DNA from: Timaviella obliquedivisa GSE-PSE-MK23-08B
GTDB taxonomy: Bacteria; Cyanobacteriota; Cyanobacteriia; Elainellales; Elainellaceae
Assembly (NCBI GenBank): GCA_019358855.1
Contig: JAHHII010000001.1
Span: 62,001 to 126,000, forward strand
DNA: 64,000 nucleotides
Direction of reading: 5' to 3'
Under the pieces are notes generated by a model. It was not told where the DNA came from. It searched no databases and saw only the letters and a program-made list of their open reading frames with translations. Numbering within the stretch: position 1 is the first letter of the stretch; the number at the start of each line of letters is the position of its first letter. The position numbers and the translations under genes were made by a program. Positions 1 through 64,000 of the stretch are shown here, one piece after another.

Positions 1-2
1 TG

Positions 3-74
3 GCAGTCAATGCTCTCAGCAGCTTGGTATCACTGGCGCTTGAATCATGGGCGATCGCCTTCCCCGAATTTTAA
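3..74 (+). CDS. Possible 3-prime end of a truncated CDS
   Basis: The frame beginning at base 3 stays open for 23 codons from the window edge and stops at TAA 72-74, ending in the residues AIAFPEF. It would converge with and overlap by a few bases the 3-prime end of the PIN-like gene on the other strand. No family is recognisable in so short a piece, and an open frame of this length can occur by chance. Confidence 0.25.
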   Translation, partial: AVNALSSLVSLALESWAIAFPEF

Positions 75-625
75 TAACTCACAGACTCACATCGATCGGA
101 TTCCATCAATAGAAACGTATTTACCGACAAAACCCGGATGCTTTGAAAGGCTACATCCATATCCTCAGCAGTGAATGCACGAAGATTGATATCAAAGTCG
201 TGGTTTTCACGCAAGCTCCGATGCTCATTGTTATCGCGGACAAACTGGTAAGGTTCCCACGTTACGATCGCATCGACATTATGGCTACTTGCACAGGCAA
301 GACGAATAGCATTGCAGCGGTCAATCATGTGAAATTCTTCGGCGTGTTCCAGAATTGCCTCATCCACATGGCAAATTTTAATCACTTGCTGGATGCCAGC
401 ATACGCTGCCTGACAATCGCGATCGCTCCCAATGCCGTACAAGCTGGGCAACTCGACGGCCGAATCTCGATCGAACGATGACATGTATAACCCTACAGCC
501 TGCTGAGCCAGTCGCCTGAGCAAGTCGCCATATAGCAGACATGACTTTGAATTCTGTGCCAATAAATTTTGAAGAACGTTTGCCGTAACTAAAACATTAT
601 CAAGTGCAAGTGTCGATGAGGGCAT
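71..625 (-). CDS. PIN-domain-like protein, probably catalytically degenerate
   Basis: The 184-residue product has the outline of a PIN ribonuclease domain: an N-terminal strand-helix (VLVTANVLQNLL), a C-terminal helix (IDRCNAIRLACASS) and a final strand (VDAIVTWEP). PIN nucleases normally carry Asp in a DTNVLL-type first motif and a DA pair in the later helix. Here the first motif reads VTANVL and the later one CNA, so at least two metal-binding acids appear replaced. I chose ATG 625; a GTG three codons upstream is possible. No antitoxin gene is adjacent. It may be an inactivated toxin or a PIN-fold protein with another role. The family call is moderate and function is unknown. Confidence 0.6.
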   Translation of the reverse strand: MPSSTLALDNVLVTANVLQNLLAQNSKSCLLYGDLLRRLAQQAVGLYMSSFDRDSAVELPSLYGIGSDRDCQAAYAGIQQVIKICHVDEAILEHAEEFHMIDRCNAIRLACASSHNVDAIVTWEPYQFVRDNNEHRSLRENHDFDINLRAFTAEDMDVAFQSIRVLSVNTFLLMESDRCESVSY

Positions 626-794
626 GGACAACACCCATAAAGAGTTGAGAAATACCGATTTACCGGGGTTACAGGGAGGGATGTCCTCTCTGACTCAACA
701 ATCCGACAATTCAAGACATTGCAGCATGATAAAAAGTCTTGAAATTGTCGCGTTTTTGGCAAGCATTCCTCCTATCGCTCCATAGTTTTGAAGA

Positions 795-1223
795 CTAATC
801 CTTGGCTTGAGCAATCAGCCGTTCCACCATTTGCTCAATTTGGGCAATATGAGTTTTCATCTCAAGATTAGTCTCATGCACTTTCTCTAATTGTGTCAAG
901 CGCAATTCAAGTTCTGTTGTGTCAGGTGCGACTAGGCTTTGAGCCAAAAGTGCCTGAAGTGGAGTTAGAGCGCCAGATTGGGCAGGCTGCTTAGACAACT
1001 TTAAACTTTGAAGTTCTTCTTCCAAAGATGCAATTCGTTGGTTAACTCGAGCATGGACACGCTCTTCCTCATTCTGCTTGACTTCTCCCTGGCTATGCAA
1101 CCCTTGGCGGAGCAATCGGCTTACTAACTCGGTAACGGAAATACCATCATGGTCAGACTGTGCTCTTAGGTCTTGCATTAGGTCATCTGGCAACCTGAAA
1201 CTGACCAGTTTTTTATTGCTCAT
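795..1223 (-). CDS. Ribbon-helix-helix DNA-binding protein with C-terminal coiled coil
   Basis: A 142-residue protein. Residues 3-40 (KKLVSFRLPDDLMQDL, then GISVTELVSRLLRQGL) fit a CopG/Arc-type ribbon-helix-helix: a basic strand that enters the major groove followed by two helices. Residues 50-140 are charged and heptad-like, interrupted by a Pro/Ala-rich hinge, so a coiled-coil dimerisation stalk is likely. ATG 1223 was preferred over GTG 1238. Tandem ten-base repeats lie immediately upstream and may be its own operator. No toxin or partition gene is adjacent on the same strand. It could be a stand-alone transcriptional repressor. Confidence 0.7.
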   Translation of the reverse strand: MSNKKLVSFRLPDDLMQDLRAQSDHDGISVTELVSRLLRQGLHSQGEVKQNEEERVHARVNQRIASLEEELQSLKLSKQPAQSGALTPLQALLAQSLVAPDTTELELRLTQLEKVHETNLEMKTHIAQIEQMVERLIAQAKD

Positions 1224-1232
1224 GTCACACTT

Positions 1233-1252
1233 AAACACTACAGAACACTACA
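1233..1252 (-). promoter_or_regulatory. Two phased decamers upstream of the RHH gene, probable operator
   Basis: On the minus strand the decamer TGTAGTGTTC is followed directly by TGTAGTGTTT, matching at nine of ten positions and spaced by one helical turn; a weaker third AGTGT follows. Ribbon-helix-helix dimers commonly bind side by side on repeats spaced about one turn, so this is a plausible autoregulatory operator. That role is inferred. Confidence 0.45.
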
Positions 1253-1621
1253 AGTGATGTACATTTTTGCAGGAGTCTCAACGCACATCCGACCACTGTA
1301 TATAAGATGATATACAAAGTCAATGCTGATTTTAATCTAGATTTAGTGTTTTATTTAACCAGTATTGTCAATCCTCTGCATTTCTCTGAATAGCTGGTGT
1401 TTTGTAAAAATAGCCATGCTTTGACAAAACTTCTAGAGGGCGATCGCTCTCTGGAAGCATATGCGCGTAGCTTACTTGTACTGCGAATGTATAAACGTAT
1501 AATCAATTAATTGATTCTGTAATACGTATAACATACGTACTCTCCTGAGTTTCTCCATAAATGTATGTACAAAAGATTAATTATGTGATACAGTAATGCC
1601 CATACTTCCTGGAGTTTCTGT
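1253..1621. other. AT-rich intergenic region between divergent genes
   Basis: No gene is visible. The stretch is AT-rich and contains the perfect 12-base palindrome TCAATTAATTGA at 1503-1514, several ACGTATA-type steps, and two similar leader segments (TCCTGAGTTTCT near 1542 and TCCTGGAGTTTCT near 1608) just before the downstream start codon. It must carry the promoters of both divergent genes. Confidence 0.5.
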
Positions 1622-2539
1622 ATGTCACATCCTCGTCGCCCAGATCACCAAAGCAGAATTGCCAAGTCTACGATTGCAGCCATCTTCACTCTATCCATTT
1701 CAAGCGCTTTTTTGGGAGTCAGCATTATCTCTTACACGGTCATGCGCTCTGGGGAAAATTTGGAGATTGAGCAAATACACATGCATAACCTCTCTACTGC
1801 ACAGCAGCTTTGGGTTACGGGTAATTTCCTCGGTTGCATTGCCGAAGCTAATAAAATTCTTGATGGCTCTTCCTACACCAAGGCTCAATCTATTAAGAAA
1901 GACTGCGAAAAGGGTCTTGCTTGGAAAGAATTAAACCTTGTTCAGCAACTCAGGAGGGAAGGCAAACAGGAAGAGGCAATTAAGCGGGTTGCTCCGCTAG
2001 TCACGATCGATGCTGAAGCAAAAAAAATAATGGAAGAGATTGCATCTGGGCTTTTGAGGGCAGGTCAACTGCATTATCAAAAGCGATCGCCCGATTACTA
2101 CAACCATGCTATCTACCCAATCTTTGCAATTCCTTCAGTCAGCGACTCCTACAACACAGCCCAAACTTTGCTTAAACAATGGCATCAGGAATACCACAAT
2201 AACAGCGAACATATTCTGGCTGCTGAAGCGGCTTTAGCTCAGGAAAATGTTTCTCAAACGCAACAAGCTTTGCAACAAGTGACGACTCATCCCTATTGGC
2301 AAGACCAAGCCGCAGCCATTCGCCAAGAAATGGAGATTTTAGTGATTTACCAGACCGCAGAAACGTTCATGGAGCGCCGGGAATGGGAAAATGCGATCGC
2401 TGAAGCCACCAAGCTACCGAATACTCCACCTTGGGCAGAACGCAGATCTAATCTGATTAGTCGAGCCGAGGCGACCATACAACGGAAAGAAATCTGCAAA
2501 ACAGCGACTTTGGGACTTTGGCAAAAGTGCTATTTGTAG
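1622..2539 (+). CDS. Membrane-anchored TPR-like protein of unknown function
   Basis: A 305-residue protein with a single N-terminal membrane segment (about residues 16-41) after a basic start, which predicts an N-in, C-out signal anchor. The rest is helical with TPR-like pairs (for example LRREGKQEEAIKRVAPLV and ALAQENVSQTQQALQQV), and a repeated pattern of aromatic residues near the C terminus (MERREWENAIAEATKL). Such proteins usually scaffold other proteins; no enzymatic motif is visible. It is transcribed away from the RHH gene and converges on the oxidoreductase gene downstream. Confidence 0.65.
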   Translation: MSHPRRPDHQSRIAKSTIAAIFTLSISSAFLGVSIISYTVMRSGENLEIEQIHMHNLSTAQQLWVTGNFLGCIAEANKILDGSSYTKAQSIKKDCEKGLAWKELNLVQQLRREGKQEEAIKRVAPLVTIDAEAKKIMEEIASGLLRAGQLHYQKRSPDYYNHAIYPIFAIPSVSDSYNTAQTLLKQWHQEYHNNSEHILAAEAALAQENVSQTQQALQQVTTHPYWQDQAAAIRQEMEILVIYQTAETFMERREWENAIAEATKLPNTPPWAERRSNLISRAEATIQRKEICKTATLGLWQKCYL

Positions 2540-2559
2540 TACGTCCTGGGTGCAGATTC

Positions 2560-3813
2560 CTAAGGTTCCATTCCTTGCCCTGCCAGCCATCCCGTTGTCC
2601 AGGCACTCTGAAAATTGAATCCGCCTGTAACTCCGTCAATGTCCAATATTTCTCCTGCAAAATGTAGCCCTGGACTAAGGCGGCTTTCCATCGTTTTGAA
2701 ATCTACATCTTTAAGACGAACGCCTCCACAAGTGACAAATTCGTCTTTAAATGCGCCTTTGCCCTGAACCTTGTAGCTGCCTTGAGTGAGTTCTAAAACC
2801 AGTTGCGTCAAGTCTTTTTTAGGTAAGTCTGCCCAGCGGGTTTCGGCGGCGATGCTGGCACGGGTTAGCAAGTATTGCCAGAGCCGACGGGAAAGGGGGG
2901 GAAATGGACAATATGTGGCGATCGCCTTCTTGCCTTCCCTCTCTTTTACTACCCCCAACTTTTGCCGCACGCTCTCTAAGCCTTCTTCCGGCAACCAGTT
3001 TACCTGAATCTCTGCTCGATACTGCTGCTCCTGCAAGATCCTGGCTCCCCATGCCGATAACTTCAGCACCGCAGGGCCACTCATGCCCCAATGAGTAATT
3101 AAAAGCGCACCCGTCTGCTCTAAGGGCTTTTGGGTTGAGACTAAGAGCCGCACTTGGGCAGTTTCTACGGCTACTCCTGCCAATTCTCGAAGCTGTGGGT
3201 CTGGAATTGTGAACGTAAACAATGAGGGGACAGGCAGTTCAACAGTATGTCCTAAAGCTTGAGCAAAGCGATACCCTTGAGGACTGCTGCCTGTGCTAAG
3301 GAGTAGACGACGGCAAAGCAGAACTTCTCCCGATTTTAGCTCTAGCTCAAATCCTTGGGGTGAGCGTGGTGATCTCTGCGAAGCAGCCCGCACCACGCTC
3401 ACTACCGCAGACTTCGTGAGTACCTCAACCCCTGCTTGCCGAGCCGACTGCATCAAGCAATTTACAATCGTCTCGGAGTCATCAGTACTGGGAAACATGC
3501 GCCCATCTACTTCTGTCTTCAACTTCACGCCCCGTTGCTGAAACCAAGCTACCGTGTCTCGTGGCTGAAACCGACTGAATGCTCCGCGTAGCGCCCGTCC
3601 ACCTCGCGGATAATGCTGTACCAGTAGTGCAGGATCAAAACAAGCGTGAGTTACATTGCAGCGCCCGCCGCCAGAGATTCTAACTTTGGCAAGAGGTTGG
3701 TGACTGGCTTCTAGCAAAAGCACACGGGCATAGGGATAAGCTTCTGCACAGGCGATCGCCCCAAAAAAACCAGCGGCTCCCCCGCCTACTACAATCTGTG
3801 AATAATCACGCAT
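2560..3813 (-). CDS. HI0933/BaiN-family flavoprotein oxidoreductase
   Basis: The 417-residue product has an N-terminal Rossmann FAD-binding loop (VVGGGAAGFFGAI) and the family signature KVRISGGGRCNVTHA near residues 43-57, then a C-terminal FAD segment (FAGEILDIDGVTGGFNFQSAW). This is diagnostic of the YhiN/HI0933/BaiN NAD(P)/FAD-dependent oxidoreductases, whose physiological substrate is mostly unknown; the clostridial member BaiN acts on bile acid intermediates, which is not relevant here. Length matches the family. The start ATG 3813 places the dinucleotide-binding strand at residue 6. It is convergent with the TPR-like gene. Confidence 0.92.
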   Translation of the reverse strand: MRDYSQIVVGGGAAGFFGAIACAEAYPYARVLLLEASHQPLAKVRISGGGRCNVTHACFDPALLVQHYPRGGRALRGAFSRFQPRDTVAWFQQRGVKLKTEVDGRMFPSTDDSETIVNCLMQSARQAGVEVLTKSAVVSVVRAASQRSPRSPQGFELELKSGEVLLCRRLLLSTGSSPQGYRFAQALGHTVELPVPSLFTFTIPDPQLRELAGVAVETAQVRLLVSTQKPLEQTGALLITHWGMSGPAVLKLSAWGARILQEQQYRAEIQVNWLPEEGLESVRQKLGVVKEREGKKAIATYCPFPPLSRRLWQYLLTRASIAAETRWADLPKKDLTQLVLELTQGSYKVQGKGAFKDEFVTCGGVRLKDVDFKTMESRLSPGLHFAGEILDIDGVTGGFNFQSAWTTGWLAGQGMEP

Positions 3814-3955
3814 ACGCTAGACTTCGCTAAGTTTCCCATGAATGAAATGTCAAGGCAGTTGCAAGGGAACAATAGCTGCGGATATCTCCCGTGCTCCTCA
3901 AAATATCCCTCAAAAACCATCCTACTCATCATCAGCGGAATCAAGGAATCTGAGT

Positions 3956-4330
3956 ATGTCTCTCGAAACTCTCCAGCCAGCTAACCCTCGTGATGTCAAC
4001 GTCTATGCGCCTTACTACCAAGGACGCAAGAAAAGCGCGTTGCCGCTCGCTATCAGCCTCTACCAAACTGGCAGTTTAGAGGGCATTCGCAGCATTGAAG
4101 GGGGAGAGAGCATCCCGTTTGTTGCCAGCTGGAGCATTTCTTCACTGCCCGCCGACTTAGTGCGCTGTCGGCTGCAATTTGATGGTAACGCCGATTTGAG
4201 CTATGAAGTGATGTTGGCAAACTTCGAGTTTGTAGATTTCCTAATTGATGTGTTATTTACCTTCAAAAGCGTCCGCATTGCCGACTTTTCTCAAACCTTT
4301 TACCGCAAGCTACTGCGGCTAGATGATTAG
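3956..4330 (+). CDS. Conserved cyanobacterial hypothetical protein
   Basis: A 124-residue protein beginning MSLETLQPANPRDVN. It has no membrane segment and looks like a compact alpha/beta protein: strands around ISLYQTGS and VRCRLQF, then a C-terminal helix-rich part (FVDFLIDVLFTF). An upstream in-frame start at 3842 would add 38 low-complexity residues and overlaps nothing useful, so the inner ATG is preferred. I do not recognise a domain with known function. Confidence 0.7.
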   Translation: MSLETLQPANPRDVNVYAPYYQGRKKSALPLAISLYQTGSLEGIRSIEGGESIPFVASWSISSLPADLVRCRLQFDGNADLSYEVMLANFEFVDFLIDVLFTFKSVRIADFSQTFYRKLLRLDD

Positions 4331-4412
4331 ATTTTACTTTGCAGGCTCTTACGGAAGTAAAGCCTAAAAGATATGCCCTGTTTTACAATAAGCGGCACTG
4401 TATTATTCCAAA

Positions 4413-5099
4413 GTGTTCCCATTAGGTTCAATTTTTGTGGCAAATGCAAACTCTGTAACTTCAAGCCCTACAACGCCATATTCGGTCAGCATTTGGGAGG
4501 CGATCGCCATCTTTGCGGGAGCTATTTTTCTGATTTCTGTGGGCGTTGTGGGGCTAGGGCTGAAAACCCTAAATAATGCTTTTGATCCTAAACGCGCAGA
4601 GGCGATCGCTCAAAGCCTGATTGCCTACAAAATTCCGGGTGGCTCTGAAGGCACCTTCGGAACTAATCTAGGCGGCGCAAAAGTTGCCGTGGTCGCCTCT
4701 GCCCGCAAACTTCCTGGTTTACAGTCCCAAGTTCTACCCCCTCCAGAAATCGAACTTTTCATTGCCCGTATTCCTATCAACGAAGTGACTACCGAAGATG
4801 CTGAAGAAGAGCTTAACAACGAATTCTTTCCAGGATTTTCGTTCTCTTCTCAAGTTGAAGCGGCATTCAAACCCATTACGTCTCGCACTGAGAACCAAGC
4901 ATTTTGTGGGGTTCTGACTCAGGTAACTATTCAAGAAGGATCTCTCGTTCTTTCTGAGCAAATGCCTATTCCGGCTGTGCAATATCAGGTCAGGGTTGTT
5001 AAAAATGCCGAACGTAACATAGCTGTCCTCTCAGCAGCAGGACAGAACGCCAAGGGAAATGCCGCCATGGTCTTTCGATCGCTTAAATGTAAGCCCTAG
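4413..5099 (+). CDS. Single-pass membrane protein of unknown function
   Basis: Up to 228 residues from a GTG start; a second GTG at 4437 would give a product eight residues shorter. One strong membrane segment (IWEAIAIFAGAIFLISVGVVGLGL, about residues 27-50) is followed by a soluble domain of about 170 residues with several short beta strands (AKVAVVASAR, EIELFIARIP, YQVRVVKN). No enzymatic motif, cysteine cluster or lipobox is visible. Function unknown; it is convergent with the serine hydrolase gene. Confidence 0.65.
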   Translation: MFPLGSIFVANANSVTSSPTTPYSVSIWEAIAIFAGAIFLISVGVVGLGLKTLNNAFDPKRAEAIAQSLIAYKIPGGSEGTFGTNLGGAKVAVVASARKLPGLQSQVLPPPEIELFIARIPINEVTTEDAEEELNNEFFPGFSFSSQVEAAFKPITSRTENQAFCGVLTQVTIQEGSLVLSEQMPIPAVQYQVRVVKNAERNIAVLSAAGQNAKGNAAMVFRSLKCKP

Positions 5100-5118
5100 G
5101 CTGTAGATTTTGAAAGGC

Positions 5119-6054
5119 TCAAAGTTCTCTTACTGCTTCCACAATCTGCTGAGAAACAAATGGCAGAATTGCATCATTTGTACTGTGGGGCTTTCCTTCT
5201 GTAAAAACCACGAGAAGGTAAGGGCGTTGCTCAGGAATTTCAATATAGGCAGCATCGTGGCGAACTTGGCTAGTCAGTCCAGCTTTTGACCAAAGCTGGG
5301 CATTGGCAGGAACTCCGCCTCCTAAAAATCCAGTAACTTGGTTTTCGGGGTTAGCTGCTAAATCTCTGGGCTCTAGGCTGCGCTTCATGAGTCCCATCAT
5401 GATCTGCGATCGCTTTGCCGAAACTGCCACTCCACCCATGATGCTATGCAACAGCTTTGCCGTGGCATCGGTCGTTAACAGGTTTTGGTTTTCCCGCCCC
5501 TTGCCCAGAAATGCCTGCTCTCGACCATACGCGCCATCACACCAAGTCTTATGGTTAACGTTGATGCCCTCTAACTCCACCCAGCCTAAAGACTGAAAAT
5601 AGCGATTGATAATATTTCGTTGAGTCTTCCAACTTTCAAAGGGTTCACTAGGTAATTCGGGACCGCTGGTTGTTCCAGTCAGCATATCTATGACTAAACT
5701 CGTCGCATCATTGCTGGAATCGACAATCATGTCGCGCACTGCTCGTTCCAGTTCGGCTGACGACGAAAGCATCGCTTTTTCTAGCCATTCATGAACTGCG
5801 ACAAGATAGAACAACTTAACCACGCTAGCCGGATAAATCCGTTCTACGCCCCGGTACGTAAAACCCCGTACTGAGTGCTGCCAAAACTCTTGAGGTGTGA
5901 GCGCTCCACCTGTGTTGACGGGTACAGGGGCATCGTATACCAACCAAGTTAGGGCAATTTGAGTACGTGCTAAGGCTGGGAATTGTGCCCAAGTTGCCGA
6001 TAAAATGCGATCGCCCCAGTGCTCTAATTGTTGATCTCGCCGGAAAAAAGCCAT
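5119..6054 (-). CDS. Class A beta-lactamase-like serine hydrolase
   Basis: The 311-residue product carries the three serine-acyl-enzyme motifs in order: SxxK in PASVVKLFYL (nucleophile Ser about residue 79), SxN in VDSSNDATS, and a KxG triad in WSKAGLTSQVRHDAAYI. This is the class A beta-lactamase/DD-peptidase fold. Cyanobacterial members are usually cell-wall-related hydrolases; no clear signal peptide is visible, so location and true substrate are uncertain. It is divergent from an NlpC/P60 peptidase 56 bp away, which supports a peptidoglycan role. Confidence 0.85.
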   Translation of the reverse strand: MAFFRRDQQLEHWGDRILSATWAQFPALARTQIALTWLVYDAPVPVNTGGALTPQEFWQHSVRGFTYRGVERIYPASVVKLFYLVAVHEWLEKAMLSSSAELERAVRDMIVDSSNDATSLVIDMLTGTTSGPELPSEPFESWKTQRNIINRYFQSLGWVELEGINVNHKTWCDGAYGREQAFLGKGRENQNLLTTDATAKLLHSIMGGVAVSAKRSQIMMGLMKRSLEPRDLAANPENQVTGFLGGGVPANAQLWSKAGLTSQVRHDAAYIEIPEQRPYLLVVFTEGKPHSTNDAILPFVSQQIVEAVREL

Positions 6055-6110
6055 AAACCGAACCCTGAAGGTATTAAAACACTCTAGATAAAATAATAAG
6101 TTAACTAATT

Positions 6111-6851
6111 ATGGTCACCCTGCCCCAACTTCAAGCTGCCTTTGATACAGGTCATCCTCTCGAATATGAGTGTTTAGCAAATCTTAATCTCTATGATTCG
6201 CCTGAACTTCAGAGTCTTGCTACTCAGGCGATCGCTGGACGACAACTGCGCTTGCATCCATTACCCCCTGAACAAGCCAGAAAAATTCAAGGGCAAGCCA
6301 TCCAAGTTTGCTTGTGCGAAGACGATTATCCGGGCTGGCTACCGTTAGAAGATATTGATTTGATCGAAGTCGCAGAAGCAGCGTATCAGCCAACGCCAAC
6401 GCTTTCAGCATCCGAAATTCAAGCTCGCATCCCCCAAATTATTGCCTACACTCAGGCTGCTATGTCTCAGCCCAATTTCTATCTTTGGGGCGGTACTGTA
6501 GGCGCAAACTACGACTGTTCAGGGTTGATTCAAGCTGCATTTATGGTCAATGGCATTTGGTTGCCCAGAGATGCGTATCAGCAAGAAGATTTTGTCCAAA
6601 AGGTTACTCTTGAGATGATTCAGCCAGGAGACTTAATTTTTTTTGGAACACCTCTAAAAGCAACCCACGTTGCCCTTCACGTCGGCGAAAGGTGCTACAT
6701 TCACAGTTCAGGAAAAGCTCAGGGGCGAAACGGCATTGGCATTGATGTTTTGTCGGCTCAAGGTGATGAAGTGAGCCGAGCCTATTACCAACAGTTTCGG
6801 AGTGTAGGGCGGGTTGTTGAGTGCTATTTGCCCAGAAACGTTCCTGCTTAA
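6111..6851 (+). CDS. NlpC/P60 peptidoglycan endopeptidase with N-terminal SH3b region
   Basis: A 246-residue C40-family cysteine peptidase. The catalytic Cys lies in NYDCSGLIQAAF (about residue 139), the His in ATHVALHVG and the third polar residue in YIHSSGK. Residues 1-90 form an SH3b-like segment (GQAIQVCLCEDDYPGWL). This architecture matches the structurally characterised cyanobacterial gamma-D-glutamyl-L-diamino acid endopeptidase, which cleaves stem peptides during wall recycling. There is no signal peptide, consistent with recycling of internalised muropeptides. Confidence 0.92.
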   Translation: MVTLPQLQAAFDTGHPLEYECLANLNLYDSPELQSLATQAIAGRQLRLHPLPPEQARKIQGQAIQVCLCEDDYPGWLPLEDIDLIEVAEAAYQPTPTLSASEIQARIPQIIAYTQAAMSQPNFYLWGGTVGANYDCSGLIQAAFMVNGIWLPRDAYQQEDFVQKVTLEMIQPGDLIFFGTPLKATHVALHVGERCYIHSSGKAQGRNGIGIDVLSAQGDEVSRAYYQQFRSVGRVVECYLPRNVPA

Positions 6852-6869
6852 AAAAGAGTTGAGCTTTAA

Positions 6870-6920
6870 AGTCAGAAAGAGTGCCGACGACTGACCGTGT
6901 TTCGTCTCGGCACTCTGACT
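6870..6920. terminator. Hairpin between convergent genes
   Basis: AGTCAGAAAGAGTGCCGA is followed by a 19-base loop and the near-complement TCGGCACTCTGACT, giving a long stem with a two-base bulge. It lies 19 bp after the peptidase stop and between convergent genes, so it probably serves as a transcription end for one or both. There is no long T run. Confidence 0.5.
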
Positions 6921-7018
6921 GGTTCGCTCCTCACACCCCTCAACATTAGCACATCTTCCTGAGGTATGTCGTATTTTTGCCACCCTTGTTACATCAATGT
7001 GTCGATAGCTGCAAAAAT

Positions 7019-8041
7019 TTATAGTTCTGGGGGAGCCAGAATGCCAAGACCGTCTTCTAAAAGGAGGTGTAGAAGCGATCGCACTAGATCTACTATCCCT
7101 AGCCGTACCTGAGCCAGTGCTAGGTTATTCACCTCAACCTTATTGAAAATAAGACAATCGGCGTAAAAACGGTGAAAGGCTTGACTCAATTTACTCAGTT
7201 GCTTTAGCGTCCTTTGTGGGTCAGAAAAACTACTGATTAAAGAAATCTCATCTAAGTTTTGGCAGATTTGCCTAATTAATTGATGCTCAGATGAATGATG
7301 GCATCGAAGTAATGCGGCTTCTCCTAACCAAGGTACTGGCTCGACAATGCTCTGCCCCCTAGGGAAAGCCGCTAGTTGGATCAAGCCTTGCTGCATTCCC
7401 ATCCGCAGCAGTGAGCAACATCGGGCATGGGCATGTTGAGCTAGTAAAACATCCGTAGAATTACGGAATAGGTCTTTATTATACGTAATTCCACTTAAGG
7501 GAGAGAGAGTAACAGTGGAATCACGCAGATGAATTCGAGAAGTTTCGTCCCAGTTATTTATCTCATAAGATGAATCTTTTAAATTCTGAAAGAAATAAAT
7601 CAGAATTTCTAACCATTTAGCTAATCCTTGATCCGAGAGTTTGAGAGTAATCCAACCTGTCGAATTCGTATCAAATGAAAAGCTTTTCCAAACTGATCGA
7701 AGCGGAGAAGGTAGCTCTTCAAAATTTCTTAAATTGGAAGCCTGAAGCAGGCTTTCTGTAAGCTTCTGAGCTATTTCTGTAGCAGGTTGACCCCAGGATT
7801 TTTCTAAAAGGAAAGCGATCGCAGATACGTAGGAAATTTGAGTCTGATTTATAGCAAGCTTTACCGGGATTTCACGAGCAAGAACAATTCGCGACTGCGC
7901 AGAGCGAATTGACTCTAGTACAAGGTTTCTAGGCAAATCGAGGTGCTGATTCTGTGCTTGAATGTTAATAGACTCGTGTAGCCGATGCTTCACGAAGAGT
8001 TGTAGTCCAGGATAACTTGAAGAAAAGATGTTTAAACTCAC
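7019..8041 (-). CDS. ArgRS-like protein with DALR domain and no catalytic core
   Basis: A 340-residue protein. The C terminus (about residues 235-340: LSKLSQAFHRFYADC, then LAQVRLGIVDLVRSLLHLLLEDGLGIL) matches the DALR anticodon-binding domain of arginyl-tRNA synthetase. The N terminus (about 15-105: HLDLPRN, YVSAIAFLLEKSWGQPATEIAQKLTESL) resembles the Add-N/tRNA-recognition domain of ArgRS. HIGH and KMSKS signatures and the whole Rossmann core are absent. It could bind tRNA-Arg or another RNA without charging it. Standalone DALR proteins occur in cyanobacteria; their function is unknown to me. Confidence 0.75.
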   Translation of the reverse strand: MSLNIFSSSYPGLQLFVKHRLHESINIQAQNQHLDLPRNLVLESIRSAQSRIVLAREIPVKLAINQTQISYVSAIAFLLEKSWGQPATEIAQKLTESLLQASNLRNFEELPSPLRSVWKSFSFDTNSTGWITLKLSDQGLAKWLEILIYFFQNLKDSSYEINNWDETSRIHLRDSTVTLSPLSGITYNKDLFRNSTDVLLAQHAHARCCSLLRMGMQQGLIQLAAFPRGQSIVEPVPWLGEAALLRCHHSSEHQLIRQICQNLDEISLISSFSDPQRTLKQLSKLSQAFHRFYADCLIFNKVEVNNLALAQVRLGIVDLVRSLLHLLLEDGLGILAPPEL

Positions 8042-8349
8042 AGAAACACCACTTTGAATCTCCTAGAAACTACTGATTTTAGAGTGATCTACTGAGGGGA
8101 AATGAATATTTGTTTGAAGGTAAAGTAAAGACAAAGGGAGTCAAAATAAAAAAGACGTTAGGAAATTGCCATTACGTAGATGTTTCCGTAGTTTCTCTCT
8201 ACTCTATAAAAAAAATACAAAGCTAAACTTGTCTTATCCCTAATGAATTGCTCCGAGCATAGGGGTTAAGCCGAGCTTATCGCAAACAGTATCTCTCACC
8301 CTCAGTTCAGAATTTCCCCGTCTCAACTGACTTCTATGGCTCCCTTCTT
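8042..8349. other. Intergenic region upstream of the Crp-family gene
   Basis: No gene or structured RNA is recognisable. The interval separates two divergent genes and is AT-rich around 8140-8240; it should contain both promoters. I saw no convincing GTA-N8-TAC NtcA site. Confidence 0.4.
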
Positions 8350-9051
8350 ATGTATTCAGTATCATCTCAACCTGAGAATTCTCGCCCTTTTCTAACCTGG
8401 CAACGGATTTTAGATTGGGCACAGGAACATTACCGCTGTCGCACTTTTAACAAAGATGAGCGAATTCCCGCCCGTGCTGGTTTGCTTTATCTCGTTCAAA
8501 GAGGCTCTGTTCGTCTCGTTGGAGAGGCACAAGTTACGGCTAATACCAGTAGTTCTCGCGTTCCTCGGATTAATTCAGAAGAAGCTTTTTTAGGCTTTGT
8601 TGGCGCTGGTCAACCCTTTGAAATTGTGGCGCAGTCGCCCTTCAATCTTCAAAGCTTTGCCCATGTTGACCAAACTTCAGTGATCTGGCTCTACTGGCAC
8701 GATTTAGACAATTGGCCTCATTTTCGTCGGGAAGTGTTGGATGCGTTTCGCTACCAACATCAGCGTAAGCTCCTGTGGCTGAGCACGTTAGGTCAACGGC
8801 GAACGATCGATCGCCTCCTTGGATTTCTCACTCTTTTGATTGAAGAATTCGGTGAGCCTTGTGAGGCAGGGTACTGTCTACCTTGGACGTTGACTCATGC
8901 TCAGATTGGGAGTGCGATCGGTTCGACCCGCGTAACGGTAACTCGCTTAATGGGTAAGCTCCGTCAGCGAGGGCTGATCCGTACATACGGAGATAACTTG
9001 CTCTGCTTACCTGCCGAATCAGTTGTGCCACAACGCCCGCAGCAGCAATAG
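8350..9051 (+). CDS. Crp/Fnr-family regulator with NtcA-like DNA-binding helix
   Basis: A 233-residue protein with an N-terminal cyclic-nucleotide-type beta-roll (GLLYLVQRGSVRLVGEA and GAGQPFEIVAQSPF), a long dimerisation helix, and a C-terminal winged helix whose recognition helix reads IGSTRVTVTRLMGKLRQRG, almost the same as in the nitrogen regulator NtcA. The sensory half is much more divergent from NtcA, so this is a paralogue rather than NtcA itself. The effector is unknown. Target sites may resemble GTA-N8-TAC because the recognition helix is conserved; this is inference. Confidence 0.88.
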   Translation: MYSVSSQPENSRPFLTWQRILDWAQEHYRCRTFNKDERIPARAGLLYLVQRGSVRLVGEAQVTANTSSSRVPRINSEEAFLGFVGAGQPFEIVAQSPFNLQSFAHVDQTSVIWLYWHDLDNWPHFRREVLDAFRYQHQRKLLWLSTLGQRRTIDRLLGFLTLLIEEFGEPCEAGYCLPWTLTHAQIGSAIGSTRVTVTRLMGKLRQRGLIRTYGDNLLCLPAESVVPQRPQQQ

Positions 9052-9185
9052 GTTTTACAATAGAGGACTTAAATCTGGACTTTGAATGTTGATGCCCCTG
9101 CATGAATATCCAAAGTCCAAATTGTTTTTTGGAATAGTTGTCAGGAGAGTCAGGTTTAACCTGTACTTAGGTGTTCTCAGTGATC

Positions 9186-10601
9186 CTACGGTGCCGGTAC
9201 AAAATCGTAGCCGTAGCCCGATCGCCCTCCAGCTTGAATGACAACAAGCTGCATTGGCTGATTCCGATCGCCCGATGGTAAAAACTTGACTGTACCCGTT
9301 GCGCCTTGGAACGAGAAACCGGGTCGGGCAATGGTTTGCAAGACGGCTTGGCGATCGCCGCCACTCTTTAACCCCTCCACTAGCGTCATCGCTGCATCGT
9401 ATGCCATTGCCGTTCGCCAGTTCACATCACCCCCCCAAAGCTGCCGCGACTCCTGGGCAAAAGGCGCGTTAGGATTCGACAATAAAATCCACGGAACCGC
9501 CACAACCATACCCGCTGCCGATTCACCCGTTTGCAACACCTTGGGAGTATATAAACTGTCTCCCCCCAAAACTTGCAGCCGCTGCCGGTTCGCCGCAATC
9601 ACCTCTAGCGCTGGAGTGAGCGTGGCGGTGTTGGCTGCCAGTACTAACACCTGTGCGCCCTGCTGGAGAGCTTGCTCGACGGACTCAGCCGCTCTAAATG
9701 CTGGACTTGCCAAGTCATATTCAGCCGCGATCGCCCCCCCGTCGCTAGTCAATGCTGTCGTAAATTCTTCTTTAAGAGACTTGCTGTAAGAGCTTGCAGA
9801 ATTGTAATAAACTGCCGCATTTTGCTTTTGCAGGGTGTTGAGCATATAGCGCGAAAGTGCTGATGCCGTAAAGCGATCGCTGGGTACTGTCCGGTATACT
9901 GCATTCCCCAGACTCGAAATTTGTACCGAGGTACTGGTCGGTGAAATCATCACCAGTCCTCCTTTTTGATAAATCGCTCCGGCGGCTAGAGTGGCATCAC
10001 TGCCAAAATGCCCAATCACACCTAACACTGAAGCATCCTGAACTAACGCTGTTGCGACCTCCTTAGACGTGTTAGGGTCATTATCATCGTTAACAATCAG
10101 CACCTTTAACGGTGTGCCGTTGATGCCGCCCGCCTGATTCACTTGGGACTGGGCTTGAGCCACCCCCCGCAAGATTTCCAATGCTGGGTTGATAGATTCA
10201 GTGGCAGGAACAGAAACCGCAATGGTATAAGCCGTCTGAGCGCCAATTTTGGCATTGTTCAGGTAAATCAAAGATTCTGGGTCATTGCGATCGCTTTGCA
10301 AGGCAGCTTGGAAAGAGGCAATCGCCCCTGACCAGTTCTGAGCCGCGATCGCCGCCACTCCATTTTTCTTATCAGTCGAAGCTCCCTCTACTACGAGCAG
10401 CTTCTCGCCTAAACTCAGGCGATCTTTCAGAGATAAAGAATTATTAGGATCAGAGTTAGCGTTAGGCGCTTGGGCGGGATTAGTAGGCAGGGGTTGCCCT
10501 GCTCCGAAGCGATTGGCAAACCACCATAACCCGCCTCCAATTAAAGCTAAGGTAACCAACAGAGACAAAATGAGCGCAGGAGTATCGTTTTTCTGAGACA
10601 T
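9186..10601 (-). CDS. Amino-acid-type ABC transporter substrate-binding protein, membrane-anchored
   Basis: From ATG 10601 the product has 471 residues. Residues 9-28 form a membrane segment (LILSLLVTLALIGGGLWWF), then a low-complexity linker and a short TPR-like stretch, then a type I periplasmic-binding fold typical of LivJ/LivK (INPALEILRGVAQAQSQVN, LKVLIVNDDNDP, VLGVIGHFGS, MISPTSTSVQ). No permease or ATPase gene is adjacent; the upstream neighbour, 44 bp away on the same strand, is a serine/threonine kinase. It may act as a ligand sensor for that kinase rather than in transport; this is inference. A TTG ten codons upstream is a less likely start. Confidence 0.85.
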   Translation of the reverse strand: MSQKNDTPALILSLLVTLALIGGGLWWFANRFGAGQPLPTNPAQAPNANSDPNNSLSLKDRLSLGEKLLVVEGASTDKKNGVAAIAAQNWSGAIASFQAALQSDRNDPESLIYLNNAKIGAQTAYTIAVSVPATESINPALEILRGVAQAQSQVNQAGGINGTPLKVLIVNDDNDPNTSKEVATALVQDASVLGVIGHFGSDATLAAGAIYQKGGLVMISPTSTSVQISSLGNAVYRTVPSDRFTASALSRYMLNTLQKQNAAVYYNSASSYSKSLKEEFTTALTSDGGAIAAEYDLASPAFRAAESVEQALQQGAQVLVLAANTATLTPALEVIAANRQRLQVLGGDSLYTPKVLQTGESAAGMVVAVPWILLSNPNAPFAQESRQLWGGDVNWRTAMAYDAAMTLVEGLKSGGDRQAVLQTIARPGFSFQGATGTVKFLPSGDRNQPMQLVVIQAGGRSGYGYDFVPAP

Positions 10602-10645
10602 GGAAGGTTCAGGAGCAACAGAATCATACAAGCTCAGATTAGCGC

Positions 10646-12142
10646 CTAAAACAACCGAGAGAGCAGATTGTAAATTAGACGAAATACCGTTGCCACTGCC
10701 ACTGATATTAATGCTGAAAATACGGACACCAGTAAAATCACCGCAGTTGGCGTTCCTATACCTCCTAATGTGCCCAAAATCCCGCTTAAGAAAGGAACAA
10801 ATAGGACTAATGCCAGCGTAATTGCAGCAATAATCATCAAATCAACCTTCTCAATCCAGCGCCGCGATTGGGCAAACACCATGACTCCCAAAACTCCTGC
10901 TAAAACTAGCCAAAAGCTAGGATTAAAGGCAGTTCCAAAGAGGCTGGCAAGGGCGATCGCCAACAGTCCTCCCTCAAACCCCGTAAACGCAGCGCCACCC
11001 AAAATTTCTAACGTTGAAAAAGAACGGCGTTTACCTAAGGCAGCAGGCGCAGGCGCGATCGGGGCAGGAGGCAGTGTTGAAGCTGATGGCGCTGGAGGCA
11101 GTGGCGCTGGAGGTGATTTAGGCGCGATCGCGGCAGGAGCCGGAATAGGTGCAGGGGCAGGCTTAGGTGCGATCGGGGCAGGAGAATTTGTTGGCTTCAG
11201 TGCAGCAACTACATCATCTGCTGATTGAAATCGCTGACTGGGAGTGGGCAGCAGCATTCGGTCAAATACTTTGGCGAGGCGATCGCTAACTTTTACTTCG
11301 GATTGCCATTTCCAGCTATTGCTGTAGGCATCGTAAAGTTCGCTAGGGTCTTTTGCCGTCAGTAACATCAGGCAAGTCACTGCCAACGCATATAAATCAG
11401 TGGCTGGATAGACCATACTGCCCTGCATCTGCTCTGGCGGTGCAAACCCCATTGAGTAAATACCTGTAGAGGCTCTCCCGGCTTGTCCTGCCAGCGGAGC
11501 CGTTGTGACCTGCTTGACTGCTCCAAAATCGAGTAGGTAAAATCGCCCATCCCGCCGACGCATAATGTTTGAGGGCTTAATATCTCGGTGAATGGAGCCG
11601 TTCTCGTGGACAAACTTCAGCACCTTAAGGATTTCTTCTAGCAGTTCAGTCACACCTGACTCAGAAAACTTACCCTTTTGAGCCAGTTCTTCTTCCATAT
11701 TCTGCCCGTCAATGAACTCTTGGACGAGGTAAAAAAAGCGATCGGGCTTACTAGCATTGCGGTTCGGCACATCCAAGTCGAAAAAGGCCAAAAGATCAGG
11801 AATTTGGGGGTGGTTGCCCAGTTGCTCTAAAACCTGCCCTTCCCGCTCAAATAAGCTGTGTGCGAGTTGCAGTTGATCGGCAGATAAATCACCTGAAGGC
11901 TGGAATTGCTTGACTACGCATTGGCGCATGGCAGGCGTATAGCGATCGCGCGCTAAATACGCTGCTCCAAAGCCACCCCGACCCAATAGGCGCACAGGCA
12001 AGTACCGCCCCAATAGCATCAGCGGCATTCCACAAGTCGTACAAAACTTCTGCTGAATAGTTTTTAGGGTAGTTAAATCATCTAAATCCGCGAAATGATT
12101 AACAGGACGAGGACAACTAGGACGAGTGCAGCAAATTTCCAT
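10646..12142 (-). CDS. Serine/threonine protein kinase with 4-Cys N terminus and C-terminal membrane segments
   Basis: A 498-residue protein. Residues 1-40 hold paired cysteines (MEICCTRPSCPRP and FCTTCG), the cyanobacterial 4-Cys zinc-ribbon-like motif. The kinase follows: glycine loop GRGGFGAAYLARD, catalytic loop HRDIKPSNIM, DFG segment LLDFGAVKQ and the APE-like FAPPEQM. After a Pro/Ala-rich linker (about residues 310-375) come three to four hydrophobic segments that anchor it in the membrane. All catalytic residues are present. It lies directly upstream of the substrate-binding protein on the same strand, suggesting a shared signalling unit. Confidence 0.93.
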   Translation of the reverse strand: MEICCTRPSCPRPVNHFADLDDLTTLKTIQQKFCTTCGMPLMLLGRYLPVRLLGRGGFGAAYLARDRYTPAMRQCVVKQFQPSGDLSADQLQLAHSLFEREGQVLEQLGNHPQIPDLLAFFDLDVPNRNASKPDRFFYLVQEFIDGQNMEEELAQKGKFSESGVTELLEEILKVLKFVHENGSIHRDIKPSNIMRRRDGRFYLLDFGAVKQVTTAPLAGQAGRASTGIYSMGFAPPEQMQGSMVYPATDLYALAVTCLMLLTAKDPSELYDAYSNSWKWQSEVKVSDRLAKVFDRMLLPTPSQRFQSADDVVAALKPTNSPAPIAPKPAPAPIPAPAAIAPKSPPAPLPPAPSASTLPPAPIAPAPAALGKRRSFSTLEILGGAAFTGFEGGLLAIALASLFGTAFNPSFWLVLAGVLGVMVFAQSRRWIEKVDLMIIAAITLALVLFVPFLSGILGTLGGIGTPTAVILLVSVFSALISVAVATVFRLIYNLLSRLF

Positions 12143-12236
12143 AGGAGTGCATACAGGCGAAGAGGAGAGCTTCAATTCAGTCCACCTAGCTCAAGATTGC
12201 ACCTTCAGGTGCATCGCCTAACAGTGTATCGTCTAA

Positions 12237-12386
12237 GGAGTTGCGTGAAAATAAAACCCAGTGAGACGCATTGACTTTTAAGATAATCGCTAAATCCCCC
12301 ATTCTGAGGCGACTTCCGAACCTTTCAAAGTCCACCAGAATGGGGGATTTAGGGGGCGATTCAAGGTGTTATTTAACTGCAACTCC
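12237..12386. mobile_element. MITE family A, copy 1, inserted at the rbcR stop codon
   Basis: A 150-bp element with termini GGAGTTGCG and GCAACTCC, flanked by TAA on both sides (12234-12236 and 12387-12389). The inside holds a long palindrome including CTAAATCCCCCATTCTG and its complement GAATGGGGGATTTAG. The second copy at 43057-43205 shares the ends and core. The insertion falls in the last codon of rbcR; because the element starts with G on the minus strand, the TAG stop is regenerated. There is no coding capacity. Confidence 0.8.
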
Positions 12387-13378
12387 TAAGTTGTTTCCAG
12401 CGTCAGGGGAGCCAGGGTTTCGAGCTTAGCACCGTTTTCTTCGGGCGGAGCAGGCTTATACGTTGCAAACTGGGGCAAAATCTCGGCGGTAAATGCTTCA
12501 GCTGCCTTAGACCGATAGCGATTAGGATTAACGATGACGGATAAAGTCCGGTTGACGACTACACCTTCAATTCGAGAGCGATGCAGCACACCCATCTGCA
12601 ATTCCTTCTCAATGGCAGAAATAGAAACAAAGGCAGCGCCCAGCCCCGCTTGAACCGCATTCTTAATCGCTTCAATTGTGTTTAATTCCATCTCAATTTT
12701 CAGCCGTCGCGTGTCAATGCCACAGCGAGTTAACACTTGGTCAATCACCTTGCGAATAGTCGATTGAGAGTCCAGAGCAATGAACTGAAGTTTGTACAAA
12801 TCGTCTTTTTCAATATGTCCTGCCCTTGCCAACGGATGAAACACAGGCAGAATCAGTGCCATTTCATCTTCGGCGTAGGGAATAATGTCGAGGGAGTCAT
12901 GGAGTTCAGGCGGAATCTCGCCGCCAATAATTGCCAAATCAATTTGCCCGTTGGCAACGCTCCAGGCAGTGCGTCGAGTGGAGTGAACGTGAAGTTGTAC
13001 GGCTACATCGGGATACTTTTGGCGAAACAGCCCAAGCATTCGGGGCAATAGATAGGTGCCTGTGGTTTGACTAGCGCCGACAATCAGCGTGCCGCCTTGC
13101 AGATTTTGTAAATCTTCGATCGCCCGACAGGTTTCTTGACAAAGGCTGAGAATGCGATCGCCATAACTGAGCAGGAGATGCCCGGCTTCTGTTAGCTGTG
13201 CCCGTCTACCACCTCGGTCAAACAGCGGGACATCAAGCTGTCGTTCCAGGTTTTGCACCTGGAGACTAACGGCTGGTTGAGACACGTAAAGACTATCAGC
13301 AGCCCGCTTAAAACTTCCTTCAGCGGCGATCGCCTTAAGAATGCGTAACTGATCCAAAGTAAAAGGAAGATCAGACAT
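12386..13378 (-). CDS. rbcR: LysR-type regulator RbcR (Rubisco/carbon-fixation operon regulator)
   Basis: From ATG 13378 the product has 330 residues and starts [19 protein letters not shown], the typical RbcR/Ycf30 N terminus. Residues 8-67 form the winged helix ([20 protein letters not shown]); residues 90-300 are the LysR effector-binding domain ([35 protein letters not shown]). RbcR activates Rubisco genes and senses carbon-metabolic intermediates in cyanobacteria and algal plastids; CcmR/CmpR paralogues are related but differ in the effector domain. A longer open frame (33 codons) upstream is not family-like. A MITE abuts its stop codon. Confidence 0.9.
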
Positions 13379-13783
13379 ATCTAATTTAATCTGAAACGAA
13401 ACGGAAGCCCGACAACAAAACAGATAAACGGTGCTTGACAGATCACAGCATGACCGACAACAGGCTGACTCAAACATCTTGCCCGATTGGAGGGAATCAC
13501 TGATGACCTTATCACTTTACCTCCCTTGAGGCTTCTGACGAACTAACAGACATATTGATAAGGCTAATATTTACTTTTATTCAGGCATAGTACAAAATCA
13601 GCGGCTGAAGTTAGGGCAAGGAGCAGTCAATCGAATCCAGCAATTGTATCTGAAACTCTTAGTAGATTTGGTTTTTCCAAATTTTTCCTGTGCAGTTTTA
13701 TGAAGCGCGATCGCTATACTTTTGCGGGTATTATCCGTACCTATGCCGTGACCTACGCAGTGGAGAGTTTTTAAGGCATCTCT
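13379..13783. other. Intergenic region between divergent rbcR and the next gene
   Basis: No conserved gene is visible. A TGATAAGGCTAATAT run near 13554 and AT-rich DNA to 13600 fit promoter DNA. LysR regulators usually bind T-N11-A sites near their own promoter, but I could not single one out. Confidence 0.35.
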
Positions 13784-14554
13784 ATGAAGCAAGAAGCGAT
13801 CCAAAATTTCTTGAACTTGCCGGGTCTGGGAGGAGTTGCCTTGTTAAATGGGCGATCGCGCCCGTATTTTCATGGATTCTGTCAGGCTCTTAACGATAAT
13901 CAACGCAAAGCCCTTGCCCAAGGCATTCAGCAAGTAGTCGATACGACTCCTGCCGACTTTGAAAGTTTCGAGTTTTGCTTCAGCGATCATCAGATTCATG
14001 TCTATAAGCTTGACTATGGAGTGACGCTGTTAGTCGTTATGCATCCTAGCCAGGTTCAAGCCGACTACTATGTCCGGATTGAAGAGGTCAAAAACATTTT
14101 GAAAGCTGAGGAAGACCGAGCGATCGCCACCTTCCAAACCCTGGCTGCTCAGTCCATTCCCTCTAAGCCTGCCGCTCTCAGCCAAAGTCTTGTCACCTTC
14201 ATCCAGCCGCCTAAGCCGACTATCAGCCTTAAAGAAGCCCTGACCGCAATTAATCATTTCAGTAAGCTTGCGGTTCAGTATCTGGGCACTATAGTAGTCA
14301 CAAATTATTGGAAAACGAGCCGTCCTGAAGCAGACTGGATGCAGCTATTTCAGGTCGAGCGATCGGCTGAAGTAGTTTTTTTAGGGCAAGCTATCGCTGA
14401 TTCTCTGGCGCTTACCCTAGAGCAACATGAGTTGCTGCAAACCTGGGTTTCTGCTTTTATCAAACGATGCTCTAAAGTCATTCGTGACTTTCCTAAAAGG
14501 GCTAGACAGATGCCCCTGAGCGATCGCCAAAAAACTATCCTGCCGCCTGAATAA
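13784..14554 (+). CDS. Roadblock/LC7-like cyanobacterial protein
   Basis: A 256-residue protein. Residues 1-95 (GLGGVALLNGRSRPYFHGFCQAL, FEFCFSDHQIHVYKLDYGVTLLVV) follow the beta-alpha-beta pattern of roadblock/longin-like domains used by bacterial small-GTPase regulators such as MglB. The C-terminal half is helical without a recognised domain. It lies 35 bp upstream of a ferredoxin gene on the same strand and probably shares its transcript. No GTPase gene is nearby. The roadblock assignment is based on pattern and is tentative. Confidence 0.6.
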   Translation: MKQEAIQNFLNLPGLGGVALLNGRSRPYFHGFCQALNDNQRKALAQGIQQVVDTTPADFESFEFCFSDHQIHVYKLDYGVTLLVVMHPSQVQADYYVRIEEVKNILKAEEDRAIATFQTLAAQSIPSKPAALSQSLVTFIQPPKPTISLKEALTAINHFSKLAVQYLGTIVVTNYWKTSRPEADWMQLFQVERSAEVVFLGQAIADSLALTLEQHELLQTWVSAFIKRCSKVIRDFPKRARQMPLSDRQKTILPPE

Positions 14555-14589
14555 ACCTTGTCCTAAATATCCGTGGAGAATTTGACTGA

Positions 14590-15075
14590 ATGGCTAAAAC
14601 TGTCAGATTAGAACCGATCGCCCAAGACACTTCTGTTACAACTAACGACAACCTGCTGTCAGTTTTGCTCAACAAAGACCTAGACGTATTGCGAGAGTGC
14701 GGCGGACGCGGCATGTGCGCCACCTGCCATATTTATGTACGCGAGGGCATGGAAGGGCTTTCTCCTATTAACCGCCGCGAACAACGGACGCTGGAAGTCA
14801 TTACCTCCTGCAAAACTAATTCGCGTCTCGCTTGCCAGGCCTGTGTCTTGAGCAATGGGGTGGTAGTGGAGTTGCCTGCGGGAATGTACATTAACTCCAT
14901 TAAAGACATTGAGGATTTAATTGGGCGACGGGCTGAGCAAAACTTATTGCACTCGGTGACAGGACAAGTGTTAGTAGAACAAGGAAAATTGATCACGCGA
15001 TCGATGCTCAAGCAAATTGAGACCACCACAAACTTTCAGTTCTCAGAGTTTTTTAACAAGAGTAACGATATCTAG
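14590..15075 (+). CDS. Plant-type [2Fe-2S] ferredoxin with a C-terminal extension
   Basis: A 161-residue protein. The cluster ligands are visible as ECGGRGMCATC (C-x5-C-x2-C, about residues 38-46) and the distal Cys in LACQACV (about residue 81 or 84). The core resembles adrenodoxin/Isc-type or dioxygenase-type ferredoxins more than photosynthetic PetF. About 65 residues follow the ferredoxin fold (IEDLIGRRAEQNLLHSVTGQ and onward), longer than a usual ferredoxin, and may be a partner-binding domain. It probably forms an operon with the roadblock-like gene. Confidence 0.88.
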   Translation: MAKTVRLEPIAQDTSVTTNDNLLSVLLNKDLDVLRECGGRGMCATCHIYVREGMEGLSPINRREQRTLEVITSCKTNSRLACQACVLSNGVVVELPAGMYINSIKDIEDLIGRRAEQNLLHSVTGQVLVEQGKLITRSMLKQIETTTNFQFSEFFNKSNDI

Positions 15076-15163
15076 GATAGAAAGCGACTCTTCTGGAATT
15101 ATGGTGAAAACCGTAGGGCAGGCATCTTGCTTATCACCTAAAAATCAGAAGAGCCGAAACGCT

Positions 15164-15192
15164 AAAAAAGCAGGGTTTACTAGAAACCCCGC
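15164..15192 (-). terminator. Rho-independent terminator of sigC
   Basis: Reading on the minus strand, GCGGGGTTT, loop CTAGT, AAACCCTGC and then six T residues form a classical intrinsic terminator with one mismatch in the stem. It lies 25 bp past the sigC stop and also sits after the convergent ferredoxin gene. Confidence 0.8.
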
Positions 15193-15217
15193 CCCATTAG
15201 GAATGATTCAATTTGCC

Positions 15218-16471
15218 TTAAGTCAGGGCTTCTAGATAATCTCTGACTCGGTTGCGCCGCTTAGGTTGGCGCAGCTTTTGCAATGCCTTTGCCTCAATTT
15301 GGCGAACTCGTTCGCGCGATAGGTCAAGAGCGCGTCCAATCTCGGCTAACGAGTAAGGCTGACCATCGCCCAAACCAAATCGCATTTTAATTACATCTTG
15401 CTCCCGGCTGGTCAGGTCGGTTAGAAGCTGCTGTAAGTCTCGGTGGAGTGCTTCCCGCATCAACATGTCTTCAGGGGAAATCCCATCAGTTTCTAATAGG
15501 TCGCCTAGCTCGGTGTCGCGATCTTTGCCGACTTTCGTTTCTAGGGAAACTGCACGAGGAACGCGTAGTAGCACCTCGCGGACTTGGGTAGCAGTCATGT
15601 CTAGCTCAACTGCAATATCTTCTAGGGTGGGCACTCTTCCCTTTTCTTGAGAAATTTTGCGCTGTGCCTTTTTAATTTTGTTTAACTTTTCAGTAATGTG
15701 AACGGGAAGGCGGATGGTGCGACTTTGCGTGGCGATCGCCCGGGTAATGCCCTGACGAATCCACCAGTAAGCATAGGTGCTGAACCGATAGCCTTTAGTA
15801 GGATCAAACTTTTCAACTGCTCGCTCTAAGCCCAAAGTTCCTTCTTGAATCAGGTCAAGGAGCTCTAAACCTCGGTTCTGATATTTTTTGGCAACAGAGA
15901 CGACCAGACGCAGGTTAGCTTTGATCATGTGATCTTTGGCGCGAGTGCCTTCTGCTTTAATGCGGTCTAGCTCTTCAACTGCGACCTCGACAATTTCTGC
16001 CCAGCGGCGTTTGCCTGCTGCCAAAATGGGCTTAAGTTCAGTTACCGAAACGCCCCCTTCAGATGCCCAACGCTCCCAGGATGGGCGATGACCTAATGTG
16101 GAAGCAAGGCGATCGTGTGCCTCGATAAGCTGAACATATTGCTTGATTTGCGGATCACCTTCAGCAGCAACGTTGCGGCGCTCGACTAGACCCATGTAAC
16201 GCTGAACATTTTGTGCTTCAGAAACTTCTTCGTCTCTGCCCAGAAGGTGGACGCGACCAATTTCTTGAAGATAAAGACGCACAAGATCGGTGGTGCGGCG
16301 ACCTGCGTTTTTGTTCAGACCTGCCGAGTCAGAATACTCAAGTTCGAGACTGACCACATCTTGCTCAAGCTGGTCAACATCAGGTTCGAGTTCATCGTCG
16401 TCGCGTCGTTGAAAGTGAACGACGCTAGGTGATTCGTAGTCTGCATCAGCGTAACTGTTTTGTGCTGTCAT
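15218..16471 (-). CDS. sigC: Group 2 RNA polymerase sigma factor SigC
   Basis: A 417-residue sigma-70 protein. Region 1.2 (RTTDLVRLYLQEIGRVHLLG), region 2 (KANLRLVVSVAKKYQNRGL, GYRFSTYAYWWIRQGITRAI), region 3 (KLNKIKKAQRKISQEKGR) and region 4 (SLAEIGRALDLSRERVRQIE) are intact. The insert between regions 1.2 and 2 (KRRWAEIVEVAVEELDRIK) is typical of SigC rather than SigA, SigB, SigD or SigE. SigC has roles in stationary phase, heat and nitrogen responses in model cyanobacteria. It lacks the long N-terminal region of SigA. A terminator follows. Confidence 0.85.
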   Translation of the reverse strand: MTAQNSYADADYESPSVVHFQRRDDDELEPDVDQLEQDVVSLELEYSDSAGLNKNAGRRTTDLVRLYLQEIGRVHLLGRDEEVSEAQNVQRYMGLVERRNVAAEGDPQIKQYVQLIEAHDRLASTLGHRPSWERWASEGGVSVTELKPILAAGKRRWAEIVEVAVEELDRIKAEGTRAKDHMIKANLRLVVSVAKKYQNRGLELLDLIQEGTLGLERAVEKFDPTKGYRFSTYAYWWIRQGITRAIATQSRTIRLPVHITEKLNKIKKAQRKISQEKGRVPTLEDIAVELDMTATQVREVLLRVPRAVSLETKVGKDRDTELGDLLETDGISPEDMLMREALHRDLQQLLTDLTSREQDVIKMRFGLGDGQPYSLAEIGRALDLSRERVRQIEAKALQKLRQPKRRNRVRDYLEALT

Positions 16472-17021
16472 AGCGTTCGTCTCAACTGCTCCAGATGATA
16501 GGGGCGTTTCTACTGTTAGTAAATATTGTTCCCAATAGGAGGGGTTAATGATCTAGGACTCTAAAAGGATGCCCAGAGTTTCCTTGTCCCATACTTTTTT
16601 GATGGTCATTTATTAATTTGAATGAGGAACCTAGATTAAAGACCCATTTTGGTGGGCTGATATAGAGGATCTAGGGGTTAGTGTCGCAGGGTCACACAAC
16701 AGAATACAGTCCCCGTTAGGGTACTTCCTGACGGAGTTGGTGAAGGGTAGATGAAGATGTCATGTTGCTACCCTTATTTATTAAAAGTATTAAAAGATTA
16801 GACATTACTGAATGGAAATATGAAGCGATGCAAAGCTGAAGGAAAGGGGCTGAGATTTAGATTCATCCTCAGATTCATCCTTTCATCTAGCAATGCTCAA
16901 TCTGCCCATGATCTGCGAGACGATCGCCAAAAATGTCAGTCAAGAGCGGGGACGCTGCTCAGTTTGTGGTACAACCAATCTGACGTAAGGACTTACTGCA
17001 CGATAGGAGCTATTAGCCACC
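16472..17021. other. 550-bp intergenic region between divergent sigC and icd
   Basis: It contains no convincing gene: an open frame across 16820-17071 has low-quality composition and overlaps icd. Visible elements are a tandem duplication of AGATTCATCCT (near 16858-16881) and an interrupted palindrome GTAAG-GA-CTTAC at 16985-16996, shortly before the icd start. The region should hold the promoters of both genes. No GTA-N8-TAC NtcA box with the right spacing was found. Confidence 0.45.
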
Positions 17022-18440
17022 ATGTACGAAAAAATCACACCCCCCGCGATCGGCTCTCGCATTACCTTTAAAGAGGGTGAACCTATTGTTCCAGATGATC
17101 CCATTATTCCTTTTATTCGAGGCGATGGGACAGGGGTAGATATTTGGCCTGCCTCGCAGCGCGTATTTGATGCAGCAGTAGAAAAAGCCTATGGGGGCGA
17201 TCGCAAGCTGGTTTGGTTTAAGGTTTATGCTGGAGATGAAGCCTGTGATGTCTATGGCACCTATCAGTATTTGCCAGAAGATACTTTGACAGCAATCCGA
17301 GAATTTGGTGTGGCGATCAAGGGGCCCTTGACTACACCGATTGGCGGAGGGATTCGATCGCTCAACGTAGCGCTTCGCCAGATCCACGATCTTTATACCT
17401 GCGTTCGCCCTTGTAAGTATTATGCTGGAACGCCTTCGCCTCACAAAACGCCAGAAAAGCTAGACGTGATTGTTTACCGGGAAAATACTGAAGATATCTA
17501 TCTAGGCATTGAGTGGAAGCAGGGCAGCGAATTGGGCGATCGCCTGATCAAGCTCCTCAACACCGACTTTATTCCTGCTACGCCTGAACACGGCAAAAAA
17601 CAAATTCCCCTCGATTCTGGTATTGGCATTAAGCCCATCAGCAAAACAGGCTCCCAGCGATTAGTGCGACGCGCCATGAAACATGCTCTGCGGTTACCCA
17701 AAGCCAAGCAAATGGTGACTCTAGTCCACAAGGGCAACATTATGAAGTACACCGAAGGGGCATTCCGCGACTGGGGCTACGAACTGGCAACGACTGAATT
17801 TCGCAATGAATGTGTTACGGAGCAAGAATCGTGGATTTTGGATAACCAGGCGCAAAACCCTGATTTAAGTGTGGAAGACAATGCCCGCAAAATTGAACCG
17901 GGTTACGATTCCCTGACTCCTGAAAAGAAGGAAAAGATCTGCCAAGAAGTCCAGGCAGTTTTGACGGCTATTGGGAAAACCCACGGCAACGGGCAATGGA
18001 AAGACAAAATTATGGTCAACGATCGCATCGCCGACAGCATCTTTCAACAAATTCAAACTCGCCCCGATGAATACTCTATTCTGGCAACCATGAACCTGAA
18101 CGGCGATTACTTGTCGGATGCAGCAGCAGCGATCGTCGGAGGCTTGGGCATGGGCCCTGGCGCAAACATTGGTGATGCCTGTGCCATTTTTGAAGCCACC
18201 CACGGCACCGCGCCTAAGCACGCAGGACTAGACCGGATTAATCCGGGTTCAGTAATTCTTTCGGGCGTGATGATGCTGGAGTATCTGGGCTGGCAAGAAG
18301 CAGCGGATTTAATTAAGCAGGGCTTAGGAAAGGCGATCGCGGCTGGAGAAGTCACGTATGATTTGGCGCGCATGATGGAGCCTCCAGTACAACCGTTGAA
18401 GTGTTCGGAGTTCGCAGAGGCGATCGTTAAGTATTTTTAG
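17022..18440 (+). CDS. icd: NADP-dependent isocitrate dehydrogenase
   Basis: A 472-residue homologue of bacterial NADP-type Icd. Visible features are the substrate-binding segment [20 protein letters not shown] (about 107-126), [16 protein letters not shown], the phosphorylation-loop-type region, [11 protein letters not shown] and the nucleotide-binding [14 protein letters not shown]. It oxidatively decarboxylates isocitrate to 2-oxoglutarate, the carbon skeleton for nitrogen assimilation in cyanobacteria. An AGGAGC ribosome-binding site lies before ATG 17022. It carries the short insertion between the middle strands that is typical of cyanobacterial Icd. Confidence 0.97.
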
Positions 18441-18479
18441 GGGCGATCGAACGTAATGGGGCGTATGCCCCACTATGCC

Positions 18480-20288
18480 TTAAAAGCTAGCGTACTGAGC
18501 GATCGCTCCGGTCACCCGCTCCATGACTTCTGCCACCGAAATTGCCCCCAGTTCACCAGAAGCGCGAGTGCGGATATTCAGAGTACTTGCCTCCATTTCC
18601 TTAACTCCCACCACTGCCATAACTGGAATCTTTTCCTTCTCAGCGTTGCGAATCATTTTGCCAAGCCGCTCCCCGCTCCCATCGACCTCGGCGCGGATAT
18701 TGAGCGATCGCATTTGCTCTACAACTTGGGTGACAAATGGCAACACCTCCTCAGTCACAGGCAGCAGCCGCACTTGTATGGGAGACAGCCACAGCGGAAA
18801 ATCGCCCGCATACTCTTCAATCAAAATCCCGACTAATCGCTCTAAAGAGCCAAAGGGGGCACGGTGGATCATGATAGGACGCTTGCGCATTCCATCTTCT
18901 GCAACGTACTCCAGGTTAAACCGTTCAGGCAAGTTATAGTCCACTTGCACCGTGCCCAACTGCCACTCCCGGTCTAGGGCATCTGTAAAAATGAAGTCGA
19001 GCTTAGGGCCATAGAAAGCAGCTTCGCCAATGCCCTCAAAAAACTTCATATCTAAAGTTTCGACGGCTCTACGAATAGCGTTTTGAGATTTTTCCCAGTT
19101 CTCATCTGAGCCAATGTATTTGTCCGAATCTGGATCACGGAAACTCAGCCTTGCTCTAAACGAGTTCCCCATGTTTAGAACGCCAAATACTCGCTTAATC
19201 AGATCAACAACTTTAAGAAACTCACTATCCAACTGTTCGGGCGTAACGAATAGGTGAGCATCATCTTGAGTAAAGCCGCGTACACGGGTTAGTCCGCCTA
19301 GCTCTCCAGATTGCTCGTAGCGGTACACCGTACCAAATTCTGCCAAACGCAGCGGCAATTCTCGGTAAGAACGCAGGCTAGATTTGTAAATTTGAATGTG
19401 GAAAGGGCAGTTCATCGCCTTCAGCACAAAGCCTTCATCCTCAGACTCGCCCATCATGGGGAACAGGTCATCTTTATATTTTTGCCAGTGCCCCGATGCC
19501 TTAAACAGATCAACCCGACCAATGTGCGGTGTCACAACCTGTTGATAGCCTCCTTTGATTTGCTCCTGTTTGAGGAAATCCTCTAGGGTCGATCGCAAAA
19601 TTGTGCCCTTCGGAGTCCACAGAGGCAGCCCAGGGCCAACTTGATCAGAAAAAATGAATAAGCCTAGTTCCTTGCCCAGTTTGCGGTGATCGCGGCGGAG
19701 CGCCTCTTCTTTGCGGCGACGATACTCCTCTAGCTGCTCTGGAGTTTCCCAGGCGGTGCCATAAATGCGCTGAAGCTGTGCCTTGGTTTCATCGCCGCGC
19801 CAATAGGCTCCGGCAAGGCTTTCCAGGGCGATCGCATCGGGGTTCAACTCCGCCGTACTCTCGACATGAGGCCCTGCGCATAAATCCCACCACTGGTCAC
19901 CCAAATGATAAAGGGTAATCGGTGCCTCCAATCCCTCCAAAATTTCCAACTTGTAAGGTTCTTGAATTGCCTCAATTCGACGCTTTGCCTCTTCTCGGGT
20001 CACTTCCTCACGAATGACAGGCAGCTTCCGGTTGATGATCTTGGTCATCTCCTTCTTAATTGCCTTAAGATCCTTCTCGGTAAAGGGTTCTGGGCTATCA
20101 AAGTCGTAGTAAAAGCCGTTTTCAATGGAAGGACCGATCGTTACCTGCGCCTTGGGAAACAGCTTCTGCACCGCCATTGCCATGACGTGCGACGCAGTAT
20201 GGCGAATCTTTTGGAGGGTTTCGGACTCGCTAGTTTTCGGCAAATAGATTTTTTCAGTTTGGGGCAAAGCAGCGTCTGAGTTAGGCAT
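18480..20288 (-). CDS. thrS: Threonyl-tRNA synthetase lacking the TGS domain
   Basis: From ATG 20288 the product has 602 residues. It begins at the editing domain (HTASHVMAMAVQ, with CAGPH as second half of the zinc-like editing motif) and continues into the class II core (motif 2 FGTVYRYEQSGELGGLTRVRG reads within about 355-375; motif 3 PFGSLERLVGILIE) and the C-terminal anticodon-binding domain. The roughly 60-residue TGS domain of E. coli ThrS is absent, which is usual for cyanobacterial ThrRS. An upstream extension of 50 codons has no family similarity. No leader resembling a T-box or operator hairpin was found. Confidence 0.95.
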   Translation of the reverse strand: MPNSDAALPQTEKIYLPKTSESETLQKIRHTASHVMAMAVQKLFPKAQVTIGPSIENGFYYDFDSPEPFTEKDLKAIKKEMTKIINRKLPVIREEVTREEAKRRIEAIQEPYKLEILEGLEAPITLYHLGDQWWDLCAGPHVESTAELNPDAIALESLAGAYWRGDETKAQLQRIYGTAWETPEQLEEYRRRKEEALRRDHRKLGKELGLFIFSDQVGPGLPLWTPKGTILRSTLEDFLKQEQIKGGYQQVVTPHIGRVDLFKASGHWQKYKDDLFPMMGESEDEGFVLKAMNCPFHIQIYKSSLRSYRELPLRLAEFGTVYRYEQSGELGGLTRVRGFTQDDAHLFVTPEQLDSEFLKVVDLIKRVFGVLNMGNSFRARLSFRDPDSDKYIGSDENWEKSQNAIRRAVETLDMKFFEGIGEAAFYGPKLDFIFTDALDREWQLGTVQVDYNLPERFNLEYVAEDGMRKRPIMIHRAPFGSLERLVGILIEEYAGDFPLWLSPIQVRLLPVTEEVLPFVTQVVEQMRSLNIRAEVDGSGERLGKMIRNAEKEKIPVMAVVGVKEMEASTLNIRTRASGELGAISVAEVMERVTGAIAQYASF

Positions 20289-20592
20289 TAGGTCTAAGCG
20301 ATACGTCGATAATTTGGAAATTAGGGGCTGGCGGCGATCGCTTGCAGATACTTGAAAGCAACCCCTTGCAGGTATCTCGAAGAGTACGCCCTGCCATACC
20401 TTATCTATTGTATTCAGCCAACTGAACCTCGAATACACAATTTTTTGTATCTTGCCGAAGAACAGTTGCCTTAACTATGCCTTCGGCAATCTTTTCTAAG
20501 CCCGCTCAATTCTGAGTAACTCATCAACATTTGTTAAGAAACGTAAACTACGTTAAGCTAGTTGCTATTCTAAAGACAGACTTTTAAGATCA
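20289..20592. other. Intergenic region between divergent thrS and DUF2605 gene
   Basis: No gene is seen. A repeated TTAAG/CGTAAAC pattern near 20535-20555 and AT-rich DNA fit promoter sequence for the downstream small gene. Confidence 0.35.
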
Positions 20593-20916
20593 ATGCTTAA
20601 CTCCAACTTGCCCGATTCTGATTTCTTGAAAAACCTTCTAGAACCCTTGCTAGATGACTTCCAATACTGGTTTGACAAATCGCGATCGCTTCTTGAACTT
20701 CAAGAACATAAATTTTTAGGCAGCGAATGCCAGGCTGACTTATTGAGTCGGGTTAAACAAGCCCAGCAGGAGGTTTCAGTCGCCAAAATGCTTCTGTTAG
20801 CAACTGAGGGACAGGTCGGAGTCGATACAGCAGTCATGATGCCTTGGCATCAACTTGTAGCAGAATGCTGGAAAGTAGGAAAGCAGTCTCGTTCAGAGGC
20901 TTCGGGTCTAGAGTAA
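20593..20916 (+). CDS. DUF2605 small cyanobacterial protein
   Basis: A 107-residue soluble helical protein with the DUF2605 pattern LKNLLEPLLDDFQYWF then a conserved helix (ECQADLLSRVKQAQQEV) and MMPWHQLVAECW. The family is confined to cyanobacteria and is found next to DUF2973 genes, as here. Function unknown. Confidence 0.85.
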   Translation: MLNSNLPDSDFLKNLLEPLLDDFQYWFDKSRSLLELQEHKFLGSECQADLLSRVKQAQQEVSVAKMLLLATEGQVGVDTAVMMPWHQLVAECWKVGKQSRSEASGLE

Positions 20917-21142
20917 TAGCTTGAAGGCATAGATTCAAAGATGTAGATAAACTCAGATTTCTTTGGTAATCTGAGAGTCTAGGTAAACAATTTATTAAGA
21001 AAATACGTCCAACAGGTCTGAATAAGTCTGAACAGAACGAGAATAGTTTCATAAAAAAAGTTGTAGTTTCAGAGTCTTGGGGCATGAGAGCCACAGTCCA
21101 TCTGCTCTACTTGCGGATTATCTGCTTGGAGGAAAAAGAATT

Positions 21143-21484
21143 ATGTTGCACCTAATTTATATTTTAGCTTTCACAGTCTTAGCTTTCCTGGCGGTTGGCA
21201 ATCTGATCCGCAACCTTATGGTTTTGGGCACAGATTCTCAGCGCACTTATGGTTACAAAGGTCAGTTTTCTCCTAACTCATCAAATTCCTTGGTGGGTCC
21301 GGGCGCACACATTCGCTCGGTTTCTCATCCCGAGTTGCTAGATAGACACGGTAACATCGTCAATGAGCCGTTCTTGGTGATGCGTTCAATGACGATTGAA
21401 GATGCGCGCGATCGATTGGATGCTCTTTACAATGCCTCTTCTACCTATAGCGAAGATGAAGCACGAAACAATACTCCTGAGTAG
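21143..21484 (+). CDS. DUF2973 small membrane protein
   Basis: From ATG 21143, with GGAGGA 10 bp upstream, the product has 113 residues. Residues 2-24 form a membrane segment (LHLIYILAFTVLAFLAVGNLI), then a soluble tail (HPELLDRHGNIVNEPFLVMR) characteristic of the DUF2973 family. A longer in-frame start at 21077 is not supported by a ribosome-binding site. It is partnered with the DUF2605 gene 226 bp upstream on the same strand. Function unknown. Confidence 0.85.
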   Translation: MLHLIYILAFTVLAFLAVGNLIRNLMVLGTDSQRTYGYKGQFSPNSSNSLVGPGAHIRSVSHPELLDRHGNIVNEPFLVMRSMTIEDARDRLDALYNASSTYSEDEARNNTPE

Positions 21485-21672
21485 AGTGCTGAGTAGTCGT
21501 TGAAGTGGGTCAACTCTAAAATTATTACTCTTGTTGCCTGCAAAAGGTTATGTCTCGTTACATTGGAGGGTCAAGCACTTTTTAGCTGACCCTTTCCTCT
21601 TTGGATTGCAGAGATTGCTAGAAATTGCATTGATAATGCTAGATTCTTTGCTGGTAAAGGTTTCAGGAGGTA

Positions 21673-21746
21673 CGGGACTGGCGCGATTCGAACGCGCGAC
21701 CTACCGCTTAGGAGGCGGTCGCTCTATCCTGCTGAGCTACAGCCCC
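21673..21746 (-). tRNA. trnR-CCU: tRNA-Arg (anticodon CCU)
   Basis: A full cloverleaf can be folded by eye: acceptor GGGGCTG/CAGTCCC (one G-U), D arm GCTC/GAGC, anticodon stem ACCGC/GCGGT with loop CTCCTAA, and T arm GCGCG-TTCGAAT-CGCGC. The anticodon CCT decodes AGG. CCA is not encoded. Confidence 0.95.
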
Positions 21747-21786
21747 AGGGCACAAAATCATGATAGCAGTTGTCTCGTCAACAGAC

Positions 21787-23187
<1,401 letters not shown>

Positions 23188-23200
23188 GGTTTAAAGCAGC

Positions 23201-24487
23201 ATGTTCCAGACGACTCGCCGCCGCCTTGCCCTATGGTACACCACTGTTACAGCAGTGCTGTTGCTGCTGTTCGCCACTGGTTTCTATACCTACGTTCGCA
23301 CCACGTTAGTTGAACGTATTGATGACACCTTAAGCCATGTTGTGGAAGTTGTAGAGCGATCGCTGGTGATTCAATCTGCTCCCAATGATTCCCTGCAAGT
23401 TAATTTGGATGCCAGCTTCCGCAGTAATGCCGAGGCGGTAGAAGACGATCACATTGATTTGGAATGGTTTAGCGCGGCAGGCGAGTTGCAGTGGTCTACT
23501 TTTTTTATTTCACCCAGCATTCCGCTGCGTCCTGAAAATATTGAAGAAACGGTGTCGGTTACGAGTGAGCAGTTATTACGACAGGCAACGCGGCAAATTG
23601 TCAGCGCAGGGCAAGTTCTAGGCTATTTGCGGGTCAGCCATCCTTGGTTTGAGGTAACGAAACCGACTCGGCAGTTAATTCGAGATTTGGGGCTGGGGCT
23701 AGGGTTAATGACTGGAGTAGTGGGGGCGATCGGTTGGTTTTTGTCGGGGTTGGCAATGGCTCCGGTGCGGGATTCGTATCAACGGCTGCGGCAGTTTACA
23801 GCAGATGCATCCCATGAGTTGCGGAACCCGATCGCAGTCATTCAAACCAATGTGCAGGTCGCACTCGCCGATCCTGATCCACATTTGCAACAAGATCAGC
23901 TACGGGTGATTGAACGGCTGACAAGACGACTAGGGCAACTGGTGGATGACCTTTTATTTTTAGCAAGACAAGATAGCGGCATAACGCCACTGCAACTGGA
24001 AGGAGTCCACTTAGATGAATTGCTAAAGGACGTAGTAGAAGAACAGAAATTGATCGCCACTGAGAAAGGTTTAACTCTCTCGCTACAATTACCCAATACT
24101 TTGGGAGAAATGGTACAAGGCGATCGCAATCAGTTAATACGCCTGCTGACCAATCTTATTAGTAACGCCGTGCAATATACATCTACAGGGGGAAAGGTTG
24201 AGGTGACGCTTCAGCGGAAGATTCAGAATATCGCGCAGTGGCAAATCCAAATCAAAGATACGGGTATTGGCATTCCGGCAGAAGCATTGCCCCAAGTATT
24301 CGATCGCTTTTATCGAGTTGATCCGGCACGCTCTGGAGGCAAAGGGCGATCGGAAACGGGGTTGGGGCTGGCGATCGCTAAAGTCATTGCCGAAAGCCAC
24401 CATGGACAGATTCAGGTTGAGAGCATTCCTCAACAGGGCACGACTTTTACAGTCGTTTTACCTTGTTATCGTCCTGACGCAGTTTAG
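23201..24487 (+). CDS. Two-component sensor histidine kinase, two membrane segments
   Basis: A 428-residue protein. The N terminus has a membrane helix (about 12-32) and a second at about 160-185 that bound a periplasmic sensory domain of about 125 residues. No full HAMP domain is evident. The H-box is FTADASHELRNPIAVIQT (phospho-His about residue 206), followed by N box LLTNLISNAVQYT, G1 DTGIGIPAEALP, F region FDRFYRVD and G2 ETGLGLAIAK. All catalytic motifs are present. The cognate response regulator is not in the window. It resembles the Rpp/Nrs group of cyanobacterial kinases; the stimulus is unknown. Confidence 0.92.
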   Translation: MFQTTRRRLALWYTTVTAVLLLLFATGFYTYVRTTLVERIDDTLSHVVEVVERSLVIQSAPNDSLQVNLDASFRSNAEAVEDDHIDLEWFSAAGELQWSTFFISPSIPLRPENIEETVSVTSEQLLRQATRQIVSAGQVLGYLRVSHPWFEVTKPTRQLIRDLGLGLGLMTGVVGAIGWFLSGLAMAPVRDSYQRLRQFTADASHELRNPIAVIQTNVQVALADPDPHLQQDQLRVIERLTRRLGQLVDDLLFLARQDSGITPLQLEGVHLDELLKDVVEEQKLIATEKGLTLSLQLPNTLGEMVQGDRNQLIRLLTNLISNAVQYTSTGGKVEVTLQRKIQNIAQWQIQIKDTGIGIPAEALPQVFDRFYRVDPARSGGKGRSETGLGLAIAKVIAESHHGQIQVESIPQQGTTFTVVLPCYRPDAV

Positions 24488-24591
24488 GGTAATAGTTCAA
24501 TATAATTAGGCAATTAATTTCTAATTTCGGCTTTGAGCGCGATTCTGAAAATACTAGATTCCAGACTAAATTAAACGTGAGGAGACTGCCC

Positions 24592-25506
24592 GTGGAAACT
24601 TTTGCTTACCTTCATGCCGCTCAAGAGTACGAATATCCTGAAGAGAAGGAAATTAACTTCAACTGGGTCAATTCCGCTGCCATAACCTTGCTGGGCATTG
24701 CCTGCTCAACTTTAGGCAGCAACTTTGCTGGAGCCGCTCAGGCTTTAACAACCTTTAGAGGGAACAGCGGGGCTGATGTGATTCGTCTGCAAGACCTATT
24801 GCGGAATGCTGGGTATTTTCCGAGCGCCTCAACTGGATTCTTCGGCGAGTTTACCGAAGCAGCCGTGCATGACTTCCAGCGATCGAAAGGATTAGCAGTT
24901 GATGGCGTGGCAGGCTACCATACCCTCAAAGCCTTAGAAACTTCCGTTGCGCCCGTTACGCCTGTTGCTCCTATCGAGCCTGTTGCGCTCGTTACGTCCG
25001 TTGCTCCTGTTGCTCCTGTGACTCCTTCTAATCCTGGACTTGTAGGCAGTGCAACACTAGGCTTTGGCGACAGCGGCACACGTGTAACGCGATTGCAAGA
25101 CTTACTGCGACGGGCAGGATATTTGACAGGGCCCTCGACGGGCTTCTTCGGCGCGGTGACACAGGAATCAGTCAAGCGTTTTCAACAGGCAAATCGGCTC
25201 CCTGTCGATGGATTCGTAGGATCAACAACCCTCGCGGCTTTGGAAAGTGCCCCCGCCGCAACTCCTCCTTCCTCAGGTAGCCCAACCATTCGTCCGGCTG
25301 CAATCACTCGGCTGCTGCAACCTGGCGATAGTGGCGAGGATGTCAGAGCCTTACAACAAAGGTTGATTGACCGGAAATACTACACAGGTCCCGTAACTGG
25401 GTTTTATGCTGAACGAACCGAAACCGCGGTTCGAAATTTGCAGAGGTCTAATAACTTGCCCATTGATGGAATTTTTGGGGCTAAGTCGGCTGCGGTACTG
25501 CGTTAA
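24592..25506 (+). CDS. Exported or surface protein with three peptidoglycan-binding domains
   Basis: From GTG 24592, preceded by AGGAGA at 24580-24585, the product has 304 residues. Three PG_binding_1 units are visible: about 55-110 (DVIRLQDLLRNAGYFP), 155-215 (RVTRLQDLLRRAGYL) and 240-300 (DVRALQQRLIDRKYYT), each ending with a VDGVAG/VDGFVG-like motif. A linker rich in APV/TPV repeats (about 112-145) separates the first two. No hydrolase domain is present. A hydrophobic segment (AAITLLGIACSTLGS) could act as a signal sequence. It may anchor to the wall or bind as a regulatory subunit. Confidence 0.82.
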   Translation: METFAYLHAAQEYEYPEEKEINFNWVNSAAITLLGIACSTLGSNFAGAAQALTTFRGNSGADVIRLQDLLRNAGYFPSASTGFFGEFTEAAVHDFQRSKGLAVDGVAGYHTLKALETSVAPVTPVAPIEPVALVTSVAPVAPVTPSNPGLVGSATLGFGDSGTRVTRLQDLLRRAGYLTGPSTGFFGAVTQESVKRFQQANRLPVDGFVGSTTLAALESAPAATPPSSGSPTIRPAAITRLLQPGDSGEDVRALQQRLIDRKYYTGPVTGFYAERTETAVRNLQRSNNLPIDGIFGAKSAAVLR

Positions 25507-25605
25507 GTAATGCCAAGAGCAGACGGTTAGTAAAGTTTTTACCCTGATCCAGGGCAAATGATCTAAGCTAGCTGTCAGCCCTTTGTATTTTGCGAAACCT
25601 AAACT

Positions 25606-26550
25606 GTGTCCAAACGTTTTTCCCTGTTTTCTCTCATGGCGATCGCCAGTCTGTGGAGTGTCGCTCAACCCGTTCATGCCCAGGCACTCATCCCGCACGT
25701 TTTACAGCTTGATCAAGATCAGCTAGAGCAACAGGGTTTAGGTTTGGCACAGGAAGCGCTTCAGTTGGCACAATTTCAACAGTTTGATTTGGCACTGGCT
25801 AGGGCTGAACTAGCGTCTCAACTGGTTCCAGGCAATGCCCAGATTTGGGCGTTGTTGGGTGGGCTTTACCTCCAGCTTAGACAGGTTGATGCAGGCATTC
25901 AAGCTTTACTCAAGGCAGATTCATTAGAGAAAAACAATGCCGAAATTATGTTTAACCTCGGTTCGGCATACTTTCGCAAACAAGATTACGAAACTGCCAT
26001 TCGCTACATTCAGGCAGGTTTGAAACTTAAGCCTGATACCTCAGGGGCACTGTTTGACTTAGGTAATGCGTACTACCAGCTAACTCGCTACAACGATGCG
26101 ATCGCTCAGTACGAAAAGGCTGTCAAAATTGATGCTAAGTTCTGGCCTGCCATTAATAACATTGGCTTGGTGCTGTTTGAACAAGGCAAAATTGATGAGG
26201 CAGTGAAAAAGTGGAAAGAAGCGATCGTCATTGATGAAACCCAGCCAGAGTCTAAATTAGCGATCGCAGTTGCCCTCAACGCCAAAGGCAACACAAACCA
26301 GGCTTTAAGCTTTGGCGAGTCGGCGCTCAGAATTGACTACCGCTACGGCGATATTGAATATTTGCAAGAAAATTTGTGGGGCGATCGAATGATTGCCCAA
26401 GCCAGAACTTTCCTGGCTCTTCCCCAAATCCGTAGCCTGATCTCTCAACTCCGCTCCGCTCCGCCGCAGATTCAGCAAGAAGTAGAACCCGGAGCGCCAC
26501 CCTTAACTCCGGCTCCCATGCCCCCATCCCCTATCACTCCAGCGCCATAA
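25606..26550 (+). CDS. Exported TPR-repeat protein
   Basis: A 314-residue protein from GTG 25606. The N terminus is a signal peptide (residues 1-25, ending in PVHAQA). About six TPR motifs follow (for example QIWALLGGLYLQLRQVD, AEIMFNLGSAYFRKQDYET, ALFDLGNAYYQLTRYNDA and PAINNIGLVLFEQGKIDEA). The C terminus is Pro-rich. TPRs mediate protein interactions; the partner is not known. It lies downstream of the peptidoglycan-binding protein in the same orientation, 100 bp away. Confidence 0.85.
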   Translation: MSKRFSLFSLMAIASLWSVAQPVHAQALIPHVLQLDQDQLEQQGLGLAQEALQLAQFQQFDLALARAELASQLVPGNAQIWALLGGLYLQLRQVDAGIQALLKADSLEKNNAEIMFNLGSAYFRKQDYETAIRYIQAGLKLKPDTSGALFDLGNAYYQLTRYNDAIAQYEKAVKIDAKFWPAINNIGLVLFEQGKIDEAVKKWKEAIVIDETQPESKLAIAVALNAKGNTNQALSFGESALRIDYRYGDIEYLQENLWGDRMIAQARTFLALPQIRSLISQLRSAPPQIQQEVEPGAPPLTPAPMPPSPITPAP

Positions 26551-26568
26551 CTCCAGCCCTGCGCTATG

Positions 26569-28569
26569 CTACCAATCCACCCGTCCACCCTGCGCTTCGA
26601 TGTAGTCTTGCAATTCGGGTAGGCGCTTGCGGGTAGCGATCGTAGCAGGCGTCAGACCTGGCTCCTTCGTCATGAGCCAACCCGCAGTCGCACCCGCCGC
26701 CGAACCAATCACCCACTCGCCATAGTGAACGCGAGTAGCAGCATTAACAATGTGGCTTGCTGCAATGCCCTTACCACCCACCAACAAATTATCAACCCCT
26801 TGGGGCACCAAGCTTTCAATTGGAATAAAAATAGGCTTAATTTTCGAGTCGTCTCCTACAGGAGCGCTACTGGCTTCCCAAGACGAATCAGAGTTGCGGT
26901 AACGGCAGCCATGTATATCGATCGGATAATGAGTGACTGCTACGGCTGTGGGGCTTAAGTCGCGGCTGCCCCGCATATCTTTCCGGAGGTCAGGCTCACG
27001 CATCATAAATTGGTCTTGCCCATATGCCGATCGCCCCAAAATCCGCCTTCCTTCCCGAATGTAGGGCATAATGCTGAGTCCAGAAATCGTTCCCATGGGC
27101 TCATCCGCTCCATAGAGGTACGCCAGCGGCAATTTAGGCTGAGAATATTTTTCCATCAGCCATTCGGCAAACAAGAAGGACTGGTTCTCAGCATGGCGTA
27201 ACGATTCCATCGACAGTCCACCCATCCAGTTCTGGTGCTGCCCCGTTTTAGAAATTTTTTGCTCATTCAAAATCAACGGTGGATCCATCCAAATCCAGTC
27301 GTTGCCCTGGTTCCAGTTAACCAACGTCATGTCGCCCCAAGCCGGCAAGCCAACGCCCCAGTTATTTTGCTGAGTGCTAACAATTTGGCGATAGCGAAAA
27401 AAACTGCCGCCCTCAAACATTGGAAATCTGCCTAAGTTGAACTCGCGGCGATGCTCTTCTTTAGGAAAGTCAGGCTGAATCTTAGAAAGTGCCTTTTGGC
27501 TAACCTTCTGGTCGTCCTTAATTGCCAACACAAAAGGGAAGGTGTACGCCTGAGTACAGTCAGGATTGTCTTGCCGAGAAGCAAAGGATTCGCTGGTGGT
27601 GGTGCGTGCCTCTGAACCCAGGCGATATGGAATACCCGCCCAGCCCACTAGCTCGCCTGTATCTGTGGCATCAATGACGATCATTTTTTTGCCAGGAGGG
27701 GCTTGTAGCTTAATAGGGACTTTATTGAAGGTTTCGTCAGAGTCCCAACTGTACCAACGGGGTAGCTCGACGGATGGTCGACCTTCGGGCACATAGTTGG
27801 GGTTGAGCGGCGCACGGTGAACGGCGTAAATGGCGGTAATTTGCTTGCCTGTTTTGTCAAATTCTGCGCCCTTAAATGCTGTTGAAGTTTGCCAGCGGCT
27901 GCCCGGTGCAGTCTCTGCTGCTGTTTCCAGAAGTTGGGAAGAGGCTTTGGCTCCGGCTTTAGGTGGAAAGCAAAGGCCACCCACCCAGCAGTTATTGATT
28001 TCTGAAACTCTTAAAGGCTCAGAGATGTTAGTCCAGGCTGGCAGCTTAATTTCTTGATCTTCAATGAGTTGCTTAAAGTCTTTCCAGCTTCTTGAAGCAT
28101 TCCCTTGTCGCTGCATAGTGATTGACTCATCTAGCGCCGATACGCCTTGGGAGCTAATTTGTCCGCCGAGCCAAGGGGACAACTCAATGAGGCAAGTTTT
28201 TGCCCCAGACTGCATGGCTTGGGAGGCTGCTGCTACGCCGCCCAATGTTCCACCGACGATCGCCACTTCACATTCCCAGGTTTCTTGGGCAGTCGGCAAG
28301 GGTGAGATCTGGGGTCTACCATTCAGCTTGTTTGCCAAATAATCAACTTTTGGTTCAGTTTTTGGCGCAATGTGGATCGTGTCAGCCTGGGCTGGGGCGA
28401 TCGCTCCTGATGTTGCCCCTTTTCCGCCCACCCAAACCTGAATGATGCCCAGGAGGGCAGCGGCTCCTACGGGCAGTAAGAAGGCAATGGAAGCTAACTG
28501 AGTTAGCTGAAGCTTGGAGAGGGGTTGATTCACAACGGGAAAGCTATAGATAGTTGAGAGTTTGAACAA
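26569..28569 (-). CDS. FAD-dependent oxidoreductase, membrane-anchored
   Basis: A 666-residue protein. A membrane segment at about residues 24-47 is followed by a linker and an FAD-binding Rossmann start (ECEVAIVGGTLGGVAAASQA, about 103-122) with the Ala/Ser-rich signature WLGGQISSQGVSA. Further elements are VIDATDTGELVGWAGIPY and the C-terminal GGKGIAASHIVNAATRVHYG, typical of the PF12831-type FAD-dependent oxidoreductases. The substrate is unknown. It faces the cell exterior or thylakoid lumen side if the segment is a signal anchor. Confidence 0.85.
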   Translation of the reverse strand: MFKLSTIYSFPVVNQPLSKLQLTQLASIAFLLPVGAAALLGIIQVWVGGKGATSGAIAPAQADTIHIAPKTEPKVDYLANKLNGRPQISPLPTAQETWECEVAIVGGTLGGVAAASQAMQSGAKTCLIELSPWLGGQISSQGVSALDESITMQRQGNASRSWKDFKQLIEDQEIKLPAWTNISEPLRVSEINNCWVGGLCFPPKAGAKASSQLLETAAETAPGSRWQTSTAFKGAEFDKTGKQITAIYAVHRAPLNPNYVPEGRPSVELPRWYSWDSDETFNKVPIKLQAPPGKKMIVIDATDTGELVGWAGIPYRLGSEARTTTSESFASRQDNPDCTQAYTFPFVLAIKDDQKVSQKALSKIQPDFPKEEHRREFNLGRFPMFEGGSFFRYRQIVSTQQNNWGVGLPAWGDMTLVNWNQGNDWIWMDPPLILNEQKISKTGQHQNWMGGLSMESLRHAENQSFLFAEWLMEKYSQPKLPLAYLYGADEPMGTISGLSIMPYIREGRRILGRSAYGQDQFMMREPDLRKDMRGSRDLSPTAVAVTHYPIDIHGCRYRNSDSSWEASSAPVGDDSKIKPIFIPIESLVPQGVDNLLVGGKGIAASHIVNAATRVHYGEWVIGSAAGATAGWLMTKEPGLTPATIATRKRLPELQDYIEAQGGRVDW

Positions 28570-28760
28570 GGACTAAGATAGCGCTTCTTTAGGGTAGGAG
28601 CCTAGTCTCTAGCCGCGATCGGTAGCCTTGATTTTAGCTAGCGGAATTATAAGCTCTAAATACTACATTAGCTTCTGCAAATCAATCACTTTGTAATGAT
28701 GAAGTTAGTGTTGCTGATAGATAGACTTTCCATCAATCTTTTTTTGAAGAGGTTTAATTT

Positions 28761-29825
28761 TTATTCAACAATGACTCCAGGTTTATGAGTCGGGCGATCG
28801 CTTTTCAAGAAACGACTCACCCAATCCTGCCACTGTTCCGTATCATCTGCCGTTAGGGAGCCGTGTCCATTGGCAGAGGAAAATACCTGCCAATGTTTTT
28901 GCCCAGGCAAGCGTTCAAAAATCTGGGCAGCCTCTGCCACCGTAACCCGTTGATCTCGCTCACCGTGCAGCAGCAGCACGGGACAGGGAATAGAGCGAGC
29001 ATAATCTACAGGATTGTGGCTAAAACCATCAATGCCTTGCTGCACACCGCCCCAAAACACAATCAGTTCAGCACTAGGAAAGGACGGAATCCCCATGACT
29101 TCAAAGCGATGGCGAACGGTGTTGAGAAGGCGATCGAACGGACTCTCTAAAATTAGGGCGGCAGGTTCAATCTTTTCGATCGCCACTGCTCGCATTACTG
29201 CCACCGCACCCATGGAAGCGCCATAAAGAATCATCGGTTTGTCAGCCCACTGCTTCTGACTGTAAGTGAAGGCGATCGCCACATCTTTTGCCTCCCGCAC
29301 TCCCAAAGTGGTGTCGTTGCCAGTAGACCCGCCTGCTCCCCGAAAATCGACCAGCAACGCATCATAGCCCAAGTCATGGAAAACTTTTGTAGGAGCTAAA
29401 AGCGCGGCTTTGCTGCTGCCGTAAGGTGGAAAGAGTAATACTAAACCACGAGATTTTTGAGTTGGAATATACCAAGCCTCTAGATTTTCTTTGCCTTCTT
29501 GCCCAATGGCGATGCGATGGGTTTCGTAACCAAGCTGAATTTCCTGCGGCGTAGTCTGGTTCTTAGGGCGAGGGATTTCCACACCTGTGAGAATGACGCG
29601 AATTTTATCGATGAGAGCAAGCTGCTCAGGTTTTGCCGTCCGTTGCCGGACGCTAACAAAGTGGGTCATGGAACGGGCTTGCATGAAAGCAATGCCATTC
29701 AGCACTAGAAACGGCAGGGCAATAAGGATGGTGAAGAGGAGGCGTGCTCTCCAAGATACCCGCAAGGGGGCGCTTCGAGATACCCGCAGGGAGTCGCGCC
29801 ATTTTTTACGAATCATGCCGCCCAT
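28761..29825 (-). CDS. Alpha/beta hydrolase with N-terminal membrane anchor
   Basis: A 354-residue protein. Residues 28-48 form a membrane segment (LLFTILIALPFLVLNGIAF). The hydrolase core has the nucleophile elbow LYGASMGAVAV, an oxyanion segment LVLLFPPYGSSKAAL, the Asp in LLLHGERDQRV and the His in SANGHGSL. All three catalytic residues are present. It resembles the BAAT/Bem46-like serine hydrolases; the substrate is unknown. Upstream it is divergent from pgm. Confidence 0.88.
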   Translation of the reverse strand: MGGMIRKKWRDSLRVSRSAPLRVSWRARLLFTILIALPFLVLNGIAFMQARSMTHFVSVRQRTAKPEQLALIDKIRVILTGVEIPRPKNQTTPQEIQLGYETHRIAIGQEGKENLEAWYIPTQKSRGLVLLFPPYGSSKAALLAPTKVFHDLGYDALLVDFRGAGGSTGNDTTLGVREAKDVAIAFTYSQKQWADKPMILYGASMGAVAVMRAVAIEKIEPAALILESPFDRLLNTVRHRFEVMGIPSFPSAELIVFWGGVQQGIDGFSHNPVDYARSIPCPVLLLHGERDQRVTVAEAAQIFERLPGQKHWQVFSSANGHGSLTADDTEQWQDWVSRFLKSDRPTHKPGVIVE

Positions 29826-29867
29826 CGTAGCCTAGAACGCTATCTCCCCAGTCCCTTCCCCAAGTAA

Positions 29868-31535
<1,668 letters not shown>

Positions 31536-31552
31536 AGGCTCTATTCGTTGAG

Positions 31553-31582
31553 TCCCCAATCTGTACGTTGATAGATTGGGGA
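31553..31582 (+). terminator. Hairpin downstream of pgm
   Basis: TCCCCAATCT, a 10-base loop and the perfect complement AGATTGGGGA form a ten-base-pair stem starting 18 bp after the pgm stop. Only a short T run follows, so termination efficiency is uncertain. Confidence 0.6.
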
Positions 31583-31710
31583 TTTAACTCCCAAATGACC
31601 TAACGTTGATTAGGGTAATTAGGTGACAAGACGGCAGATTTCGGCGATAGTGCTCAACCATTTGTCCCGTGTCCATCAGTTGTTTACTAATAATTATGAA
31701 TCGTCAAAAC

Positions 31711-32097
31711 TTATGCCCATAAGCGCTGAATTGGGTAGGCATCAAGTACTACATCTTGACTCACTAACGTATAGGAGTGGTAAATGGCTTGGGCAACAAG
31801 CATTCGGTCGAACGGATCTCGATGATGTAGAGGCAAGGCAAGATAACACTCTGTAGGCGCAAATGCGATCGGCAGAATTTTGATATCAAAACTCATCAAA
31901 AGATTGGGCAAGTGGTGAAATGGAAACTCAAGCTCCGACTTGCCTAGTCCATGCTTAATGGCAATTTCCCATAAACTAGCAATGCTCAAGTACAGATTGT
32001 TCCCTGTTACTTCAAGTATTTCTCCCACTGCCGGACTGAGGTTTGGGCTATCTTGCAAATACCAAAGAGCAGCATGAGTATCTAAAAGTAAATTCAT
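31711..32097 (-). CDS. vapC: VapC-type PIN-domain toxin
   Basis: A 128-residue PIN nuclease. Metal-binding acids are visible in LLLDTHAALWYL, SLWEIAIKHG, HRDPFDRMLVAQA and LVSQD. The toxin presumably cleaves RNA and is held by the antitoxin whose gene ends 2 bp upstream. Family features are all intact. Confidence 0.9.
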   Translation of the reverse strand: MNLLLDTHAALWYLQDSPNLSPAVGEILEVTGNNLYLSIASLWEIAIKHGLGKSELEFPFHHLPNLLMSFDIKILPIAFAPTECYLALPLHHRDPFDRMLVAQAIYHSYTLVSQDVVLDAYPIQRLWA

Positions 32098-32099
32098 CG

Positions 32100-32318
32100 T
32101 TACATGTAGTCTTTTAGATCCTCTAATGGTTCGTCAAAGTCATCTGCAATCTTAATCTTACCCTTCAAAATGCCAAGGGCGCCCCGTCTCGCTGGTTTTT
32201 CTGTTGCGGCAAGTGTCTTTGAATGCTGCGCAACGAGAGCCTCTACATAATGCAGAACATCTTCTTTGAGAGATTCGGGTAGTTTCTCCAGGTTGTCAAG
32301 GATTGCAGTTTCTAACAT
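32100..32318 (-). CDS. DUF2281-type antitoxin for the adjacent VapC
   Basis: From ATG 32318 the product has 72 residues, starting MLETAILDNLEKLPESLKED, the usual N terminus of DUF2281 proteins, then a helix (VLHYVEALVAQHSK) and a C-terminal toxin-binding tail with DDFDEPLEDLKDYM. ATG 32333 is a possible alternative; the longer frame to 32414 is not family-like. It overlaps operon-fashion with vapC (2-bp gap). Confidence 0.85.
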   Translation of the reverse strand: MLETAILDNLEKLPESLKEDVLHYVEALVAQHSKTLAATEKPARRGALGILKGKIKIADDFDEPLEDLKDYM

Positions 32319-32472
32319 AGGTGTTGCTTCCATGCGAGTACCACCAACATTATCGTAGATGAGAATACTGCTGATTTCAGCACAGATTTCTCCTATGTTC
32401 AACTTCTGGCGCAACCCCGCGCCTGAGCCAGTGCCCCAATCTCCTGCCCGATCGCCAAACGGCTTAAGTTTC

Positions 32473-33288
32473 CTAACCTAGCAGTGCCTGAAATGCTTTA
32501 CTTTCTCGAATGCCATCAAAACTAGCATCGGTGTGTGCCATGACGCGGCAAAGGTGGGGGCTAAGGACGATCGCGCGGTGAATACTCTTTACTGCCATCT
32601 CGCCATTCTGTTGCAGCGCATAGGAACATGCCTTCCCATACCAGGCATTCGGATTGTCAGTTTTGTGCTGGAGCGAGGTGTCAAAACTGGCGATCGCCTC
32701 TGGGTGGCGATTCAGCTTTGTCAATACTACCCCTCGATAGTTCCAGGCATAGTGGCAGGTAGGCTTATTCTTCAGAGCTTGCTCTAAACTTTCCAGCGCC
32801 TCTTCATACTGCCGCAAAGTCGCTAGCGCTACTGCTCGGCTAAACCACCCCCGATAATAGGTTGGGTTCAGTGCCGTGGCTTTATCAAAGCAAGGTAAAG
32901 CTTCCTTGTAGCGGTAGAGGGTAGAGAGCGTATGACCTTTGTTGTACCAGGCTTTTGCATCGTGGGGGTCAAATTTAAGCACCTTATTAAAACTGGCGAT
33001 CGCTCCCTCTGGATCACCGAGTTTTGCTTGGGCTGTCCCTTTACCCAGCCAAGCTAGGCTGTACTTAGGCTGAAGCTTCAAAGCTTGTTCAAAACTGGCG
33101 ATCGCCTCTTCATGAAACCCCATCTCATACTGCGCGCATCCCCGCCAGCACCAGGCTTGGAAATGCTGAGGCTCACAGGCAAGTAACTTGTCAAAGCGAT
33201 CGATCGCGCTGTCATAGCGCCTGATGCTAAAGAGTGTATTGCCCTGAGAAAACCAGGTTTGCAGATCTTGCGGTTGAACCATCGCCAA
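32473..33288 (-). CDS. TPR-repeat protein
   Basis: A 271-residue soluble protein made almost entirely of TPRs. At least six consecutive 34-residue units can be read (for example AWCWRGCAQYEMGFHEEAIA, AWLGKGTAQAKLGDPEGAIA, AWYNKGHTLSTLYRYKEALP and AWNYRGVVLTKLNRHPEAIA). There is no signal peptide or enzymatic domain. It probably scaffolds a cytoplasmic complex; no partner is obvious from neighbours. Confidence 0.85.
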   Translation of the reverse strand: MAMVQPQDLQTWFSQGNTLFSIRRYDSAIDRFDKLLACEPQHFQAWCWRGCAQYEMGFHEEAIASFEQALKLQPKYSLAWLGKGTAQAKLGDPEGAIASFNKVLKFDPHDAKAWYNKGHTLSTLYRYKEALPCFDKATALNPTYYRGWFSRAVALATLRQYEEALESLEQALKNKPTCHYAWNYRGVVLTKLNRHPEAIASFDTSLQHKTDNPNAWYGKACSYALQQNGEMAVKSIHRAIVLSPHLCRVMAHTDASFDGIRESKAFQALLG

Positions 33289-33380
33289 TATTAAAGTTGG
33301 GGATAAATTTTGGGATTGAATTTCGAGATAAATGCGACTATGACATCAAGTATTCCCGATTTTATTCTGGCTGTCTCACC

Positions 33381-34622
33381 TTACGCCCTCTCACACCGCC
33401 CTACTGCTTCAATGGCTGCTTCCAGGGCGATCGCCACATGCGTCCAATGTGTTCCCCCCTGGCAAAACACAATGTACGGCTCCCGCAATGGTCCATCTGC
33501 CGAAAATTCTGAAGTACTGCCATCAATAAACGTGCCTCCCGCCATGACTAGCTCACTCTCATATCCCGGCATATTGGCAGGCACAGGGCTGAGGTACGAG
33601 CCGATCGGCGAATACTGCTGAATTGCATGGCAAAAAGCAATTACTTTCTCTGGAGAACCCAGCTTAATGGCTTGAATCACGTCGCGGCGGGGAGCTATGG
33701 GCAATGGATTGACTGGATAGCCCAATGTTTGAAAGACTTGAGCCACTAGATGATTCCCTTTCATGGCTTCGCCCACCATCTGAGGAGCCAGAAAAAGCCC
33801 CTGGAACAGCAGACGATTCTGGTCAAAGGTCGCTCCCCCCTCGCTGCCAATTCCAGGAGCCGTGAGGCGACACGCTGCCATCTCAACTAAATCCGATCGC
33901 CCTGCCACATAGCCACCCGCCGTAACAATCGTGCCTCCCGGATTCTTGATTAGCGATCCGGCAATTAAATCTGCTCCAACTGCTGGGGGTTCTCGGTCTT
34001 CAACAAATTCGCCGTAGCAGTTATCGACAAAGCAAACGGTGTTAGGGTTCTGTTGCTTGACCAGGTAGACAATTTTTTCAATATCCGCGATCGCCAAGCT
34101 CGATCGCCAAGCATACCCACACGATCGCTGGATCAAAACTAGGCGAGTTTCTGGGCGCACCGCTGTTGCCAAAGCCTGCCAATCGATCGCCCCAGCTGCC
34201 GTGAGTTCCAACTGCCGATAAGTGATACCAAAGTCCTTTAAAGAACCTTGATTGGTTCCCCGCAAACCAATCACTTCTTCTAATGTGTCGTAGGGGGCAC
34301 CTGCCACCGCCAGCATTTCATCGCCAGGACGCAGCACACCATAAAGCGCAGCCGCGATCGCATGGGTACCTGAAACAAACTGCACCCGTACCGCCGCCGC
34401 CTCAGATCCCATCACTTCAGCAAAAATGCGATCGAGAACCTCGCGCCCCAAATCATCGTGCCCATAGCCCGAAACTCCAGCAAAATGCTGCACTCCCACC
34501 TGATGCCGCCGAAAGGCTGTTAAAACTCGTCGAAGATTTTCCTTGACCTGCGCGTCAATACCAGAAAAAATCTGTGATAGTCCCTGTTCTGCTTGTTGAA
34601 GCTGCTCAAAGCTGCTCATCAT
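33381..34622 (-). CDS. PLP-dependent methionine gamma-lyase-like protein (aluminium resistance family)
   Basis: A 413-residue fold-type I PLP enzyme. The Schiff-base Lys is in GADLIAGSLIKNPGGTIV (about residue 221); upstream are FVSGTHAIAAALYGVLRPGDE and VCFVDNCYGEFVE with the PLP-binding Asp. This matches the family annotated as aluminium-resistance or methionine gamma-lyase, whose physiological reaction is poorly known. Length is normal, and it has no operon partners. Confidence 0.9.
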   Translation of the reverse strand: MMSSFEQLQQAEQGLSQIFSGIDAQVKENLRRVLTAFRRHQVGVQHFAGVSGYGHDDLGREVLDRIFAEVMGSEAAAVRVQFVSGTHAIAAALYGVLRPGDEMLAVAGAPYDTLEEVIGLRGTNQGSLKDFGITYRQLELTAAGAIDWQALATAVRPETRLVLIQRSCGYAWRSSLAIADIEKIVYLVKQQNPNTVCFVDNCYGEFVEDREPPAVGADLIAGSLIKNPGGTIVTAGGYVAGRSDLVEMAACRLTAPGIGSEGGATFDQNRLLFQGLFLAPQMVGEAMKGNHLVAQVFQTLGYPVNPLPIAPRRDVIQAIKLGSPEKVIAFCHAIQQYSPIGSYLSPVPANMPGYESELVMAGGTFIDGSTSEFSADGPLREPYIVFCQGGTHWTHVAIALEAAIEAVGRCERA

Positions 34623-34820
34623 ACTCGACTCTCTATCTCCCGGATGGTTTACAGCATTTAGAAACCCGGTAATTTTAGACCTTTGGACGGATATTACCCT
34701 CCTACTCTGCTATTTCACGTAGCAAATCTAAAATCTACCCTCTAGAATCTAAAATGGGTCTCACCTGCGGGGTCTATTGTCGCGCGGATCGGGGTTCACA
34801 TTCACATTAGAGATTAATGC

Positions 34821-35666
34821 ATGACGACAACTGCGACTACAACAAAACTTCCCTACGATTGGGCGGTCATCATCTTTATGGCGATCATTCACTTCGTGGC
34901 ACTCTTTGCCTTACTGCCCGCGAATTTTAGCTGGGTTGGAATTGGGCTGGCTGTTTTTTTGCACTGGGTTACGGGTGGCTTAGGCGTGACATTGGGCTGG
35001 CATCGGCTGGTAACCCATCGCAGCTTTCAGGCTCCCAAGTGGCTAGAGTACTTTCTAGTGTTTTGTGGAACTCTGTCAGTGCAGGGCGGACCAATCTGGT
35101 GGGTCGGTTTACACCGCCATCACCATGTTTTCTCTGACCAAAACCCTGATCATCATGATTCTACCAAGGGCTTTTGGTGGAGCCACATGGGGTGGATGTT
35201 CCACGATGTGCCCGTAGAGAATGAAATCCCTCGGTTTACAAAAGATATTGCTGACGATCGCTTCTACCAGTTCCTCGACAAGTATTTCTTCCCTATTCAG
35301 CTTGTCTTTGCCGCTTTCCTCTTTGGAATTGGCACGCTATCAGGCAACGGCTGGACGTTCTTGCTGTGGGGTGTCTTTGTCCGTCTAGTGCTGGTTTATC
35401 ACACCACCTGGCTGGTCAACAGTGCTACTCACAAGTTTGGTTACCGCACCTACGACTCTGACGACGCTTCTACCAACTGTTGGTGGGTGGCGCTTCTGGC
35501 GTATGGCGAAGGCTGGCACAACAACCACCACACTTACCAATACTCGGCACGGCACGGCATGAAATGGTGGGAAATTGATGCAACCTGGATGATGATTCGC
35601 CTCCTCCAACTGGTGGGCTTGGCGAAAAAAGTGAAATTGGTTGAAAACTCGCAACCATCTGTGTAG
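34821..35666 (+). CDS. desC: Acyl-CoA/acyl-lipid delta-9-type fatty acid desaturase
   Basis: A 281-residue integral-membrane di-iron desaturase. Histidine boxes are GWHRLVTHRSF (HxxxxH), LHRHHHVF (HxxHH) and GWHNNHH, with four membrane segments. This is the DesC-type stearoyl desaturase of cyanobacteria, which introduces the delta-9 double bond that precedes other desaturations. The delta-9 position is inferred from family membership. Confidence 0.92.
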   Translation: MTTTATTTKLPYDWAVIIFMAIIHFVALFALLPANFSWVGIGLAVFLHWVTGGLGVTLGWHRLVTHRSFQAPKWLEYFLVFCGTLSVQGGPIWWVGLHRHHHVFSDQNPDHHDSTKGFWWSHMGWMFHDVPVENEIPRFTKDIADDRFYQFLDKYFFPIQLVFAAFLFGIGTLSGNGWTFLLWGVFVRLVLVYHTTWLVNSATHKFGYRTYDSDDASTNCWWVALLAYGEGWHNNHHTYQYSARHGMKWWEIDATWMMIRLLQLVGLAKKVKLVENSQPSV

Positions 35667-35698
35667 AAATCTGTTTCTTTAAAATCTAGTTATCAAAC

Positions 35699-35741
35699 GA
35701 GAGGGCTAAGTTAGAATTCTGACTCTGCCCTCTCTCTTTTT
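35699..35741 (+). terminator. Intrinsic terminator of the desaturase gene
   Basis: GAGAGGGC and GCCCTCTC form a perfect eight-base-pair stem around a 20-base loop, followed by TCTTTTT. It lies 33 bp past the desaturase stop and before the convergent Uma2-type gene. Confidence 0.75.
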
Positions 35742-35764
35742 GCACCATCATGCTCTAAGCTCTA

Positions 35765-36340
35765 TTACAAGATTTGAGCTAGCTTCAAAACAAACCCGGG
35801 CAGCACAGTTTCGCCCGACAACTGCATTGGAGCGTCAAGCACGTCCTTTTCGCACCCTTGCCGATAAACCTCAACTTGTTTTCCGTAAGGGTTGAGTAAA
35901 AAGCCTAGTCGGACACCATTATTGATGTACTCTTGCATTTTGTCTTGAAGCGATCGCAGGCTATCAGTCTTAAAGCGCAACTCAATCACAAAATCAGGAC
36001 AAATAGGTGGAAAGGTTTCTTGCTGTTCAGACGAAAGCTGATTCCAGCGCTCTAGAAGAATCCAAGCAGCATCGGGCGATCGAAATGCGCCGTTAGGCAG
36101 CTTAAACATTGTCGAAGAGTCAAACGCAACGCCTGTGCCATCTGCATCGGCCCAGCTTTCTACCCTGTGAGAAATTTTTATGTTGCGATTTCCACTCATT
36201 CCACCTGTTGGCGACATAACAACCAGTTCTCCCACCGAGGTCATTTCTAACTTAGTTTCTGGATTGGACTCACAGAGTCGACAAAACTGCTCAGGCGTGA
36301 GTTTTACAACCGATTCAAGATTCAAAGTAATCGGAATCAT
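35765..36340 (-). CDS. Uma2-family (DUF820) putative endonuclease
   Basis: A 191-residue PD-(D/E)xK-fold protein. The core is visible as RSPDAAWIL (Asp), then PDFVIELRFKTDSLRSLQDKM, in which ExR takes the place of ExK, and GVRLGFLLNPYGKQVEVYR. This large family is widely expanded in cyanobacteria, often with no phenotype assigned; it may be restriction-related. Nothing about its neighbours suggests a pathway. Confidence 0.85.
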   Translation of the reverse strand: MIPITLNLESVVKLTPEQFCRLCESNPETKLEMTSVGELVVMSPTGGMSGNRNIKISHRVESWADADGTGVAFDSSTMFKLPNGAFRSPDAAWILLERWNQLSSEQQETFPPICPDFVIELRFKTDSLRSLQDKMQEYINNGVRLGFLLNPYGKQVEVYRQGCEKDVLDAPMQLSGETVLPGFVLKLAQIL

Positions 36341-36380
36341 GGCTTAACTTGCTCCACCTTCGCTATCACTATTCTCAATC

Positions 36381-37640
36381 CTAGACAATCCCATTGCCCT
36401 GCACAATATGTCTCACAGTCGTCAAGGTTTCCAGGCTAATTAACCCTCGCCGATGCCCCTTCTGGTTCGACATCCCTAAAGCTACAGCACTTCCCCGCTT
36501 AGGACTTCGGTAAAACCTTGGCGTTGCGTTGATATATGTCATAGCACTATTGATTCCTAGGGCAAACTGGCGGCTTTCTTGGTACGACTCCGTGGCGAGA
36601 CAGTCGGCATGACCGCTGCTGTATTGATTAATCCAGGTGATCGCGGTTTCCAAACCGTCTACACTTTTGAAGGCGATCGCCCTATTTAAACGGGGCTGTC
36701 CCCAGTCTGCCTGACTCACCGTACCTGTCAATATTTCTGGAAACTCTGCCGCCAGAATCTCATCGCCTCGCAGTTCAAACCCCTGTTCTTTCAGACTGTT
36801 CCACAGCATTGTTAAAGAAGTCGGGCTGTGATAACGACTAATCAGCACTTTTTCAATAGCATTGACGGGTTCAGGCTCACTTTTATAGCTATCTAAAATC
36901 ATCCAGCGGGCAATATCCAAGCTGCCTGTGGGCGACCAATACAGATAACAATTGCCGATCGCCGTTTGCAAGACTGGAGCCGTAGCTTGCCGCATCACCT
37001 GCTGCACTAACTGAGGGCGACCGTAGGGAATCACTAGGTTAATATGTTGGTCTTGAGTGACCAGTTCTCGAATCAAATCGCCCTGTTCTGAGGGCAAAAG
37101 CTGCACGCAATCAATGGGCAAGTCTGTGTCTTCAAGGGCAGCTTGAATAATATTAGCGATCGCTTGGTTGGAGTGACTGGCTTCAGGGCTGCCCCGCAAA
37201 ATTAGGCTATTGCCCGTACGGATGCAAAGTCCAGCCGCGATCGCCCCCAACTCAGGTAACGCCTCATAAATCAGTGCAATCACTCCCAAAGGCATTAGCT
37301 GGCAATAGGTCTGGCATTGATCGACCTGATAAGACGGAATATTCAGCACCTGCTGAATGGGGTCAGACGTTTCGCTGAGACGATGAAGCGCCCGTCCGAC
37401 AATTTGAAGCCGCTCAGGGGTAAGCCTCAGCCAATCTAAAATCAAATCAGGCACCGCCATCTCGCGGCTGGCTTCCAAATCGAGGGTATTTGCTTCTAAA
37501 ATGTCGTCCTGTCGCTTCAACAATGCCTCAGCCATCAGTTGCAGGGCACGACTTCGGTCTGTCCCCTTTTTAGCTGCCAGTTCTAAGGAGGACTGATGGG
37601 AACGGTAGGTATTAACAGTTAAATTAGGTGAGGCGTTCAA
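36381..37640 (-). CDS. ProA-like glutamate-5-semialdehyde dehydrogenase lacking the catalytic Cys
   Basis: A 419-residue ALDH-superfamily protein that follows ProA along its length: LPLGVIALIYEALPELGAIAAGLCI, GNSLILRGSPEASHSN and the NLVIPYG segment. In ProA the nucleophile is in a PxxCNAxE motif; here the corresponding text is PEPVNAIEKVL, so Cys is replaced by Val. The family C-terminal glycine-rich FGFGAEVG-type segment is also replaced by SAVALGMSNQKGHRR. It is therefore probably a ProA paralogue with no proline-synthesis activity. The start is a TTG; homologues could begin near it. Confidence 0.75.
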   Translation of the reverse strand: MNASPNLTVNTYRSHQSSLELAAKKGTDRSRALQLMAEALLKRQDDILEANTLDLEASREMAVPDLILDWLRLTPERLQIVGRALHRLSETSDPIQQVLNIPSYQVDQCQTYCQLMPLGVIALIYEALPELGAIAAGLCIRTGNSLILRGSPEASHSNQAIANIIQAALEDTDLPIDCVQLLPSEQGDLIRELVTQDQHINLVIPYGRPQLVQQVMRQATAPVLQTAIGNCYLYWSPTGSLDIARWMILDSYKSEPEPVNAIEKVLISRYHSPTSLTMLWNSLKEQGFELRGDEILAAEFPEILTGTVSQADWGQPRLNRAIAFKSVDGLETAITWINQYSSGHADCLATESYQESRQFALGINSAMTYINATPRFYRSPKRGSAVALGMSNQKGHRRGLISLETLTTVRHIVQGNGIV

Positions 37641-37657
37641 GGCAGTTTTGGCGGTGT

Positions 37658-38074
37658 TTATCGTCTACAGGCTAACCACAGCATTAAGCCTAGCATTACG
37701 CATAGCACCAATGTTGCTGCTGCCACCCGAAAGGCAATGTTGGCGCTCAACGGCGATTGTAATAGGGTTAATAAAATTAAGAACCCTATTACAAAAACAC
37801 TGACTAGCATCAGAGGCAAATAATCTCTGCCTAAACTCGATCGCGCGACTGTCCACTGATGTCCTGTCCAACGCCAAGTGCGCTTGTAGGGATAATTGGT
37901 CGAAAGCTGCTCAATAATATAGCCATTTTCCTGAACCACAAAAATTTGCTGACAGCGATCGCATCCAAACGCATCGGTTAACGCAATCGGAGTCAGTCGA
38001 CCCCGCCGACGGCAAGGACAGGGATATTCGGCTTTAAGGTCAATCTTCTGAACTTTTTGAGATTGCACGGGCAT
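37658..38074 (-). CDS. Two-pass membrane protein with cysteine motif
   Basis: A 138-residue protein. Residues 18-45 contain paired cysteines (YPCPCRRRG and FGCDRCQQIFVV) that look like a small zinc ribbon. Two membrane segments follow (LMLVSVFVIGFLILLTLL and VAAATLVLCVMLGLMLWLAC). The C terminus ends in basic residues. It lies 17 bp upstream of the ProA-like gene on the same strand and may share its transcript. Function unknown. Confidence 0.75.
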   Translation of the reverse strand: MPVQSQKVQKIDLKAEYPCPCRRRGRLTPIALTDAFGCDRCQQIFVVQENGYIIEQLSTNYPYKRTWRWTGHQWTVARSSLGRDYLPLMLVSVFVIGFLILLTLLQSPLSANIAFRVAAATLVLCVMLGLMLWLACRR

Positions 38075-38339
38075 CTATAAATAAGGTTTTATTCAGTAGC
38101 GATCGAAGCCATGACGATGAGATAGGCAATGAGCGAGGCACGATTATTTTCTACACCCTAGCGAGATTCTGTTGACTTTGCCAGGCTGCTGGTGGGGACA
38201 GAAAGGATGTTTAAAATCTAGCTTAAGACGGCTAGCTAAAGGGGATTTTATACTGTTTCTACGATGGGGTGAAACTTTGCCTTGTCATTAAGGCTGGGGA
38301 TCATGAGCGGCTCTAGCTGACTCAGCAAATTGAGCAAAA

Positions 38340-38657
38340 ATGATTTCGCTCAGGCTTCAGAAAGTTTATGATTCGGATCGGGCAATTTATAGTAAAAAAT
38401 TAATGTTCAGAGTTGCAACTCGTGGTTTTTCTCAAGAATTTGAGCGATGGACTGACGCCCTAGAAGCAGGCAAGGCGCTCATTCCTCAATGCAAAAGTTT
38501 ATTGCAAGATATCCGGATTTTTGATGGGGATCAATTGGTCTGGGTTTATAGTCGATCGCACACCTTCCCACAATTCGTAGGTGCAGGCAATTACAATCGA
38601 TTGGCGCGGATGTTTATCGCTGAAGCGATCGCCGAACAAGAAGCAAGCGAGGATTGA
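38340..38657 (+). CDS. Small conserved cyanobacterial hypothetical protein
   Basis: A 105-residue soluble protein with alternating strands and a C-terminal helix (RLARMFIAEAIAEQEASED). It has no recognised motif. A plausible ATG start and coding-like composition, with the HIP1 site in frame near the end, support a real gene. Confidence 0.6.
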   Translation: MISLRLQKVYDSDRAIYSKKLMFRVATRGFSQEFERWTDALEAGKALIPQCKSLLQDIRIFDGDQLVWVYSRSHTFPQFVGAGNYNRLARMFIAEAIAEQEASED

Positions 38658-39054
38658 ATTTAAAGTTTTCCTTTAACTTAATTTCTTTACACTTCTTTAC
38701 GCAATGTCACTTTTAAGAAGATTGTATGAATTTAATCTGAGGCAAGTGAATCAACTGTCAGTGTAACTAAAGCATCTTTTTATACAATGCTTGTTTGGAC
38801 TTTATAAAGATAGGTCGTCTCAGTCGAGCGATCGCCCGATTCAGTCACACTTCTAGAATTTTCATCTATCTTTCGTAGCCGTCTTCTCTAGTAGCATTTG
38901 TAATCTAGCCAAATAAATCTACTGTTTCATTCCATAAAGTGATTGCGCCATTACTCAACTGATAAAGCTATAACAGTTTAGAAACGGGTGCTATCAAACC
39001 TTGTCTAAGTGACCATACTTAAAACCTGAATCGCCTTAATCAACGCAGTAGGTT
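38658..39054. other. Intergenic region upstream of the SpoIID-like gene
   Basis: No gene, tRNA or repeated element is visible. The region is AT-rich from 38670 to 39000 and is likely promoter and leader DNA for the downstream gene. Confidence 0.4.
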
Positions 39055-40839
39055 ATGTCCATAGTGGAAAGCTTCTCCATGAAAAAGCCATTGGCTCCCG
39101 TTTGGATTAATTTTTGGTTTTGGTCTGGTTTATCTAGCGTTACTCTGGCAATTTGCGGCTCAGGATTATTGATCCAACCTGCTGCGGCTCAAGACGTACA
39201 GAACCCTACCCAAAACCCTAGCCCAGGGCAGAATATCCAGAACCCCATTATTAACGCCATCATTGATGTTGGGGTGGTGCAGCGGTTTGGGTCTGCTACC
39301 GATGATGTGATTACTCTTAAGCCTGTAGAAGGCGATCGCCTCACCCTAAAATTTGCCGATCAAGGGGTTCCTAAAAAGATCGTCACTGCCAACGAGGTCA
39401 CGTTAAATGTTACTTTGCAGCCTTTGCCTGAACCGCAGGTCAAAGAGCGGGTCGTTTTAAGCAGTCATCGCAGCTTTGAAAGTGCCGAAGATAGCGCGAA
39501 TCAATGGAAGTCTAAGGGGATTGACGTAGAGCTAGCTCAACCCCGACAGTGGCAAGTTTGGGCAAAGCGAGAAACCTACAAAACCCCGCTACTGCGTCGA
39601 TTATTGATGCAGAACTTGCGCGCTAATGGCGCAACGATCGCTTTTATTGACTCGAAGTTGGAGACACAAGCCCCCAAAGCAACCTTCACAACAGGCGGCA
39701 ATCGCTACCAGCGGGACGATTTGGTGATTGATGCGGGGAGCGATCGCGTGGAAGTGACCTTCAACCACGAAGACCATGGGCGGCGGGTATACGGCGGCGA
39801 CCTCAAGCTTCAGCCCAACGCTTACGGCACCTATACCCTGGTCAACCAAGTCCCGATCGAAACTTATCTGCGAGGCGTTGTTCCTAACGAAATTGGAGCC
39901 AGCGCCCCTCCCACTGCCATTGAGGCACAGGCAATTTTGGCTCGAACCTATGCGCTGCGAAACCTGCGCCGCTTTGCCATTGATAACTACCAAATGTGTG
40001 CCGACACTCAGTGTCAGGTTTACTACGGACTTTCTGGCTCAGCGCCTGAGTCAGACCGGGCGATCGCGGCTACGGCTGGGCAAGTATTGACCTACCAGAA
40101 TGAATTGGTTGATGCCCTCTACTCCTCGACTACGGGCGGCGTTACTGCGCCCTTTAGCAATGTCTGGAACGGTGCCGATCGTCCCTACCTTCAAGCCGTT
40201 GTGGACTCGGCAGAAAACGTTTGGGATCTCTCAGCTAAGCCCCTGACCGATGAAGCCAACTTCCGGGCATTTATAGCCGAAAAGAAAGGCTTTAACGAGG
40301 CAAGCTGGGATTATTTCCGTTGGCGAACCAATAGCACTTTGGCAGAACTCTCCCAAGACCTAAGAAGTTATCTGCAAAGCAAGCAGAGTCCGCTGGAAGA
40401 CTTCACAAAAATTCAGGATATTAAAGTACTAGAGCGATCGCCTGCCGGACGAGTTCAGCAGATGTCTGTCACCACCGATAAAGGTGTCATTCAACTTGAG
40501 AAAGACGAGATTCTACGCGCATTCTACGCGCCTAGCAGCACCCTCTTTTACCTCGATCCAATCTACGAGGTATCTACGAAAGCGCTGAAAGCACCTAAAA
40601 TCATTGGGACAGCCCCTCAAAAGCAAGTATCCCGTCCTGCCATCCAAGCGGCTCCCAAAGTTTTGAAGGGCTATGCTTTTGTCGGTGGCGGTTTTGGGCA
40701 TGGTGTGGGCATGAGCCAGACTGGGGCTTACCACTTAGGCGATTTAGGCTGGTCGAGCAGCCGCATTCTTAGCTTCTATTATCCGGGCACTCAACTTCAG
40801 AACCTTAATCCCTCCATTGTCTTTTGGCAAAACCCATAG
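39055..40839 (+). CDS. SpoIID/LytB-domain exported protein
   Basis: A 594-residue protein. A signal peptide or anchor spans about residues 16-43 (VTLAICGSGLLIQPAAAQ). The SpoIID/LytB core is marked by YLRGVVPNEIGASAPPTAIE (about 276-295), AILARTYAL, SSTTGGVTAPFSNVWNG and the terminal GGGFGHGVGMSQTGA. SpoIID of Bacillus is a lytic transglycosylase; cyanobacterial members are presumed wall-associated. Catalytic details for this protein are not proved. It precedes ddl on the same strand by 217 bp. Confidence 0.9.
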   Translation: MSIVESFSMKKPLAPVWINFWFWSGLSSVTLAICGSGLLIQPAAAQDVQNPTQNPSPGQNIQNPIINAIIDVGVVQRFGSATDDVITLKPVEGDRLTLKFADQGVPKKIVTANEVTLNVTLQPLPEPQVKERVVLSSHRSFESAEDSANQWKSKGIDVELAQPRQWQVWAKRETYKTPLLRRLLMQNLRANGATIAFIDSKLETQAPKATFTTGGNRYQRDDLVIDAGSDRVEVTFNHEDHGRRVYGGDLKLQPNAYGTYTLVNQVPIETYLRGVVPNEIGASAPPTAIEAQAILARTYALRNLRRFAIDNYQMCADTQCQVYYGLSGSAPESDRAIAATAGQVLTYQNELVDALYSSTTGGVTAPFSNVWNGADRPYLQAVVDSAENVWDLSAKPLTDEANFRAFIAEKKGFNEASWDYFRWRTNSTLAELSQDLRSYLQSKQSPLEDFTKIQDIKVLERSPAGRVQQMSVTTDKGVIQLEKDEILRAFYAPSSTLFYLDPIYEVSTKALKAPKIIGTAPQKQVSRPAIQAAPKVLKGYAFVGGGFGHGVGMSQTGAYHLGDLGWSSSRILSFYYPGTQLQNLNPSIVFWQNP

Positions 40840-41056
40840 GTTTATAAGCTGAACTTGTTTATAGGCTGAATTTATTTACAAGCTCAACTTGTTCATAAGC
40901 GGAACTTAATGGAACTTCGGAAAATTCCTGTGACAAGGGTGTGGTACGCTACTGGCGATCGCGCTGGAAATCGTTGTCACTCGACAAAAAATGCCAGGGG
41001 TGATTGTTGTCGAAAAAAGTGATTGTTGTAGAAAAAGCAGGGCATCAGGAAAGGCT

Positions 41057-42130
41057 ATGGCAAAGCAGAAGGTGGGGTTACTGTTTGGAGGCTGCTCAGG
41101 AGAACACGAAGTCTCCATTAAATCAGCCAAGGCGATCGCCCAAGCCCTCACCACGCCGCTCAACACTGCCCGATACGACCTGGCTCTTTTCTACATTCAA
41201 AAAGACGGCGTTTGGCAAGGCAGCAAAGTTGCAGAACAAGTTCTTGCCTCTGGTCAGGCGTTTCAGCCAATCTTTGACTCTTCTCAACCGCCCTCTTTCC
41301 GTCAACAGCGCTGGACATTTCCGCCCGAAGTTGCTGAAATCGATGTTTGGTTCCCTATTCTTCATGGCCCCAACGGTGAAGACGGTACGGTTCAAGGCTT
41401 GCTGAAGTTGATGCAGGTGCCCTGTGTTGGTTCGGGTGTTTTAGCATCGTCGGTGGGCATGGATAAACTGGCGATGAAAGATATTTTTGCTCAAGCTGGG
41501 CTGCCCCAGGTTAAGTATTTACCTGTGACTCGTCGGCAGGTTGGAGATGCAGGGGAATCTGCCAAAATCTGCGATCGCATCGAAGCCGAGTTAGGCTACC
41601 CGTGTTTTGTTAAACCTGCCAACCTGGGTTCTTCTGTGGGGATTGCTAAGGTTCGCACCCGTCCTGAACTGGAAGCTGCGTTAAATCATGCTGCCACGCT
41701 CGATCGCCGCCTGATTGTCGAAGCCGGGGTGATTGCCCGCGAGATTGAATGTGCGGTTTTGGGCAACGATCAGCCGCAAGCCTCTGTGGTGGGTGAAATT
41801 ACCTTTAAGAGCGACTTTTACGACTATGAAACCAAATACACTCCGGGCAAAGCCGACTGGTTTATTCCGGCTCCTCTTCCTGCCGCGATCGCCACTCAAA
41901 TTCAAGAAATGGCAATTCAAGCCTTCACTGCCCTAGATGGCGCAGGCATCAGCCGCGTAGATTTCTTTTACGTAGAAGCGACGGGAGCGGTGCTGATTAA
42001 CGAAGTCAATACAATGCCTGGTTTTACAGCTACTAGCATGTATCCCCAACTGTGGGCAGCGAGTGGAATTCCTTTTTCAGATTTGGTCGATCGGCTGGTG
42101 CAATTGGCGATCGAACGAGGCAAGACTTGA
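41057..42130 (+). CDS. ddl: D-alanine--D-alanine ligase
   Basis: From ATG 41057, preceded by AGGAAAGG, the product has 357 residues and an ATP-grasp fold: N-terminal [18 protein letters not shown], central loop [54 protein letters not shown], and the C-terminal [20 protein letters not shown]. It makes the D-Ala-D-Ala dipeptide for peptidoglycan. A longer start at 40991 is unlikely. In many cyanobacteria ftsQ and ftsZ follow; here they do not. Confidence 0.96.
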
Positions 42131-42204
42131 TAAAACTCTTTGTCTGGCGGCGGGGAAGCCTGCCTGGTGGATGATTTTGTGCTTGGTTCTCTTTGGTTAA
42201 CCTA

Positions 42205-42327
42205 GTGGTGTCGATTATTCTCTGGGTGTCTGTGACAAAGCGGTTAGGTAAGTCTCCTTGGTTGCTTCTACGGTTCCTCGTGCCGCTTGTCAATATGGCG
42301 CTGATTGGCTATTTGGCGTTTGCTTAA
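42205..42327 (+). CDS. Small single-pass membrane protein, about 40 residues
   Basis: A 40-codon frame starting at GTG 42205 encodes VVSIILWVSVTKRLGKSPW followed by a second hydrophobic segment (FLVPLVNMALIGYLAF). The residues and a conserved KRLGKSPW turn look like a real small two-segment membrane protein. A TTG at 42193 could extend it, while the frame upstream is closed by TGA. It lies 74 bp after ddl and before a strong terminator, so it is probably the last gene of the ddl transcript. Confidence 0.55.
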   Translation: MVSIILWVSVTKRLGKSPWLLLRFLVPLVNMALIGYLAFA

Positions 42328-42361
42328 ACCACTGCCCTTGATTTTAAAGGTATATAGACCT

Positions 42362-42402
42362 AAAGACGATCGCCTCCCATAAGTTGAGAGGCGATCGTCT
42401 TT
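42362..42402. terminator. Strong intrinsic terminator with HIP1-like stem
   Basis: AAAGACGATCGCCTC and GAGGCGATCGTCTTT form a perfect fifteen-base-pair stem with an 11-base loop, followed by TTTTC. It lies 34 bp after the small membrane protein gene. The stem contains CGATCGCC twice in palindromic form. Confidence 0.85.
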
Positions 42403-42463
42403 TCATCCCTGCTAAAATTGGAGAGAACGGTAAATTGCTCTCTCCCAGTGCCCAGGGTTTGAT

Positions 42464-43033
42464 ATGAAACAGTCTAAGAACGTTCATAGAAAAAAGCTTT
42501 TCCTGGGGTTGGTGCGCCGCTACCCTGTTGCCTCTGTTGTTGGTTTATGGATGACTTTATTGTTCTTGGCAGGGCTTTCTACGGCTGCACTCATGAACGT
42601 AAATCATAGCCAAACAACCCAAACAACCCAGATTTCTGCAACGGAGCCTTCGACCTCTCTACTCACGCAGCCTGCCACAGTAGAACAACCCAAACAGGTA
42701 TTGCCGTGGTTGTCGTTTGGGGCGATCGCTTTAAGCTGCACTTTAGGTTGCCTCATGCTTTCCCAAAGCTTTCGTTCGGCTGGCTATCAACCCGTTCAAC
42801 GTAAACCTTTTAAGGCTAGAAGCTTTACGCCTCTAAAATCAGCCGAAGCAGATCGCCAAGATGCCCCTGTTGCTGCCGAGCGATCGCAGCCCAACGAATC
42901 ATCTAGTACGCCATTCGCGACTTCAGTTACAGTTGTGCCTACCCAACAAAATCATCCGCTCGATTGGGACGAACCTAGCCTTGCAGACAGTCTTGATATG
43001 CGCCAACGACGACCTTTGTCTCACTGGCTTTAA
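42464..43033 (+). CDS. Two-pass membrane protein of unknown function
   Basis: A 189-residue protein. After a basic start (MKQSKNVHRKK) come two membrane segments (about 27-45, GLWMTLLFLAGLSTAAL, and about 85-101, LSFGAIALSCTLGCLML). The C-terminal half is low-complexity and ends in MRQRRPLSHWL. No enzymatic motif is present. It lies in the cell-wall neighbourhood between ddl and the RM island, in the position where ftsQ would be expected in many cyanobacteria, but it does not resemble FtsQ. Confidence 0.7.
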   Translation: MKQSKNVHRKKLFLGLVRRYPVASVVGLWMTLLFLAGLSTAALMNVNHSQTTQTTQISATEPSTSLLTQPATVEQPKQVLPWLSFGAIALSCTLGCLMLSQSFRSAGYQPVQRKPFKARSFTPLKSAEADRQDAPVAAERSQPNESSSTPFATSVTVVPTQQNHPLDWDEPSLADSLDMRQRRPLSHWL

Positions 43034-43056
43034 TCTCAGATAGCTCGCTCCCCTAA

Positions 43057-43205
43057 GGGAGTTGCGTGAAAATAAAACACTAGTGAGATGCATTGGCTTT
43101 TTAGCCCCCTAAATCCCCCATTCTGGGGGACTTTGACAGGTTCGGAAGTCCCCCAGAATGGGGGATTTAGGGGGCGGTTCGGGGCGTTATTTAATCGCAA
43201 CTCCC
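43057..43205. mobile_element. MITE family A, copy 2
   Basis: A 149-bp element with ends GGGAGTTGCG and CGCAACTCCC and TAA on both sides (43054-43056 and 43206-43208). The inside is a long palindrome with CTAAATCCCCCATTCTGG and GAATGGGGGATTTAGG. It shares termini and core with 12237-12386, and the core with the family B copies. Confidence 0.8.
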
Positions 43206-43268
43206 TAAGGTCTTGCATACAGAAAGTCAGGGTTGGATTACTTTTGATTGTAGCCAATGACTACGGAA

Positions 43269-44993
43269 TTAAATTTTGAGATGCGCGATCGCTGACTTTA
43301 CAAAGGTTTCTGCTCGTTGCTGACTCTGACGCAAACTTTCCTCAAGGCGATCGCACATCTGCATCAGTTCATCTACTTTAGTTACAATGCGCTTTTGTTC
43401 AGCAAGAGGTGGGAGGGGAATCGGCAAATTACGAATCTGCTCTCTAGTAATATTTTTCATCGAATCACTAGTCCCCGTGCCTTCTCCCCCATAGTATTGA
43501 CGTGCTAAATCACTGTTGTTGCAAAGATTAAAAAATCTCTTTTCCAAGCAATCAGGAAACAGAACTCTAAGAGTTTTATCATTTAGCAAAAGTTGAGGTG
43601 GTGTATGTTCGACAACTACACTTTTCCCTACAAGCTCGCTTGTGTTAGCTCGTGACATAATAAAATCATTAGCCTTAATTTCAGACTCTTTTCTTGGCTC
43701 TATACTGGCAGGTAAAGCTTTATTTTCACTGGGGTTAAATCTATTCCAGGACACAGCACTGATTTTTATCACTCCCCATTCAGATTTATTTTTAGGACGT
43801 TTCTCACATTGAGGACTTGCTCCTGCTTCAATGTCCAGAATTAGATTACCAAATCTTTTCCAAGCCCAAGTGTTTGGAATTTCATAGGGCAAATCGCCAT
43901 CTTCAATAGGAAGTGTTAAAGCATCTCGAATTTTCTTTGCTTCGATTAAAGTTTTCTTCTCGTCTGTAACTCTTACTAGTAAATCAAGAACAGATTCATC
44001 AGTGAAATCTTGAGGAAGGAGTTTACCTCTCACCGCCAACTGCAAAACCGATCGCCTCAAATCATCCACATCTTTAGGATCTTGGCTAAGCTCACACCAG
44101 TTATCACGAACGATCGCCCATCCTTGCTCCAATTTCTCATCTGTTTCGGCACTCATGAGAGCAGCGATCGCGCTTTTCCTCAGCTTTTGCCGTAGGTTTT
44201 CTTGCGTTTGATTGGCGAGGTGAAGGCGATCGCATAGCGCCATCAATTCATCTACTTTTGCAACAATTCGTTTCTGTTCAGCTAAAGGTGGAAGAGGATA
44301 AATAAAGTTTTGAATCGATTGAAGTCCTACGTTAGGTTGGGTTGTTTTGTTAATATATCTGTCAATCTCGGACTTAACCAGTTTGGATAGAGAGTAATAA
44401 TAAGAGTATTTTGGTTCTACATAACCATGAAAATTCTTGATGGTAGCGCAAGAGTAAGAAGCTAAAAAATCAATATCAACCTCAACTAGCCTATTCTCTC
44501 CAATGGTTCCATATCTCGGAAAAATAATATCCCACTTAGTAGGCTGTACTTTTTTTCTTAATCGCTCAAAATCCTCAACGGCAATCTTCTTAGCTCTTTC
44601 AAAGTCAATGACATTATCCTTTTTAAAGTCTCTAGGTGAGACATAGGGTATTCCTTCAGAAACTTCTGTAGGCATCTTATGATCAATATCACCTATGTGC
44701 AAAGCTATATCATTCCACCGACACCAACACCAATTATCAGGTAAAGAATAAGGCTGCTCATCTTCTTGAACTGGAGTGAGAGGACGTTGCTTTGCAAGCT
44801 TTTTAGATTTCTCAAGCTTTTGCTTCTCAATCACTATTTGATTTCTTAATAGTTCAGCAGGTTCATCTTCGGGATTTTGGGGAACTAATTTTCCTCGGAC
44901 TGCCAAATCGAGGATGAGCGATCGCAATTTTGCAATACCGTTGGGCGATTGGGCGATCGTGTTGAAGTTTTCGAGGAAGGTTTTGAGATTCAT
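43269..44993 (-). CDS. hsdS: Type I restriction-modification specificity subunit HsdS
   Basis: A 574-residue protein with two target-recognition domains. The conserved PLPPLAEQKRIVAKVDELM (about 245-263) and its second copy PLPPLAEQKRIVTKVDELM near the C terminus mark the two helical spacers, and LAVRGKLVPQN and LAVRGKLLPQD mark the starts of the two halves. The first 27 residues (MNLKTFLENFNTIAQSPNGIA) also occur as a fragment 770 bp upstream. It partners HsdM and HsdR. Each TRD recognises half of a bipartite target; the sequence cannot say which. Confidence 0.93.
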   Translation of the reverse strand: MNLKTFLENFNTIAQSPNGIAKLRSLILDLAVRGKLVPQNPEDEPAELLRNQIVIEKQKLEKSKKLAKQRPLTPVQEDEQPYSLPDNWCWCRWNDIALHIGDIDHKMPTEVSEGIPYVSPRDFKKDNVIDFERAKKIAVEDFERLRKKVQPTKWDIIFPRYGTIGENRLVEVDIDFLASYSCATIKNFHGYVEPKYSYYYSLSKLVKSEIDRYINKTTQPNVGLQSIQNFIYPLPPLAEQKRIVAKVDELMALCDRLHLANQTQENLRQKLRKSAIAALMSAETDEKLEQGWAIVRDNWCELSQDPKDVDDLRRSVLQLAVRGKLLPQDFTDESVLDLLVRVTDEKKTLIEAKKIRDALTLPIEDGDLPYEIPNTWAWKRFGNLILDIEAGASPQCEKRPKNKSEWGVIKISAVSWNRFNPSENKALPASIEPRKESEIKANDFIMSRANTSELVGKSVVVEHTPPQLLLNDKTLRVLFPDCLEKRFFNLCNNSDLARQYYGGEGTGTSDSMKNITREQIRNLPIPLPPLAEQKRIVTKVDELMQMCDRLEESLRQSQQRAETFVKSAIAHLKI

Positions 44994-45019
44994 TAAGTCA
45001 TTAATCTATTAAGGTTCTG

Positions 45020-45247
45020 CTACAGCAGCTTTAGAAAATCATCTACACTGATTCGAGCTTGTTTCAAAATTTGAGATAGTGTCGATCTTTTGACAGGTCG
45101 ATGAGCAGGAACAGTAATCTTCAATGTTTCATCGGATATTCTTTTCTCCAGGCGAATGTGGCTACCTCGCTGCCGTACAACCTCCCATCCATCTCTCGTA
45201 AATGCTGCAAGAATTTCACGATAAGAGAGACTCGGAACTTTACTCAT
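45020..45247 (-). CDS. hicA: HicA-family mRNA interferase toxin
   Basis: A 75-residue protein with the HicA double-stranded RNA-binding-like fold: YREILAAFTRDGWEVVRQRGSHIRL with the catalytic His in GSH, and the second conserved VPAHRPVKRSTLSQILKQA. It overlaps the hicB stop codon by four bases. Length and catalytic His are normal, so it may be active. It lies within the type I RM operon, just upstream of hsdS. Confidence 0.9.
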   Translation of the reverse strand: MSKVPSLSYREILAAFTRDGWEVVRQRGSHIRLEKRISDETLKITVPAHRPVKRSTLSQILKQARISVDDFLKLL

Positions 45248-45441
45248 ACCACCAGTTCCCTAACAATTATTCCTTCTGAAAAGTTTTCTTCAATAGGCTC
45301 TAAATAAAGCGCGATCGCCTCTTGAATATTTGCCAATGCCCCATCTATGCTTTCACCTTCACTAATGCAACCCGGTAACGAGGGCACATAGATTGTGTAT
45401 CCCCCCTCATCACTTGGTTCTAGAACAACTTGTAGTTTCAT
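45244..45441 (-). CDS. hicB: HicB-family antitoxin
   Basis: From ATG 45441, preceded by GGAGG, the product has 65 residues with a HicB-like N-terminal domain (GGYTIYVPSLPGCISEGESIDGALANIQEAI). It is short and lacks the C-terminal DNA-binding domain seen in longer HicB proteins. It overlaps hicA. Confidence 0.88.
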   Translation of the reverse strand: MKLQVVLEPSDEGGYTIYVPSLPGCISEGESIDGALANIQEAIALYLEPIEENFSEGIIVRELVV

Positions 45442-45474
45442 AATTGCCTCCAATAATAAAATTACTTAATTAAA

Positions 45475-45723
45475 TTATTCACCCCAATCAAACTTGCGTT
45501 GTTCTGTAAGCCGAGCATCGATTTCATCCAGGCTCAAATTTCCCCAACTTCCTTTTGTCTCTTTCAAAATCTTCTCAACCTCAGCAACTCTTTTCTCATA
45601 GTTAACATCACCGTTCTGATCTTTAGATCCTTGTGAAATTAAATCAATAAAGTCACTAACCTGCTGTAAAGTCGATTCTGGAAGGTTATGTAATTTTGTA
45701 ATAATAGTGTCTCGCATTGTCAT
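45475..45723 (-). CDS. Orphan antitoxin-like protein
   Basis: From ATG 45723, with GGAG nine bases upstream, the product has 82 residues: MTMRDTIITKLHNLPEST, a helix that resembles DUF2281-type antitoxins, and a C-terminal tail GSWGNLSLDEIDARL ending in FDWGE. The tail is closely similar to that of the VapB-like protein at 47732-47995. No toxin gene is adjacent. The upstream open frame includes a fragment of hsdS and is not part of this gene. Confidence 0.7.
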   Translation of the reverse strand: MTMRDTIITKLHNLPESTLQQVSDFIDLISQGSKDQNGDVNYEKRVAEVEKILKETKGSWGNLSLDEIDARLTEQRKFDWGE

Positions 45724-45761
45724 AATAATCATCTCCTTTTTTTTCATGAGTGAAGAATAAG

Positions 45762-45837
45762 GCGATCGCAATTTTGCAATACCGTTAGGCGATTGGGCGA
45801 TCGGGTTGAAGTTTTCGAGGAAGGTTTTGAGATTCAT
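45762..45837 (-). pseudogene. hsdS 5-prime fragment ending at a HIP1 site
   Basis: Starting at ATG 45837, the sequence encodes MNLKTFLENFNPIAQSPNG and on to KLRS, matching the first 25 codons of hsdS almost exactly. The match ends at GCGATCGC (45762-45769), where hsdS continues with its own coding sequence (HIP1 at 44918-44925) but this copy runs into the antitoxin leader. The fragment is not likely to be translated as a useful protein. Confidence 0.85.
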
Positions 45838-45859
45838 CAAATAATTTTATGACTAGGAT

Positions 45860-46213
45860 TTATTGATGAACAATCAGAGTATCGCGGCTTAGTTCGAGAT
45901 AGCTGTGTTGCTCAAATAGCTCAATAATTTGCATCAGATTGTTTAGAAATAATGTCTCCAATTCAAAGTTCCTGATATTGCCCTTTGTTACCAACAGCAG
46001 CTTATACGGTTGTTGCCGAATCAAAAATGATTCCAGAAAATCTGCATCCTTTGTAATCACAATCCGCTCCTCAGCCATTGAAAGCTGGTTAATCACAGCA
46101 TCAGGTGTTGAATTCTGATCAGGTAATTCCCTTGTATGCACAACATCCTGCCCCGCTTTCTGCAAACACCATGCCAGCCGTAACGGTAACTGGGCATCTA
46201 CTAAAAATTTCAT
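45860..46213 (-). CDS. DUF5615 PIN-like toxin candidate
   Basis: A 117-residue protein with MKFLVDAQLPLRLAWCLQ and VITKDADFLESFLI, which carry the acidic residues of a PIN-like Mut7-C fold. It starts four bases within the DUF433 gene, in the classical DUF433/DUF5615 arrangement, which is thought to be a toxin-antitoxin-like pair. Activity is not demonstrated for most members. Confidence 0.85.
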   Translation of the reverse strand: MKFLVDAQLPLRLAWCLQKAGQDVVHTRELPDQNSTPDAVINQLSMAEERIVITKDADFLESFLIRQQPYKLLLVTKGNIRNFELETLFLNNLMQIIELFEQHSYLELSRDTLIVHQ

Positions 46214-46446
46214 GAAGCAATCTTATAAATACTCTTTACCTGGCTTAACCGTGCTGCGTATAGCAGCGAAGCTAAAATATCATCTGCTTCCAAATCTTCA
46301 TAGTCTGCCAAAATTTCCTCAGTAGTCATACCCGAACTCAGCAATTCCAGCAAAAACTCAACCGGATACCTAAGATTTCGGACACAAGGCTTACCGTGAC
46401 AAATTTCTGAGTTGAGCGTAATGCGTTGTAAAAGACCTTCCCTCAT
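46210..46446 (-). CDS. DUF433 antitoxin-like protein
   Basis: A 78-residue protein with the DUF433 signature ITLNSEICHGKPCVRNLRYPV and GMTTEEILADYEDLEADDI, a winged-helix-like protein. It overlaps the DUF5615 gene by four bases. It begins four bases after the stop of the MITE-split gene. Confidence 0.88.
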   Translation of the reverse strand: MREGLLQRITLNSEICHGKPCVRNLRYPVEFLLELLSSGMTTEEILADYEDLEADDILASLLYAARLSQVKSIYKIAS

Positions 46447-46449
46447 TGT

Positions 46450-46864
46450 TTAGCTCCCGCTGAATGCTTCAAACACAGATGCCAGGACTGAGTTACCGCT
46501 CATAGAATCATCTCTTCTTAGCGGAGTAAATTCTTCAATATGAATCGGATTCTTAAGTAGATGTAGTAAAAAGTTACTGGCTTGCGCATCCTCGACTTGC
46601 TTAATCAAAATCACTTTCACATTCCTGCGCTGTTCAAAATCCTGTCTATACTGCTCAGGGATCTCAGAGGATGTCTGAGCAGTATCAAAGATTCTTACAC
46701 TTGCCCCCTAAATCCCCCATTCTGGGGGACTTCCGAACCAGCCCTTCTTCAAAGTCCCCCAGAATGGGGGATTTAGGGGGCGGATCGGATAGTAATCTAG
46801 ACTTTTCAGACATCCTCTCAATTTTCCCATCTTTAATCGTTGCCTGAAATTCAACTGCTTTCAT
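46450..46864 (-). pseudogene. Antitoxin-like gene split by a MITE
   Basis: The 5-prime part from ATG 46864 encodes MKAVEFQATIKDGKIE. A 151-bp MITE then interrupts the reading frame. Beyond it, the frame resumes with IPEQYRQDFEQRRNVKVIL and continues to FEAFSGS and stop at 46450-46452. Removing the element and one copy of the 3-bp TGA duplication joins these precisely to give an 86-residue protein, and the N-terminal motif is typical of small antitoxins. The insertion is 154 bp, so it shifts the frame. Confidence 0.85.
46667..46817. mobile_element. MITE family B, copy 1, within an antitoxin gene
   Basis: A 151-bp element bounded by GAGGATGTCTGAG and its inverted complement CAGACATCCTC, flanked by TCA on both sides. 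The interior is palindromic and carries the same CTAAATCCCCCATTCTGG core as family A. The 3-bp TNA-type duplication and GAG ends fit IS1031-group IS5 transposition, from general knowledge of that family. Confidence 0.85.
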
Positions 46865-46911
46865 AAAGAATCCCACTTACTTAACTTTATTTATTTGACC
46901 TTGTAAAACCT

Positions 46912-47142
46912 TCAAGATTCCCAATTGTCCCGTTCCTGTCAAATAAATGCATCTACTTCATTAACATTGGCAAAACTTTGCTTAGCCGTACCTATCATAT
47001 TTTGCAAATGTCGCTTGCTCTTGGAAGAAGATTCTACTAAAACAATTACCTCTACCCTAGCTCCTACTGGCAGTTCAACAGACTGTCACTCAATTACACC
47101 ACCGGGTTTAACAATTACCTGTTGTCGGATTGCATCAATCAT
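46912..47142 (-). pseudogene. Antitoxin pseudogene with two in-frame TGA stops
   Basis: From ATG 47142, MIDAIRQQVIVKPGGVIE is followed by TGA, then QSVELPVGARVEVIVLVE and a helix to VDAFI, then a second TGA and QERDNWES. This is a 76-codon frame with two nonsense codons, each directly before CAG. The residues around the second stop suggest FIRQERDNWES, so CGA to TGA changed one Arg. The remaining open parts look like an AbrB/antitoxin-type protein. It is probably not functional. Confidence 0.75.
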
Positions 47143-47179
47143 GGAGAGCCCCTAAATCAAAATATCGTTATTATCAATC

Positions 47180-47314
47180 CTATGTTTTTTCTAAGCAGAT
47201 TTGCAAGGCAGTCTTCAAAGCCATTCGCGCCTCGTCTGCCGCCGCTGCCGCCTCCTGATATTGCTGAAGTAGGGCGATCGGGTTGAAGTTTTCTAGGAAA
47301 TCTTTCAGATTTAT
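47180..47314 (-). pseudogene. Chimeric hsdS/hsdM fragment
   Basis: The first 13 codons (NLKDFLENFNPIA) match the start of hsdS, but the ATG is ATA here. The frame then passes without a break into LLQQYQEAAAAADEARMALK and on to TALQICLEKT, closely similar to the C terminus of hsdM. The joint lies at CCGATCGCCC. The fragment ends at TAG 47180-47182. This indicates a past fusion of an hsdS start to an hsdM end. Confidence 0.85.
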
Positions 47315-47340
47315 TTGCCCTGTTTACCAATTTTTAGTCA

Positions 47341-47724
47341 TCAAGGTACTTCATAAGGATTCACCATAAGCAATCCATCAATTTGTGTAAAGTCACGGAT
47401 GTTTCTCGTCACCAATCTCAACCCATCGACAAGTGCTGTTGCAGCAACTATTGCATCAGGAAGCTTAATTTTATGTGCTTTTCTAATTTTAATCGCCTGT
47501 TCCGCAACCTCTAAACTAAGCGATATCTCTATCAAACTAGCAAGTAACTCTCTTGCTTGAGCTTCAGCCAATTTGGGCTGTTGAAAGCCTAAAAGCTCAA
47601 TCTTGGAAACAATAGAATATGCACCCTCTCCCACCAGACCATCTTCCAAAAACGTATTCCCTCTCTCATTTAAAGACCCATTTAATTGATAAATCAAAAT
47701 ATTGCTATCGAAAAGATACTGCAT
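47341..47724 (-). CDS. vapC: VapC-type PIN-domain toxin
   Basis: From ATG 47724 the product has 127 residues with YLFDSNILIYQL, SKIELLGFQ, IKLPDAIVAATAL and LVTRNIRDF carrying the PIN acids. It starts seven bp after the upstream VapB-like gene. The longer open frame upstream overlaps VapB and is not preferred. Confidence 0.9.
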   Translation of the reverse strand: MQYLFDSNILIYQLNGSLNERGNTFLEDGLVGEGAYSIVSKIELLGFQQPKLAEAQARELLASLIEISLSLEVAEQAIKIRKAHKIKLPDAIVAATALVDGLRLVTRNIRDFTQIDGLLMVNPYEVP

Positions 47725-47731
47725 GGCACTC

Positions 47732-47995
47732 CTATTCACCCCAATCTTCTCGACGCTGGCGATCGAGTTCAGCATCTATTTCATCCGGTGTTCGACTGCC
47801 CCAGCTTCCACGAGTAGATATTAATACCTTCCTCGCTCGCTCTCTTGCTTCAGTCAAAGTCTGAGGTGCCGAATGGTTTTCTGGCTGGGTTGCTTCAGGC
47901 TTAAGCTGATCCATCACATGACTCATCACCTGCCATTGTTCTTCAGGCGTTAATTGATCGATGTTATTCAAAACCTGCTGGAGTAAAGCGTTCAT
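47732..47995 (-). CDS. VapB-like antitoxin, directly after hsdM
   Basis: An 87-residue protein whose start codon is one base after the hsdM stop (TGATATG), so it is translated with hsdM. Its C-terminal GSWGSRTPDEIDAEL and terminal DWGE are shared with the orphan antitoxin at 45475-45723. It precedes vapC on the same transcript. Confidence 0.82.
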   Translation of the reverse strand: MNALLQQVLNNIDQLTPEEQWQVMSHVMDQLKPEATQPENHSAPQTLTEARERARKVLISTRGSWGSRTPDEIDAELDRQRREDWGE

Positions 47996-47996
47996 A

Positions 47997-49478
47997 TCAC
48001 TTTCTCGGTGTAGTAGATTGCTCTAAACACAATTGTAAGGCAGTCTTCAAAGCCATTCGCGCCTCGTCTGCCGCCGCCGCCGCCGCCTGATATTGCTTCA
48101 ACAGAGCAATCGGGTCTTCATGAACATTCTCCGGCGTATTCGGGTTTTTAATATCCAGGTTGTAGCCATTAGCAGCGATCGCTTCAACCGACACTTTCCA
48201 AGCAAACTCAGTTTCCTCCCGGTGATCCCACCAGGCTTTCTCCACCTCAAACTCCTCAATTCGCATCGGCTTCGTCTTGTTATAAGACTTCGCCCCCGGC
48301 GGGTAAGGATGCTCGTAATACCAAACCTCAGCCGTTGGCGTGCCCTTCGTAAAAAACAAAATATTAGTCCGAATGATAGTGTACGGACTAAACACCCCAT
48401 TCGGCAGCCGCACGATCGTATGCAAATTACAGTCCCGCAGCAGCTTCTCCTTAATCCGCGTCTTAATCCCTTCGCCAAACAACGTCCCATCTGGCAGCAC
48501 GATCGCCGCCCGACCTCCCGGCTTCAGCAACTCCATCACCAGCACCAAAAACAAATCCGCCGTCTCCCGCGTCTGAAACTCCGTCGGAAAACCCCGCTCA
48601 ATGCCATCCTCCTCCATGCCCCCAAACGGCGGATTCGTCACCACAATATCCACCTGATCCTCGCGCCCATAGTCTCGCAGCGGCTTCCGCAGCGTATTAT
48701 CATGGCGCACATTCGTTGGCACTTCAATGCCATGCACCATCATATTGGTCACACAAAGCAGATGCGGTAGCTGCTTTTTCTCCACCCCCAAAACGCTCCG
48801 CTTCACCTGCTCCAAATCTTTCGGTGATTTGATTTGCTGCTTCAAATGCTCGTAGGCATAGGTCAAAAAGCCGCCCGTTCCACACGCCGGATCAAGCACT
48901 TTCTCGCCCAACTGTGGGTTCACCCGATCGATCGCAAACTGAGTCAGCGCCCTGGGCGTATAAAACTCTCCCGCATTGCCTGCACTTTGGAGATCCTTCA
49001 GAATCTGCTCATACAGATCGCCAAACAAATGCAGCGTTTTCGACTGGTTAAAATCAATGCTTGCATTAATCTTGTCTACCACCTGACGCAGCAACGTCCC
49101 CGACTTCATGTAGTTGTAGGCATCCTCAAACACACTGCGCAGCAGGAGCGATCGCTGCTGTGCCACACCCTCCAAATCCTTCCCATCTAGTGCCTTAAGC
49201 TGAGGAAACAATCGCCCATCAATCACTTCTAGCAGATCCGTTCCAGTGGGCGTATCCTTTCCTAACTTAGTGCTATCTGCCCAATCATTCCACCGCAACC
49301 CAACTGGAATTGGCGACTCATACTCATCTACATCCAGTTCCAACTGCGCATCCTGGTCGCTAAAAATCTTATAAAACAGCATCCAGCCCAACTGTCCAAT
49401 CCGCTGGGCATCGCCATCCACCCCCACATCCTTCCGCATGATGTCTTGAATAGATTTGATAGTGGCGCTCAGTGACAT
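47997..49478 (-). CDS. hsdM: Type I restriction-modification DNA methyltransferase HsdM
   Basis: A 493-residue N6-adenine methyltransferase. The N-terminal helical domain is followed by motif I LDPACGTGGFLTYA (about 197-210) and motif IV VTNPPFGGMEE, both intact. It protects target adenines and forms the methylase with HsdS. The C terminus (LLKQYQAAAAAADEARMALK) occurs again in the chimera at 47180-47314. It is separated from hsdR by a MITE at 49505-49654. Confidence 0.95.
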   Translation of the reverse strand: MSLSATIKSIQDIMRKDVGVDGDAQRIGQLGWMLFYKIFSDQDAQLELDVDEYESPIPVGLRWNDWADSTKLGKDTPTGTDLLEVIDGRLFPQLKALDGKDLEGVAQQRSLLLRSVFEDAYNYMKSGTLLRQVVDKINASIDFNQSKTLHLFGDLYEQILKDLQSAGNAGEFYTPRALTQFAIDRVNPQLGEKVLDPACGTGGFLTYAYEHLKQQIKSPKDLEQVKRSVLGVEKKQLPHLLCVTNMMVHGIEVPTNVRHDNTLRKPLRDYGREDQVDIVVTNPPFGGMEEDGIERGFPTEFQTRETADLFLVLVMELLKPGGRAAIVLPDGTLFGEGIKTRIKEKLLRDCNLHTIVRLPNGVFSPYTIIRTNILFFTKGTPTAEVWYYEHPYPPGAKSYNKTKPMRIEEFEVEKAWWDHREETEFAWKVSVEAIAANGYNLDIKNPNTPENVHEDPIALLKQYQAAAAAADEARMALKTALQLCLEQSTTPRK

Positions 49479-49504
49479 ACAAATGTTCTCTTTAGTAAGA
49501 CCAA

Positions 49505-49654
49505 GAGGATGTCTGAGAAGTCTAGATTGCTATCCGATCCGCTCCCTAAATCCCCCATTCTGGGGGACTTTGAAGGAGCATTGGTTCGGAAGTGCCCCAG
49601 AATGGGGGGTTGGGGGGCGAGTGTAAGAATCTTTGATACTTCTCAGACATCCTC
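49505..49654. mobile_element. MITE family B, copy 2, between hsdR and hsdM
   Basis: A 150-bp element with GAGGATGTCTGAG and CTCAGACATCCTC ends, in inverted orientation relative to copy 1. It shares the CTAAATCCCCCATTCTGG core. Flanking triplets are CAA and TAA, so the 3-bp duplication is imperfect or decayed. The inverted pair encloses hsdM, vapBC, the hsdS/hsdM chimera and an antitoxin pseudogene. Confidence 0.8.
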
Positions 49655-49688
49655 TAAGAAACAGTTGTACCTTAATCATGACCCAGCA

Positions 49689-52043
49689 TCAAGCACCCGG
49701 ATCTTCGTAAAGCAGTTGCTCTAGCTCTCGAATTGCTGCCTGATACTGCTTCTTACCTCCAAAACTTCCGACCAGTTCCACCGGAGTTCCCAGCGTTGTA
49801 AACGGATCAAGCTGCAATACCCTGACATTCTCGATCGCCACTACTCCTTGATCGGCATATTTCTCTAGCAGCGCCACCAAAACCGCCCGCGCCATTTCAC
49901 CATACTTAGCAAACACATCTCGCTTCTGCACTTGTTTAACCCGTTCTCTGCGCGTCAGCGGCGGGCGATCGAACGCCACATGGCAAATCAAATCAAAAAG
50001 GTCATAATCCTTGCCCACCATGTCCTCCAGCGCTTCTAAAATTACGCCCTGCTCTCTCAACTCATCCAAAATTGCTTGCTTGCGATCGGCAATCTGCCAC
50101 TGATGTAAGAAGCGATCGAGAGACTGATACGCCTCATTGACCGTGCGGCGAGTGTAGTCTTTTAAGGATTCCGTCGTCAGCTTGCCATCCTTGTCGTAAT
50201 AGCTCACCCGCTCCTTTGCCACCACAAACTCTTGACGGCTCACCTGATATTTAAAACTTACTCCTGTGCCATTCTCACGTCCGGGTTCACCCTCATCTCC
50301 GCCTTCAGTTCCCTCGCGTCCCGGATCAGCAGGCTTCTTCTCTTTGCCAAAATCCTCATCCTGAAGCGGCGTTCCATCCCAATCTGGGTCATCAAAAAGC
50401 AGAGTCGCCCCCCGAAAATCAATAATTGTAAAAAAGTTTTTGCCATAATCGGGGCGCAACCGAGTTCCCCGCCCAATAATTTGCTTAAACTCCGTCATCG
50501 ACTGAATGCGCTGATCCAACACAATGACCTGACAAGTCTGAGCATCTACTCCCGTCGTCATTAGCTTAGAAGTCGTCGCAATCACCGGATAGGTTTCTTT
50601 AGGATTAATGAAATTATCAAGCTGTGCCTTACCCTCCTTCTCATCTCCGGTAATTCGCATTACATAGCGATGATCTTTTAGCACTAACTCTCGATTCAGA
50701 TCCACCTGAGTCAAAGCTTCCCGCATCCGTTCCGCATGGTCAATGTTCTCGCAGAAAATAATAGTTTTCCGCATCGGATCGCCGTCATGAAGAAATTGGC
50801 TGACATACTCCGCCACCTGCTGAGTCCGTTGGTCGAACACAATGTTGCGATCGTAGTCTCGCAGGTTGTAGTCGCGTTCCTCAATCCGTTGCCCCCGATC
50901 ATCAGATTCCCCTGCCTCTGGAGTCCAGCCCTCTAGATCTTTATCTAAACCGACCTGAATTCGTCGGAACGGAGCCAGAAAACCATCCTCAATTCCTTGT
51001 TTAAGCGAGTACTGAAAAATTGGCTTACCAAAGTAATCAATATTCGAGACGTATTTCGTTTCTTTGGGCGTAGCCGTCAGACCGACCTGCACCGCCGTTG
51101 AAAAGTAATCCAGCACCTGCCGCCAATTAGAATCATCTGCCGCACTGCCCCGGTGACACTCATCAATCACGACCAAATCAAAGAAATCGCGATCGAACTT
51201 TTCGTAAAGATTATCTCGCTCGTCATTGCCAATGATTGCCTGATACAGCCCCAGATAGATTTCGTAGGAAGTATTGATCCGTCCCATTTCATCAACAAGT
51301 TTGCGATCGAGCTTGCTCATGACCTCGCCAAACGGACGAAAATCATTAATGATCGTTTGATCTACCAAGGAATTGCGATCGGCAAGAAACAAGACCCGTT
51401 TTGCCACCTTTGTCTTCCACAACCGCCAGATAATATTGAACACTGTAAAAGTTTTACCCGCTCCCGTCGCCATCACCAACAAACAACGCTTCTGTCCACG
51501 GGCGATCGCCTCAACGGTACGATTTACTGCAAGCTGCTGATAATAACGAGGTTCCTTCCCACCAATCTCAATAAAATAAGAAGAAGTCAACAAATCCTCA
51601 TTAGCATTTTGTAGATCTTGCCACTGCTTATACCGTTCCCACAGTTCATCCGGCGATGGAAACGCATCCAAACTAATCTGCTGTTCCACTGGGCTGTAGG
51701 TGCCGCTTCGGTCATGGAACACAAACGCATCTCCATTAGAAGAAAAGACAAACGGCACTTGCAAAGCCGCCGCATAGCCTAAAGCCTGTTGAATTCCTGC
51801 CCCAACGCTGTGGCAATTGTCTTTTGCTTCAATGACCGCGATCGGTTGATTGGGCTGATAGAACAGCAAATAATCTGCAAACTTCTTTTTTCCTCGACCC
51901 GTTAACTGACCTCGAACCAGCATTTGACCATCGGTGAAATAGTACTCCCGACGCACCTGGCTCTTTTTCCAACCTGCATCATAGATTGCAGGCGTAACGT
52001 AGCGATCGCAGATATCAGATTCGCTGAGGTCTTTCTTGCTCAT
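49689..52043 (-). CDS. hsdR: Type I restriction endonuclease subunit HsdR
   Basis: A 784-residue EcoEI-like HsdR. Residues 30-120 contain the PD-(D/E)xK nuclease region (FADYLLFYQPNQPIAVIEAK). The SF2 helicase motor follows: Walker A LVMATGAGKTFTVF, DECH box VVIDECHRGS, motif III VGLTATPKE and motif VI IIGRGTRLRPD. The C terminus matches the EcoEI_R_C domain. It translocates DNA and cleaves unmodified sites. All catalytic motifs are intact. The operon runs hsdR, MITE, hsdM, TA nest, hsdS. Confidence 0.95.
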   Translation of the reverse strand: MSKKDLSESDICDRYVTPAIYDAGWKKSQVRREYYFTDGQMLVRGQLTGRGKKKFADYLLFYQPNQPIAVIEAKDNCHSVGAGIQQALGYAAALQVPFVFSSNGDAFVFHDRSGTYSPVEQQISLDAFPSPDELWERYKQWQDLQNANEDLLTSSYFIEIGGKEPRYYQQLAVNRTVEAIARGQKRCLLVMATGAGKTFTVFNIIWRLWKTKVAKRVLFLADRNSLVDQTIINDFRPFGEVMSKLDRKLVDEMGRINTSYEIYLGLYQAIIGNDERDNLYEKFDRDFFDLVVIDECHRGSAADDSNWRQVLDYFSTAVQVGLTATPKETKYVSNIDYFGKPIFQYSLKQGIEDGFLAPFRRIQVGLDKDLEGWTPEAGESDDRGQRIEERDYNLRDYDRNIVFDQRTQQVAEYVSQFLHDGDPMRKTIIFCENIDHAERMREALTQVDLNRELVLKDHRYVMRITGDEKEGKAQLDNFINPKETYPVIATTSKLMTTGVDAQTCQVIVLDQRIQSMTEFKQIIGRGTRLRPDYGKNFFTIIDFRGATLLFDDPDWDGTPLQDEDFGKEKKPADPGREGTEGGDEGEPGRENGTGVSFKYQVSRQEFVVAKERVSYYDKDGKLTTESLKDYTRRTVNEAYQSLDRFLHQWQIADRKQAILDELREQGVILEALEDMVGKDYDLFDLICHVAFDRPPLTRRERVKQVQKRDVFAKYGEMARAVLVALLEKYADQGVVAIENVRVLQLDPFTTLGTPVELVGSFGGKKQYQAAIRELEQLLYEDPGA

Positions 52044-52271
52044 TCTCTAGGGCTAAAACTTAGGGGCATGTCTCTAGAGTATGCCCTTCAACCTAACCGC
52101 CTAGTCGAACTACTCAAGACTTCACGGTTTAGAGAGAGAACATCAAGGGCAATTACAAGGGCAATTCATTGGAATGCATCCAAATCATTACGAACAGAGT
52201 ACTTCTGATGAGCAGACTTCACCAGACTGCTGAGTGACGAGTCAAAATAAATCACAATCAAGGACGTAATT

Positions 52272-52922
52272 ATGCATAACGAGAAGATGCGGAGCGCAAA
52301 CAAACTCATGCGTCGTTTCCTGATGGGAGCTTTGACGTGTCTGTTATTAGCCACTCTATCTACGCCTGCGTTGAGTCAGTTTACATCTAAGGTGCCAACG
52401 CAGCAGAGCCAAACGGTGACTGATTCCATGTCTGTAGGAAAAATGCTGGATATTAGTCTAGAGTCAGCTAAATCTACACTCGTGGCACAAGGAATGACTG
52501 AGAGTAAGATGAAGTCGTATGTGGCGGTATTAAGTAAGCAAAATGTCGTGCCGACTTCGCCGATGACCAATGCCCAGGGAGCAGTTGGCGGAGTTTTAGT
52601 GGGCGATCGCTTTGTTGTGCGCGGCAACTTTAGCAGCTTATCGAGCGCTATGCGAGACTATGGCACTGACCCCATTACTCCACCTAATCCCAACATTACC
52701 TCTGCCTTTCATATCCATCAAGGCGAACCCACTGAGAATGGACCCTTTCAGTACGCGCTCAATGTAACAACAGATGAAACAGGACGAAAGGGCAGCGCCA
52801 TGGGAGAATACGCGCTGACAGCGGAGCAGGTTCAAGCGCTTTCTGAGGGCAAGCTGTATGTAGATTTGCACACGACGATGAACCGGGCTGGAGAACTGCG
52901 CGGTATACTCATGCCGTATTAA
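52272..52922 (+). CDS. Secreted CHRD-domain protein
   Basis: A 216-residue protein from ATG 52272, which AAGGAC precedes by six bases. A signal peptide spans about 15-36 (LLLATLSTPALSQ). Residues 95-215 form a CHRD domain (GDRFVVRGNFSSLSS, SAFHIHQGEPTENG, GKLYVDLHTTMNRAGELRG), with the HIHQG and DLHT motifs. CHRD domains are structurally known but mostly without an assigned function. It is divergent from the RM operon. Confidence 0.85.
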   Translation: MHNEKMRSANKLMRRFLMGALTCLLLATLSTPALSQFTSKVPTQQSQTVTDSMSVGKMLDISLESAKSTLVAQGMTESKMKSYVAVLSKQNVVPTSPMTNAQGAVGGVLVGDRFVVRGNFSSLSSAMRDYGTDPITPPNPNITSAFHIHQGEPTENGPFQYALNVTTDETGRKGSAMGEYALTAEQVQALSEGKLYVDLHTTMNRAGELRGILMPY

Positions 52923-53320
52923 TGGGTGATGTCGGGTTGGAGTTTTAGAGCCAACACCGATATTATTGATATTAAAAATTGGCGTTAATCAGCAGTATTA
53001 TCGGTACACGCAGACGCTAACGTGATCGTTTAAAGGTTGATGTACAGTGTCAAGTTAAACGACATGGGGACAAATTCGGCGTTGCTGAACAATAGTATGA
53101 ACCTATTCAAAGTCCCTTTCCTTTAGGAGAGGGATTTAGGGAGAGGTCTACCTAGCTGCGTTGTCGACTCGACCTAACCCCTAGCCCCTTCCCTAAGAGG
53201 GCAGGGGAACAGGATTTCATACTTGCATTCAGCAATGCCACAAATTCATTTCATCAAGTAAATCTGACTGTTGCGTACTTTCAAAATTGAGGTTGATGCA
53301 ATTTGTCCTTGCCACTGTTA
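52923..53320. other. Intergenic region containing a MITE
   Basis: Outside the MITE at 53078-53239 there is no gene. A short AT-rich stretch near 52960-52990 could serve as a weak terminator for the CHRD gene. Confidence 0.4.
53078..53239. mobile_element. MITE family C with an 8-bp target duplication
   Basis: A 162-bp element starts GGCGTTGCTGAAC and ends CATTCAGCAATGCC, and is flanked by the perfect 8-bp duplication ACAAATTC at 53070-53077 and 53240-53247. The interior holds imperfect palindromic sequence with GAGAGGGATTTAGGG. The termini differ from the other MITEs, and the 8-bp duplication implies a different transposase. The family identity cannot be assigned without a database. Confidence 0.85.
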
Positions 53321-54343
53321 TTAATTCACTGGTGAAGACGGAATTGACCAGATTGGCAATCGATTAACTTTTTGAAGGCTAAGCTCGACATATTGAGTGT
53401 TGGCGGGGTTAGCGATCGCCAACCCAAAATATCCTTCCTCGCCATCATGGGTATGAGAACCACTGCTCATAGTGGTATATCGCCCTTGCCGACGGGCTTG
53501 ATTGAAGGGAGAACCCACCACCCAATGCCAGCGCGAAGCGAACACAATCTGGGTGATGTCCTCAACCCAATCTCGCTCGCCATGCAAGTGATATACCTGA
53601 TCTACCGTATCAAAACCATTCTCACCATTAAACGTTCCTCCCATCGAAACGACCGTTAAGCGTGCATTCAGCCACTGATCTAGGTAAGAAACTGCCCCCA
53701 AGGCGACTTGCACGCCACCGCTTGTACCAATCAGGATGACATTCAGCGGCTGTTGGTGGGAGCTTGGAATGGAATGAGCCGCATTCATACGGTCAATAAT
53801 GGCATCAGCAATCCCCCGGTTGTAAATCGCCCCATAGCGATCGTCGGCAGAGATAGCAAACCGCCAGAGATTGCGAATCTTGATGAGAATATCCGCATTT
53901 TCCAGCCAACCATCTGCCTGTTTAGCTGCTTCCCAAAGCGGAGCCAGCAATCGTTCTCCATTCAAATCTTGATTAGCAGCAGAGTAGGGAAACACATCGC
54001 GAACCGCAACGCAGTTTGGATGCCACTCAACCAGGCGATTCAAAAACCGCTCTTCTCCTGGGGTCAACTGGTTAGCGGAGAAGTCTCCAACACCGGGTAG
54101 GAAGACAATGTAGCAGTTAATTGTTGAGGATGGAGTGGTTGAAGTTGCCCGATCGATCGCTGAAAGTTTCTCTAATTGATCTTTCTTCAAGCCCAGACTT
54201 TCAGTACTCTGCCTTAGCCACCAAACAATCGTACCAACTGGTGCTAACGTCCCCCAAACCAGCAGAATAAACCCTGCCAGCAGCAATAGCCGGAAAGTTC
54301 CACCGCGCAACCCTGTCCACATTCGTTTAGTCACCTGAAGCAT
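53321..54343 (-). CDS. Membrane-anchored protein with possible alpha/beta-hydrolase fold
   Basis: A 340-residue protein. A membrane segment (LLLLAGFILLVWGTLAPVGTIVWWL) at residues 18-42 is followed by a soluble domain with a GTSGG motif (VILIGTSGGVQVAL), which resembles a nucleophile elbow, and strands FLPGVGDF and LTVVSMGGTF. The late His-rich segment SSGSHTHDGEEGYFG could supply the His. The fold assignment is uncertain. It is divergent from a YIP1-like gene. Confidence 0.6.
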   Translation of the reverse strand: MLQVTKRMWTGLRGGTFRLLLLAGFILLVWGTLAPVGTIVWWLRQSTESLGLKKDQLEKLSAIDRATSTTPSSTINCYIVFLPGVGDFSANQLTPGEERFLNRLVEWHPNCVAVRDVFPYSAANQDLNGERLLAPLWEAAKQADGWLENADILIKIRNLWRFAISADDRYGAIYNRGIADAIIDRMNAAHSIPSSHQQPLNVILIGTSGGVQVALGAVSYLDQWLNARLTVVSMGGTFNGENGFDTVDQVYHLHGERDWVEDITQIVFASRWHWVVGSPFNQARRQGRYTTMSSGSHTHDGEEGYFGLAIANPANTQYVELSLQKVNRLPIWSIPSSPVN

Positions 54344-54360
54344 GATAGGTCAGGAAGCAC

Positions 54361-55023
54361 TTGTCCCATAAACCTGTTTTGAAGAAGAATCCAAAACCCA
54401 GTACCCTATACTCTAACCAACATGATTTTAGCAAGCATCTCTCATTAGCCATATCAATTTCTGTGAACCATCATTCGTCTCATACCACATTTTGGACAAC
54501 CCTACGGAATGCTTTAGCATTGAACGCCAACTTCTACGAAGACGTTCGCAATACTTCTAAGAATCGTCGCATTGCTCGAATCATCGTGTTCTTGGCAGCT
54601 TTGTCTTACATGATAGGAAGTTCGGTCATTTTGTTGATTAACCGGGCAACGGTTTCCATACTGCTTCCAGCCCTGTTGTTCAATGGATTAATTGTGATCG
54701 TAGGCTATTACTTCTGGACATTTGTCGTGTTTAAGGTTGGCCAGTGGTTGAAGCCAATTGACCCAACGTATAGAGATTTGCTTAGTCCAATCGGGTTTGC
54801 CTACGCGCCACAAGTCCTAAACTTTTTGACGCTCATTCCCCTACTAGGACAACCCATTGGACTAATTTTGTCGGTTTGGAGCCTGCTGGCAGTAATTGTG
54901 TCGGTTCGTCAGGGATTAGACATTCGCACTCGTTGGGCAGGACTGATTTGCTTGCTCGGATGGATACCGATTCAGATCGTAATTGGGTCTGTTCAAGTCC
55001 TGGAACAAGAACTGGTGAAATAG
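54361..55023 (+). CDS. YIP1-like integral membrane protein
   Basis: Up to 220 residues from TTG 54361 (AGGAAG upstream); a GTG at 54463 would give a product 34 residues shorter. After a soluble N terminus there are four to five membrane segments (IIVFLAALSYMIGSSVILLI, LFNGLIVIVGYYFWTFVVF, LNFLTLIPLLGQPIGLILS, GLICLLGWIPIQIVIG) in the pattern of Yip1 domain proteins. Its role in bacteria is unknown. It is separated by 17 bp from the divergent gene. Confidence 0.7.
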   Translation: MSHKPVLKKNPKPSTLYSNQHDFSKHLSLAISISVNHHSSHTTFWTTLRNALALNANFYEDVRNTSKNRRIARIIVFLAALSYMIGSSVILLINRATVSILLPALLFNGLIVIVGYYFWTFVVFKVGQWLKPIDPTYRDLLSPIGFAYAPQVLNFLTLIPLLGQPIGLILSVWSLLAVIVSVRQGLDIRTRWAGLICLLGWIPIQIVIGSVQVLEQELVK

Positions 55024-55371
55024 GCAGGGAATAACACTATCACCCTCGACTTGTTACCCGTGTTGAGCGAGAATTTAACTTACCGATAGAAAGCCTTAGT
55101 TCGTCTTGTGCCATCTGAACTGCATCGACGGTATCAAAACGTGCCGCCGATCTAAGTGTGCAGACCAAAGTGGAAAGTTTGGTTGACAGTTGTATAGAGC
55201 AGCAGAATTAGCATATTAGGGAAAAGCTGGTAAATTTTCTAATGTTGCACAATGAAGGGATTAACACGAGAATGTAACCCTAAATTGCTTTGGATAAATA
55301 TGCCTTAAGCGAGAGAGTGAATTCTTCTGCTATCCGACAGAGTTAGGTAGAACAGATAGGTGGCGCGATCG
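55024..55371. other. Intergenic region with an unidentified coding-like fragment
   Basis: A minus-strand frame at about 55040-55210 encodes a short stretch (RFDTVDAVQMAQDELRLS) with no start codon that I can support and no recognised family. The rest is AT-rich, and the segment may be a remnant of an older gene. Confidence 0.3.
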
Positions 55372-56205
55372 ATGAGTAATCCAGAATTGCCTCAAAAATA
55401 TGTCCTTGAGCAGCAGCGCAATGAAGTTTTGCAACAGCTTGAGGACTGGCTTGACATTCCCATGCTGATCTTCAGCTTTATCTGGCTGGCACTGTTTATC
55501 ATTGAACTAATCTGGGGACTAACTCCCCTACTAAACGCGTTGAGCGTCACGATCTGGATCATTTTTATCCTTGATTTTGGGCTAAAGTTTCTCCTGGCTC
55601 CTCGCAAACTCAGCTACCTGAGACAAAAGTGGTTAACTGTATTGTCCCTGATGTTGCCTGCGCTGAGAACTCTCCGAATCATTCGGGTGCTTCGAGCATT
55701 GCAAACAGTCCGTGCGGTCAGGGGACTGCGGTTGCTTGGAGTGATGACCCGGACAAATCGGGGCATGCGTGTCCTGGCTGCCAGCATGAATCGACGGGGT
55801 TTTGGTTATGTTGTGGCACTGACCGCGATCGCCATTCTAACTGGAGCAGCAGGCATGTACGCCTTCGAGCAAGACGCGCCTGACTCCGGCATCCCTGACT
55901 ATGGCACTGCCCTCTGGTGGACGGCAATGTTGATCACGACAATGGGTTCGGACTACTTTCCCAGAACACCGGAAGGTCGAGTTCTGTGCTTCGTCTTGGC
56001 AGTGTACGCCTCTGCCGTGTTTGGCTACGTCACCGCCACACTGGCAACATTTTTTATCGGTCGAGACGCGGAGAATCCGGAGGCAGAAGTTGCCGGAGGC
56101 AACACGTTAGCACAGCTTTCCGCAGGAATCGCCGATTTGCAAGCAGAAGTTGCAGCACTGCGAGCAGAGATTCAACTATTGCCGCCGCAGGAGAAGGCAA
56201 AATAG
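55372..56205 (+). CDS. Voltage-gated-like potassium/ion channel, six membrane segments
   Basis: From ATG 55372 the product has 277 residues. The S4-like helix carries regularly spaced Arg (LRTLRIIRVLRALQTVRAVR). The pore helix and filter are ALWWTAMLITTMGSDYFP, in which MGSD replaces the canonical VGYGD. S6 and a C-terminal coiled-coil tail (LSAGIADLQAEVAALRAEI) complete it. Selectivity cannot be read directly. ATG 55372 was chosen over GTG 55360. Confidence 0.88.
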   Translation: MSNPELPQKYVLEQQRNEVLQQLEDWLDIPMLIFSFIWLALFIIELIWGLTPLLNALSVTIWIIFILDFGLKFLLAPRKLSYLRQKWLTVLSLMLPALRTLRIIRVLRALQTVRAVRGLRLLGVMTRTNRGMRVLAASMNRRGFGYVVALTAIAILTGAAGMYAFEQDAPDSGIPDYGTALWWTAMLITTMGSDYFPRTPEGRVLCFVLAVYASAVFGYVTATLATFFIGRDAENPEAEVAGGNTLAQLSAGIADLQAEVAALRAEIQLLPPQEKAK

Positions 56206-56531
56206 GAAGTGCGATTGCTCGTGTCGTGATGAGGCGACCTATCAAAAACGAACGAAATAAAGAACGAGGGGTTTAGTCATGGCGTTAGTAGACTTTGGCT
56301 GGAATGTCATTATCAGTTATGGGAAAGTTTGAAGTTTGAAGACGTTGCTGAATGCAAGTACGATTTACCCTCAGCCCCAACCCTTCTCCTGGGGAAGAAA
56401 GTAGGCGAACAGACTACAGAGGAAGCGATCGAGACTCATTATCGCAGAATTTGCTAACCGTCAAAGTGGGCTTTTAACGTGATGGTAGCATCGTTCTGTG
56501 GGTTAAGGATAGACTCTATATGATCGGGAGA
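56206..56531. other. Intergenic region with a solitary family C MITE end
   Basis: No gene is visible. Positions 56341-56366 read GACGTTGCTGAATGCAAGTA and onward, nearly the same as the right end of the 53078-53239 MITE (in inverted orientation), and about 35 further bases are MITE-like. The other terminus is absent, so this is a truncated copy. Confidence 0.6.
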
Positions 56532-59500
56532 CTATGCGTTAATTTTTTGTTCAACTGCCTGCAATAATTCCCTCAAACAGTCCTCTAAGGTTGCGCCTTG
56601 TGTCATGTCTAAGTTGATAGTTTTCATGTCATAGAGGGTGGCGGTGAGTGTATCTATGATGGCTCTTATTTTGGTGTAAAGATTGAGTTCTGTTTGTGCT
56701 CTAGGCAGGTTAGCTGAGGATTTTAATTGTTTTAGTTTAGTGTCTAGGGCTTCAATTTTTTGATCCCAGTAGCTCACATAGTCCATGCTATCTATCACGT
56801 CATAGATTTTGGCGCTGGGTAACACAACAGGAAAGATGCGATCGCGCAAGGCTTCATTATCATGTGCGTTCTCAGCAATATTGACCAGTTCATACATGCA
56901 GTTTCTTTTCTTTAAATACTCGTCACTAATTACGGTAATAATGCATTTTCCACGTCCTAGCCATTCCATAAATTCTTTAGCACTAGCCTTGAATTTAAGA
57001 TCGCGGATATCGCGGATAATCGTAATCCCTTGAGACTGAAAATATTGATCGAGAGTGTGGGCGATCGCCTCACTTTCCCCCTTGTCCCAAGCGTAAGAAA
57101 TAAAAACTTCTCGTTCAGTTAGGCGGCGATCGGGAATGCCCAGATCCCAAAGATTTTGAGAATTATGAGGATCTGAAACACGGCGTTCTCTTCGCTCTTG
57201 GATTGGCTCGACCCCATCTAACAATTGTCTTAAGTTAACTTTGCGTTTTAGTTTACCAATGAAATAGGTTTGCTCTCCTGCTTCTTCTGCACTAATTAAA
57301 TCTTCACAGTTTAGTAAGATGGGTGGGTCTTCCTGGTAGAGCAAGTATTCGGTGATGCCCAAGCGAGGAATAGTTCTATGAATTTCATCAAACTGGCTAC
57401 GAATGATGCTTAAAAAGCTGCGACGGGTCGCAGGATTGCCTTTCACACGAATAGAGATGAGTTTATCTTCGCGATCGGCACGAATGAGAGCAGGATTATC
57501 TCGTTCTTTAAGAACAACGCCGCTACGCCAGTAGGTACGTTGACTAATTTTACTATTCATACGGACAATAAAACGAGAAATAATACTGGGTGGCAACACG
57601 TTGTAATGATATTGAAAGGTCAGAGAGCCTTCCCATTCTCCGGTGTAGGGTTCTTCTTTGGGAAGGAGACCAGGAATCAAAAATTTCTCATTAGAGAAAC
57701 CATCTAGGTCAAAGCAGAGATCAAACTTGCGCATGATGCCAATGAGAAAACTATGTTTGTCACGAGGATAGCGATGAGAATCAAGAATGTTCAGCAAATG
57801 AGACTGGTTGAGAATTCCATTATGAACTGTGAAGAGTTCACTATTGTTAAGGATTTTGTAAACGCCGTTAGTTACCCATTCAGGATTGAGGACATTGGTA
57901 TCGGCGAATTCTGGGCTGAGGCGAATGTCGTCTTGAAAATTAAGGGCAATGCCCAGGTTATGGAGCAGATGCAGCAGATCAGTTTGGCTTTGGCTATCGA
58001 GAACATCAGATTGAAGGCAGACTTGCTCGTAATCGTGCCGTGAAAGAAAGTCTTGAGTGCGTTTTTCGAGTTCTTCTTTAACGGTGAACCAGGTTTGGGG
58101 CAAAGGTTCGTGGAGATGGGGGAGTTGGCTAAGCTCTTGGATCAAGGTGGCTTTGAGGGTAGTAATACCTTGGTTGGCTTTGCAAGAGGTTTCGAGAATG
58201 GCGTGAAGGTTGGGGTATTTTTGGCTTAAGCCGCGTTGATCAATGTCAAGAGGTTGATGATCACATTGGTTGCCGACGAGAATGATAGGCGAGTCGCCGC
58301 CAAAGCTGGCAATAATTTGCAGCCAATATTCAAGCTGGTTTTGAACTTCACTTTGGCGGCAGTCGATGACGAGCAGATAAAGGCTACGTTTGCTTAGAAA
58401 AAACTGGTGGGTAGCGTGCATAATTTCCTGTCCGCCAAAGTCCCAGAGGTTAAGCTGTACGCTTTGTTGATTGACTTCAACATTCCAGGGTTGGATGGTA
58501 ATGCCAGGAGTTTTGTTCTGGTAAGGATCGAAGCTATGACCTAGAAGTTGGCGGAGCAGGGAGGTTTTACCAACATCACCTTCACCTACAATTAGCACTT
58601 TGGCTTCGTTGAGAGGGCGGCTAGGTTGGGTGCGAAGTTGGAAGTAGTAGTTGAGAATGGTGGTCGGATCGCCGAAGTTACCCCAGTTACCTAAAATTTC
58701 GGGTGGAATAGATAGCTCTGGATTGGCGGTTAGATCAAGTTTCTCTAGCTTGGTGAGATTGCGGATATCCATGGGCAAGCTTGTCAGTTTATTTCTACTC
58801 AGGTAGAGCGTTGTCAGGTTCGTGAGTTGCGCGATCGCATCGGGCAAGCTCGTCAACTGATTGCTGCGGAGATGAAGCGTTGTCAGGTTTGTGAGTTGAG
58901 CGATCGCATCGGGCAAACTCGTCAGATGATTGTTGCCCACGTAAAGCCCTGTCAGATTTGTGAGTTGAGCGATCGCATCCGGTAAGCTTGTGAGTTGATT
59001 ACCGCCAACATAAAGCTCGGTCAGATTTCTGAGATGAGCAATCGCATTCGGCAAACTGGTTAAATAATTTTCGCGCAGGTCAAGCACTGTGAGGTTAGTG
59101 AGTTGCGCGATCGCCTCGGGTAAACTTGTCAAGTGATTTCTGTTAAGCCTAAGCTTCGTCAGATGGGTGAGTTGGGCGATGGTGTGCGGCAGACTCGTTA
59201 ATTGGTTGCTGCTAAGGGACAGGATTGTCAGGTTAGTGAGTTGTCCGATCGCATCTGGCAAACTCGTCAACTTATTGCTACCAAAGACATCACCCAGATT
59301 AAGTGTGGTCAACTGGGTCAGCAGTCCGATCGCATCCGGCAACCTCGTCAGCCGATTACCGCTGAGATCAAGCGTGGTTAAATGAGTCAACTGTCCGATC
59401 GCATTAGACAAACTCGTCAGGCGATTACTGCCCAAGGAAAGCACTGTGAGATTGGGGAGGTAAGCGATCGCCTCCGGTAAACTGGTCAGTTGATTGTAGC

Positions 59501-59642
59501 TAAGGTCAAGCCCAGTCAGGTGGGAGAGTTGAGCCATCTCTGGTGGCAGAGTCGTCAAACCTCGATCTGAAAGATTCAGTTTAGTCACGCCCTCTTTGGC
59601 AGCGCGATCGATAATCTGTAGAAGCTCGTCAGGGGTTATCAT
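56532..59642 (-). CDS. LRR-Roc-COR-TIR protein (bacterial NLR-like Roco protein)
   Basis: A 1036-residue protein. Residues 18-320 hold thirteen leucine-rich repeats of about 23 residues (LTTLHLRSNQLTSLPDAIAQ), one with a four-residue insertion. The Roc GTPase domain has G1 GEGDVGKTSLLRQ, G3 WDFGGQE and G4 GNQCD, and is followed by a COR domain. The C-terminal TIR domain begins VFISYAWDKGESEA and includes NCMYELVNIAE, where the Glu is at the position of the NADase glutamate. No partner protease or holin is adjacent. Related proteins can be anti-phage sensors; this is an inference. Confidence 0.9.
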   Translation of the reverse strand: MITPDELLQIIDRAAKEGVTKLNLSDRGLTTLPPEMAQLSHLTGLDLSYNQLTSLPEAIAYLPNLTVLSLGSNRLTSLSNAIGQLTHLTTLDLSGNRLTRLPDAIGLLTQLTTLNLGDVFGSNKLTSLPDAIGQLTNLTILSLSSNQLTSLPHTIAQLTHLTKLRLNRNHLTSLPEAIAQLTNLTVLDLRENYLTSLPNAIAHLRNLTELYVGGNQLTSLPDAIAQLTNLTGLYVGNNHLTSLPDAIAQLTNLTTLHLRSNQLTSLPDAIAQLTNLTTLYLSRNKLTSLPMDIRNLTKLEKLDLTANPELSIPPEILGNWGNFGDPTTILNYYFQLRTQPSRPLNEAKVLIVGEGDVGKTSLLRQLLGHSFDPYQNKTPGITIQPWNVEVNQQSVQLNLWDFGGQEIMHATHQFFLSKRSLYLLVIDCRQSEVQNQLEYWLQIIASFGGDSPIILVGNQCDHQPLDIDQRGLSQKYPNLHAILETSCKANQGITTLKATLIQELSQLPHLHEPLPQTWFTVKEELEKRTQDFLSRHDYEQVCLQSDVLDSQSQTDLLHLLHNLGIALNFQDDIRLSPEFADTNVLNPEWVTNGVYKILNNSELFTVHNGILNQSHLLNILDSHRYPRDKHSFLIGIMRKFDLCFDLDGFSNEKFLIPGLLPKEEPYTGEWEGSLTFQYHYNVLPPSIISRFIVRMNSKISQRTYWRSGVVLKERDNPALIRADREDKLISIRVKGNPATRRSFLSIIRSQFDEIHRTIPRLGITEYLLYQEDPPILLNCEDLISAEEAGEQTYFIGKLKRKVNLRQLLDGVEPIQERRERRVSDPHNSQNLWDLGIPDRRLTEREVFISYAWDKGESEAIAHTLDQYFQSQGITIIRDIRDLKFKASAKEFMEWLGRGKCIITVISDEYLKKRNCMYELVNIAENAHDNEALRDRIFPVVLPSAKIYDVIDSMDYVSYWDQKIEALDTKLKQLKSSANLPRAQTELNLYTKIRAIIDTLTATLYDMKTINLDMTQGATLEDCLRELLQAVEQKINA

Positions 59643-59863
59643 TTACACAATATCCCCTCAGACGTTGATGAAAGCAAGAAGGGCTTGCCCCATCCCCGAC
59701 CCTTATCGCCCTAGAAAAGAGAATGTGGGGTTATGATTGGCGATCGAACTGTTCTTGATCCTAAACCACTTGAGTTGTCAAAAGGAACAAGGATCAGAAA
59801 AGTTGCGATCGCTGAAACTGCTATTAGACGAGAATTTTAGGCTTTGATTCATCTAGAAAGCAA

Positions 59864-60547
59864 TTACTGAACTGAGTTTTCAGCACCTCTTTCTGGCACT
59901 GTCCAATAGTAGATAGTTTTACCGTCCACCTCTACAACCTGCTCCGGTTTCCAGTCACCCATATCGAATGCATGAGAGACAATGCGTGTACCAGGCTGCA
60001 ATTCATTGAGCAGTTTGGGTCTTAAATCCAAATTCACTTGCGGTAGCAAATAAAGAGTGACAACTGTGGCTTCGCTAAAGTCTGTATCAAATAAATCTTG
60101 CTGACGGAACTGAACGCGATCGCTCACCCCAGCCCTTTGAGCATTTTGAGTTGCCTCCTGCACCCGCTGTGGATTAAGGTCTACACCCACGCCACGAGTA
60201 CCAAACTTTCTGGCAGCCGTGATCACGATCCGTCCATCTCCGCTGCCAAGGTCATACAGCACATCATCCTTATTGACATTGGCAATTCGCAGCATTTCGT
60301 CAACAACGACTTGAGGAGTGGGGACGTAGGGAACATCAAGTTCAGGCGGTTGAGTTTGAGGAGTTGTATTTTCAACAGGGGCTGGATTTTGGGCAGGGGC
60401 TGAATTTTGGGCAGTTTCAGCCGTCGATTGAGCCGGACTCGTTTGTCCACGTACTTCGGCAACTGGTGTTTGGGTGCATCCCACAATACCTAAACCCACA
60501 ATGCCGAATCCGGTAACAAGTAGCCGCAACATAGATTGCAATTTCAT
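59864..60547 (-). CDS. Lipoprotein class I SAM-dependent methyltransferase
   Basis: From ATG 60547, after AGGAAACG, the product has 227 residues. The signal peptide ends at a lipobox-like GIVGC (Cys about 24). A Pro/Gln-rich linker (about 35-70) follows, then a SAM-binding domain with VLYDLGSGDGRIVITAA and VGVDLNPQRV. It is unusual for a soluble Rossmann methyltransferase to be exported; the substrate is unknown. It lies 79 bp downstream of the APC permease gene on the same strand. Confidence 0.8.
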   Translation of the reverse strand: MKLQSMLRLLVTGFGIVGLGIVGCTQTPVAEVRGQTSPAQSTAETAQNSAPAQNPAPVENTTPQTQPPELDVPYVPTPQVVVDEMLRIANVNKDDVLYDLGSGDGRIVITAARKFGTRGVGVDLNPQRVQEATQNAQRAGVSDRVQFRQQDLFDTDFSEATVVTLYLLPQVNLDLRPKLLNELQPGTRIVSHAFDMGDWKPEQVVEVDGKTIYYWTVPERGAENSVQ

Positions 60548-60626
60548 GATCGTTTCCTCGCTTTTGTGTCTTTGTTGATTCGCTATTTTTAATTTCCACT
60601 CCTCACTCAGCATTACACTCTCGGAA

Positions 60627-61985
60627 TTAAGGATACTTTTGACGATGCCATTGAATGAATGGAATCCCTAAGGCAACAACCCCTATCCCGACGATCGCAC
60701 CAACGCCTGTGTAGACCAAACTGGAATATAGCAAGTAACCACAGGCAACACAGAATAGGATGGGTAAAACCGGATACAGCGGCACCCGAAAAGGTCGCAG
60801 TTGATCAGGATCTCGAACTCGGAGCACTAACAGTGAGAGGCTGCTGAGCAAAAAGAAAAACCAAAAGATGGGAGCGGTATATTCCACCATTGTTTCAAAC
60901 CCATTGCGGGTAATGGTGCCCAGAAGAACTAGTGCCAGGGCAATCGCTCCTTGCAACAAGTAGGCAGTGGTTGGTGTGCTAGGACGCTCTTGCCAAAGCC
61001 CCAAAAACTGAAAGCGCGAAACATCTTGCCCCAGCGCATAGTTGGTGCGTGCTCCGGTGAAAATAGTAGCGTTGATCGAATCAAGGGTGCAGGCTGCAAC
61101 CAAGAGGCTAATCAGCACAGATCCCGGCTCTCCTAACGCTTGCCGCATCAAATCTGCCGCAACGGCTTGGGATTGTGCCATGCCTGCTACTCCTAATCCC
61201 TTCAAATATGCCAGGTTGATTAAGAGGTAAAGCACGGTAATAATGCCAATTCCCCAGAGGAGCGATCGGACAATATTGCGCTGATAGTTCTTAATTTCGG
61301 CAGAGATGTATGCCGCTTCATTCCAACCGCCGTAAGACAACAGCACAAACACCATGGCTAATCCCCAAGAATTAGAAGCAGGCGCAGCAGGAGTAGGCGA
61401 GGAAGCAGGGGGCGTTGCTAAGGTTAAGCCAATGACGATGACCAGCAATAACCCTAACACCGTTGCCATCGCCAGCCAGTTTTGCACCCGTTTGCTGTGC
61501 TTCAGTCCTAGAAGGTTGAGGGCTGTGAGTAGCACGATCGCTAGGGCAGCATAAATCGAAGGCGAAAAAGCTCCTAGGCGAAATAACTGGGACGCATAAT
61601 CTCCAAACACAAAAGCCAGGAGAGCGATCGAGCCAGTTTGAATGACAGTCATTCGTGCCCAGGCAAACAAGAAGGCGATGGGTTGACCAAACGCCCGTTT
61701 CAAGTAATTGTAGCTACCGCCAACGTGAGGATATGCTGTTGCTAATTCTGCATAGCACAGTGCCCCCATAAACGAAATGATTCCGCCAACCAGCCAAACT
61801 TGCAAAATACCAGTTTGGCTTTCAACATTAGCCGCAACTAATGCTGGAGTTTCAAATATTCCAGCACCAATCACTAGACCTACAATCAGGGCGATCGCAT
61901 CAAGCAATCCTAATGAGCGTTTTGGGGCAGGAACACCGATGTCTGCGGTTCGTTCAAGCAGATTTGGTTGCTTAGTTAGACTCAC
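60627..61985 (-). CDS. APC-superfamily amino acid permease
   Basis: A 452-residue integral membrane protein with about twelve hydrophobic segments. The N-terminal signature LLDAIALIVGLVIGAGIFETP and the following ALCYAELATAYPHVGGSYNYL match the APC amino acid/polyamine transporters. The substrate cannot be deduced. A long intergenic region precedes it. Confidence 0.9.
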   Translation of the reverse strand: MSLTKQPNLLERTADIGVPAPKRSLGLLDAIALIVGLVIGAGIFETPALVAANVESQTGILQVWLVGGIISFMGALCYAELATAYPHVGGSYNYLKRAFGQPIAFLFAWARMTVIQTGSIALLAFVFGDYASQLFRLGAFSPSIYAALAIVLLTALNLLGLKHSKRVQNWLAMATVLGLLLVIVIGLTLATPPASSPTPAAPASNSWGLAMVFVLLSYGGWNEAAYISAEIKNYQRNIVRSLLWGIGIITVLYLLINLAYLKGLGVAGMAQSQAVAADLMRQALGEPGSVLISLLVAACTLDSINATIFTGARTNYALGQDVSRFQFLGLWQERPSTPTTAYLLQGAIALALVLLGTITRNGFETMVEYTAPIFWFFFLLSSLSLLVLRVRDPDQLRPFRVPLYPVLPILFCVACGYLLYSSLVYTGVGAIVGIGVVALGIPFIQWHRQKYP

Positions 61986-62280
61986 AGCATCACCTTTCTG
62001 TTATTGAATGGGTCTTCGTTTTCATTGAAAAACTGTTTGTCTGTCTTGAAATGTCTCAGCTTTAAGCAAGCCAAAGATCCTGTGCGTTACTCCTTTTAGA
62101 AAGAGCCTTTGAACAGGAGAATGCTATTCTCTGACTTTGATCAACTAAACACTTTGATCAACTAAACTTTAATCAATTAAGGTGAATGCATTGCACAAAA
62201 CACTTCTGTGTTTATCCGTGCTGACCGTACTGCGTACAGTTAAGATAAAACGTTGACTTGAGTTAAACGTCTTTCGGAAG
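61986..62280. other. Intergenic region upstream of the APC permease
   Basis: No gene is visible in this 295-bp interval. It is AT-rich and contains the direct repeat TGATCAACTAAAC (near 62138 and 62155), which could be a regulatory repeat for the permease gene. Confidence 0.4.
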
Positions 62281-62436
62281 TTAGATGTCTATTTCTCTCT
62301 TTAGGCTATTTCTTTTTCCAGTATGTGAGAGCACGAAAGCAGGTCTATACCCTCTCTGCTCACGTCCTTTGGTAGGATCATTTAGATAAACGGTATCTCC
62401 CCGACTGGGGAGATACAAATTTTCTCGTGCTACCAA
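62281..62436 (-). pseudogene. mazF: Truncated mazF toxin fragment
   Basis: A 51-codon frame from TTG 62436 reads VARENLYLPSRGDTVYLN, then DPTKGREQRGYRPAFVLS, and stops at TAA 62281-62283. This is the N-terminal half of MazF, including the conserved RGD-VYLN and GREQ-GYRPA segments. A full MazF has about 110 residues, so the C-terminal half is lost. The start overlaps the mazE stop. Confidence 0.8.
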
Positions 62437-62672
62437 ACTTCATTTCCTACTGCTATGCCACTGTCAATCTCGGTGTAAAGATTTTCTGGTGTGATTCCTT
62501 GAATAAGTTCATCAAGTGAGTAACGCTTTCGGCTTCCAGGCTTTATCACTAGCATTCCATCTACTATAGTGAGGTCTATCTCAGTGCCTTCAGCTAAGTG
62601 GATTTATTTAGCTAAATTCTGTGGAATACGAATAGCTAAACGATTCCCCCACTTTGCACCGATCGCCCTCAT
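62430..62672 (-). pseudogene. mazE: mazE antitoxin pseudogene with one nonsense codon
   Basis: From ATG 62672, MRAIGAKWGNRLAIRIPQNL is followed by AK and TAA, then IHLAEGTEIDLTIVDGMLVI and on to a terminal GNEVW. The typical MazE SpoVT/AbrB fold is present, and the stop probably replaces a CAA or GAA codon. It lies 23 bp downstream of dcd on the same strand. Confidence 0.8.
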
Positions 62673-62695
62673 AGCCTAAGTCTCCATCGCGCTTA

Positions 62696-63277
62696 CTAAA
62701 CCCTCGCCAACGTCACCTTCTCCACCTGATCTTGATACTTACCATTGCGATCTTCATAGCTCACGGCACAAGGCGCACCTTCCAAAAACAGCAGTTGCAC
62801 AATGCCTTCATTGGCATAAATCCGGCAGTCTGCACTGGAAGAATTAGAAAACTCTAGCGTTAAATGTCCTCGCCATCCCGCTTCAGCCGGAGTTAAATTT
62901 GCAATTAAACCGATGCGAGCGTAAGTGCTTTTGCCAATGCAAATTACTGTTACATTATCTGGTACTTTTAGCTGCTCTAATGCCACACCTAAACCGTAAG
63001 AATGAGCAGGAAGAATAAAGTATTGCCCGTTCCCATCAGTGTGCAGCGTTGCGGGTTCTAAGTTGGCGGGGCTGAAGTTTTTGGGATCAACGACTGTGCC
63101 GGGAATATGTTTGAAGATACGAAACTCTGAAGCCGACAAACGCAAATCATAGCCATAGCTGCTTAAGCCATAGGAAATAACAGGTAGCCCATCCACTCGC
63201 CGCACTAACTGAGGCTCGAAGGGGCTAATCATGCCGCTTGCCGACATAGTAGTAATCCAGGTATCGTTCTTAATCAT
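62696..63277 (-). CDS. dcd: dCTP deaminase
   Basis: A 193-residue trimeric dCTP deaminase. The conserved KSTYARIGLIANLTPAEAGWRG carries the family catalytic segment and the Glu in TLEFSNSSSADCRIYANEG. It makes dUTP from dCTP for dTTP synthesis. The start ATG overlaps the stop of the upstream CobA-like gene (TAATG), indicating an operon with translational coupling. Confidence 0.95.
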   Translation of the reverse strand: MIKNDTWITTMSASGMISPFEPQLVRRVDGLPVISYGLSSYGYDLRLSASEFRIFKHIPGTVVDPKNFSPANLEPATLHTDGNGQYFILPAHSYGLGVALEQLKVPDNVTVICIGKSTYARIGLIANLTPAEAGWRGHLTLEFSNSSSADCRIYANEGIVQLLFLEGAPCAVSYEDRNGKYQDQVEKVTLARV

Positions 63278-63810
63278 TAGGGGCGATGGCTCCGGCGAAG
63301 TTCTGTGATTTGGTCTGCGATATCGAGGATGGCTTGGGGCATTTCGGGCCCTGTCAAAATCACATCGACTTGGGCAGGACGGTTTTTTAGGAAGTCTAGC
63401 ACCTCAGCCTCTGAGATTAGCCCTAAGTTAATTGCCAAACTCAACTCATCTAACACCACTAAACAATACTGGTTTCTAGCCACGACTTCTTGGGTATACT
63501 CCCAAAGCTCTAGCAGCGCGATCGCCTCAGCCTGTTCTAAATGGGGCGTATCTAAGCAGCGAGGCAAATCGCAGCGCACCCACTCTAAATGCTGTCCGAG
63601 CTTGACGGGATTGTGAATGCCTTGCCCAATGCCGCCTTTCAAAAATTGCACAATCAGAACGGGCGTACCTTGACCCGCAATGCGCAGCGCTTGCGCCATA
63701 ACGCTAGTGAAAAAGCTGCGGTGGGGACAGGTGAAAACTTGCACCAATCCCTCTACCGTATAAGGCAAAGAACTGGGGTTACGGCTCGGCGTTTCTAGTT
63801 GGGAAACCAT
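63277..63810 (-). CDS. CobA/BtuR-like protein without a canonical P-loop
   Basis: A 177-residue protein that follows corrinoid adenosyltransferase CobA/BtuR along its length: VLIVQFLKGG, LEWVRCDLP, YCLVVLDELSLAINLGLI and VDVILTGPEMPQAILDIADQITE. In CobA the N-terminal ATP-binding motif is GNGKGKT; the equivalent position here reads VFTCPHRSFFTSV, so the P-loop is absent. It could have lost ATP binding, or have a different role. Translationally coupled with dcd. Confidence 0.8.
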   Translation of the reverse strand: MVSQLETPSRNPSSLPYTVEGLVQVFTCPHRSFFTSVMAQALRIAGQGTPVLIVQFLKGGIGQGIHNPVKLGQHLEWVRCDLPRCLDTPHLEQAEAIALLELWEYTQEVVARNQYCLVVLDELSLAINLGLISEAEVLDFLKNRPAQVDVILTGPEMPQAILDIADQITELRRSHRP

Positions 63811-64000
63811 GAATTCACTTCCGGGTGCTTCAGGAACAGGCGATGACTAAAGGATAGTACAAAACTCTATGTTTAGACTCAGACTTGCATTAACTAAAGT
63901 GAACATATAGAGTAAGATACTCATTTTTTTATCCATCAAACACTACATATACAGAGCCGTCAATAGGCTGTATGTACTAACTTCTTACGACACGTAGCAC
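63811..64000. other. Region at the window edge upstream of the CobA-like gene
   Basis: No gene can be supported. AT-rich DNA near 63890-63940 may hold a promoter; a neighbouring gene may lie outside the window. Confidence 0.3.

Follow-up and report, generated by a model that had tools for sequence, protein, structure and literature searches.

LRRK2 is widely modelled with bacterial Roco proteins, which are not known to have an assigned natural job. The Chlorobium tepidum Roco protein (CtRoco) has been studied as a model GTPase and is not known to act in immunity. Bacterial NACHT/Avs STAND proteins and the Thoeris and SpbK TIR proteins also couple an NTPase or a sensor to a TIR effector and have shown antiphage activity, while such a role has so far only been predicted for the Roco class. 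Plant TIR-NLRs (Roq1, RPP1, RUN1, L6) combine a sensor LRR, a nucleotide switch, and a TIR domain. LRR-AP-GTPase-COR proteins were predicted to be counter-invader systems by Kaur, Iyer, Burroughs and Aravind, who described at least 24 C-terminal domains, including TIR, and several paralogues per genome (eLife, 2021; PMC8195603). The counter-invader idea for TIR-bearing Rocos predates this analysis and is not new; a literature search, whose coverage was incomplete, found no study in which the action of a bacterial Roco against phage had been tested by experiment.

The protein described here is a further member of this already predicted class, with which it shares N-terminal LRRs, an AP-GTPase (Roc), COR, and a C-terminal effector that varies within the family. 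The 2021 assignment was a sequence-based prediction, to which the present analysis adds a TIR subtype resembling that of plant TNLs and a quantification of effector swapping. The gene is cyanobacterial and forms one intact ORF with an ATG start, read from 59642 to 56532 in the window, i.e., the whole 64,000-nucleotide stretch of DNA that was analysed; it lies on the minus strand, while the original prediction had named no strand. Promoter and terminator scans gave results at chance level. Its features are as follows:

56532..59642, minus strand: LRR-Roc-COR-TIR (Roco) gene, 1036 aa (ORF, Pfam domains, AF2 model)
58689..59588, minus strand: 13 leucine-rich repeats, aa 19-318 (Pfam LRR_4/LRR_8, AF2 strands, 69-bp DNA repeats)
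58113..58610, minus strand: Roc GTPase, aa 345-510 (Pfam Roc 1e-31, motifs)
57168..58112, minus strand: COR, comprising COR-A 515-660 and COR-B 673-810 (Pfam, match to C. tepidum Roco structures)
56535..57113, minus strand: TIR domain, aa 844-1036, hairpin included (Pfam TIR_2, AF2, PDB matches)
56889..56891, minus strand: codon of Glu918, the catalytic-position Glu of the TIR domain (invariance, Roq1/RUN1 alignment)
56628..56798, minus strand: helical hairpin, aa 949-1005, between TIR strands D and E (AF2 helices)

The original prediction had called thirteen LRRs, an intact GTPase with G1, G3, and G4, a COR domain, and a TIR domain with a Glu at the NADase position, and all of these held up. 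Pfam matches to the LRR arrays (3e-57), Roc (348-461, 1e-31), COR-A (515-660, 1e-39), COR-B (673-810, 6e-31), and TIR_2 (846-961, 8e-12) all scored over the curated cut-offs, and E-values of 1e-11 or lower rule out chance matches. In the sequence, the LRR units are countable and 23 aa long, apart from a single 27-aa unit; 69-bp tandem repeats are present in the DNA of this region, and the full-length AF2 model (mean pLDDT 81) has 13 LRR beta strands. The Roc domain carries G1 (GEGDVGKT, 353-360), G3 (DFGGQE, 401-406), and G4 (NQCD, 458-461), and G5 too (TSCK, 485-488), with Lys359 of G1 and G3 invariant across 12 TIR-bearing relatives. In the TIR domain, strand A reads VFISYAW (846-852) and alpha-C reads NCMYEL, which contains Glu918.

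With Roc followed directly by COR and the nucleotide-binding motifs intact, the protein is a member of the Roco family. The best solved relatives of its LRR-Roc-COR body were structures of CtRoco (PDB 6hlu and 8r4b, E-values 3e-111 to 4e-110), with LRRK1 and LRRK2 ranking behind, and CtRoco was also on top in a full-length fold search. The match to CtRoco stops ahead of the TIR domain. In the plant TIR-NLRs, the TIR domain likewise has a Glu at the catalytic position and, between its strands D and E, a helical hairpin, whereas their switch is an NB-ARC ATPase instead of a Roc GTPase and their order is reversed, with the TIR N-terminal and the LRR C-terminal. By Pfam, the NTPase found here is a Ras-like Roc and neither NACHT nor NB-ARC, and the protein would work like an NLR without being one. 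The likeness to NLRs that had been proposed was supported for architecture and mode of evolution, which combine swapped C-terminal effectors, an invariant TIR Glu, a plant-TNL-like TIR, an intact GTPase switch, and strong purifying selection. The NTPase and sensor of the NACHT/Avs STAND and Thoeris/SpbK proteins differ from those described here, while one NACHT-type protein (L095) bears a relative of the same TIR. No system model in PADLOC-DB 2.0.0 spans the protein, and only weak generic TIR matches were obtained (bSEFIR 8e-8, PDC-S66, SAVED_TIR).

Glu918 was invariant in 30 of 30 TIR relatives located on different scaffolds, as were S849, Y850, D878, F891, M892, G896, G898, C915, P938, Y955, and W959. 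When a TIR profile was compared with solved structures, plant Roq1 and RPV1 were the best matches (1e-11), followed by L6 and RUN1, and Glu918 aligned with the Glu at the catalytic position in Roq1 (WCLEEL) and in RUN1/RPV1; it lies in alpha-C, where the catalytic Glu of TIR NADases lies. Foldseek and VIA-align searches with the TIR model ranked plant TNL TIRs first (RPP1, Roq1, RUN1; Z 13-14), while the other two TIR types that Roco relatives carry, which served as controls, best matched Cat1/TLRs and TIRAP, respectively. The TIR domain is nearest to plant TIR-NLR domains on the basis of a PDB search, as distinct from a phylogeny. Its AF2 model (pLDDT 86) has hairpin helices at 949-972 and 976-1005, and a hairpin between strands D and E has been called typical of plant NLR TIRs in a survey (PMC7075850); the modelled hairpin and the plant hairpins are alike in position, which does not imply homology. 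The same survey cautions that a conserved TIR Glu by itself is no proof of catalysis (PMC7075850), and TIR NADases require self-association as well as the Glu (PMC8635717). Judging from its conserved residues and nearest relatives, the TIR domain is likely NAD-cutting.

To evaluate the exchange of effectors, regions of at most 20 kb each were taken from the surroundings of 40 relatives, whose C-termini were read and placed on a Roc-COR tree with 51 rows. In the host's taxonomic class, Roc-COR matches were common, with 186 of 388 genomes having one, and the TIR type of this protein was rare (16 of 242 genomes). Nine C-terminal classes, which were assigned by reading sequences and are descriptive except that Pfam backs CHAT and TIR for examples, underwent at least 20 changes of class on the tree, with at least five changes for this TIR type alone on strongly supported branches. 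Alternative C-termini were CHAT peptidase-like domains, other TIRs, membrane segments, and short GDNxxGDK tails. L120 and L137 are 91% identical in Roc-COR while their TIRs are unrelated (21%, background identity), and L153 and L159, at 94% identity in Roc-COR, end in a CHAT peptidase-like domain and a membrane segment, respectively; conversely, L127 and L123 share only 35% identity in Roc-COR and 82% in the TIR. On the TIR tree, the TIRs of the two Roco lineages were intermixed with those on NACHT-type, AAA_35, caspase-like, and LRR-only proteins, and AU tests rejected both a single clade of all Roco TIRs (p 7e-7) and a single TIR clade for the Roco lineage of this protein (p 1e-4). The class changes, the mismatched pairs, and the mixed TIR tree show that the effector module moved between backbones repeatedly. 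This swapping supports a role in conflict or cell death; action against phage is a plausible candidate.

A second copy in the same genome (G000:C7, L005 10587-13652, plus strand, 1021 aa) ends in the same TIR and is 79% identical in Roc-COR. This copy lies directly downstream of a ParE/RelE-like toxin ORF (10064-10576). An orthologue in a sister genome of the same genus (G033; L007) is 87-93% identical in segments, and its locus keeps the upstream methyltransferase and amino-acid permease genes while the downstream gene is different. Close to where the TIR ends, an A-run of the orthologue contains a single frameshift (L007, about 2280; draft assembly), and there are breaks at contig ends inside the LRRs. 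Omega between the two (NG86, rough at dS 0.6-1.0) was 0.033 in the TIR, 0.039 in Roc, 0.043 in COR, and 0.079 in the LRR. Purifying selection on the TIR and Roc is strong, and the protein is maintained; the low omega of the orthologue parts points to a draft error or a recent event and not to decay into a family-wide pseudogene. Rapidly evolving LRRs are one criterion for the class of Kaur and colleagues. Between paralogues, omega of the LRR was 0.24, and the LRRs of family members were less identical and indel-rich. Concave LRR residues had an omega of 0.02 between the orthologues, compared to 0.085 for the rest (only 40 codons). No hypervariable LRR face was found between the orthologues, where the concave face was no more variable than the rest; this comparison gives no sign of an LRR arms race within the genus and does not favour a fast-diversifying receptor there.

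The original prediction also placed the gene 4.5 kb from a complete type I RM operon. The distance (from hsdR, with four unrelated genes between) and the three genes were recovered (hsdS 43269-44993, Methylase_S; hsdM 47997-49478; hsdR 49689-52043), but hsdS and hsdM are separated by two further ORFs (45475-45840 and 47341-47775, minus strand): an hsdS-like fragment, which begins by repeating the N terminus of hsdS and continues differently, and a PIN-domain (VapC-like) gene. No match to hsdR was found in the sister genome (assembly 95% complete), where the orthologue and its upstream neighbours are kept, and the RM linkage is incidental for this reason. Among 119 neighbour genes of 12 LRR-Roc-COR-TIR loci, PADLOC matches (threshold 1e-15) were no more frequent than among 144 control genes from 20 regions, in a test that is coarse since genes were called by longest ORF. 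Reading the RM genes as a defence context was consequently abandoned. A context in relatives unrelated to defence had been named beforehand as a result that would speak against a phage sensor, and the 12 loci without defence enrichment are such a context.

A defence-island setting was rejected on the 12 unenriched neighbourhoods and the lack of conservation of hsdR. A conserved partner gene was rejected as well, with no neighbour family recurring in the 12 loci beyond common ones such as TPR and response regulator genes (three loci), and the protein is a single-gene system, if it works at all. A mobile-element origin was rejected too: no relative was confirmed in viral_contigs, and no plasmid record spans more than ~80% of the protein, with matches confined to LRR or LRR-Roc-COR parts.

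The reading that I consider on balance probable, by a modest measure, is a single-gene, cytoplasmic, GTP-switched sensor-executioner, in which a ligand of the LRR acts through Roc-COR on NAD+ cleavage by the TIR, leading to dormancy or death of the invaded cell. The LRR solenoid would hold or sense a ligand, which may be a phage protein, damage, or a host signal, and binding would shift the nucleotide and oligomer state of Roc-COR, by analogy with CtRoco. The rearrangement would bring C-terminal TIRs into contact, the TIR with Glu918 would cleave NAD+ as TIR NADases do, and the loss of NAD+ would send the invaded cell into dormancy or death. The analysis shows the domains, their intact motifs, conservation, purifying selection, and the exchange of the effector module; NADase activity, its coupling to the GTP state, the ligand, and an anti-invader (phage) function are what I infer, and phage sensing is a plausible candidate role. 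GTP turns CtRoco dimers into monomers, and the LRR-Roc linker acts as the hinge of a large motion (eLife, 2024; PMC11052575). This counts against the proposal, as a protein that GTP makes monomeric, if CtRoco is a guide, would make TIR clustering hard to derive. The defence-poor neighbourhoods, the unconserved RM genes, the conserved LRR concave face, and the lack of a PADLOC model count against it too.

Much of this counter-evidence would suit a stress- or development-linked cell-death switch, in which the same LRR-GTPase-TIR machine responds to host signals (damage, starvation, differentiation) and not to phage: the gene is solitary amid housekeeping genes with no defence clustering, it is kept beside the same upstream genes within the genus, and the concave LRR surface of the orthologues is conserved. 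I nevertheless regard this as rather unlikely, as effectors are often replaced on a conserved chassis, which is unexpected for a fixed developmental switch, and the TIR type occurs patchily (the 16 of 242 genomes of the class). Frequent effector replacement is typical of conflict systems.

It is decidedly unlikely that the TIR makes a cADPR-type messenger for a distant receptor, as in Thoeris or plants, rather than depleting NAD+. Plant TNLs signal through TIR products and have the nearest TIRs, which speaks for such a messenger, while the 12 loci have no adjacent or recurrent receptor gene. A search of the same genome for STALD (Thoeris-type SLOG) gave 0 matches, as did its controls, and carries no weight against a distant receptor. 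Least probable of all is a TIR that serves as a scaffold or protein-protein adaptor for a signalling complex assembled by the GTPase, since the Glu is invariant across scaffolds, the domain is nearest in fold and sequence to plant TIRs, several with demonstrated NADase activity, and not to scaffold TIRs, and no conserved partner gene adjoins, even though some TLR TIRs with no reported activity often have a Glu there too (PMC7075850).

If the sensor-executioner reading is extended to its furthest consequence, the protein would represent a bacterial immune receptor class equivalent in function to plant TIR-NLRs, with a Roc GTPase as the switch and an exchangeable prokaryotic TIR closely related to those of plant TNLs, guarding cyanobacteria via ligand-triggered NAD+ cleavage; in this full form it is unlikely. 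Since its GTPase is intact and the active site of its effector is clearly predicted, this protein makes the function of a bacterial Roco addressable by two point mutants (K359 and E918). Near-identical chassis carrying different effectors are natural experiments on whether Roc-COR may act as a general switch for swapped effectors, as in NLRs.

Several minor observations were made among the relatives. L094 (G135:C13, ORF match 1498-2058) has an LRR fused straight to this TIR type, without Roc-COR; its genome also has two LRR-Roc-COR-TIR genes, and L094 is possibly a deletion derivative or a decoy. Short tails of the GDNVAGDK/GDKVGNDKIG type, at the C-termini of close Roco relatives (L008-L013, L142, L148, L152, L155), are putatively amyloid-signalling-like. 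A recurrent C-terminal module, LLQxIxxLRQTAAQFP...DVExEIxKPE..., was present in L139, L143, L144, L146, L150, L154, and L156; L143, the single example submitted to Pfam, gave no match. Lastly, L104, L105, L106, L114, and L119 are ~400-aa proteins with a more distant TIR of this type at the N terminus; after it comes a (K)SILVAGTG(N/K)Y segment, which is conserved and perhaps SLOG-like.
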